Shown: in pieces, positions 1 through 37,328 of the stretch | How the letters are laid out: every line of letters starts with the position of its first letter | How positions within the stretch are numbered: the stretch's first letter is position 1 | From: Flavobacteriales bacterium | Lineage (GTDB): Bacteria; Bacteroidota; Bacteroidia; Flavobacteriales; BACL11 | Assembly: GCA_018647945.1 (NCBI GenBank) | Contig: JABGSE010000032.1 | Span: 1 to 37,328, forward strand | Length of the DNA: 37,328 nucleotides | Reading direction: 5' to 3' | Notes under the pieces: generated by a model | Seen by the model: the letters and a program-made list of their open reading frames with translations, nothing else | Databases searched by the model: none | What the model was told of the DNA's origin: nothing | Made by a program: the position numbers and the translations under genes

Positions 1-3000
1 GTTTCATCAGTAGAATCTGTAAATATACTTAAAGGATTTGTTGGTTGAGAGATATAGACATTATTAGATGTAGTTGTACATCCGTTTACATCTGTAACCT
101 CAACATAATATATTCCTGTATCTAAAGAAGATAATGTTGAAGTTCCGATTCCTCCAGGATTCCAGTTATAAGTATAAGAATTCAGAACATTTGTTGTCCC
201 TCCAGTTACAGTAACTGTAATTTCACCATCAGTAAAACCATGGCAACTTACATCCTGAATATCCGTAAGAGCAATATTTGCATCTAATAATTCTGGTTGG
301 TCAAGTAAATAATCTGTAGTATCCACACATCCTAAAGGATCAGTAGCTACAACTACATAATTGGCAGCATTAACATTATTCAAGTTCGCACCTATTTGAC
401 CAGTATTCCAATTATATGTAATTGTACCGGAATTTCCTCCAACTGAAGTTGCTTTTAATTTACCGTCACTTCCTCCGTAACATGAGATTAAATTTATTAA
501 TTCTATTGAAACTTCTAATTTTTCAGGTTGAATTAAAGTAACCGTTTCTGTTTCCGTACATCCAAGAGCATCTGTAATTGTACAATTAAATGTAGATGAA
601 TTTGTTACATCATCCACACAAAGACCAATAGCGGTTTGTGTTATTTGCATTAAATCGTCATCCCATTGATAATTATACATAGTATTTCCTGCACCATTTA
701 TATTTGGTACTCCTCCTGAAATATTTAATGAAATTTCACCATCACAATAATTCCAACAAGTTGGGTTCTGAGTAGAAGCGACAGTTGCTGATAAAACGCT
801 ATTTCCATTTACTATAGCAACATCTGAAGTAGTACAATTATTTTCGTCTGTAGCCCACATTGTATAATTCCCTATGCCAATATTGTTTATTGAGTAAGTA
901 ACATCACCAGTACTCCATAAATAAGTATATGTAGTTGCCGAACCAACACCACCAGAAACTACATCTGTAATAGAAGCGTTTGTCCATCCTGTACAAGTAA
1001 TATGATCTATAATAAAGTAATGTGTAATTGGAGTTGGTTCCTGATAAGTCATACTTTCCTGATAAGTACATCCATTATTATCCGTTACAATAAAAGTATA
1101 TAATCCAGATGAAAGACCAGCAATGTAATTAGAAGTTCCATTGTATATTACATTATTTGACGCATCATAAACAGTTTTTATATAAGGTGCGTTTCCTCCA
1201 TTAATTGTTAAATCTGCCCATCCAGAATTATCTCCATTACATCTTATCTCATACCCATTCCACATAGAGGTTGTAATTGTAACATCAATTTCATCTGGTT
1301 CAGTTATTATTATTATATCCTGAGCAGAACAGTTATTGTCATCCATCACTTGAACTGTATAAGTTCCCGGTCCGTATCCATTAAAATATGCCATATTTGA
1401 GTGTGGAGCTCCTCCATTTACAGAATACAAATAATATGGATTACCATTAAAATCTACAAGTGGAGTTCCTCCAACTACATTTATTGCTTGTATCGCTCCA
1501 TCATTTACCCCATTACATGTTATGTGTGAGAAAATAGTTGTGTCAATATATATGGAGTCTGGCTGATTAATCACAACAGTATCTCTATCAATACATCCCC
1601 TAGAGTCTTTTACATACATAATGTATTGGTTTGGTGATAGATTAGAAAAACCAATATTATTTTGTGTAAACAAACCATTTGTACTTGAATACACATATGG
1701 TAGTTGTCCTCCAGTAGCAAGTACTGTAATGGACGCATTATTTGCATTATTACATGTAATTTCTGAAATAATTAAAGAATCAATAGCTACAGAAAAAGAT
1801 GGTTCTAAAATTTCTACTGAATCTGTAAATACACAATTGTTTGCATCAGTAACAGTTAAAGTGTGATATCCTGCATCAAAAGTTGTAACTATATTTCCTG
1901 TACTTCCATCATCCCAAAGTAGGTTATATACTCCTGTACCGCCAGCAACAATTGCTGTAGCCATACCATCACTTCCTCCAGTACAAAGTACAGAATCTCT
2001 CATAAATTGTACAGATATTGCAGTGGGTTCTGTAATTGTAAAATCTTGTGAAGTCATACATCCGTTTGCATCTGTAATTGTAGAAGTATAAGTTCCTGCA
2101 ATTAAATTAATATCTGATCCTCCGCTCCAACCATAATTATATGTTTGTGTCCCTCCTGTAACATTTACAACAGCAGATCCATCATTCCCTCCATTACAAC
2201 TTACATTTGTAGTTGCAATAGAAGTTATCGATAAGCTATCTGGTTGAGTAATAGTTTGATTTGAAGAAGTAACAAAACATCCCATGGAATCTGTTACCAA
2301 TACATTATAGGTTGAAGGCATTAGGCTTACAGCTGGATTAGAAATTTGTCCATTATTCCATAAGTAAGAATAACTTCCTGTTCCTCCAATAACATTTACA
2401 GTAATTTGTCCGTTTGCACTATCATAACAAAGTACATTTTGTACTGTTAATGATGAAATTAATAATTCATCTGGCTCATTAACAAAAACTGAATCGCTAT
2501 CCGTACATCCTTCAGCATCAACTACAGTAATAAAATAAGAAGCTTGTCCTGTTGGTCCGAAAGGAGTTCCAGATGGAACAAATGTCGCCCCTCCATCAGA
2601 AGAAAATTGATATGATGGTGTTCCTGAAGTTGCTGAAGTAATCATCATGCCATCATTTGATCCAAAACAAGAAACATCCTGTACCAAAACATCTAATATC
2701 GGATTAGTTCCTGCTAATATTTCTGCTGTATCACTTATAACACATGAGTTTGCATCAGTAATTTGAACTGTATAAATTCCAGGAAATAATAATGAAATAT
2801 TAGTAGATGTAGATCCAGTAGACCATAAGTAATTATATCCTGATGTCCCTCCTGAAGCAATGACCTCAGCTTCTCCATTTGCAGCTGTTTGAGTTCCTGC
2901 ACAAGATGAATTATTAATAATGTTAGTAGAACTTGTTAATTGAGTTGGCTCGTTAACCGTAACGGTTACTTGCTGTGGATTTGATGCACAATTATTTACA

Positions 3001-5510
3001 TCTGTTACACTTACTGTATAAGTTCCTGCAGGAACATTATTTACAATAGAAGTGTTTTGTCCGCTACTCCAGCTATAAAAATAAGGAGCTGTTCCTCCAG
3101 AAACAGAATCGACCCATATCGACCCATTAGAACCAGAATTACAACTTACATCTGAAGAAGTAGCTGAAAAATAAATTACATCTGGTTCGAAAATAGTAAC
3201 CATTACACTATCAGAACATCCATTTGCATCAACAGCAAATACTGGATAGTTTCCTGCATAAAGTCCACTAAAAATATTGTTGTATTGAGGTATTGGGAAA
3301 ACTCCTGGAATATAATATTGATATGTTCCTACTCCCGTTCCTCCAGTAGCATTTACAGTTATTGTGTCCGATTGGAAACCATTACATAAAACACTTAAAG
3401 TTGAATTTACAGCATCTAAAGAAATACTTACAAGTGATGAGGCGGGAACCTCAACTGAATCTGTTACTGAACATCCTGTTCCATCAGAAACAGTTACAGT
3501 ATAAAATCCTGGATCTAATCCTGTAATTGTATTTGTAGATTCTCCTGTTTCCCATAATATAACATATGGTGGAGTCCCGATTGGATTTACTGTTGCCGAA
3601 CCATCAGATCCTCCATTACAAGGAGGAATACTATCGAAAGTTAAAGATATATCAGCTTCATCAACAAAAACTGTTTGTAAAAACACGCATCCGTTTGCAT
3701 CTGTCACTCTAACCTCATACAGTCCTGTTTCTAAATTTATTGCGATAGCTGTAGTTTGTGCTGCAGGGTCGTCCCATAAATATGCATAAGGAGGTGTTCC
3801 CCCTTGAGTTACAGAAATGGAAGCTTCCCCATTTGATAGATTACAAGTTTCATCTGTAGAATCAGTAGTATAAACAAAAGGAAGTGGTTCGATTAAAGTA
3901 ACCGAAACAGATGCAGTACATCCATTATCATCAGTCGCATCTAAAGTATAAGTTCCGAAAGTAATATCTCCACACATTCCTGTCCATGAAATAGCAGACT
4001 GAATTGGATATCCTGTTAAAGTGTATAAAATTGGAGCAACTCCATTGGTTGGATTAACTGAAATTTCACCATCACAAATATTAGGACAAGAAATTGCATT
4101 GTCTAAAATATAATTGATTGAAAATGGTAAAGGTTGAGTTAGTACAAAAGCTGTATCAGAAGTACATCCATTTGCATCCTGTACAGTTGCCAAATAAGCG
4201 CCTGCCGATAATCCTGAAAAAGTCATTCCATTTGAAAATGTGATACCATCAATTGAAAAAGTATATGGAGATTGACCTCCAGTTGGAGTTCCAAAAGAAA
4301 TTTCTCCATCTGACAAACCATTACAGCTTATTCCATAACCATTATAGTCTAAAGAAGTAGCTAAAAATACAACTTCTGTTGGTTCTGTAATAAATTTATT
4401 TGCAGAAAAAGTACATCCATTTGCATCTTTTACTGTTATTATATAAGTAGTATTTCCGCATAAATTCGAAAAAGTACTTGAATTTTGATAAGCGCCACCA
4501 TCTAGTGAATAAGTATATGGAGGTGTACCAACAGAAATATTATTTACCTGAAAATCTAAAATTCCATCACATACTCCAAAACAAGATACTTGTCCAGAAA
4601 TTGAAATAACTCCAGATAAATCGGGAGGGTTATTTAATGTAATTGTTTCTGAAGTATCGCAATTATTTGCATCTCTATAATAAATAGTATAAGTACCCGC
4701 AGATAATCCAGTAAAAATGGAGGTTGTACTATAAGTTACCCCATCAATAGAATAGGTATAAGGTGAAGTTCCTCCACTTACAGAAGCCGTAATTTCACCA
4801 TCTGAATCTCCAAAACAACTAACATCTTGCCCGTTATAATCAGAAGAAACATCTCCATTAGGATCTAATTCTGTTGGTTCATTTACAGTTACAGATGTTG
4901 GAGATGCGCCATTTACAGCACATCCGTTTGCATCCGAAACACTTATGGAGTAAGTTCCAGCACATAAGTTATTATAAGTAGAATCAAAACCTGCAATAAT
5001 AGTTTGAGCACCACTACCAAAAGCAATTGAATAAGGAGGGGTTCCTCCAAAAATGTTAATTTTTTCTGTTGCATCACAATCTCCAAAACAAAATAAGGAG
5101 CTTAAAGTAGAAACTGAATTTGTAAGTTGCAACGGCTGTGTTACATTTATTGAAGAAAAATCGTAAATTGAAGAAGCGTTTGCTCCATTTGGATTAGTAG
5201 CGTAATACGGAATAGAATCTACCAAACGAATAGTATAGTTTTGCGCTGGTAAGTTACAAATTGTAATATTAGGTACCGTAGTGTTGTTTGTAGAGGTGAT
5301 TGGCACAAAAAATGTTCCTATATAATATCCAACTATCACCTTTAACACTGTAGGAGGAGAAGTTTGATTTAATAGAATGTTTATACAAGCCTCATCCCCA
5401 AAACATAATATTGGAGTTGTGATTGATACATTTGATATTGTTTGAGCATTTGAATTAATCGAATAAAACGACATCATAAATACAAACCCGAGAAGTATTA
5501 ATTTTTTCAT
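1..5510 (-). CDS. Giant secreted SprB-repeat surface protein (partial, C-terminus off the left edge)
   Basis: The reading frame is open from an ATG at 5510 to base 1: 1836 codons with no stop in the stretches I translated at both ends and the middle. The first 22 or so residues are a signal peptide (Lys-Lys, hydrophobic core, SNAQ cleavage site), so the protein enters the Sec pathway. The remainder is tandem repeats of about 80 residues matching the SprB repeat: a V-S-C-x-G-x-x-D-G-x-I start, a GGTxPYxYxW-like strand, an AGTY turn and a closing V-x-D-x-N-G-C. SprB is the mobile gliding adhesin of Flavobacterium johnsoniae, exported by the type IX secretion system; relatives act as large adhesins. 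I infer a cell-surface adhesin or gliding-associated protein. The C-terminus, where a type IX sorting domain would lie, is outside the window, so export route and exact role are unproven. A decayed -7 box (TATCTTGC) lies in the upstream 60 bases. Confidence 0.9.
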   Translation of the reverse strand, partial: MKKLILLGFVFMMSFYSINSNAQTISNVSITTPILCFGDEACINILLNQTSPPTVLKVIVGYYIGTFFVPITSTNNTTVPNITICNLPAQNYTIRLVDSIPYYATNPNGANASSIYDFSSINVTQPLQLTNSVSTLSSLFCFGDCDATEKINIFGGTPPYSIAFGSGAQTIIAGFDSTYNNLCAGTYSISVSDANGCAVNGASPTSVTVNEPTELDPNGDVSSDYNGQDVSCFGDSDGEITASVSGGTSPYTYSIDGVTYSTTSIFTGLSAGTYTIYYRDANNCDTSETITLNNPPDLSGVISISGQVSCFGVCDGILDFQVNNISVGTPPYTYSLDGGAYQNSSTFSNLCGNTTYIITVKDANGCTFSANKFITEPTEVVFLATSLDYNGYGISCNGLSDGEISFGTPTGGQSPYTFSIDGITFSNGMTFSGLSAGAYLATVQDANGCTSDTAFVLTQPLPFSINYILDNAISCPNICDGEISVNPTNGVAPILYTLTGYPIQSAISWTGMCGDITFGTYTLDATDDNGCTASVSVTLIEPLPFVYTTDSTDETCNLSNGEASISVTQGGTPPYAYLWDDPAAQTTAIAINLETGLYEVRVTDANGCVFLQTVFVDEADISLTFDSIPPCNGGSDGSATVNPIGTPPYVILWETGESTNTITGLDPGFYTVTVSDGTGCSVTDSVEVPASSLVSISLDAVNSTLSVLCNGFQSDTITVNATGGTGVGTYQYYIPGVFPIPQYNNIFSGLYAGNYPVFAVDANGCSDSVMVTIFEPDVIYFSATSSDVSCNSGSNGSIWVDSVSGGTAPYFYSWSSGQNTSIVNNVPAGTYTVSVTDVNNCASNPQQVTVTVNEPTQLTSSTNIINNSSCAGTQTAANGEAEVIASGGTSGYNYLWSTGSTSTNISLLFPGIYTVQITDANSCVISDTAEILAGTNPILDVLVQDVSCFGSNDGMMITSATSGTPSYQFSSDGGATFVPSGTPFGPTGQASYFITVVDAEGCTDSDSVFVNEPDELLISSLTVQNVLCYDSANGQITVNVIGGTGSYSYLWNNGQISNPAVSLMPSTYNVLVTDSMGCFVTSSNQTITQPDSLSITSIATTNVSCNGGNDGSAVVNVTGGTQTYNYGWSGGSDINLIAGTYTSTITDANGCMTSQDFTITEPTAISVQFMRDSVLCTGGSDGMATAIVAGGTGVYNLLWDDGSTGNIVTTFDAGYHTLTVTDANNCVFTDSVEILEPSFSVAIDSLIISEITCNNANNASITVLATGGQLPYVYSSTNGLFTQNNIGFSNLSPNQYIMYVKDSRGCIDRDTVVINQPDSIYIDTTIFSHITCNGVNDGAIQAINVVGGTPLVDFNGNPYYLYSVNGGAPHSNMAYFNGYGPGTYTVQVMDDNNCSAQDIIIITEPDEIDVTITTSMWNGYEIRCNGDNSGWADLTINGGNAPYIKTVYDASNNVIYNGTSNYIAGLSSGLYTFIVTDNNGCTYQESMTYQEPTPITHYFIIDHITCTGWTNASITDVVSGGVGSATTYTYLWSTGDVTYSINNIGIGNYTMWATDENNCTTSDVAIVNGNSVLSATVASTQNPTCWNYCDGEISLNISGGVPNINGAGNTMYNYQWDDDLMQITQTAIGLCVDDVTNSSTFNCTITDALGCTETETVTLIQPEKLEVSIELINLISCYGGSDGKLKATSVGGNSGTITYNWNTGQIGANLNNVNAANYVVVATDPLGCVDTTDYLLDQPELLDANIALTDIQDVSCHGFTDGEITVTVTGGTTNVLNSYTYNWNPGGIGTSTLSSLDTGIYYVEVTDVNGCTTTSNNVYISQPTNPLSIFTDSTDE
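60..5160 (-). repeat. About 21 tandem SprB-type protein repeats, mean period about 242 bp
   Basis: The closing D-x-x-G-C (or N-C) motif of each unit recurs near plus-strand positions 78, 330, 555, 830, 1068, 1330, 1590, 1828, 2058, 2278, 2506, 2742, 2990, 3218, 3470, 3690, 3920, 4165, 4412, 4660 and 4920. Spacing is 220-275 bp. Each unit normally has one Cys near its start and one at its end. Several N-terminal units carry an extra Cys (C-F-G-D-C-D and C-F-G-V-C-D types). Short DNA blocks such as acatccgtttgcatctgt recur almost unchanged, but whole units have diverged. Confidence 0.85.
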
Positions 5511-5621
5511 CTGAAAATACTATTTTATTAAAATTTTAATGGTGCAAGATACAAATAAAAATTTCAAATACAATGAGATGAAAACGAACTATATTTCAGA
5601 AAGGTGAAAAATGAAGTATTT

Positions 5622-6152
5622 CTAGTAGTAATCAGACATGAAAACATAGACCAAAACTCCAGTAACGGCCACATACATCCAAATGGGGAAGGTCCATTTT
5701 ACTATGTTTTTATGTTTTTCAAACTCTCCTGTAAGTCCTCTGTACATAGAAAACAATGCCAATGGCAAAACAGGGATCGATAATAAGATGTGAGAGATCA
5801 GAATAAAACGATATGTGATTACATATTCTCCTAAATACTTAGTTGTAGCATGGTCCAAAACCAATTTTGAAAAAACATACGACAGTAAAAATACTGATGA
5901 CAACACAAAAGCAGACATCATTGATATTTTATGTAATTTACTTTTCTTGTTTTTTATCAGAACAAAACCACAAAAAAGTAAGATAGCAGTTGTTCCATTT
6001 AAAATTGCATGAAAAAGAGGAAGAAAGCTATAATCACTCTCACTATTAATGTGCAAATAATTTGAAAACATCATAAGCGCTGCGACCGCAATTGGTATAA
6101 CGATTGACAAAGCAATAATAATTGGCACAAAAACAGAATCTTTATTTTTCAT
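5622..6152 (-). CDS. DUF420 (CtaM/YozB-like) membrane protein, probable cytochrome oxidase assembly factor
   Basis: A 176-residue integral membrane protein with about five hydrophobic segments (roughly 8-28, 48-67, 78-98, 117-137, 152-172). Length, topology and conserved histidines at 48 (LFHAILN), 74 (LHK), 121 (SHILLS) and 147 fit the DUF420 family. The Gram-positive member CtaM is needed for active heme-copper oxidase, and the family often sits beside oxidase assembly genes. Here it starts 3 bp after the ctaB stop, so the two are almost certainly cotranscribed. The histidines suggest heme or metal handling, but that is inference. The ATG at 6152 is the only sensible start. Confidence 0.82.
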   Translation of the reverse strand: MKNKDSVFVPIIIALSIVIPIAVAALMMFSNYLHINSESDYSFLPLFHAILNGTTAILLFCGFVLIKNKKSKLHKISMMSAFVLSSVFLLSYVFSKLVLDHATTKYLGEYVITYRFILISHILLSIPVLPLALFSMYRGLTGEFEKHKNIVKWTFPIWMYVAVTGVLVYVFMSDYY

Positions 6153-6155
6153 AAT

Positions 6156-7058
6156 TTATAAAACAAAATATTTATCTAATACTAATACAATTTGAATTAA
6201 AGGAAGATAGATAAAGGAAGAAAACATTAATTTTTTAGCAGAATTATTATCTAAATTTTTGTGCAATTTAAAGGATTTAGAAGTAAATAAAATTCCTAAA
6301 ATTAAAATGATAATAAATCCAAAATCAGACATTCCAAGTTCTGGTACAAGTTCTGCAAATAAATAAGGAAATACAGATGTAAACAACAAAAACAAAGAAC
6401 AAATAATAGAAACAATAGCAGCTGTTTTTCCTTTTTCCCCACCAATCATCATCTTGAATCCTGCTTTTTTATATTCATCATCCAACACCCAAGATATTGA
6501 TATAAAATGCGGAAACTGCCAGAAAAACTGAATTGCAAACAAAACACCTGCCGCCATTCCAAAACCACTCTCAAAATCCGAACTTAACAATTCGAAATCG
6601 TAAGCCGCCACCCAACCAAGTAAAAATGGTATTGAACCCGGAATTGCTCCCACAAAAATTGAGATTGGAGAGATTCTCTTTAAAGGAGTGTAGCACACTA
6701 CATATAACAATATTGAAAGCAGACCGTAATAAGCGCAATAATTATTTATTTGATACAACATAAATAATCCCCAAATTCCTATAAAAGTTGCAAAAACCAA
6801 AGACTGAATAACAGATAAATTTCCTTTTGGTAAAGGCCTGTATAAAGTTCTTTGCATTAAAGCGTCATGATTTCTTTCCCAAATTTGATTAAAGGTATTT
6901 GCGCATCCCGTCACTAAAAATCCTCCAAAAGTAAGTTTCATGATTTCAGAAAATTCAACAGTTTCAGTTCCTAACAAATATCCCATTATTGCAGAAAAAA
7001 CTACCGTAGCAGAAAGTCGAAACTTTAATAATTGAGCGAAATATTTAACAATATCCAT
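6156..7058 (-). CDS. ctaB: Protoheme IX farnesyltransferase (heme O synthase)
   Basis: A 300-residue polytopic UbiA-superfamily prenyltransferase that attaches a farnesyl group to heme B, making heme O for terminal oxidases (and heme A by further oxidation). The first substrate-binding motif is clear at about 54-76: N-x-x-N-Q-I-W-E-R-N-H-D-A-L-M-x-R-T, then R-P-L-P. The second polar loop has D193-D194-E with KKAGFKMM. Length matches the family. It lies 21 bp after the bacilliredoxin gene and 3 bp before the DUF420 gene, on the same strand. In many flavobacteria, oxidase subunit III/IV and SCO genes separate ctaB from DUF420; here they are absent. Confidence 0.95.
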   Translation of the reverse strand: MDIVKYFAQLLKFRLSATVVFSAIMGYLLGTETVEFSEIMKLTFGGFLVTGCANTFNQIWERNHDALMQRTLYRPLPKGNLSVIQSLVFATFIGIWGLFMLYQINNYCAYYGLLSILLYVVCYTPLKRISPISIFVGAIPGSIPFLLGWVAAYDFELLSSDFESGFGMAAGVLFAIQFFWQFPHFISISWVLDDEYKKAGFKMMIGGEKGKTAAIVSIICSLFLLFTSVFPYLFAELVPELGMSDFGFIIILILGILFTSKSFKLHKNLDNNSAKKLMFSSFIYLPLIQIVLVLDKYFVL

Positions 7059-7079
7059 TATAAAATAAGTAGTAAAAGT

Positions 7080-7493
7080 TTAGCAAACTTGAGTAAAAGC
7101 GTCTTTTAAATTATCCGCTATCATTTGAGAAGATCTGCCCTCAATATGATGTCTTTCAATAAAATGAACCAATTGTCCATCTTGAAAAAGTGCAATAGAA
7201 GGAGAAGAAGGAGGAAATGGATTCATAAACTCTCTTGCTTTTGCAGTTGCTCCAACATCTTGACCAGCAAAAACAGTAGCAAAAACATCTGGTTTCGGAC
7301 TAAAAGTAGAAGCTAGTTTTACAGCTGGTCTTGCATTTCCTGCCGCACAACCACAAACAGAGTTCACCATTACCAAAACAGTTCCTTCTCTTTTGCTTAA
7401 AATTTTCTCTACTTCTTCTGGGGTTGTCATTTCTACAAAACCAACTGAAGTTAAGTCTTCTCTCATTGGTTTACACATTTCTTCTGGATACAT
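7080..7493 (-). CDS. Bacilliredoxin (BrxA/BrxB, YphP/YqiW family)
   Basis: A 137-residue thioredoxin-fold protein carrying the bacilliredoxin active site C47-G-C49 in the context VNSVCGCAAGNARP. In Firmicutes, BrxA/B remove bacillithiol from oxidised proteins; homologues are widespread in Bacteroidota, where some lineages also make bacillithiol. I chose the ATG at 7493. An in-frame TTG at 7517 falls inside a perfect -7 box (TATTTTTG, 7515-7522) and so cannot be transcribed from that promoter. The next gene downstream is ctaB, 21 bp away, so the redox protein probably shares an mRNA with heme O synthase. It could also be read through from tadA, whose stop is just upstream. Confidence 0.88.
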   Translation of the reverse strand: MYPEEMCKPMREDLTSVGFVEMTTPEEVEKILSKREGTVLVMVNSVCGCAAGNARPAVKLASTFSPKPDVFATVFAGQDVGATAKAREFMNPFPPSSPSIALFQDGQLVHFIERHHIEGRSSQMIADNLKDAFTQVC

Positions 7494-7514
7494 AATTTTA
7501 ATTTTTTGTTGTTG

Positions 7515-7522
7515 CAAAAATA
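7515..7522 (-). promoter_or_regulatory. -7 box TATTTTTG for the bacilliredoxin-ctaB-DUF420 genes
   Basis: Exact match to the Bacteroidota TAnnTTTG element, 21 nt before the ATG at 7493. The leader is A-rich with no Shine-Dalgarno. No convincing -33 TTG was seen. Confidence 0.55.
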
Positions 7523-7526
7523 CAAA

Positions 7527-7976
7527 TTATTGTCTTTTCTTTTGAAAGAACTCTTTTAATATTTTAGAACATTCTTCTTCTAGTAATCCTTTTAAAATTT
7601 CCGTTTTCGGATGTAAAATATTTTCTTTTAAGTTCGAAAATCCTCTTTTTTCATCTGAAGCTCCGTACACTATCTTTTTTAATTGAGTCCAAAAGGCGGC
7701 TCCACCGCACATATGGCAGGGCTCTAAAGTGACATACAAAGTGCATTCGTTTAAATATTTGCCTCCCAAATAATCGGATGCTGAGGTAAATGCTTGCATT
7801 TCGGCATGAGCTGTTACATCATTTAGTCGCTCTGTAAAATTGTGTGCACGAGCAATTATTTGATTATCGCAAACTATAATTGCTCCTACTGGCACCTCAT
7901 TAATATCAGATCCTTTATTAGCTTCTTTCAAAGCTTCTTTCATAAAATATTCGTCCGAAAAATGATTTATTTCCAT
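7527..7976 (-). CDS. tadA: tRNA-specific adenosine deaminase
   Basis: A 149-residue zinc-dependent cytidine-deaminase-fold enzyme that converts A34 to inosine in tRNA-Arg(ACG). The catalytic H57-A-E59 (TAHAEMQAF) and zinc-binding P86-C-x-x-C90 (EPCHMCGGA) are both present, and the length is typical. The frame runs upstream to 8042, but the ATG at 7976 gives the canonical N-terminus ([15 protein letters not shown]) and sits 4 nt after a perfect -7 box, so it is preferred. It is divergent from aspS. A guanine deaminase or general nucleoside deaminase of the same fold is a weaker alternative. Confidence 0.9.
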
Positions 7977-7980
7977 TTTG

Positions 7981-7988
7981 CAAATATA
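7981..7988 (-). promoter_or_regulatory. -7 box TATATTTG 4 nt before tadA ATG (leaderless candidate)
   Basis: Perfect TAnnTTTG match with CAAA between box and ATG. A TTG lies 22 nt upstream, inside the 17-23 nt spacing described for Flavobacterium promoters. The expected start site is at or next to the A of the ATG. Confidence 0.65.
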
Positions 7989-8002
7989 AGATAGCAATTT
8001 TG

Positions 8003-8010
8003 TATTTTCG
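8003..8010 (+). promoter_or_regulatory. -7-like box TATTTTCG for aspS
   Basis: One mismatch to TAnnTTTG, 19 nt before the aspS ATG at 8030. Its footprint overlaps that of the divergent tadA promoter. Confidence 0.4.
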
Positions 8011-8029
8011 CAATCTAAATAAAGAAAAA

Positions 8030-9775
8030 ATGTGGAGAACAAACACTTGTGGAGAATTAAACATTAAAAATGTTGGGGAGAAGGTTACACTTAGCGGTTG
8101 GGTACAAAAAAATCGTGACTTAGGAGGAATGACTTTTATTGATTTAAGAGATAGATATGGTATTACTCAACTTGCATTTAATATGGATGATAACTCCGAA
8201 CTTTGTGAAAAAGCAAGAAAACTAGGTAGAGAATTTGTAATTAAAGCTAGTGGAGTAGTTATTGAAAGAAGTTCAAAAAACAAAAACATCCCTACTGGAG
8301 AAATTGAAATTAAAGTTTCTGAACTTACTATCTTAAACGCTTCTAAAACACCTCCTTTTACTATTGAAGATAAAACGGATGGTGGAGACGAACTTAGAAT
8401 GAAATACAGGTATTTGGATATTAGAAGAAACCCTGTAAAAGAAAACTTAATGTTGCGTCACAGAGTTTCTACTGAAACAAGAAAATACTTAGACGAGCAA
8501 GGGTTTTGTGAAGTTGAAACGCCTTATTTAATAAAATCTACTCCTGAAGGAGCAAGAGATTTTGTGGTCCCAAGTAGAATGAATGAAGGACAATTTTACG
8601 CTTTACCTCAATCACCTCAAACTTTTAAACAATTATTAATGGTTGCCGGAATGGACAAGTATTATCAGATTGTAAAGTGTTTCAGAGATGAAGATTTGAG
8701 AGCGGACAGACAGCCAGAATTTACACAAATTGACTGTGAAATGGCTTTTGTAGAACAAGAAGAAATCTTAAATATGTTTGAAGGATTATGTCGTCATCTA
8801 CTAAAAGAAGTGAAAGGCGTAGAGTTAAATGAATTCCCAAGAATGACTTATGATGATGCCATGAAAATGTATGGTTCAGACAAGCCAGACATCAGATTTG
8901 GAATGAAGTTTAGAGAAATGAATGAAGTATGCCAACAAAATAATTTTGTAGTTTTTGACTCTGCAGAATTAGTAGTTGGAATTACCGTAAAAGGAGGGGC
9001 TTCTTTCAGTAGAAAACAATTAGACAAACTAACTGACTTTGTAAAAACTCCACAAGTTGGAGCTACAGGATTAGTATATTGCAAATGTAATGAAGACGGA
9101 ACCTTCAAATCTTCAGTAGATAAATTTTTCTCTCAAGAAGATTTAAATAATTGGGCCGACACATGTAAGTCATCATCTGGAGATTTAATATTAATAATGG
9201 CAGGAGAGAAAGATAAAACCAGAAAAGCATTTTCAACTTTAAGATTGCATTTGGCTGAAGAATTAGAACTTAGAAATCCGGAAGAATTTTCACCACTTTG
9301 GGTTTTAGACTTCCCATTATTAGAATGGGATGAGGACACAAATAGATATCACGCTATGCACCATCCGTTTACCTCTCCAAAGCCAAACGATATTGAAAAA
9401 TTAGATACAGACCCAGTTGCAGTTAGAGCGAACGCTTACGACTTAGTAATGAATGGGAACGAAATAGGAGGTGGAAGTATTCGTATTCATGATAGAGATT
9501 TACAGAAATTAATGTTTAAACATCTTGGATTTACAGATGAGCAAGCAAAAGATCAATTCGGATTTTTGATGGAAGCGTTTGAATATGGAGCACCACCTCA
9601 CGGAGGAATTGCTTTTGGTTTTGATAGACTTTGTGCTATTATGGGAGGTAAAGAAAGTATTCGTGATTTTATTGCCTTCCCAAAAAATAATTCTGGTAGG
9701 GATATAATGATTGATTCTCCATCAGTAATTGATGAAGAACAATTGAAAGAATTGAATATAAAATTAAGGAATTAA
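8030..9775 (+). CDS. aspS: Aspartyl-tRNA synthetase
   Basis: A 581-residue class IIb aminoacyl-tRNA synthetase of the bacterial type that charges tRNA-Asp. An N-terminal OB-fold anticodon domain (about 1-105) is followed by the class II core: YRYLDIRR near 126-133, QSPQ at 194-197, motif 2 [16 protein letters not shown] at about 218-233, and motif 3 G-F-D-R-L near 530. The bacterial GAD insertion lies between motifs 2 and 3. An upstream in-frame codon at 8000 would add 10 residues, but it precedes the -7-like box, so the ATG at 8030 ([10 protein letters not shown]) is used. The stop overlaps the convergent queD stop by 4 bp. Confidence 0.97.
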
Positions 9776-10212
9776 TTATCCTCTAAACTCCATTCTGCAA
9801 AAGAAGTAGCGGTTTCCGACAAAACTACTTTGTATAACTCCACATGAGATGGAAGTTTTTCTTTAATTTTTTTTACGAAATCTAAAACTAAATTTTCGGA
9901 TGTTGGCTGAAAAGGTAAATAATGTACTTTTTCAAATGCTGATAAATCGATATTAGCATGTGGTGAGTTTGCGTTTAACACCAAAGAATGGTCATATTTA
10001 TCAATTACTTCTGGCTTTACAATATCCTTAATTACACTAAAATCCATTACCATTCCATCTTTTTTATGACCTTTTTCTTGTCTCACATTCCCTCTTACAG
10101 TTACTCTCAATTTGTACGAATGTCCATGAATATTTTTACATAAACCATCATATCCATGTAAAGCATGTGCCATTTCAAATTTGAACTCTTTTGTTATTCT
10201 TATTTTTTTCAT
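9772..10212 (-). CDS. queD: 6-carboxy-5,6,7,8-tetrahydropterin synthase (QueD/PTPS family)
   Basis: A 146-residue tunnel-fold enzyme that makes 6-carboxytetrahydropterin from dihydroneopterin triphosphate, the second step toward queuosine. Zinc ligands H16, H29 and H31 and catalytic C25 form the signature C-x3-H-G-H-x-Y, and the late E-T-A-T motif is present. It begins 1 bp after the leuS stop, so it is transcribed with leuS. The queuosine enzyme QueA is encoded at 15819-16877, and no queC, queE or queF lies nearby. A pyruvoyl-tetrahydropterin synthase role cannot be excluded from motifs alone, but the C-x3-HGH form fits QueD. Confidence 0.88.
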
Positions 10213-10213
10213 A

Positions 10214-12982
10214 TTACATTACTATATTTACAATTCGTTTTGGAACTACAATTATTTTTTTAGGAGATTTTCCGTCCAAATAATGAGTAGTTTTTTTATG
10301 TTTCATTACCTCAACCTCAACCTGTTCTTTTGTCATTTCGGCAGCTAAAGTGATTTTAAATCTCATTTTCCCATTAAAAGAAACTGGATAATTAATTTCA
10401 TCCTCTACCAAATAACTTTCATTAAACTTTGGGAAATTAACTCCAGTAACTGAAGATTCATTTCCTAATTTTTGCCAAATCTCCTCAGAAATATGTGGAG
10501 CGTAAGAAGATAAAAGAATCGTGAAATCTGAAATAATTTCTTTGTTATTACATTTTTGTTCTATTAACTCATTTACACAAATCATAAACGTACTTACCAC
10601 CGTATTGAAAGAATGACGCTCAATCTCCTGTTCTACTTTTTTAATCGTTTTGTGCAAAGTTTTATAATTCTCTTTTGTTGGAATTTCTTCTGAAATTTCA
10701 AAATTATTTTCCCCATCATGAACCAAACGCCAGAACTTACGGAGGAAATTATGCACTCCATTTATTCCCTTTACATCCCAAGGTTTAAACTGTTCCAATG
10801 GTCCTAAAAACATTTCGTATAAACGCAAAGTATCCGCTCCAAAATCCTCTATCAAATTATCAGGAGTTTGTACATTATATTTTGATTTTGACATTTTTTC
10901 CACCTCATGCCCACACAAATATTTTTCATCCTCATTTAAAATAAATTCGGCATTTGCATATTCTTCTCTCCAATTTTTGAAAGCCTTAACATTCAACACA
11001 TCATTTTCTACAAAATCAATATCAACATTTAATCGTGTCGTTTTATGATCTTTTCTTTTGTCAAAACTCACAAAAGTATTCGTGTCTTTTATTCTATAAA
11101 CAAAGCTTGATCTCCCTAAAATCATCCCTTGATTAATCATTTTTTTGAAAGGTTCATCAAAACCAATAAACCCCCTATCATACAAAAATTTAGTCCAGAA
11201 ACGAGAATATAATAAATGCCCAACAGCATGCTCGGCACCACCAATGTACAAATCTACTTGCCCCCAATAATCTGATTTTTCTTTTGAACAAAACCCTTCA
11301 TCATTATTTGGGTCCATATATCGTAAAAAATACCAAGAACTTCCTGCCCAACCTGGCATAATATTGGTTTCCATGCTATCTCCTTCAAACACATTCCAAT
11401 CCTCTTTTTTTGCTCTAGCAAGTGGTGGTTCTCCTGTTGAAGTTGGTAAATATTTATCAACCAGAGGAAGCGTTACATGTTTGTCATCTTCTAAAACATA
11501 AGCTGTTTCTCCTTTATAAAAAACTGGGAATGGCTCCCCCCAATATCTTTGTCTTGAGAAAATTGCATCACGCAAACGGTAATTTATTTTTCCTTCTCCA
11601 AAGACACCTTCCTCAATTTTATAAATCGCTAAATTCATAGCCTTTTTATCTGTTAATCCATTTAAAAAATCTGAGTTCGCAATTTTTACATTCTTGTCTT
11701 CATTCGCTCCCTCACTTATATCAACTCCCTCAAAAATATTAATGATTTTCAATCCAAAGTGTGTAGCAAAATCCCAATCTCTTTGATCTCCACACGGAAC
11801 AGCCATTACCGCACCAGTTCCGTAAGAAACCAGTACATAATCTCCAATCCAAACTTGCACTTTATCTCCTGTAAAAGGATGAATTGCATAAGAACCTGTA
11901 AACACTCCACTCACACTTTTATCAGCTTGTCTATCTCTTTCTGATTTTAATTTTGATGTATTTACATAAGCATCAACCTCTTCTTTTTGCTCAGTAGTTG
12001 TAATTGTATTTACCAACTCATGTTCTGGTGCTAATACTATAAAATTAACTCCAAAAATAGTATCAGGACGAGTAGTGAAAACTTCAATTTTATATTCCGA
12101 GTTTTCCAACTGAAAACTTACAGATACTCCTTTCGATTTTCCAATCCAATTTTTCTGAATTTCCTTTATTGAATCCGACCAATCTACCGTATCTAATCCT
12201 GAAATCAATCTATCCGCATAGGCAGTAATTCTTAAGGACCACTGCTTCATTAATTTTTGTTCTACCGGGAAACCTCCTCTTTCCGATAAACCATCTTTCA
12301 CCTCATCATTAGCAAGCACTGTTCCTAATCCTTCACACCAATTTACCCATGTATCCGATAAAAATGCCAAACGATAATTTAATAACATTTTCTCTTTTTC
12401 TGTATCGGAAAAACCATTCCAATCCTCTTTAGAAAATTGTGGAGTATTATCATCACAAACTGCCTGAGAAGTCAAGTTTCCCTTCTTTTCAAAATAATCT
12501 GTCAAGTCAGAAATTGGCATGGATTTATCTTCCATATTACAGTAATAAGAATTGAAGAGTTGCTTGAAAATCCATTGTGTCCATTTGTAATAATTAGGGT
12601 CAGAAGTTTGTACTTCTCTACTCCAATCGTACGAAAAACCAATTTGATCCAATTGTTTTCTGTATCTTTCAGTATTGTCTTTTGTTGCTACTGCCGGATG
12701 AATTCCTGTCTGAATTGCATATTGTTCTGTTGGTAAACCAAAAGAATCGTATCCCATAGGATGCAAAACATTAAAGCCTTTTAAACGTTTGTATCTCGCA
12801 AAAATGTCAGAGGCAATATAACCTAGTGGATGACCAACATGCAGCCCCGCTCCTGAAGGGTAAGGAAACATATCCAATACATAATATTTTTCTTTATTAG
12901 TATCCTCCGAAACTTTATATGTTTCGTTTTCTCTCCAATAGTGTTGCCACTTTTTTTCTATGTCAGAAAAATTATATTCCAT
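10214..12982 (-). CDS. leuS: Leucyl-tRNA synthetase
   Basis: A 922-residue class Ia synthetase charging tRNA-Leu. The HIGH motif appears as H48-V-G-H51 and KMSKS is intact at 696-700. The CP1 editing domain lies between them, with a T-T-R-P-D-T motif (FTTRPDTIFG) that clears mischarged tRNA. Residues about 148-203 form an acidic, polar insertion (YYCNMEDKSMP through SKEDWNGFSDTEKEK) between the catalytic half and the editing domain; Bacteroidota LeuRS proteins commonly carry one here. The start at 12982 has a -7 box 22 nt upstream. It is followed at 1 bp by queD and is divergent from ftsX. Confidence 0.97.
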   Translation of the reverse strand: MEYNFSDIEKKWQHYWRENETYKVSEDTNKEKYYVLDMFPYPSGAGLHVGHPLGYIASDIFARYKRLKGFNVLHPMGYDSFGLPTEQYAIQTGIHPAVATKDNTERYRKQLDQIGFSYDWSREVQTSDPNYYKWTQWIFKQLFNSYYCNMEDKSMPISDLTDYFEKKGNLTSQAVCDDNTPQFSKEDWNGFSDTEKEKMLLNYRLAFLSDTWVNWCEGLGTVLANDEVKDGLSERGGFPVEQKLMKQWSLRITAYADRLISGLDTVDWSDSIKEIQKNWIGKSKGVSVSFQLENSEYKIEVFTTRPDTIFGVNFIVLAPEHELVNTITTTEQKEEVDAYVNTSKLKSERDRQADKSVSGVFTGSYAIHPFTGDKVQVWIGDYVLVSYGTGAVMAVPCGDQRDWDFATHFGLKIINIFEGVDISEGANEDKNVKIANSDFLNGLTDKKAMNLAIYKIEEGVFGEGKINYRLRDAIFSRQRYWGEPFPVFYKGETAYVLEDDKHVTLPLVDKYLPTSTGEPPLARAKKEDWNVFEGDSMETNIMPGWAGSSWYFLRYMDPNNDEGFCSKEKSDYWGQVDLYIGGAEHAVGHLLYSRFWTKFLYDRGFIGFDEPFKKMINQGMILGRSSFVYRIKDTNTFVSFDKRKDHKTTRLNVDIDFVENDVLNVKAFKNWREEYANAEFILNEDEKYLCGHEVEKMSKSKYNVQTPDNLIEDFGADTLRLYEMFLGPLEQFKPWDVKGINGVHNFLRKFWRLVHDGENNFEISEEIPTKENYKTLHKTIKKVEQEIERHSFNTVVSTFMICVNELIEQKCNNKEIISDFTILLSSYAPHISEEIWQKLGNESSVTGVNFPKFNESYLVEDEINYPVSFNGKMRFKITLAAEMTKEQVEVEVMKHKKTTHYLDGKSPKKIIVVPKRIVNIVM

Positions 12983-13004
12983 TAAAATAATATTTTAAGA
13001 TTCG

Positions 13005-13012
13005 CAAAGTTA
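13005..13012 (-). promoter_or_regulatory. -7 box TAACTTTG for leuS-queD
   Basis: Exact TAnnTTTG match, 22 nt before the leuS ATG. Confidence 0.55.
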
Positions 13013-13061
13013 AGGAATAACATCAATTAGTAAATTGTATTTTTTATTTTAGCGAACAATT

Positions 13062-13988
13062 ATGGCAAAAAAATTAAAAAACAGGGGGAGTTCTTCCTCA
13101 ATCTCAACAATTATTAGTTTATCTCTTGTCCTTTTTGTGATTGGATTATTGAGTTTTGTTCTGATAAATGCAAAAAAATCGTCCGATTTAATGAAAGAAA
13201 GTATCGGATTTACAATTATGTTAAAAGACGCATTAATTGATGAACCGGTAACTGAAAAAGAAGAAATAGACAAATTATTAAATAAGGAATCGTTAAAATT
13301 TACAGAATTTCAGAATTATTTAAGTAATTCAGGATACTTTAAAGAAGTTATTTTTATCGATAAACAAACCGCCACAGAAAATCATAAACAAGATTTGGGG
13401 GAAGATTTTGAAATAACACTAGGATTTTCTCCACTATTAAACTCTATTGACACAAAAGTAAAAGCAGAATATGTAAGTCCAAAAGGATTGATAGAGATTG
13501 AAAAATATATTGATGATTATAAGGGAGGAGATATTGTTCAGGAAAAATACTATCAGAAAAACTTGGTAGAAAAGTTAAACACAAATGTTCAGAGAATTTC
13601 ATTATTTTTACTCTCATTTTGTCTTATTTTTCTTCTTATTTCCTTTGCTTTAATCAATAATACAATTCGACTTGCCGTATATTCCAAACGACTTTTAATT
13701 AGAACAATGCGCTTGGTTGGAGCTACAAATATATTTATCCAAAAACCCTATTTATTAAGAAGTTTTTATCAAGGGTTTTACAGTTCTATTGTTGCAATAT
13801 TTATGCTAATAGGAAGCTTGGAATTGCTGAAAAATCAAATTCCTGATTTTATAAATACAAATGATTACCAACAAATTGGGATTATATTTATTCTAATTCT
13901 TATCTTTGGGATCTTTATTTCTTGGGTTTCAACATTTTTTGCTGTCAGAAGATATTTAAATTTAAACGAAAGTGAACTTTACAATTAA
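13062..13988 (+). CDS. ftsX: Cell division protein FtsX (permease-like)
   Basis: A 308-residue protein with FtsX topology: a cytoplasmic N-terminus, TM1 at about 15-36, a large extracytoplasmic domain at 40-175, then TM2 (178-199), TM3 (238-256) and TM4 (272-295). The family motif L-I-R-T-M-R-L-V-G-A-T lies at 211-222. With the ATPase FtsE, FtsX couples division to activation of peptidoglycan hydrolases. ftsE is not in the window, as is common in Bacteroidota. It heads a run with DUF3098, uppP, truB, queA and ispD; the gap to DUF3098 is 12 bp. A one-mismatch -7 box (TATTTTAG) lies 9 nt before the ATG. Confidence 0.93.
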   Translation: MAKKLKNRGSSSSISTIISLSLVLFVIGLLSFVLINAKKSSDLMKESIGFTIMLKDALIDEPVTEKEEIDKLLNKESLKFTEFQNYLSNSGYFKEVIFIDKQTATENHKQDLGEDFEITLGFSPLLNSIDTKVKAEYVSPKGLIEIEKYIDDYKGGDIVQEKYYQKNLVEKLNTNVQRISLFLLSFCLIFLLISFALINNTIRLAVYSKRLLIRTMRLVGATNIFIQKPYLLRSFYQGFYSSIVAIFMLIGSLELLKNQIPDFINTNDYQQIGIIFILILIFGIFISWVSTFFAVRRYLNLNESELYN

Positions 13989-14000
13989 ACACATTATAAT

Positions 14001-14249
14001 ATGAGTGAAAATAACACACAATTTGCCTTTACAAAAATCAATTATATACTACTTTCTGTAGGAGTTGTATTTATTATTGGAGGACTTTTTTTAATGTCAG
14101 GTGGGAAATCTGATAATCCAAATGTATTTGACTATGAAATAGTTGATGTTTCTCTTACATCTGTTAAATTAACTTATTCAGTCATTTTAATGGTTACAGG
14201 TTTTATAATTAATGTTTTTGCAATACTTTATACTCCAAAAGGAGAATAA
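14001..14249 (+). CDS. DUF3098 small membrane protein
   Basis: An 82-residue protein with two predicted membrane helices (about 13-33 and 57-77) joined by a short polar loop that begins with a GGKSDNP stretch. Order and size match the DUF3098 family, found in Bacteroidota between ftsX and uppP. It lies 12 bp after ftsX and 3 bp before uppP, so it is cotranscribed with both. The context points to the division or lipid-carrier machinery, but I know of no demonstrated activity and see no catalytic motif. Confidence 0.82.
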   Translation: MSENNTQFAFTKINYILLSVGVVFIIGGLFLMSGGKSDNPNVFDYEIVDVSLTSVKLTYSVILMVTGFIINVFAILYTPKGE

Positions 14250-14252
14250 TAC

Positions 14253-15050
14253 ATGGAAATTTTATTTGCAATTATCCTTGGAATTGTTCAGGGACTAACA
14301 GAATTTTTACCAGTTAGTAGTAGTGGTCATTTGGAAATTGTAAAAGCAATTTTAGGAGAGGCTAAAGTAGAGGAAGAAAGCATGTTGATGACAGTAGTTT
14401 TACACGGAGCAACCGCGCTGAGCACTATATATATTTTCCGAAAGGACATTGCTGAAATTATTAGAGGACTCTTTCAATTCAAACAAAATGAAGAGTTTTT
14501 ATTTTCCTTAAAGATTATTTTCTCCATGATACCAGCTACTTTTGTTGGCTTATTTTGGGAAGATGAAATTGAAGATTTATTTGGTGGTGATTTAATATTG
14601 GTTGGATGTATGTTAATTGTAACTGCACTTCTCTTATTTTTGGCCGACAAAGCTAAATCTACAAACAAAAAGATAAGTTTTTTTAATGCAATAATAATTG
14701 GAGTTTCTCAAGCAATAGCAATTTTACCGGGAATTTCCAGATCGGGAGCTACAATTTCAACTTCTGTTTTACTTGGAGTTGATAAAGAAAAATCAGCACG
14801 ATTTTCATTTTTAATGGTAGTTCCTTTAATTTTAGGAAAAATGATAAAAGACATTGTTTCAGGAGAAATTTTGTTTTCATCCGCAGAAAGTTTCCCACTA
14901 TTATTCGGATTTGTAGCCGCTTTTATAGTAGGATTATTTGCATGCAAATGGATGATACAATTGGTGAAAAATAGTAATCTGAAATACTTTTCTTTTTACT
15001 GTATTATTGTAGGGTTATCTGTCATTATTTTTCAGTTGACATATGCTTAA
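14253..15050 (+). CDS. uppP: Undecaprenyl-diphosphatase (BacA/UppP family)
   Basis: A 265-residue polytopic phosphatase that dephosphorylates undecaprenyl diphosphate to recycle the lipid carrier for peptidoglycan and polysaccharide export. Both BacA signatures are present: G-x-T-E17-F-L-P-x-S-S-S-G-H26 near the N-terminus, and P159-G-I-S-R-S-G-A-T at 159-167. E17, H26 and R163 correspond to residues essential in characterised members. The stop overlaps the truB start by 8 bp, suggesting translational coupling. Overexpression of such proteins gives bacitracin resistance, but here it is a housekeeping gene. Confidence 0.96.
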   Translation: MEILFAIILGIVQGLTEFLPVSSSGHLEIVKAILGEAKVEEESMLMTVVLHGATALSTIYIFRKDIAEIIRGLFQFKQNEEFLFSLKIIFSMIPATFVGLFWEDEIEDLFGGDLILVGCMLIVTALLLFLADKAKSTNKKISFFNAIIIGVSQAIAILPGISRSGATISTSVLLGVDKEKSARFSFLMVVPLILGKMIKDIVSGEILFSSAESFPLLFGFVAAFIVGLFACKWMIQLVKNSNLKYFSFYCIIVGLSVIIFQLTYA

Positions 15051-15753
15051 AGCTTCAGACATTAATATAAATACTGACTTTCTGGGAGGAAGTGTTTTAC
15101 TATTTAACAAACCTTTACAATGGAGCTCATTTGATGTAGTAAAAAAAGTGAGAAATATTATTAAATCTGGAAAAAAAATAGGAAAAATAAAAGTTGGGCA
15201 TGCCGGGACTTTGGATCCATTAGCGGATGGACTTTTAATTGTTTGTACAGGTAAATTTACCAAGCGTGTTGAGGAAATTCAGGGACAAAAAAAAGTATAT
15301 ACTGGAGAAATAACAATTGGAAGCACTACCCCATCTTACGACAAAGAAACTGAGATTGATGAAACTTTTGAAACTTCACATATTACTGAGAATTTAATTT
15401 ATTCTTCTTGCAAAAAATTTGAAGGGAAAATAATGCAAAAACCCCCTATTTTTTCGGCATTAAAAAAAGATGGGAAAAGATTGTATCAGTATGCAAGAGA
15501 GGGAACGACAGTAGAAATAAAAGAAAGGGAGGTGGAAATTGAATATTTCAAAATTACCAAAATTGACATACCTAAAATTGAATTTGAAGTAAAATGCAGT
15601 AAAGGAACTTACATTCGGTCTTTAGCATTTGATTTTGGAAAAGAGATTAAAAGCGGAGCTCACCTTTCTTCTTTAAGGAGAGAACAGATTGGAAATTACA
15701 AAATTAAAAACGCAATATCAATTGAACAATTTAGAGAAAAAATACTAAGTTAG
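15043..15753 (+). CDS. truB: tRNA pseudouridine(55) synthase
   Basis: A 236-residue pseudouridine synthase that makes psi55 in the T-loop of tRNAs. The catalytic motif G-H-A-G-T-L-D58-P-L-A-D-G-L-L is at 52-65. The later motifs K-P-P-x-x-S-A-L-K and G-T-Y-I-R-S-L are also present. The protein is short compared with E. coli TruB and ends soon after the catalytic domain, so it lacks most of a C-terminal PUA-like extension, as in many Bacteroidota. Its ATG at 15043 overlaps the end of uppP by 8 bp. Confidence 0.95.
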   Translation: MLKASDININTDFLGGSVLLFNKPLQWSSFDVVKKVRNIIKSGKKIGKIKVGHAGTLDPLADGLLIVCTGKFTKRVEEIQGQKKVYTGEITIGSTTPSYDKETEIDETFETSHITENLIYSSCKKFEGKIMQKPPIFSALKKDGKRLYQYAREGTTVEIKEREVEIEYFKITKIDIPKIEFEVKCSKGTYIRSLAFDFGKEIKSGAHLSSLRREQIGNYKIKNAISIEQFREKILS

Positions 15754-15760
15754 TATTTGC

Positions 15761-15791
15761 TTGACTTCCGCTCTCCCATATTGTATATTTG
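15761..15791 (+). promoter_or_regulatory. queA promoter TTG-N20-TATATTTG
   Basis: A TTG at 15761-15763 and a perfect -7 box at 15784-15791 are separated by 20 nt, in the Flavobacterium range. The box lies 27 nt before the queA ATG, so queA-ispD can be transcribed independently of the upstream ftsX-truB genes. Confidence 0.65.
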
Positions 15792-15818
15792 CCAACTATT
15801 TTAAAAAATAATATTCTT

Positions 15819-16877
15819 ATGAAATTTAAATTATCTCATTTCAAATTTGATTTACCTGAAGGTTTAGTCCCAAAAAAACCAAATAAAATTAGAGACGAAT
15901 CTAAATTAATGGTTATTCACAAAAGTACAGGCAAGGTTGAACATAAAAAATTCAAGGATCTTATCAACTATTTTGACAAAGATGATGTGTTTATTTTTAA
16001 CAATACAAAAGTTTTTCCGGCCAGATTATTTGGTAATAAAGAAAAAACGGGTGCCCGAATTGAAGTATTCCTTTTAAGAGAATTAAATAGAGATAATAGA
16101 CTTTGGGATGTACTTGTAGATCCTGCCAGAAAAATCAGAATTGGAAACAAACTTTATTTTGGTGAGAATGATGAGCTGATTGCTGAGGTAATTGACAATA
16201 CAACTTCCAGAGGAAGAACATTAAGATTTTTATTTGATGGTACTCATGAAGAATTTCAGGAAACATTGGATTTACTAGGTGAAACTCCTCTTCCAAAATT
16301 TATAGACAGAGATCCAACTGAAGAAGATACTGCAAGATATCAAACAATATTTGCAAAAGAAAAAGGAGCGGTAGCTGCTCCGACTGCAGGACTTCATTTT
16401 AGTAGAGAGTTGATGAAAAGAATGGAGATAAAAGGAATCGATTTAGCAGAAGTTACACTTCATGTTGGATTAGGAACTTTCAGACAAATTGAAGTGGAAG
16501 ATTTATCAAAGCACAAAATGGATTCGGAGGAAATTATTATTACAGAAGAAGCCTCCAATATTATTAATGCAGGAATAAAGAGTAATAAACGAATTTGTGC
16601 AGTTGGTACTACAGTGTTGCGTACAGTAGAAAGTTCCAACACAACAACTAAAACAATAATCCCTAAAAAAGGTTGGACAAATAAATTCATTTTCCCCCCA
16701 TATAATTTTCAAGTTCCAAATTGTATGATTTCAAATTTCCATTTACCTCAGTCAACTTTACTAATGCATGTTGCTGCTTTTGGTGGTTATGATTTGGTGA
16801 TGAAAGTCTATCAAGAAGCGATAAAAAAGAAATATAAATTTCATACTTATGGTGACGCAATGCTAATCCTTCCTTAA
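15819..16877 (+). CDS. queA: S-adenosylmethionine:tRNA ribosyltransferase-isomerase
   Basis: A 352-residue enzyme that transfers and isomerises the ribosyl part of SAM onto preQ1-modified tRNA, giving epoxyqueuosine. Characteristic stretches include [11 protein letters not shown] near the N-terminus, A-A-P-T-A-G-L-H-F at about 184-192, L-H-V-G-L-G-T-F-R, and the C-terminal Y-G-D-A-M-L-I. An in-frame TTG at 15789 lies inside the -7 box, so the ATG at 15819 is the start. ispD follows after 1 bp. It complements queD at 9772-10212 in the queuosine pathway. Confidence 0.96.
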
Positions 16878-16878
16878 T

Positions 16879-17529
16879 ATGAAAAAGGTAGCTATTATTG
16901 TTGCTGGAGGGAAAGGAGTCAGAATGAAATCTGAAATTCCAAAACAATTTTTACTATTAAATGAACTACCTATTTTAATACACACTTTAAAACAATTTTC
17001 TCACTTTGAGGAAATTGTTTTAGTTTTACCTCATTCCCAATTTGAATTTTGGAAAGAACTTTGTAAAACTTATAATTTTACACAACAACATACTTTAGTA
17101 GAAGGAGGAAAAACAAGATTTCATTCTGTAAAAAATGGATTGGGAAAAGTAGACGACAACTCTATTGTCGCTATTCATGATGGAGTTCGTCCACTTATTT
17201 CTACCAAATTAATCGATAGTTTAATTGATGAAACTAAAAACGGAATTGGTATAATTCCTATTGTTCCTGTTAAAGATTCTATCCGAAAATTAGAAGGAAA
17301 AAACTCTATCCATATCGATAGAAATATCTTGTTTAAAGTTCAAACTCCACAATGTTTTTTGAGTTCTGATATTAAAGAAGCTTATACCCAAGAGTTTTCT
17401 GAAACTTTTACAGATGATGCTTCTGTATTTGAAAGTAATAGTGGGGAAATCACTACTATTTTAGGAGAGGAAAACAACTTGAAAATTACAACTGAAGAAG
17501 ATTTAAAGATTGCCTCTATATTAGATTAG
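16879..17529 (+). CDS. ispD: 2-C-methyl-D-erythritol 4-phosphate cytidylyltransferase
   Basis: A 216-residue nucleotidyltransferase of the non-mevalonate isoprenoid pathway, making CDP-methylerythritol from MEP and CTP. The CTP-binding G-G-K-G-x-R-M with K22 (IPKQF) is at 10-25. G-G-K-T-R is at 76-80, H100-D-G-V-R-P is intact, and the V-K-D-S and Q-T-P-Q motifs follow. It begins 1 bp after queA, so they are cotranscribed. Its last 14 bp overlap the end of the convergent amidohydrolase gene. The downstream polyprenyl synthase (19790) uses products of the same pathway but is in another unit. Confidence 0.94.
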   Translation: MKKVAIIVAGGKGVRMKSEIPKQFLLLNELPILIHTLKQFSHFEEIVLVLPHSQFEFWKELCKTYNFTQQHTLVEGGKTRFHSVKNGLGKVDDNSIVAIHDGVRPLISTKLIDSLIDETKNGIGIIPIVPVKDSIRKLEGKNSIHIDRNILFKVQTPQCFLSSDIKEAYTQEFSETFTDDASVFESNSGEITTILGEENNLKITTEEDLKIASILD

Positions 17530-18631
17530 TAATCTTATTATCAGAAAAATTTATTATCAAATTCACTCCTGGTTTTTTCCCGTTTTCAAAAGTTCCTAAA
17601 CTTTCAAAACCCAGTGCTTCTGCCCCATTTTTAGATGCTATTTTCAAAAGCGTATTCAAATCAAAATGGGAGTTTTCTTGTATTATTTTAAGTTCTTCTA
17701 AAATAGAAAGGGAATTATTAGAAGCCAAACTATCTGTTCCAACACATAATTTATCCGTATCAAAAATAGAATAATCGGGCATAGCATTTTCAATATACAA
17801 ATTAGCCTTAGGGCAAGTGCAATAATAATTTTCTGTTATTTCTTTCTTTTTTGTGAAAGTATTGTGCACCAAAAGTATTTTTTTGTTTTTCAATTCTTTT
17901 AATACATCAATTAATTTTTTTCTAGATTCCCAAATACTTACATCTGCACTCATTCCATTTAACCAATCAAAAAAATATCCCTCTTTATTTTCAAAAAGTT
18001 GGTTCTCTTCTTTTGTTTCTTGCATATGAATGCTGAGTAATTCATCTCTATCATCAAAAGATTCTATAATTTTTTTCATTAAACTTGGAGGAACAGAATA
18101 AGGAGCATGAGGCGAAATAGTCGCCTTTTGCCCCGCAGTTCTAAATTCATTTCTCAACTCCATTGATTGCGTAAAAATAATATCAATCTTATTTTCATGA
18201 ATCCCAAAAGTCTCTATAAAGTTGTAGTACAGTAAATTTCCTTTTTGTTTTTGTAAAAGTGTATCAGTAGTATTGCAAATATCACCTACAGCAACAATCC
18301 CATTAGCAATCATTTCTTGTTCAGCCTTCTCTATTGCATTTTGCTTTTCAATTTCTGTGGAACTATTTCTTTGTTGTATTGCTTCCAAAAAATCTAAAAA
18401 ACCCCTTCCTTTTTCAGCAATTCCTAAAAGGTGAGATAGTTCTAAGTGGCAATGAGCATTCACAAATCCTGGGCAAAGTATTCCTTCAAATATCTCTAGT
18501 TTATATTGAAGTACTTCACTTCTATTTCTAAAAATATTTACAATCTCTCCCTCATCTGAAATTTGTAATACCCCTTCTTTTATAGGAGAAATATGTAGTG
18601 GAAATAGGTAATTTGCAGATAAATATCTCAT
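17516..18631 (-). CDS. Amidohydrolase-superfamily metal-dependent deaminase/hydrolase, substrate unknown
   Basis: A 371-residue protein of the cytosine-deaminase/chlorohydrolase branch. The N-terminal beta domain is followed by P-G-F-V-N-A-H60-C-H62-L-E, the first metal site. Later come S-P-H-A-P-Y-S-V-P (metal His and substrate loop), L-L-V-H-N-T and the catalytic Asp in C-V-G-T-D-S-L-A-S-N. All expected metal ligands seem present. Related proteins deaminate 6-aminodeoxyfutalosine, S-adenosylhomocysteine or guanine; none can be assigned here. The frame extends upstream to 18937, but that would overlap rlmN. The ATG at 18631 lies 4 nt after a perfect -7 box and gives a normal N-terminus. Confidence 0.8.
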   Translation of the reverse strand: MRYLSANYLFPLHISPIKEGVLQISDEGEIVNIFRNRSEVLQYKLEIFEGILCPGFVNAHCHLELSHLLGIAEKGRGFLDFLEAIQQRNSSTEIEKQNAIEKAEQEMIANGIVAVGDICNTTDTLLQKQKGNLLYYNFIETFGIHENKIDIIFTQSMELRNEFRTAGQKATISPHAPYSVPPSLMKKIIESFDDRDELLSIHMQETKEENQLFENKEGYFFDWLNGMSADVSIWESRKKLIDVLKELKNKKILLVHNTFTKKKEITENYYCTCPKANLYIENAMPDYSIFDTDKLCVGTDSLASNNSLSILEELKIIQENSHFDLNTLLKIASKNGAEALGFESLGTFENGKKPGVNLIINFSDNKITNLI

Positions 18632-18635
18632 CTTA

Positions 18636-18643
18636 CAAAAGTA
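18636..18643 (-). promoter_or_regulatory. -7 box TACTTTTG 4 nt before the amidohydrolase ATG (leaderless candidate)
   Basis: Perfect TAnnTTTG match; the four bases TAAG separate it from the ATG. It also fixes the start, because any upstream codon would precede the transcription start. Confidence 0.65.
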
Positions 18644-18658
18644 AGGAATTTGAATTAC

Positions 18659-18666
18659 TATATTTG
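18659..18666 (+). promoter_or_regulatory. -7 box TATATTTG 8 nt before rlmN ATG
   Basis: Perfect match, divergent from the amidohydrolase box 15 bp away. The predicted leader is only a few nucleotides. Confidence 0.65.
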
Positions 18667-18674
18667 CCGAAATT

Positions 18675-19709
18675 ATGAAGAAAGATATTAGAGATATTTC
18701 ACAGGAAGATTTGGAACAATTTTTCTCGGGACACAACTTGCAAAAGTTCAGAATAAAACAATTAAACGAATGGCTTTGGAAAAAAGGAGCGAATTCATTT
18801 GAAGAAATGAGTTCCTTGTCAAAGGATTTAAGAAGTTTATTAGATAAAACATTCGAAATAAAATCAGCTAATATTGACCAAGAATTTGTTTCCTCTGACG
18901 GGACAATAAAATACAGTTTCAAACTGCATGACGACAAATTAATTGAAGGGGTTTTAATCCCATCTAAAAAGAGGGTTACTGCTTGTATTTCTTCTCAAAT
19001 AGGATGTAGTTTATCTTGTACTTTCTGTGCCACTGGTACACTAAAATTAAGTAGAAATTTAACTCATGGTGAAATTTTTGATCAAGTTTTTAAACTCAAC
19101 CAAGAATCAGAAAAAAATTACGGTCGATCATTAACCAATATTGTTTTCATGGGAATGGGCGAACCACTTTTAAATTACAATGCTCTTTTAAAAGCCATTC
19201 ATAATATAACTTCCACAAGTGGGATGGCTATTTCTCCTAGGAGAATTGTAGTCTCTACTGCAGGACTTTCTAAACAAATAATACAACTTGCAGATGATGG
19301 AGTTAAATTTAATTTGGCAATTTCTTTACATTCAGCTGTTGATGAGGTTCGTTCAGAAATTATGCCCCTAAACGACTCCATTAATTTGGAAACCTTGAGA
19401 GAATCTATTCGTTATTTTTATGAGAAAACAAATAACAGAGTTACTTACGAATACATTTTATTTAAAGGTATAAATGATGATTTAGATGCAGCCAGAAGAT
19501 TGGCCGCATTTTGCAGAATTTCACCATGTAAAGTCAACCTAATTGAATACAACATAGTTGATGGTATGGATTTTGAAAAATCAACTCAAGAAAATACAGA
19601 AGGATTTATTGAATTTTTAGAACATAGAAACATAATTGTTCACCTTAGAAGAAGTAAAGGAAAAGATATTGCTGCCGCTTGCGGTCAACTGGTAAATAAG
19701 CTACTATAA
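18675..19709 (+). CDS. rlmN: Dual-specificity 23S rRNA A2503 / tRNA A37 C2-methyltransferase
   Basis: A 344-residue radical SAM enzyme. The [4Fe-4S] ligands are C111-x3-C115-x2-C118 (IGCSLSCTFCATG). The G-M-G-E-P-L-L-N SAM motif follows, and C336 near the end (AAACGQL) fits the catalytic cysteine that resolves the methylated intermediate. Length and all motifs match RlmN; it methylates C2 of A2503 in 23S rRNA and A37 in some tRNAs. A Cfr-type resistance enzyme is unlikely given the core-gene context. The gene stands alone with a very short predicted leader. Confidence 0.95.
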   Translation: MKKDIRDISQEDLEQFFSGHNLQKFRIKQLNEWLWKKGANSFEEMSSLSKDLRSLLDKTFEIKSANIDQEFVSSDGTIKYSFKLHDDKLIEGVLIPSKKRVTACISSQIGCSLSCTFCATGTLKLSRNLTHGEIFDQVFKLNQESEKNYGRSLTNIVFMGMGEPLLNYNALLKAIHNITSTSGMAISPRRIVVSTAGLSKQIIQLADDGVKFNLAISLHSAVDEVRSEIMPLNDSINLETLRESIRYFYEKTNNRVTYEYILFKGINDDLDAARRLAAFCRISPCKVNLIEYNIVDGMDFEKSTQENTEGFIEFLEHRNIIVHLRRSKGKDIAAACGQLVNKLL

Positions 19710-19756
19710 ATTTTTTAACAATTTCATTTTTCTAAAAAATCAGTAGCAAATCTTTG

Positions 19757-19764
19757 TATATTCG
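19757..19764 (+). promoter_or_regulatory. -7-like box TATATTCG for polyprenyl synthase-dnaG
   Basis: One mismatch to TAnnTTTG, 25 nt before the ATG at 19790. Confidence 0.4.
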
Positions 19765-19789
19765 CTTACTCTATTTAACAACATAATTG

Positions 19790-20764
19790 ATGAGCATAAT
19801 TTCGGAAATAAAACATCCTATTAAACAGGAGATGAGTTTGTTTGAAAAGAAATTTAAAAATTCTTTACAAAGCAAGGTTCCTCTTTTGGATAGAATAATG
19901 CATTACATAATAAAGCGTAAAGGAAAACAAATGAGACCTATGTTTGTTTTCTTAACGGCAAAAATGTTTGGAGAAATAAATGACAAAAGTTATAGATCGG
20001 CTTCACTTATTGAACTTTTACACACAGCTACTTTAGTACATGATGATGTAGTAGATGAAGCAAATTTAAGAAGGGGTTTCTTTTCGGTAAACGCCCTTTG
20101 GAGAAATAAAATTGCCGTTTTAGTTGGGGATTTCTTACTTTCAAAGGGACTTCTATTGTCTGTAGAAAATGAAGATTTTGATTTGCTAAAAATTGTGAGC
20201 TCTGCTGTAAAGGATATGAGTGAAGGAGAACTTTTACAAATTGAAAAGGCTAGGAAATTAGATATTGAAGAAGATATTTATTTTGAAATAATAAGAAAAA
20301 AAACTGCTGTACTAATTTCTAGTTGCTGTGCTTGCGGGGGGCGTTCCATGAATCAATCGGATGAGATAGTGCAAAAACTTGGTTTATTTGGAGAAAAAGT
20401 TGGGATAGCTTTTCAGATAAAAGATGATTTGTTTGATTACACTCAAAGTTCTTTTATTGGAAAACCATCCGGAATAGATATTAGAGAACAAAAAATGACA
20501 TTGCCTCTTATTTACACCATAAATAATGTAGATAAGAGCACAAAAAATAAAATTATCAATACCGTAAAAAACCATCATAAAGATGATAAAAAAGTTGCAG
20601 ATTTAATTGATTTGGTAAAAGAAACAGGGGGTTTGGAATATGCGGAAAAAGTGATGGTAAATTATCAAAAAGAAGCGTTGGGTATTTTATCAGAATTCCC
20701 TGAAAATGAAAGCAGAAAATCATTAGAGATGTTAGTAGATTATGTAATTAGTAGAAAAAAATGA
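19790..20764 (+). CDS. All-trans polyprenyl diphosphate synthase
   Basis: A 324-residue trans-prenyltransferase that condenses isopentenyl diphosphate with an allylic primer, probably supplying the menaquinone side chain. The first aspartate-rich motif is D85-D-V-V-D89 (LVHDDVVDEA) and the second D212-D-L-F-D216 (QIKDDLFDY). The conserved G-K-Q-M-R-P stretch lies at about 45-50. Chain length cannot be read reliably from the sequence. A TTG 3 nt upstream is in frame, but ATG at 19790 is preferred. The stop overlaps the dnaG start as ATGA, so the two are coupled. Confidence 0.9.
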   Translation: MSIISEIKHPIKQEMSLFEKKFKNSLQSKVPLLDRIMHYIIKRKGKQMRPMFVFLTAKMFGEINDKSYRSASLIELLHTATLVHDDVVDEANLRRGFFSVNALWRNKIAVLVGDFLLSKGLLLSVENEDFDLLKIVSSAVKDMSEGELLQIEKARKLDIEEDIYFEIIRKKTAVLISSCCACGGRSMNQSDEIVQKLGLFGEKVGIAFQIKDDLFDYTQSSFIGKPSGIDIREQKMTLPLIYTINNVDKSTKNKIINTVKNHHKDDKKVADLIDLVKETGGLEYAEKVMVNYQKEALGILSEFPENESRKSLEMLVDYVISRKK

Positions 20765-22671
20765 TCCCAAAAGAAACAATAGATAAAATATTTGAAGCCG
20801 CACTGATTGAAGAAGTGGTAAAGGATTTTGTTCATGATTTGAAAAAAAAAGGAACAGGATATTGGGCTTGTTGCCCTTTTCATAACGAAAAAACTCCTTC
20901 TTTTTCAGTATCTCCTGTAAAGGGAATTTACAAATGTTTTGGTTGCGGAAAGGGAGGGAATAGTGTCAGTTTTGTAATGGATCATGATAAAATATCCTAT
21001 CCAGAAGCTTTAAAATATTTGGCTAACAAATACAATATTGAGATTGAGGAAAAAGAACTAACTTCAGGGCAAATTGATATTTCGAAAAAAAAGGAGGGAG
21101 TATTTTTAGTTAGCACCTATGCAAATAAATTTTTCCAGGAGCAGCTTTGGGAAACGGAAGAAGGTAAATTAATTGCACTTAGCTATTTTAAACAAAGAGG
21201 ATTTTCAGAAGAAGTAATAAAAAAATTCCAATTGGGATACAGTCCAAAACAAAAAGATGTTTTTACAAAACAAGCTTTAAAAGATTCATATCAGAAAGAA
21301 TTTTTGGAAGAATCCGGACTTTCTTTTATAAATGAAAAAGGTGTGGTGGACAGATTTCGAGAAAGAGTTTTGTTCCCTATTCATAATTTTTCCGGGAAAG
21401 TTTTAGGGTTTGGAGGTCGTTCGTTAGATCCAAAAAACAAAGCAAAATATTTGAACTCTCCTGAAAATCCGATCTACCACAAAAGTAAGGTTTTGTATGG
21501 ATTTTATTTTGCGAAAAAATCAGTAAGTAGTAAAGATAATTGTTTTATTGTTGAAGGATATACAGATGTAATTTCCTTATTTCAATCAGGAGTTGAAAAT
21601 GTTGTTTCCGCTTCCGGTACCGCACTTAGTACAGAGCAAATAAACTTAATTGGACGATTTTCAAAAAATATTACAATCCTTTTTGATGGAGATGATGCTG
21701 GATTAAATGCCTCATTTAAAAGTATCGACTTAATTTTGTCAGAAGGTATGAATGTTCAAATCGTGATGTTTCCAGAAGGGGAAGATCCCGATTCTTATGC
21801 TCAAAAATTAAGTCAAGAAGATTTTCATTTTTATTTAGAAAAAAACGCAACTGATTTTATCACTTTTAAAAGTAAAATTCTGAACGAAAAAAGTAAAGGA
21901 AATCCTGCAAAAAGAGTTGAAATGATAAAAGATATTGCAAAATCAATTTCTGTAATTCCTGACAGATTAACCCGATCGGAATACAACAAAATAAGTAGTG
22001 GGTTACTCAAGATTAAAGAGGAGGAGTTATTTCAGGAAATAAATAAAATAAGAAATAGTAGTAAAGGAAAATTTGTAACACAAAACACTGCCGAAAAAAC
22101 TAATATAGCTAAATCAAATTCTGCTGGAATTCAGAAGAAACCACATCAGTTGGAAGATTGGGAAAAAGAAATATTGAGACTTCTATTCTGCTATGGAGAT
22201 GAAATTTTGGAGTTTGAAGATTTTGATGAAAAAGTAAAAGTAAGTGATTATATTTTTCTGGAATTAGAACAAGATAACATAAAGTTTAGTAATCAGTTTT
22301 ATTCCAAAATTTTGAAGGAATACCAAGATTTAATGTCCGAAAATGGAGGTGTAAATATTAAGTTTTTTACACATCACGAAAGTGGAGAATATCAATCGTT
22401 AGCTATTGATTTTGTGAGTCACAAATATAATTTGAGCGAAAATTGGGAAAGAGGACATCAAATTTTTACATTAAGCGAATCGGATAATTTAGAAAAAACA
22501 ATCTCCAAAGCGATTTTATCTTTAAAGCAATCTTATTTGAAAAAGGAAATTTTAAAAGTAAATGAAAAGTTAAAAAATGAAGAAACTGATCCTAAAAAAC
22601 TACTTTTAATTCTCACTAAATTAAACAAAGTTCTTTTCCAAATAAATAAAACTTTAGGAAGAGAGAGTTAA
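20761..22671 (+). CDS. dnaG: DNA primase
   Basis: A 636-residue primase that makes RNA primers at the replication fork. The CHC2 zinc-binding domain uses C38, H41, C59 and C62 (CCPFHNEKTPSF and KCFGCGKGG). The catalytic core includes R-F-R-E-R-V-L-F-P-I and G-G-R, then the TOPRIM fold with E265-G-Y-T-D-V and D309-G-D311-D-A-G. The C-terminal third is a variable helicase-interacting region rich in Lys and Glu. The ATG overlaps the upstream stop by 4 bp. The stop is 1 bp from the convergent recJ stop. Confidence 0.96.
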   Translation: MIPKETIDKIFEAALIEEVVKDFVHDLKKKGTGYWACCPFHNEKTPSFSVSPVKGIYKCFGCGKGGNSVSFVMDHDKISYPEALKYLANKYNIEIEEKELTSGQIDISKKKEGVFLVSTYANKFFQEQLWETEEGKLIALSYFKQRGFSEEVIKKFQLGYSPKQKDVFTKQALKDSYQKEFLEESGLSFINEKGVVDRFRERVLFPIHNFSGKVLGFGGRSLDPKNKAKYLNSPENPIYHKSKVLYGFYFAKKSVSSKDNCFIVEGYTDVISLFQSGVENVVSASGTALSTEQINLIGRFSKNITILFDGDDAGLNASFKSIDLILSEGMNVQIVMFPEGEDPDSYAQKLSQEDFHFYLEKNATDFITFKSKILNEKSKGNPAKRVEMIKDIAKSISVIPDRLTRSEYNKISSGLLKIKEEELFQEINKIRNSSKGKFVTQNTAEKTNIAKSNSAGIQKKPHQLEDWEKEILRLLFCYGDEILEFEDFDEKVKVSDYIFLELEQDNIKFSNQFYSKILKEYQDLMSENGGVNIKFFTHHESGEYQSLAIDFVSHKYNLSENWERGHQIFTLSESDNLEKTISKAILSLKQSYLKKEILKVNEKLKNEETDPKKLLLILTKLNKVLFQINKTLGRES

Positions 22672-22672
22672 A

Positions 22673-24355
22673 TTATTTTAAATCTTTTAGCTTTATTTGT
22701 AAAGAAGTTTTCCCTTGCCACTTGTTTTCATCAATTGTATAACAAATATCAAAATTTTTATTTTCATTGGTTTTTTCAAAACAATCCGCCATTCCAAAAC
22801 CAATTGAAGTGATTGTTTGGTCTTCTGCGGTATTCAATACCAATCGTAAATGAGATTTATCGCTACCCACTTTCTTACCATAACCGCAATCCTGAACACC
22901 CTTACTTACAAAATTTGGAGTTCTATTTTTTGGCCCAAAAGGAGCAAATTGTTTGATAATTCTGTAAAGTTTTGGAGTTACATTTTTTATATCTATTTCC
23001 ATATCAACTTCAATTTCCGGTTCTAACTGATCTGATGTAATAGATTTAGAAACTACTTTTTCAAATTCCTTTATAAAAGCATCCAAATTAGATTTTTTTA
23101 CCGTTAATCCTGCGGCATATTTGTGTCCTCCAAATTTTTCTAAAAGATGTTCGCATTGTAACAATGCATTGTATAAATCGAACCCTTTAACAGAGCGGGC
23201 TGAACCAGTCAATTCATCATCTTTTTCAGATAAAACAATTGTTGGTTTATAATGACTTTCAATTAATCTTGAAGCAACAATTCCAACAACTCCTTTATGC
23301 CAATCAGCACTAAAAACAACAGTAGATTTTTTATTCTGATCAATCATATCCAAAGCTTCTTCTGTTATATTTTTATCAAGTTCCTTTCTGTGCAAATTAT
23401 AATTTTCAATCCCATCTGCTAATATTTTTACTTTTTCTGTATCCTCTTCAATCAGTATTTCTACTGCTCGTTTTCCGTGTTCAATCCTTCCGGCGGCATT
23501 TATTCTTGGAGCGATTCCAAACACTACATCCGAAATTGAGAATGTTCCTGTTTTACCACTTTTTATCATTAGTGCTTTAATTCCAGTTCTGGGAGATGAG
23601 TTTATTAATTTCAATCCATAATAAGCCATAATTCTATTTTCCCCAGTCATCTCTACAATATCGGCTCCAATACTGACAACTAATAAATCCAAATATTCTG
23701 CAATTTCAGTAAAATCAATATTATTTTTTTCGCTATAGGCCTGAATCAATTTAAAACCAACTCCACATCCAGAAAGTTCTTTGTAAGGATAATCACAATC
23801 TAATTGCTTTGGGTTTAAAATAGAAATTGCCCTTGGGATATTTAACCCAGGAGTATGATGATCACAAATAATAAAATCAATATTTTTATTAGATGCGTAT
23901 TCCACTTGTTTTACGGCCCTAATTCCGCAATCCAATGATATAATTAATGAATAATCATGAGACTGAGCATAATCAATCCCTTTTAATGAAATCCCATATC
24001 CTTCATCATATCTATCCGGAATATAATATCCCATTTTTTCAGAAAATCTAGTCAAAAAGCTATACATCATTGAAACAGAAGTTGTTCCATCAACATCATA
24101 ATCTCCATAAACCAATATCTTTTCTCCTTTCTTTATCGCAAGTTCAATTCTGTCTACAGCATCTTTCATTCCCTTCATTAAAAATGGATCGTGCAAATCC
24201 TTAATATCTGGCCGAAAAAACTTCTCGGCTTGCTCATAAGTAGAAATTCCTCTTAAAACTAAAAGGTGCGCAACAATTTTATTTACCTTCAATTCTGCAG
24301 ATAAATTTTCAACCAGATTCTCATCTGATTTTTGTAATGTCCACTTTTTTTCCAT
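22673..24355 (-). CDS. recJ: Single-stranded-DNA-specific 5'-3' exonuclease RecJ
   Basis: A 560-residue DHH-family nuclease acting in RecF recombination, mismatch and base excision repair. Motif I D85-Y-D-V-D-G-T-T-S, motif II around D142, and motif III D165-H-H-T are present, followed by the DHHA1 domain with G-G-H-K-Y-A-A-G and a C-terminal OB-like region. Length matches RecJ. It is the last gene of a minus-strand unit after rsmI, grpB and the aromatic fusion gene; its ATG directly abuts the upstream stop. It faces dnaG tail to tail with 1 bp between stops. Confidence 0.95.
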   Translation of the reverse strand: MEKKWTLQKSDENLVENLSAELKVNKIVAHLLVLRGISTYEQAEKFFRPDIKDLHDPFLMKGMKDAVDRIELAIKKGEKILVYGDYDVDGTTSVSMMYSFLTRFSEKMGYYIPDRYDEGYGISLKGIDYAQSHDYSLIISLDCGIRAVKQVEYASNKNIDFIICDHHTPGLNIPRAISILNPKQLDCDYPYKELSGCGVGFKLIQAYSEKNNIDFTEIAEYLDLLVVSIGADIVEMTGENRIMAYYGLKLINSSPRTGIKALMIKSGKTGTFSISDVVFGIAPRINAAGRIEHGKRAVEILIEEDTEKVKILADGIENYNLHRKELDKNITEEALDMIDQNKKSTVVFSADWHKGVVGIVASRLIESHYKPTIVLSEKDDELTGSARSVKGFDLYNALLQCEHLLEKFGGHKYAAGLTVKKSNLDAFIKEFEKVVSKSITSDQLEPEIEVDMEIDIKNVTPKLYRIIKQFAPFGPKNRTPNFVSKGVQDCGYGKKVGSDKSHLRLVLNTAEDQTITSIGFGMADCFEKTNENKNFDICYTIDENKWQGKTSLQIKLKDLK

Positions 24356-25414
24356 TTAGTCTTTTCTCATTATTTTTGATTGGGTTAAAATAGAATATTT
24401 ATGAATTAGTTTATAAATGTCGGAAATCATTTTTGGGTCCAATCCTATTTCTGTTGCCTGTCGCTGTCTGCTATTTAAAATTTGAAACCACCTTTCCAAT
24501 TGAAAAATTGTAACATTATGTTTTAGTTTTATTTGCGCAATTTCTTCTACAAATTGTTTCCTATTTTTCAAAACACTTACAATCCCTTCATCAATTGTAT
24601 CAATCTTTTCTCGTAAATATTTAAGTTCCGAAAGTATTTTTTCATCTTCCGATTTTCTTTTTCTATAAATTAAAGAATCTAATAAATTTTGTAATTCTGT
24701 TGGGGTTAACTGCTGATTAACATCACTTAAAGCCTTTTTTGGGTTGATATGAGATTCAATCATCAATCCATTCATATCCAAATCCATTGCGGTTTGGGAT
24801 ATATCTCCAATTAATTTTCTATTGCCCGAAATATGACTTGGATCACAAATAATTGGCAAATCTGGTAATTTTCTTTTCAGTTCAATTGGTAATTCCCATT
24901 TTGGTTCATTCCTAAAAGCAGAAGATTCATATGTAAAAAACCCTCTATGAATGGCGGATAATTTTGTAATTCCTTTATTATTTAATCTTTCCAAAGCTCC
25001 AATCCATAAACTAATATCCGGGTGAATTGGATTTTTTACAAATACAGGAATATTAACTCCACTTAAAGCCTCTGAAATTTCTTGCACATAAAATGGATTT
25101 ACAGTAGTTCTGGCACCAATCCATAACATGTCTATTCCGGCATTTAAACACAGCTCTACATGTTTTGCAGTTGCTACTTCAGTTATTACTTTTAGACCCG
25201 TTTCATTCTGAACTTTTTGTAACCAAAACAAAGCCTCTTTTCCAACACCTTCAAATGAATTTGGTTTTGTTCTTGGTTTCCAAACTCCCGCTCTAAAGAC
25301 ATTAATCTTGCCTTTTAAAGATTTTGCCGTATTTAATAATTGCTCCTCTGATTCCGCGCTACAAGGACCAGAAATTATGTAAGGTTTTTTATTTATAAAT
25401 TTTTTAATTTCCAT
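24356..25414 (-). CDS. Bifunctional DAHP synthase / chorismate mutase (AroQ domain at C-terminus)
   Basis: A 352-residue fusion. Residues 1-250 are a type I-beta 3-deoxy-D-arabino-heptulosonate 7-phosphate synthase: G-P-C-S-A-E-S at 16-22, W-K-P-R-T-K at 45-50, H156-R-G, and C190-D-P-S-H. Residues about 258-352 are an AroQ-type chorismate mutase helix bundle, with R268, D272, D275 and R285 in the first-helix pattern. The protein thus covers entry to the shikimate pathway and the commitment to prephenate. In other bacteria the mutase domain can also mediate feedback control of the synthase. It lies with no gap between grpB and recJ, whose functions are unrelated. Confidence 0.93.
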   Translation of the reverse strand: MEIKKFINKKPYIISGPCSAESEEQLLNTAKSLKGKINVFRAGVWKPRTKPNSFEGVGKEALFWLQKVQNETGLKVITEVATAKHVELCLNAGIDMLWIGARTTVNPFYVQEISEALSGVNIPVFVKNPIHPDISLWIGALERLNNKGITKLSAIHRGFFTYESSAFRNEPKWELPIELKRKLPDLPIICDPSHISGNRKLIGDISQTAMDLDMNGLMIESHINPKKALSDVNQQLTPTELQNLLDSLIYRKRKSEDEKILSELKYLREKIDTIDEGIVSVLKNRKQFVEEIAQIKLKHNVTIFQLERWFQILNSRQRQATEIGLDPKMISDIYKLIHKYSILTQSKIMRKD

Positions 25415-25909
25415 TTAAATACTATTTTCTACAGATCTTATAAAAGATGACTTTGCTTCTGCATACTCATCTCCAGATTTCCAATCTTTTGTTGCAAGTT
25501 GTAATTTTAATGATTGATAATCAAACTTAACTTTTTTATTTTCCCTCAACTCATCTCTAAACATAATATGTCGTTTAAACCAATCAGTATCCTTTTTAAC
25601 TAGATGAATATGATGGGTTCTCTTATTATTAATTTCAAAAATGAAAAATCTTCTATTGGGAATATCCTTTTCAAATTTTGAAATATACGTAAAGCCTAAT
25701 GATGAAATTGCGTCAATAAAATTATCTAATGTCGTTTGTTTAGGAACTCCAATTAGGATATCAATTATTGGTTTTGACATCAGACCTTCAACTGAAGTAC
25801 TTCCAATATGTTCAATATCTGTTTCAGGTAAAACCTTTTCTAATTGTAATTTAGTTTGATCAAAGATATTGGTCCAATTGGGATTGTATTTTACAATATT
25901 AATTTTCAT
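25415..25909 (-). CDS. GrpB-family predicted nucleotidyltransferase (UPF0157)
   Basis: A 164-residue protein of the GrpB branch of the polymerase-beta-like nucleotidyltransferase fold. The signature I-E-H-I-G-S-T-S-V at 32-40 is followed by K-P-I-I-D-I at 46-51 and a later N-x-R-x-H-H-I-H-L-V motif. Cellular substrate and role are unknown; some relatives are linked to coenzyme A metabolism or occur as fusions. The ATG overlaps the rsmI stop by 4 bp and the stop abuts the next start, so it is embedded in the operon. Confidence 0.85.
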   Translation of the reverse strand: MKINIVKYNPNWTNIFDQTKLQLEKVLPETDIEHIGSTSVEGLMSKPIIDILIGVPKQTTLDNFIDAISSLGFTYISKFEKDIPNRRFFIFEINNKRTHHIHLVKKDTDWFKRHIMFRDELRENKKVKFDYQSLKLQLATKDWKSGDEYAEAKSSFIRSVENSI

Positions 25910-26577
25910 TTCATTCCTTCTACAACAATTACAAATTCACCTTTTGGTTTTTTTTCTTCAAAATATTCTAACACTTCTTTCATTGTTCCTCTCTTTGTTT
26001 CTTCAAACATCTTGGATATTTCCCTAGAAACAGACACTAATCTTTCTTCCCCAAAATACTCGGAAAATTGAATGAGTGTTTTAACAATTCGGTGCGGAGA
26101 TTCGTAAAAAACCATTGTTCTTTTTTCTTCTTTCAGAAATTTTAGTCTTGTTTGTCTTCCTTTTTTCAATGGAAGAAATCCTTCAAAAACAAATTTTTCA
26201 GAAGGCAAGCCTGAATTGACTAATGCCGGTACAAATGCAGTAGCTCCTGGCAAACAATCAACCTCAATCCCTTCTTTTACACATTCTCGAACCAATAAAA
26301 ATCCAGGATCAGAAATTGCTGGAGTTCCCGCATCTGAAATAAGTGCGATTACTTTTCCGCTTTTAAGTTTTTCAATTTGAAAATTTAGTGTTTTATGTTC
26401 ATTATGTTGATGGAAAGATTGTAAAGTTGTACTTATTTCATAATGATTTAATAGCTTTCTACTTACCCTTGTATCCTCTGCCAAAACTAAATCTACCTCT
26501 TTTAATATACGGATTGCCCTTAAAGTAATATCTTCAAGATTTCCTATTGGAGTTGGTATAACAAACAATTTTGACAT
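25906..26577 (-). CDS. rsmI: 16S rRNA (cytidine(1402)-2'-O)-methyltransferase
   Basis: A 223-residue SAM-dependent tetrapyrrole-methylase-fold enzyme that 2'-O-methylates C1402 in the 16S decoding centre. Motifs: I-P-T-P-I-G-N-L at 7-14, A-E-D-T-R at 33-37, the glycine-rich S-D-A-G-T-P-A-I-S-D-P-G at 81-92, and Y-E-S-P-H-R at about 154. It is somewhat shorter than E. coli RsmI at the C-terminus. It starts the rsmI-grpB-aromatic fusion-recJ unit, and its -7 box overlaps the stop codon of the upstream DUF2279 gene. Confidence 0.94.
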   Translation of the reverse strand: MSKLFVIPTPIGNLEDITLRAIRILKEVDLVLAEDTRVSRKLLNHYEISTTLQSFHQHNEHKTLNFQIEKLKSGKVIALISDAGTPAISDPGFLLVRECVKEGIEVDCLPGATAFVPALVNSGLPSEKFVFEGFLPLKKGRQTRLKFLKEEKRTMVFYESPHRIVKTLIQFSEYFGEERLVSVSREISKMFEETKRGTMKEVLEYFEEKKPKGEFVIVVEGMK

Positions 26578-26581
26578 ATTA

Positions 26582-26589
26582 CAAAACTA
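26582..26589 (-). promoter_or_regulatory. -7 box TAGTTTTG 4 nt before rsmI ATG, overlapping the DUF2279 stop
   Basis: Perfect TAnnTTTG match whose TAG is also the stop codon of the upstream gene (26587-26589); TAAT then separates it from the ATG. No -33 TTG was found, so promoter strength is uncertain. Confidence 0.55.
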
Positions 26590-27483
26590 CATGAAAAATG
26601 GGTAAAATTCCACTGTTGGACTAATCCTTATTGTTGGAGCGGGAAGTTTTATAAAATTCAACCACTTTTTAACTTTTTTTCCTCTATCAGAATTCCAATT
26701 TTTTAAAAGTTTTGGGATGTCGTAATCTAATGCTATATAAAATTCATTCTCTCCACCCAACTTAGTGTTTCCTTGGGTTAAATATTGAGTGTCGTCAATT
26801 CCAAAACCAACTGCAATATTCAAAAAATCTGGCCACCAATCTTGTTGAATAAAGTGATTTACATCTGCCGAAATCCAGTACGTTTGATTGGGATAGTCAT
26901 CATGCCAATCAAATTTTGATGGAAAATTATCTCTCTGATTTTCTAATTCCCAATAAATATTAGAGTGAGGATAATAACTCATCTTTATATTAAAAGCATT
27001 TGCAGTTTTAGAATAATGTTTCAAAACCGGTAAAAAACTTCCGGCAGAACCAATTATCAAATCCCATTTACTAAATCCCCAATGAGGAGCGTAAGCGTCC
27101 TTTATTTCAATTGCCAACTGCAAAGCACTTCCATAAAGAGCTCCGTACCAAACTGATTTTTCTTCACTTAATCCTGCCCATAAAAAAGAACTACTGAAAG
27201 TTTCGGAAGCAAGTAGCCCCCCCATAAAATGACCAGCTTTATCTACATTTTGAGCATAAACCATATCATTCCCTTTATCAAAATGAAAATCCCTTGATTG
27301 TTCACTCCACCAAACTTTTTCAATATAAAAATAAGAAGCCGTAACTGACGAAATTAAACTTCCACTAACAATATAAATACGAGTTTTATTTATTTTAGAA
27401 GTGTCGGAAACCGTAGAAATAGAAAAACTATTGAAGGTGAAAAATGAAAGAAAAATAAGGAGAAACAAATTTCTGATATACAT
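26587..27483 (-). CDS. DUF2279 (YfiM-like) exported protein
   Basis: A 298-residue protein with an N-terminal signal peptide or anchor (about 1-22) and a second hydrophobic stretch at about 36-52. A conserved core has N-V-D-K-A-G-H-F-M-G-G, then W-x-G-A-L-Y-G-S-A-L-Q and E-I-K-D-A, the DUF2279 pattern. The rest is rich in aromatic residues with several F/Y/W-P turns, and the C-terminus F-Y-P-F-F-M resembles a final outer-membrane strand. I infer an envelope protein, perhaps outer-membrane associated; the function is unknown. It is divergent from tdk. Confidence 0.75.
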   Translation of the reverse strand: MYIRNLFLLIFLSFFTFNSFSISTVSDTSKINKTRIYIVSGSLISSVTASYFYIEKVWWSEQSRDFHFDKGNDMVYAQNVDKAGHFMGGLLASETFSSSFLWAGLSEEKSVWYGALYGSALQLAIEIKDAYAPHWGFSKWDLIIGSAGSFLPVLKHYSKTANAFNIKMSYYPHSNIYWELENQRDNFPSKFDWHDDYPNQTYWISADVNHFIQQDWWPDFLNIAVGFGIDDTQYLTQGNTKLGGENEFYIALDYDIPKLLKNWNSDRGKKVKKWLNFIKLPAPTIRISPTVEFYPFFM

Positions 27484-27505
27484 GTTTAATGCGATTGCTT
27501 TTTTA

Positions 27506-27513
27506 TACTTTTG
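27506..27513 (+). promoter_or_regulatory. -7 box TACTTTTG for tdk-alr
   Basis: Perfect match, 31 nt before the tdk ATG. Only TTAA separates it from the opposing box, so the two promoters should exclude each other. Confidence 0.6.
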
Positions 27514-27517
27514 TTAA

Positions 27518-27525
27518 CAAACATA
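27518..27525 (-). promoter_or_regulatory. -7 box TATGTTTG for the DUF2279 gene
   Basis: Perfect match on the minus strand, 34 nt before the ATG at 27483. Together with the opposing box it creates a 12-bp palindrome, TTTGTTAACAAA, at 27510-27521. Confidence 0.6.
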
Positions 27526-27544
27526 AGCAATCAAGACTAAATAA

Positions 27545-28129
27545 ATGTTTTTAGAATCACAAAATAATCACCCTATGCAAAAAGGGAGTATTGAAGTTAT
27601 TTGCGGCTCCATGTTTTCTGGGAAAACGGAGGAGCTCTTAAGACGGCTAAAAAGAGCAAAATTTGCAAAACTTCAAGTCGAAATTTACAAACCAATTATT
27701 GATACACGATACGATAATAAAAAAATTGTATCGCATGATGAGAATTTTATTCAATCTGTGATTGTAAAAAATTCTTCCGAAATATTACAAAAAATTAATA
27801 ATCCTGATATTGTTGCAATTGATGAAGCTCAGTTTTTTACTGATGATTTAACCAAAGTTTGCAATGAGCTTGCCAATAATGGAATTAGGGTAATTGTTGC
27901 CGGATTGGATATGGATTTTTTAGGAAATCCGTTTGGGAAAATGCCGGAATTACTTGCTATTGCCGAACACATTACAAAAGTACACGCCATATGTTTAGAC
28001 TGTGGTGGAATTGCTAATAATTCGCACAGAATTACTGAAGGAAACGCATTGGTGGAGTTAGGACAAAAAGAAAATTATAAACCACTTTGCAGAAAGTGTT
28101 TTACTAAAAAAAATTATACCATTGTATAG
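27545..28129 (+). CDS. tdk: Thymidine kinase (type II)
   Basis: A 194-residue salvage enzyme phosphorylating thymidine to dTMP. The P-loop G-S-M-F-S-G-K27-T28 is at 21-28 and the D93-E-A-Q-F-F motif is intact. The structural zinc is bound by C150-x2-C153 and C182-x2-C185. ATG at 27545 is used; M11 is an alternative that would leave a standard N-terminus. The stop overlaps the alr start by 8 bp. The tdk-alr pairing is common in flavobacteria. Confidence 0.95.
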   Translation: MFLESQNNHPMQKGSIEVICGSMFSGKTEELLRRLKRAKFAKLQVEIYKPIIDTRYDNKKIVSHDENFIQSVIVKNSSEILQKINNPDIVAIDEAQFFTDDLTKVCNELANNGIRVIVAGLDMDFLGNPFGKMPELLAIAEHITKVHAICLDCGGIANNSHRITEGNALVELGQKENYKPLCRKCFTKKNYTIV

Positions 28130-29204
28130 TTCTCACGAAACCAAATTAACAATTGATTTAAATAAATTAGAATATAATTTTAATTATTTAAAAAATAAAT
28201 TGAATAACAATTGTAAAATAATTGCTGTTGTAAAAGCATTTGCCTACGGACATGGAGATATAGAAATTAGTAAAAAACTAGAAAAATTGGGAGTTCACGC
28301 TTTATGGGTTGCTGATTTTGAAGAAGGAATAAATTTACGAAAATCAGGGATTAAAATTCCAATAATAATTGCAAATCCTGGATATAAAAGCATTGAGGAA
28401 ATAATTAAATTCAATTTGGATGTTGTAATTTATAATTCAGATATTTTAGATTATTTTATATCCGAAAATAAAAAAATAAATGTTCATATCAAATGTAATA
28501 GCGGAATGAATAGATACGGATTTAATCAGGAGGAGATGGAAGAACTTGTAAGAAAATTGAAAGAAACCCCATGCTTAAATATTCAATCAATTTGTTCTCA
28601 TTTGGCATCTGCTGACGATAACTCAAAAAATAAAGATACTTTAAAACAAATTCATCTTTTCAAATCTGTTGCCAAAAATTTTGAAAGAGAATTAAGTGTA
28701 AAAATTGACAAACACATTTTGAATTCTAATGGACTTCTAAATTTTCCGGAACATCACCTGGAAATGGTGCGACTCGGAATAGGTCTTTATGGATCGGCAA
28801 ATGATAATAAACTGAAACAGATAAGTAAATTAACAACAATAATTAGCCAAAATAGAAATATACAAACTGGTGATAAAGTTGGATATACATCATCATTTAT
28901 TACTCCTAACGACATGAATATATCTATTGTCCCAGTTGGATACGCTGATGGATTAAACAGAAAATTAGGAGATGAGAAAGGAGAAGTATTAATTCAGAAT
29001 ATGTTGTGCCCTATTATTGGAAAAATAAGCATGGACAGTTTTATTGTGGACACTTCCAAGATAGAAGTTAAAGTTGGAGATGCTGTTGAAATTTTTGGTA
29101 AAAATAATACCGTAATAAAAATGGCGGGGAAACTAAATACCATTCCTTATGAAATTTATGCTACGCTAAATAGAAGAATTAAGCGGATTTATATTGGTAA
29201 TTAG
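28122..29204 (+). CDS. alr: Alanine racemase
   Basis: A 360-residue PLP enzyme producing D-alanine for peptidoglycan. The lysine forming the Schiff base is K38 (VVKAFAYGHG), the opposite-face catalytic tyrosine is Y255 (VGYTSSF), and R131 (MNRYG) and R217 (MVRLGIGLYG) fit substrate or phosphate contacts. No ATG is available before the conserved T-I-D-L strand; the only standard candidate is a TTG at 28122 overlapping the end of tdk, which suggests translational coupling. It is a stand-alone enzyme, not the MurF-Alr fusion seen in some Bacteroidota. The 3' end overlaps the convergent O-antigen-ligase-like gene by 26 bp. Confidence 0.93.
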   Translation: MYSSHETKLTIDLNKLEYNFNYLKNKLNNNCKIIAVVKAFAYGHGDIEISKKLEKLGVHALWVADFEEGINLRKSGIKIPIIIANPGYKSIEEIIKFNLDVVIYNSDILDYFISENKKINVHIKCNSGMNRYGFNQEEMEELVRKLKETPCLNIQSICSHLASADDNSKNKDTLKQIHLFKSVAKNFERELSVKIDKHILNSNGLLNFPEHHLEMVRLGIGLYGSANDNKLKQISKLTTIISQNRNIQTGDKVGYTSSFITPNDMNISIVPVGYADGLNRKLGDEKGEVLIQNMLCPIIGKISMDSFIVDTSKIEVKVGDAVEIFGKNNTVIKMAGKLNTIPYEIYATLNRRIKRIYIGN

Positions 29205-30357
29205 TTGTAATTACAGATAAAAACAAATATAAAATCAATGTGTTGTGGGAAAAGAAGTAACTATCGGCAAACATTATTATCAAATACATCAAGGGGAGTA
29301 AAACCCTAGGAAATCCATCTTTTAATCTGTACAATTCTCTAATCTGAAAATAAAAGATAGACAATAAAAGTATCAATCCCAAAATTCCTAGCTCCATCCA
29401 TACATATAAATAATTGTTATGAGGTGTTTTATGTTTGTGGCGGACAATTTTTTCAGTTTCACTATTGATTGGCCCAAAAACATCTGTAAAACTTCCTGCT
29501 CCATAACCAAAAACTGGATTCTGTTTTATCAATATTATAGTTTCGGCTCCTAAAATATATCTTGTATTTGAAGATGATTTTTTTTCATTTTCTATGTTTT
29601 TATAAGATTTAATAGCATAATCAAATCTTGTTTTTACCATTTCGCTATTGTTATATACAAGATAGGAAAATAAAAATACTCCTAAAAAAGAGATAAATAG
29701 AACCTTTATTTTTGTACGGAAAAGATAAATAAATAAAAATATTAACAGAACAATAAATACAATTTGTCCTGCTTTTCCTCCTTCTGAAAAAAGAGAAAAT
29801 AAATAAACAGGAATAAATAATTGAATACTAATTTTGAATTTTCCTTCTAATTTTAATCTGAAAAAACTGTATATTGAGAGTATCAAAGCGGACGCCAGAA
29901 ATGTATTGTGGTCGGTATATTTCATAAATGCTGAAACAGTCCAGTTTGGGTTTATACTTATAATTTCGAAATTTTCGGCAATAGCAACAACAGATGAAAC
30001 AAACATTGAACTTAAAAATGAGAAAGCTGATTTTTTAATTGTATCAACTGAAAAAATTGTACTATATAAGATAGGTAAAATCAATAATAAGGAAACCCTT
30101 TTCAGAATCCAAAAAGTATCTGTACACACACCGAAAATTAAAAAATAAAGGAGATATAACACAAGTAAAAGCAACAAAGAAATCATCCATTTACTTGAGC
30201 AGATTTTATTCCATTTTTCTGAGAAATCTCCTTCAACAATGCAGATAAAAGAAATTAATACAATTAAAATATTGGTAATTGCAATTGATAAAGGAAGTGA
30301 AAATCCTAATAAAATAAAAAGGTATTTCCTTGTATCCTGCAATAATGAATTATTCAT
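29179..30357 (-). CDS. O-antigen ligase/polymerase-like membrane protein (WaaL/Wzy family)
   Basis: A 392-residue polytopic protein with about ten membrane segments and one large loop (about 235-315) before the last helices. The loop carries N-P-V-F-G-Y-G-A-G-S-F (280-290) and K-T-P-H313-N-N-Y-L, the Wzy_C signature whose His contacts lipid-linked sugar in WaaL-type ligases. It probably joins or polymerises surface polysaccharide at the periplasmic face, but may instead be a protein O-glycan ligase. No glycosyltransferase cluster surrounds it. The ATG overlaps the S41 peptidase stop by 8 bp, so it ends the rnpA-yidD-S41 unit. Confidence 0.82.
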   Translation of the reverse strand: MNNSLLQDTRKYLFILLGFSLPLSIAITNILIVLISFICIVEGDFSEKWNKICSSKWMISLLLLLVLYLLYFLIFGVCTDTFWILKRVSLLLILPILYSTIFSVDTIKKSAFSFLSSMFVSSVVAIAENFEIISINPNWTVSAFMKYTDHNTFLASALILSIYSFFRLKLEGKFKISIQLFIPVYLFSLFSEGGKAGQIVFIVLLIFLFIYLFRTKIKVLFISFLGVFLFSYLVYNNSEMVKTRFDYAIKSYKNIENEKKSSSNTRYILGAETIILIKQNPVFGYGAGSFTDVFGPINSETEKIVRHKHKTPHNNYLYVWMELGILGLILLLSIFYFQIRELYRLKDGFPRVLLPLMYLIIMFADSYFFSHNTLILYLFLSVITTNYQYKSA

Positions 30358-32005
30358 CAGTTTTATTTAAAATCTCATTATATCTGTTTAAATCGTGTAA
30401 AATATTTATCGCTTCTTTTACTTCTTTATCATATTTTAATCTGTTAATAATTCTTCCTTCCTGATAAAAATATCGGCTTACAATTTCGTCTGACAAAAAC
30501 TCTTTTAGTTCTTCTTTGTTTTTTGACAAATCATTTTCTTTATTATTTTTTATTTGAGAACTCAATAAATTATATTGTTCCTCTATTTCATAAAATGATT
30601 TTTCTTCCTCAGCAATTTCTTTAAATATCTCTAAAGCATCTTCAGTAGCTGTTGTATATTTGTACTCCTTATCTTTCAAATATGATGTAAATTTTTCAAA
30701 CTCATTATCAGTTATTTCAAAATTATCAGCTGAAATTATTGAATCATTTTCTAATCGGAAATCCGTTGCGTAATCAAATATTAATCTTTCTCTGATAATA
30801 GAAATTGTAATGTCAGAAATCACATCTTGTTTTACTTTAACATCTGGAATAATTCCTCCTCCATCTTTTACTTCTCTTCCGTTTCTGGTTTTAAAAGTAG
30901 AAATCAGAGAATCTGGAATTTTACCCACACTTCCATCTTTATTTCTATTGGAGTAATCAAGAGCCTGGATACATCTCCCGCTAGGAATGTAATATTTTGC
31001 AACCGTAACTTTTAGTTGAGAATTATAACTCAACTTTCGAGTTTGTTGTACCAGTCCTTTTCCATAACTTCTCTTACCAACCACCACTCCTCTATCCAAA
31101 TCCTGTATTGCCCCCGACACAATTTCGGAAGCAGAAGCTGAATTCTGATTTATTAAAATTATAAGTGGAGTTTCCTTGTCTTCAGGAAAATATCTTGCTT
31201 TATATGTTTTCTCCCAATCTTTTATTTTCCCTTTTGTTATTACAATATTCTCTCCCTTTTCTACAAAAAGATTTACAATATCAATCGATTCATTTAAAAG
31301 TCCTCCGGGATTACTTCTCAAGTCCAAAATAATTCCTTTTAATTCCTGTTGAGTTTTTAAATCTGTTAAAGCATTTTTAATGTCGTTACTACAATCTCTG
31401 GTAAAACTTCTGAGTTTAATATATGCTATTCCGTTTTCCAAAAACCCATAATAAGGAACACTTTTTACAGTTACTTTTTCTCTTTTAAAATTTACAACAA
31501 ATGGTTCTTGTCCTTTTCGTTCAATCAGAATACTTACCTCTGTATTTGGCTGACCTTTCAATATTTTACTTAATTCTTCAGTAGTTTTTCCTTTTGCTGA
31601 TTTTCCATTGACTTCTATAATTTTATCTCCCGCCATCAATCCTGCTTTCTGGGCCGGAAAACCTTCATATGGCTCGCTTATATAAACAAAATCTTTTCTT
31701 TTTGTAATCATTGCGCCAATTCCTCCATATTGTCCTGTAGTCATAAATCTGTAATCCTCAATATCTGATTCCGGAATGTAAGTAGTGTAAGGATCTAATG
31801 AAGTAAGCATTTCATCAATTGCTGTTTTCATTAAATCTCCCGAATTCACTTCATCAACATAATACATATCCAACTCTTTAAATAAATCAGTAAATATTTC
31901 TAAGTTTTTTGAAGTTTCAAAATAATTTGTTGTTTGCGCAATGGCAATAAAAGGAAGTAATCCAATTAATAATATTGCCGAAATTTTCTTTAATGTATTG
32001 TTCAT
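30350..32005 (-). CDS. C-terminal processing peptidase, S41 family with PDZ domain
   Basis: A 551-residue exported serine protease. It has a signal peptide (1-23, cleavage after IAIAQ), an N-terminal helical domain with the S-L-D-P-Y-T motif at 69-74, a PDZ domain at about 95-170, and the S41 catalytic core. The core has L-D-L-R-S-N-P-G-G-L at 228-237, the nucleophile S291 in N-S-A-S-A-S-E-I, and the general base K316 in S-Y-G-K-G-L-V-Q. The last 120 residues are a charged helical extension. Relatives trim or degrade proteins in the envelope. The gene lies 11 bp after yidD. Confidence 0.93.
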   Translation of the reverse strand: MNNTLKKISAILLIGLLPFIAIAQTTNYFETSKNLEIFTDLFKELDMYYVDEVNSGDLMKTAIDEMLTSLDPYTTYIPESDIEDYRFMTTGQYGGIGAMITKRKDFVYISEPYEGFPAQKAGLMAGDKIIEVNGKSAKGKTTEELSKILKGQPNTEVSILIERKGQEPFVVNFKREKVTVKSVPYYGFLENGIAYIKLRSFTRDCSNDIKNALTDLKTQQELKGIILDLRSNPGGLLNESIDIVNLFVEKGENIVITKGKIKDWEKTYKARYFPEDKETPLIILINQNSASASEIVSGAIQDLDRGVVVGKRSYGKGLVQQTRKLSYNSQLKVTVAKYYIPSGRCIQALDYSNRNKDGSVGKIPDSLISTFKTRNGREVKDGGGIIPDVKVKQDVISDITISIIRERLIFDYATDFRLENDSIISADNFEITDNEFEKFTSYLKDKEYKYTTATEDALEIFKEIAEEEKSFYEIEEQYNLLSSQIKNNKENDLSKNKEELKEFLSDEIVSRYFYQEGRIINRLKYDKEVKEAINILHDLNRYNEILNKTDE

Positions 32006-32016
32006 TTTTTATTTTT

Positions 32017-32238
32017 TTAAGGTACTAAATCTTCTCCACTTCCACCCCAGGGGTGGCATTTGGAAATTCTTTTAATTGATAACCACCCCCCTATAAGAGG
32101 ACCGTGTTTTATTATTGCTTGCTTTCCATATTCCGAGCAAGTTGGCGAAAACCTGCATTTTGGAGGAAACAAAGGAGAAATTACATTCTGATAAGTTTTT
32201 ATAATTAACAATAAAATGAATGAAACTATTTTTCTCAT
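32017..32238 (-). CDS. yidD: Membrane protein insertion efficiency factor YidD
   Basis: A 73-residue member of the YidD family, which assists the YidC insertase. A hydrophobic or amphipathic N-terminus is followed by the family core Y-Q[11 protein letters not shown]28-R-F-x-P-T-C34-S-x-Y, then G-W-L-S-I-K-R-I and K-C61-H-P-W-G-G. The ATG overlaps the rnpA stop by 4 bp, the usual rnpA-yidD coupling. The downstream gene is an S41 peptidase rather than yidC. Confidence 0.95.
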
Positions 32239-32606
32239 ATTTCCTCTGTTAAACGCAGTAAAATTAATTTTATTTTTTGTTCTACCGATTTATCATCAGC
32301 AAAATCTGATTTTAATAAAATAAAAGCAATGTTGACTTCAACTTTTCTGTCAACTAATTTAGTTGTTAAAATAGTTTTATTTAATCTGTAAGCCTCTCTG
32401 ATTAGTCGTTTTATTTTATTTCTTTCGACTGCTTTTGGTTCAAGTTTTTTGGGTGCTGAAATTAAAATTGAAACAGAAGGAACCTTCTGTTCTGAAACAG
32501 AAAAATAAACTTTAAAATCCTCCAAAACAAAACTATTTCCATTGTCAAATAGTTTATCTATTTTAATTTTAGAATTTAATCGTTCAGATTTAGGAAATGA
32601 ATTCAT
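32235..32606 (-). CDS. rnpA: Ribonuclease P protein component
   Basis: A 123-residue basic protein that binds RNase P RNA and helps mature tRNA 5' ends. The RNR-type motif is seen as E61[12 protein letters not shown] at 61-73, and the upstream [11 protein letters not shown] strand matches the family. rpmH, its partner in many bacteria, is absent. It heads the rnpA-yidD-S41-ligase unit, after a predicted terminator. Confidence 0.92.
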
Positions 32607-32634
32607 TTTAAGGTTTAAAATACAAATAAAATAA

Positions 32635-32658
32635 AAAAGGATCTAAAAAGCTCCTTTT
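32635..32658 (-). terminator. Intrinsic terminator after DUF4271-hemD
   Basis: AAAAGGA (32635-32641) pairs with TCCTTTT (32652-32658) around a 10-nt loop. On the minus strand the stem runs into further T bases. It lies 19 bp after the hemD stop and before rnpA, where a transcript end is expected. The 7-bp stem is AT-rich and modest. Confidence 0.5.
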
Positions 32659-32677
32659 ATATAATCTAAAAATAAAT

Positions 32678-33445
32678 TTATTTTCTTTTTCGTTTATTTG
32701 ATTTGGTGATGTAATGATCTAAAGCCATGGACATAGAAGGAAATTTTTTATTTGGAACCTCAATATCCACAATCAAATCTTGGTCTTTTATTGATTTTAC
32801 TGTTGTTGGACCAAAAGCCGCTAATCTTGTTTCTTCCTGTTCAAATTCTGGAAAATTTTCATATAAAGAAGTAATTCCTGTTGGACTATAAAAAACAATA
32901 ATATCATATTTTACATGTTCCAAGTCCGAAAGATCGGAAGCTACTACCTTAAACATCACTGCTTTTGTATAATCTAATTCGCTTTCTTCCAGGGATTTAT
33001 TTATTTTGTCTTTTAACAAATCCGAACATGGAAGTAAAAACTTACTTTCTTTGTGTTTTTCCATTAATGGAATTAAGCTCGAAAAAACTTGCTCTCCAAT
33101 AAAAACTTTTCTTTTTCTATAAGAAATAAAGTTTTGTAAATAATGTGCAATCGCCTCCGATATGCAAAAATATTTTGTTTGGTCTGGAATTCTTAATCTC
33201 AATTTTTCCATCATTCCAAAATAATGATCCATTGCATTTTTTGATGTAAAAATTACAGCATTATGATTCAATAAGGAAATTCTCTGCTCTCTAAATTCCA
33301 ATGCAGAAATTTCATCTACCTGAATAAATGGTCTGTAATGTAGCTTCAGCTTATGCTTTTCGGCTAATGCGTGATATGGCGTCTTTGCTTCTGGTTCTGG
33401 CTGAGAAATTAAAATAGATTTTACCTTTCTTTGTCTTTCTTTCAT
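32678..33445 (-). CDS. hemD: Uroporphyrinogen-III synthase
   Basis: A 255-residue two-domain enzyme that closes hydroxymethylbilane with inversion of ring D. Sequence conservation is weak in this family. The support is I-L-I-S-Q-P-E-P at the start, A-V-I-F-T-S-K-N-A-M-D-H-Y at about 64-76, D-I-I-V-F-Y-S-P-T-G-I near 180, and A-A-F-G-P-T-T near 209, all in HemD order. The tail is Lys/Arg rich. It starts 16 bp after the DUF4271 gene, a neighbour of hemD in many Bacteroidota. No other tetrapyrrole gene is nearby apart from ctaB. Confidence 0.85.
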   Translation of the reverse strand: MKERQRKVKSILISQPEPEAKTPYHALAEKHKLKLHYRPFIQVDEISALEFREQRISLLNHNAVIFTSKNAMDHYFGMMEKLRLRIPDQTKYFCISEAIAHYLQNFISYRKRKVFIGEQVFSSLIPLMEKHKESKFLLPCSDLLKDKINKSLEESELDYTKAVMFKVVASDLSDLEHVKYDIIVFYSPTGITSLYENFPEFEQEETRLAAFGPTTVKSIKDQDLIVDIEVPNKKFPSMSMALDHYITKSNKRKRK

Positions 33446-33461
33446 TCTTTTATTTTAATAT

Positions 33462-34157
33462 TTACGCAAAAACAATTCCTCTATAAAGTAGCAAGAGAGG
33501 AAAAAATTCAAGAGTGCAAATATAAATAAATAAATAAAACCTGGAAAGCCCAAAAGAGTTTATTCCAATTTTCCATAGCCAAAATAATTTTAACACAAAA
33601 AATAGGAGTAAAAAAAGGAAGATTAAAATCTCCATAGAGTCTGCAAAATTAAAATTCGAAAAATGAAGTATTACTAGAAGGGGAAAGATAAATAATGCAA
33701 AAACTTTATCGAACAAAGTAGTGAAAAACAATGCCAAACGAGAGATTTGTTTCATCTGTAATAAAACTCCTAAAAATTGGATTAATAAATATTTTACTAA
33801 ATAATATACACTTACAAAGAAAAAAACTACAAATATTGTAGAATATGTATTTTCAAAATGAGGGTTTACTCCCCAAATAAACAAACTTACATTTATAATT
33901 AACAGAATATAAAACAAGATATTTATCCTAAAAGTAAAGACGTTTTCCTCTCTCAAATACTGATTTGCATATCGCTGAGCAAATATTCCATAAATATATT
34001 GCTTGCTTTGCTTTAAATGAAATGCATACAAAACAGCTATTATCAGTAGAGAAAAGGTAAGGAAAATAAAACTTATATCCTGATTATTTATATTTAAGTC
34101 TATTACATTCAATATTAAAAAATTAAAGAACAAAGATACTGATAAGAGATTATTCAA
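33462..34157 (-). CDS. DUF4271 polytopic membrane protein
   Basis: A 231-residue protein with six or seven hydrophobic segments and a cytoplasmic-looking stretch at about 48-75 (L-K-Q-S-K-Q-Y-I-Y-G, then Y-L-R-E-E-N-V-F-T). Its layout and position directly upstream of hemD match DUF4271. No ATG occurs near the start of the frame; the best start is a TTG at 34157, 8 nt after a perfect -7 box. Function is unknown. Linkage to hemD hints at heme-related membrane work, but the sequence shows no heme motif. Confidence 0.75.
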   Translation of the reverse strand: MNNLLSVSLFFNFLILNVIDLNINNQDISFIFLTFSLLIIAVLYAFHLKQSKQYIYGIFAQRYANQYLREENVFTFRINILFYILLIINVSLFIWGVNPHFENTYSTIFVVFFFVSVYYLVKYLLIQFLGVLLQMKQISRLALFFTTLFDKVFALFIFPLLVILHFSNFNFADSMEILIFLFLLLFFVLKLFWLWKIGINSFGLSRFYLFIYICTLEFFPLLLLYRGIVFA

Positions 34158-34165
34158 TACTTTTG
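34158..34165 (+). promoter_or_regulatory. -7 box TACTTTTG for the acyl-CoA dehydrogenase gene
   Basis: Perfect TAnnTTTG match, 27 nt before the ATG at 34193. It directly touches the opposing box. Confidence 0.6.
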
Positions 34166-34173
34166 CAAAGATA
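34166..34173 (-). promoter_or_regulatory. -7 box TATCTTTG for DUF4271-hemD
   Basis: Perfect match, 8 nt before the TTG start at 34157. With the neighbouring box it forms the near-palindrome TACTTTTG|CAAAGATA. Confidence 0.6.
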
Positions 34174-34192
34174 AAAATTTAAAAAAAGAATT

Positions 34193-35371
34193 ATGTCACA
34201 AGATTTATACCAAGCACCAGATTATTTTTTGATGGATGACCTCCTTACAGAAGAACATAAATTAATTAGAGACGCTGCTAGAGAATGGGTAAAAAGGGAA
34301 GTTTCTCCAATAATTGAGGAAGCTTGCCAAAAAGCGGAATTCCCAAAACAAATTATAAAAGGATTAGGTGAAATTGGTGGTTTTGGACCATATATCCCTG
34401 TAAAATATGGTGGTGCTGGATTGGATCAAATTTCTTACGGACTTATAATGCAAGAACTTGAAAGAGGAGATAGTGGAATTCGTTCTACCTCATCTGTTCA
34501 ATCATCATTGGTAATGTACCCAATTTGGAAATACGGAAGTGAAGAACAAAAAATGAAATTTTTGCCAAAATTAGCAACTGGAGAATTTATCGGTTGTTTT
34601 GGATTGACTGAACCTGACCATGGTTCAAATCCTGGAGGAATGACAACCAATATTAAAGATATGGGAGATCATTTCCTTTTAAATGGCGCTAAAATGTGGA
34701 TTTCGAACGCACCCTTTGCTGATATTGCTGTAGTATGGGCAAAAAATGAAGAAGGAAGAATAAAAGGTGTGTTAGTGGAAAGAGGAATGGTAGGATTCAC
34801 AACTCCAGAAACACATGGGAAATGGAGTTTGAGAGCTTCAGCAACTGGAGAATTAGTTTTTGATAATGTAAAAATCCCTAAGGATAATATTTTACCAAAT
34901 AAAGATGGTTTGGGAGCTCCACTAGGATGTTTGGACTCTGCTAGGTATGGAATTGCTTGGGGAACAATAGGTACTGCAATGGATTGTTATGATACTGCTC
35001 TTAGATATGCAAAACAAAGAGTTCAGTTTGGGAAACCAATTGCTGCTTTCCAATTGCAACAAAAGAAATTGGCTGAAATGATTACTGAAATTACCAAAGC
35101 TCAGTTTTTAACTTGGCGTTTAGGCGTATTGAGAAATGAAGGAAGAGCAACTACTGCACAAATTTCTATGTGTAAACGTAACAATGTAGATATGGCACTT
35201 AAAATTGCCAGAGAAGCAAGGCAAATATTAGGAGCTATGGGAATTACAGGAGAATATTCTATCATGAGACATATGATGAACTTGGAATCTGTTATTACTT
35301 ATGAGGGTACACATGATATTCACTTGTTGATTACAGGAATGGATATTACTGGAGAGAATGCTTTTAAATAG
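34193..35371 (+). CDS. Acyl-CoA dehydrogenase, glutaryl-CoA dehydrogenase subfamily
   Basis: A 392-residue FAD flavoenzyme. The stretch S-V-Q-S-S-L-V-M-Y-P-I with Y-G-S-E-E-Q-K, and G-C-F-G-L-T-E-P-D at about 143-151, are close to glutaryl-CoA dehydrogenases. Residues matching the human substrate Arg and Ser are R97 and S101, and the catalytic base is E371 (ITYEGTHDIHL). It probably oxidises and decarboxylates glutaryl-CoA to crotonyl-CoA in lysine or tryptophan breakdown, passing electrons to ETF. Residue equivalences are by eye. It overlaps the DUF3817 gene by 14 bp. Confidence 0.9.
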   Translation: MSQDLYQAPDYFLMDDLLTEEHKLIRDAAREWVKREVSPIIEEACQKAEFPKQIIKGLGEIGGFGPYIPVKYGGAGLDQISYGLIMQELERGDSGIRSTSSVQSSLVMYPIWKYGSEEQKMKFLPKLATGEFIGCFGLTEPDHGSNPGGMTTNIKDMGDHFLLNGAKMWISNAPFADIAVVWAKNEEGRIKGVLVERGMVGFTTPETHGKWSLRASATGELVFDNVKIPKDNILPNKDGLGAPLGCLDSARYGIAWGTIGTAMDCYDTALRYAKQRVQFGKPIAAFQLQQKKLAEMITEITKAQFLTWRLGVLRNEGRATTAQISMCKRNNVDMALKIAREARQILGAMGITGEYSIMRHMMNLESVITYEGTHDIHLLITGMDITGENAFK

Positions 35372-35645
35372 GATAAAAACTACATTTAGAGTTATTGCAT
35401 TTTTAGAAGGTGTTTCTTTCATCCTTTTAATGACAGTTGGCCTTTATTGTAAATACCAATTAGATGACCCAAGTTATGTAAAGCTTTTAGGAATGCCACA
35501 CGGACTACTCTTTATTTCCTACCTCATTTTAGCTTTTTTAATTAAGAATGGAGAGCAATGGAAAAATAAAGATTTTGGAATTATTATACTTGCTTCAATT
35601 CTTCCATTTGGAACCTTTTATGTAGACTTTAAATATCTAAAATGA
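35358..35645 (+). CDS. DUF3817 small membrane protein
   Basis: A 95-residue protein with three hydrophobic segments (about 10-30, 46-63, 73-90). Conserved-looking features are F-L-E-G-V-S-F at 15-21 and G-M-P-H-G-L at 45-50, typical of DUF3817. Its start overlaps the acyl-CoA dehydrogenase end by 14 bp, so translation may be coupled. Function unknown. It ends 2 bp before the convergent gene's stop. Confidence 0.8.
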   Translation: MLLNRIKTTFRVIAFLEGVSFILLMTVGLYCKYQLDDPSYVKLLGMPHGLLFISYLILAFLIKNGEQWKNKDFGIIILASILPFGTFYVDFKYLK

Positions 35646-35647
35646 CA

Positions 35648-36268
35648 TTAAAATAAAATAATACCAAATCCAAGACTTAAAATTCCTTTATGATGTCCTT
35701 GGTTAATCTCAGCATCTAAAAGTCTGTTATAATTAATATCAGCATTAAACCCATTATATATCTTGTATCTTAATCCAAAACCAATTCTTATGCTTTGGTT
35801 TTCACTAAAATTGTGTACACGATTTTTTCCAAATGGCCGTGACATACTAAAATAAATATTTCTTAATATAGGATAGTTATTTAAAACATCAACTGAGTCA
35901 AAACGATTTGCAGAAAAAATGGAGTATTCCAAAAATATAATTTTACCATAAAGTGCTATGCCATTATGTACGGGTTCAAAGCCATCTTCCCTAATGTCAA
36001 CATGTGAATTTATACTTGAGACTCCTAAAGTTAGAGCGTCATGAAATATATATCCCACTGAAAGATTATTTAACAATTCATTATTTGTAGGATTAACAAG
36101 ATTTCTTCCATAACCATCCTCATAATGAACAGCATTTACTTTTAAAAAAATTTGTCCTTGCGATAACTGATCTAAATAACTATTTTTAATTTTTTCACAA
36201 AAAGTCTGTCCAAATGTTTGAGAACTAATTAAAAATATAAATAAAATAAGTATATTAGTTTTTTTCAT
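35648..36268 (-). CDS. Small predicted outer-membrane beta-barrel protein, function unknown
   Basis: A 206-residue protein with a clear signal peptide (MKKTN, hydrophobic core, SQTFGQ cleavage at about 21). The mature part alternates polar and hydrophobic residues in many short strands and ends in G-F-G-I-I-L-F, a typical outer-membrane C-terminus. I do not recognise a family. An inverse reading is a periplasmic beta protein. A -7 box (TACATTTG) lies 22 nt before the ATG, so it is probably monocistronic, although DUF3109 lies 71 bp upstream on the same strand. Confidence 0.65.
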   Translation of the reverse strand: MKKTNILILFIFLISSQTFGQTFCEKIKNSYLDQLSQGQIFLKVNAVHYEDGYGRNLVNPTNNELLNNLSVGYIFHDALTLGVSSINSHVDIREDGFEPVHNGIALYGKIIFLEYSIFSANRFDSVDVLNNYPILRNIYFSMSRPFGKNRVHNFSENQSIRIGFGLRYKIYNGFNADINYNRLLDAEINQGHHKGILSLGFGIILF

Positions 36269-36290
36269 AATTAAATGCTTTAAGTTTTTT

Positions 36291-36298
36291 CAAATGTA
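36291..36298 (-). promoter_or_regulatory. -7 box TACATTTG for the outer-membrane-like gene
   Basis: Perfect TAnnTTTG match, 22 nt before the ATG at 36268. Confidence 0.55.
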
Positions 36299-36339
36299 CT
36301 AAGAATATTTTAATATTTTCAAATTCTTCAAAAAATAAT

Positions 36340-36906
36340 TTACCTCTTCAAAGTTCTTGCCGCTTCCAATAACTCTTTATACCAAGCTCCTCCATATTTT
36401 CGGATTAAGGGCTCTTTCAAAAAGGCATAAACCGGCACTTCTAATTTACTGCCACATTCACAGGCTGGTTTGCAAATTTTAATTTCTTCATAATTTACCG
36501 CATCAAAATCGCGGTATTCTTTTATCCGTATTGGAAATAAATGGCAAGAAATTGGTTTCTTAAAATCTGTTTTCCCGTCCAAATAAGCCTTTTCAATAGA
36601 ACATTTTGTAATTCCATTTTCAAAAGTTACAAAAGCACATTCTCTGTTGTTTACTAGTGGAGTGGTTAAATCTCCATCTGCATCATATACTGCAACTCCC
36701 TGATTTTCTATTTCAGTAATTCCCTCTACTCTCATATAAGGTTTTACTTTTTCGTAAATATCATCTAATATTTCTTCCTCCTGTTTAAGTAGTGGAGCTC
36801 CCGAATCTCCCTCTATACAGCAAGCACCTTTGCAAGCATTTAAATCGCACACAAAGTGTTTTTCAAACACATCTAAAGAAATAATTTTATTATCTACTTG
36901 AATCAT
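36340..36906 (-). CDS. DUF3109 cysteine-rich protein, possible metal or Fe-S protein
   Basis: A 188-residue protein with ten cysteines: 20, 25, 29, 30 ([11 protein letters not shown]), 90, 102, 121 (ISCHLFP), 145, 149 and 151 (CKPACECG). This pattern and the C-H-L-F-P-I motif match DUF3109 and resemble the wider YkgJ-type zinc or iron-chelating cysteine proteins. No signal peptide is seen, so it is probably cytoplasmic. Function is unknown. Its ATG lies 4 nt after a perfect -7 box. It is divergent from glyS. Confidence 0.82.
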
Positions 36907-36910
36907 ATCG

Positions 36911-36918
36911 CAAAACTA
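36911..36918 (-). promoter_or_regulatory. -7 box TAGTTTTG 4 nt before DUF3109 ATG (leaderless candidate)
   Basis: Perfect TAnnTTTG match followed by CGAT and the ATG. No clear -33 TTG. Confidence 0.6.
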
Positions 36919-36940
36919 CATAAATAATATTTTGATTTAC

Positions 36941-36948
36941 TATTTTTG
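36941..36948 (+). promoter_or_regulatory. -7 box TATTTTTG 4 nt before glyS ATG (leaderless candidate)
   Basis: Perfect TAnnTTTG match followed by CGTC and the ATG at 36953. Only 46 bp separate the two divergent start codons. Confidence 0.6.
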
Positions 36949-36952
36949 CGTC

Positions 36953-37328
36953 ATGGCAAATTATGAAGATATCTTTAAAAAAGTAGTATCCCACGCAAAA
37001 GAGTATGGTTATGTTTTTCAATCCTCAGAGATTTATGATGGACTGGCAGCCGCTTATGATTACGGTCCGAATGGAGTAGAATTGAAAAATAATATTAAAA
37101 ACTATTGGTGGAAATCAATGGTAAATATGCACGAAAATATTGTGGGATTAGATTCCTCTATTTTCATGCACCCTACTACTTGGAAAGCTTCCGGACATAT
37201 TGATGCTTTTAACGATCCTTTAGTGGACAATAAAGATTCGAAAAAAAGATACCGTGCTGATGTATTAATTGAAGATCATATCGCCAAGATTGAAGCCAAA
37301 ATAGACAAGGATTGCGTAAAAGCAGCCA
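36953..37328 (+). CDS. glyS: Glycyl-tRNA synthetase, alpha2 type (partial, 3' end off the window)
   Basis: The first 125 codons of a class II glycyl-tRNA synthetase of the single-chain, eukaryote-like alpha2 type. Diagnostic stretches are [33 protein letters not shown], and the motif 1 region [10 protein letters not shown]-x-T-W-K-A-S-G-H. The frame is open to the window edge. ATG at 36953 is set by the -7 box 4 nt upstream. It charges tRNA-Gly. Confidence 0.93.

Follow-up and report, generated by a model that had tools for sequence, protein, structure and literature searches.

A probable compact divergent promoter region with two outward-facing -7 boxes between the acyl-CoA dehydrogenase and DUF4271-hemD genes of a Flavobacteriales bacterium

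In the Flavobacteriales bacterium under study, the acyl-CoA dehydrogenase gene and the DUF4271 and hemD genes are separated by what is best taken for a compact two-way promoter of the ordinary kind. Most probably, this region carries divergent sigma-A promoters in a compact arrangement, with two outward-facing -7 boxes, located at 34138-34131 on the minus strand and at 34158-34165 on the plus strand of the window (the whole analysed stretch of DNA, 37,328 nucleotides; Table 1). TATCTTTG, the predicted box of the minus strand, and TACTTTTG, that of the plus strand, end a strongly conserved 37-bp block, 34130-34166, in which 35 of the 37 columns are invariant in the alignment of six congeneric genomes, as compared with 45 of 113 columns in the N-terminal part of DUF4271 and 43 of 60 at the start of the dehydrogenase. 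The leader 34174-34192, which precedes the dehydrogenase ATG, is fairly conserved too (15 of 19 columns in the six genomes), which counts against this explanation.

Table 1. Features of the divergent locus, in window coordinates
Feature	Position	Strand	Evidence
hemD, 16 bp downstream of DUF4271	32678..33445	-	PF02602, E 1e-27
DUF4271 gene from likely TTG start	33462..34112	-	PF14093, E 1.3e-19 (reading frame from 34157)
Likely DUF4271 start codon, in-frame TTG	34110..34112	-	Read from sequence; aligned with the ATG of congeners
Predicted -7 box TATCTTTG of DUF4271-hemD	34131..34138	-	CAAAnnTA in 30/30 loci, CAAAGATA in 23/30; 8/8 columns invariant, six genomes
Spacer between the kept boxes, 19 bp	34139..34157	.	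17/19 columns invariant, six genomes
Predicted -7 box TACTTTTG of the acyl-CoA dehydrogenase gene	34158..34165	+	TAnnTTTG in 29/30 loci; 8/8 columns invariant, six genomes
Minus half of the reported dyad, TATCTTTG	34166..34173	-	Not kept; facing pair in 1/30 loci; 4/8 columns invariant, six genomes
Acyl-CoA dehydrogenase gene	34193..35371	+	PF02771, PF02770, PF00441

The preliminary description of this site had drawn attention to a near-palindromic 16-bp pattern, in which a box for the dehydrogenase directly touches an inverse box for DUF4271-hemD. The pattern is indeed present: TACTTTTGCAAAGATA lies at exactly 34158-34173 and fits TAnnTTTGCAAAnnTA, and the flanking genes are those described, acyl-CoA dehydrogenase on the plus strand and, on the minus strand, DUF4271 and HemD. 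The match to TAnnTTTGCAAAnnTA is unique in the window, with at least one match occurring in 4 of 100 dinucleotide shuffles, and the whole genome (1.62 Mb, 99 contigs) contains 5 such dyads with no base between the boxes (N0). Lone TAnnTTTG boxes number 70 in the window versus 63 expected, which is no clear excess, as 22 of 100 shuffles reach 70.

The two halves of the dyad fared differently in the comparison of orthologous loci. DUF4271 was found in 43 of the 60 genomes searched, the own genome included; the locus was extracted from 30 of these 43, all from one family, the other 13 matching genomes lying outside the locus comparison. The dehydrogenase gene is divergent from DUF4271-hemD at every one of the 30 loci. 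The plus half, proposed as the dehydrogenase box, is absent in one locus only (L056), and this assignment is supported. That of the minus half as the box of DUF4271-hemD is not: facing boxes separated by 0-8 bp occur in the own genome and at no other of the 30 loci, and it is a different minus box, CAAAnnTA to the left and no more than 110 bp away, that is kept at all of them. At the distant loci L062-L064, L066 and L067 the left box is a weaker CAAAnnTA match, 80-89 bp upstream, which could be due to chance. Two copies of the minus octamer TATCTTTG lie near the locus, at 34173-34166 (in the dyad) and at 34138-34131; since the relatives keep the latter copy and not the former, the preliminary description evidently settled on the wrong one of the two, and the inverse half of the dyad is, judging by this comparison, a recent lineage-specific match, i.e., a chance copy. 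The kept pair faces outward, with 19 bp between the boxes; measured from start to start, they are 27 bp apart in L052 as well as in the six congeneric genomes, and the 22 other loci possessing both boxes show 40-61 bp. In the congener G005 the kept outward pair was encountered on two contigs (C2 about 119377 and C30 about 418) with matching neighbouring pairs, the second copy being probably an assembly duplicate.

The dehydrogenase box was also followed in a wider scan of named genomes comprising the best 80 of 589 related stretches, 79 of which, with at least 60 bp upstream, were used: among them, TAnnTTTG begins 20-45 bp before the start codon, i.e., in a like place, in 57 of 79, a reverse-oriented box was found in that interval in 0 of 79, a facing N0-8 pair was present in one (L086), and hemD was divergent within the flank (up to 1.5 kb) in L068 only, which is probably the same locus as L043.

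Read from TTG 34157, the DUF4271 frame comprises 231 residues and touches the dyad. In 5 of 5 congeners an ATG is found 79-80 bp (about 80) before the dehydrogenase start, and in the congener L043 a stop lies between the DUF4271 ATG and the left box. DUF4271 thus appears, from the alignment, to start at TTG 34112-34110, and with the start codon at this place the left box fits as the box of DUF4271-hemD. Transcription starts were predicted by placing the -7 box at -12 to -5, the position given for TAnnTTTG in F. psychrophilum sigma-A promoters in the excerpted text of PMC9723704. By this rule, the start predicted from the left box lies near 34126, giving a 14-nt leader, while the minus half of the dyad predicts a start at 34161 with a 49-nt leader.

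According to the preferred explanation, the plus box would drive the acyl-CoA dehydrogenase gene from approximately 34170, as predicted from its position, and the minus box at 34138-34131 would drive DUF4271-hemD from approximately 34126, the predicted starts being 44 bp apart. Each kept box would sit at the -33 contact of the opposite promoter, so two polymerases should exclude one another if both promoters act in this organism, and a regulatory effect, conceivably a link between haem synthesis and acyl-CoA oxidation, may follow. That one polymerase excludes another at such a distance is expected from the size of the enzyme. A TAnnTTTG box shortly upstream of the gene, the trait common to this site and to the Bacteroidota sigma-A promoters as excerpted from PMC9723704 and PMC7366714, was found on both sides of the locus and in the wider scan at the frequencies given above. 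The site differs from these promoters in that, by reading the sequence, no -33 TTTG was found at the usual distance from either kept box; nor do the two excerpts deal with divergent boxes that overlap. The lack of this TTTG counts against the explanation, as does locus L065, where the plus box is just 12 bp ahead of the gene; yet the -33 TTTG is apparently not a strict requirement, since it was likewise not identifiable in F. johnsoniae, according to the excerpt of PMC7366714.

Among the alternatives, the one that survives best, though we consider it rather unlikely, combines both minus boxes: DUF4271-hemD would be transcribed mainly from the left box, and in this species the newly arisen inverse half would provide a second, weaker minus start competing with the dehydrogenase promoter. 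The inverse half fits the full consensus, and such halves arise easily, because C and CAAA often follow intergenic TAnnTTTG: in the own genome, counted with the inclusion of the window and of 20 stretches picked from contigs with facing-pair matches, C directly follows 43% of 223 intergenic versus 18% of 924 coding boxes, and CAAA follows 17 of 223 versus 12 of 924. These figures bear out the preliminary guess that the TTTGC habit makes the dyad easy to evolve, and on the preferred explanation, too, the inverse half would be a recent match helped by the C and A bases usual after -7 boxes. Against the combined arrangement, transcription from the inverse half would run through the kept box, and with the facing pair at a single locus conservation gives no test of it. 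Less probable still is that the conserved block or the palindrome is, beyond core promoter elements, an operator bound by a dimeric regulator. Conservation of the spacer nearly equals that of the boxes, more than boxes alone would require, but by eye the spacer is hardly symmetric; the palindromic form was set low, as the palindrome is not kept in relatives and facing pairs elsewhere differ in spacer length and centre. In the near-invariant spacer 34139-34157 itself no known element was recognised, and a regulator site there is possible. Finally, that the dyad itself serves as a bidirectional promoter with starts at about 34161 (minus) and 34170 (plus) and reciprocal expression of both gene groups is very improbable, for although the consensus is perfect on both strands and the predicted starts, 9 bp apart, fall inside the 7-25 bp range of bidirectional promoters (PMC10268837, in excerpt), the minus half is poorly conserved and a box of identical sequence is kept nearer the DUF4271 start.

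Beyond this locus, facing boxes recur in the genus. Three whole congeneric genomes contain 85 facing N0-8 pairs (32, 29 and 24; 3.15 per spacer), 132 facing N9-38 pairs (35, 57 and 40; 1.47 per spacer) and 181 outward N0-29 pairs (62, 58 and 61; 2.01 per spacer), and the backward-read control for facing N0-8 gave 2, 2 and 7. By class, the 85 pairs comprise 41 divergent (16/32, 13/29 and 12/24), 27 coding, 15 co-directional, 1 convergent and 1 at a contig edge; at least three of the coding labels (L283, L287 and L273) look like miscalled divergent gaps, because their orthologues were called divergent, the genes for gap counts having been called by a simple script that missed or misplaced some. 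As to N0 dyads, six genomes hold 27 of them (backward control, 1), of which 11 are divergent, 7 co-directional, 8 coding and 1 at a contig edge. That N0 dyads are special to divergent genes is not supported; one kept N0 dyad, which sits between co-directional genes, speaks against N0 as their mark.

Short divergent gaps by themselves favour facing pairs, and enrichment was tested by shuffling box positions between gaps of like length. The sample, drawn without regard to matches, consisted of every fifth own contig (13 gaps) and the stretches of relatives (140 gaps), with the window left out. In these 153 divergent gaps 8 facing pairs were observed versus 4.6 expected (p=0.065, not significant), i.e., 1 versus 0.5 in the own gaps and 7 versus 4.2 in those of the relatives (p=0.105). 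N0 alone, one of several spacers looked at, gave 4 versus 0.74 in the relatives' 140 gaps (p=0.005). By class, the same sample holds 8 facing pairs in divergent, 3 in co-directional and 10 in coding positions, the difference of divergent from co-directional being not significant (p=0.22) and that from coding significant (p=0.0001). An excess of facing pairs beyond gap geometry is at most suggested by these counts. Two other figures, 12 versus 4.7 expected in 59 own gaps, which was the first obtained, and the pooled 19 versus 8.0, were discarded because 20 own stretches came from contigs already known to have matches. As for other layouts, the gap offsets showed no peak for a recurrent outward 27-bp start-to-start arrangement, and the sampled gaps gave no example of shared-TA layouts (offsets +4 and +6). 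Of the proposal that facing boxes form a recurring promoter type, one part holds, as such boxes are met repeatedly between divergent genes, in some cases preserved in congeners; the other, enrichment beyond gap geometry, did not reach significance (the above p=0.065).

Preservation was followed in orthologous gaps, i.e., gaps flanked by relatives of both neighbours, in a hand tally of the gap groups. For eight of the 16 own divergent facing pairs, the orthologous gap of G003 or G005 also contains a facing pair, with an unchanged spacer in 6 cases, and the reported dyad is not among the eight; for the other classes the corresponding figures are 1 of 10 (coding) and 2 of 5 (co-directional). The clearest kept divergent case is an N6 pair separating a TPR gene from a RecF-type gene; it lies 8 bp ahead of the recF start, and 6 of 6 congeneric genomes have it there. 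N6 pairs kept in three genomes lie between mutS and a SpoU-type methylase gene, between the genes of HU and an HhH-GPD/NUDIX protein (glycosylase), and between the Usp gene and a phosphorylase gene, and an N7 pair in three genomes separates a CofH/MqnC-type radical SAM gene from an M17 peptidase gene. The kept co-directional pairs are the N0 dyad mentioned above and an N6 pair touching a tRNA-Arg gene. The latter lies directly 5' of this gene (L036 2486-2507, L256 1501-1522) and is shared by three genomes that keep it; the second arm of the pair points to the 3' end of a convergent gene and may make antisense or no RNA. The window holds a second facing pair at 27506-27525, TACTTTTG-N4-CAAACATA, flanked by the genes for thymidine kinase (27545, plus) and a DUF2279 protein (27483, minus); it was rejected as a pair kept with the same spacer, the orthologous gaps of two congeners having N8 in different surroundings.

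These data raise a tentative possibility, to which we give some chance while holding it doubtful on the whole, that the genus uses facing -7 boxes, 0-8 bp and often 6 bp apart, as a selected promoter class in which both predicted starts would lie in a single melted stretch of a few bases, common to the two; the reported site would then be a young, unfixed example beside the older outward-facing pair.

The nearest known systems come from E. coli and Salmonella, namely the bidirectional promoters described by Warman, Grainger and colleagues (PMC12825309, PMC10268837, both in excerpt), in which one short core serves both strands, mostly between divergent genes on chromosomes; polymerases cannot bind both ways at once, and the symmetry of the box makes such promoters easy to evolve, in all of which they are similar to the facing pairs considered here. 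The facing dyads of the genus resemble those members of the class with starts about 10 bp apart. In E. coli and Salmonella, however, the -10 element is shared or overlapping and the starts are usually 18 bp apart, whereas here the box is TAnnTTTG. Moreover, bidirectional promoters are defined by divergent starts 7-25 bp apart (PMC10268837), and both the kept outward pair and the N6 facing pairs, with predicted starts 3 bp apart by arithmetic from the -12 to -5 rule, would fall outside this definition. According to the excerpt of PMC12825309, basal activity was too low for competition in all five E. coli bidirectional promoters tested, and repression was seen once one direction was strongly activated; by analogy, reciprocal control would not be the default at such promoters. 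A limited literature search found no paper on bidirectional promoters in Bacteroidota.

Taken together, the comparison of this locus with its relatives indicates that half of a palindrome lying between divergent genes may be accidental even where it fits the consensus perfectly, and that relatives can tell which box counts. The kept facing boxes, in turn, provide concrete loci for asking whether Bacteroidota share divergent core promoters like those of E. coli; the Bacteroidota version would differ in its box and perhaps also in the spacing of its start sites.
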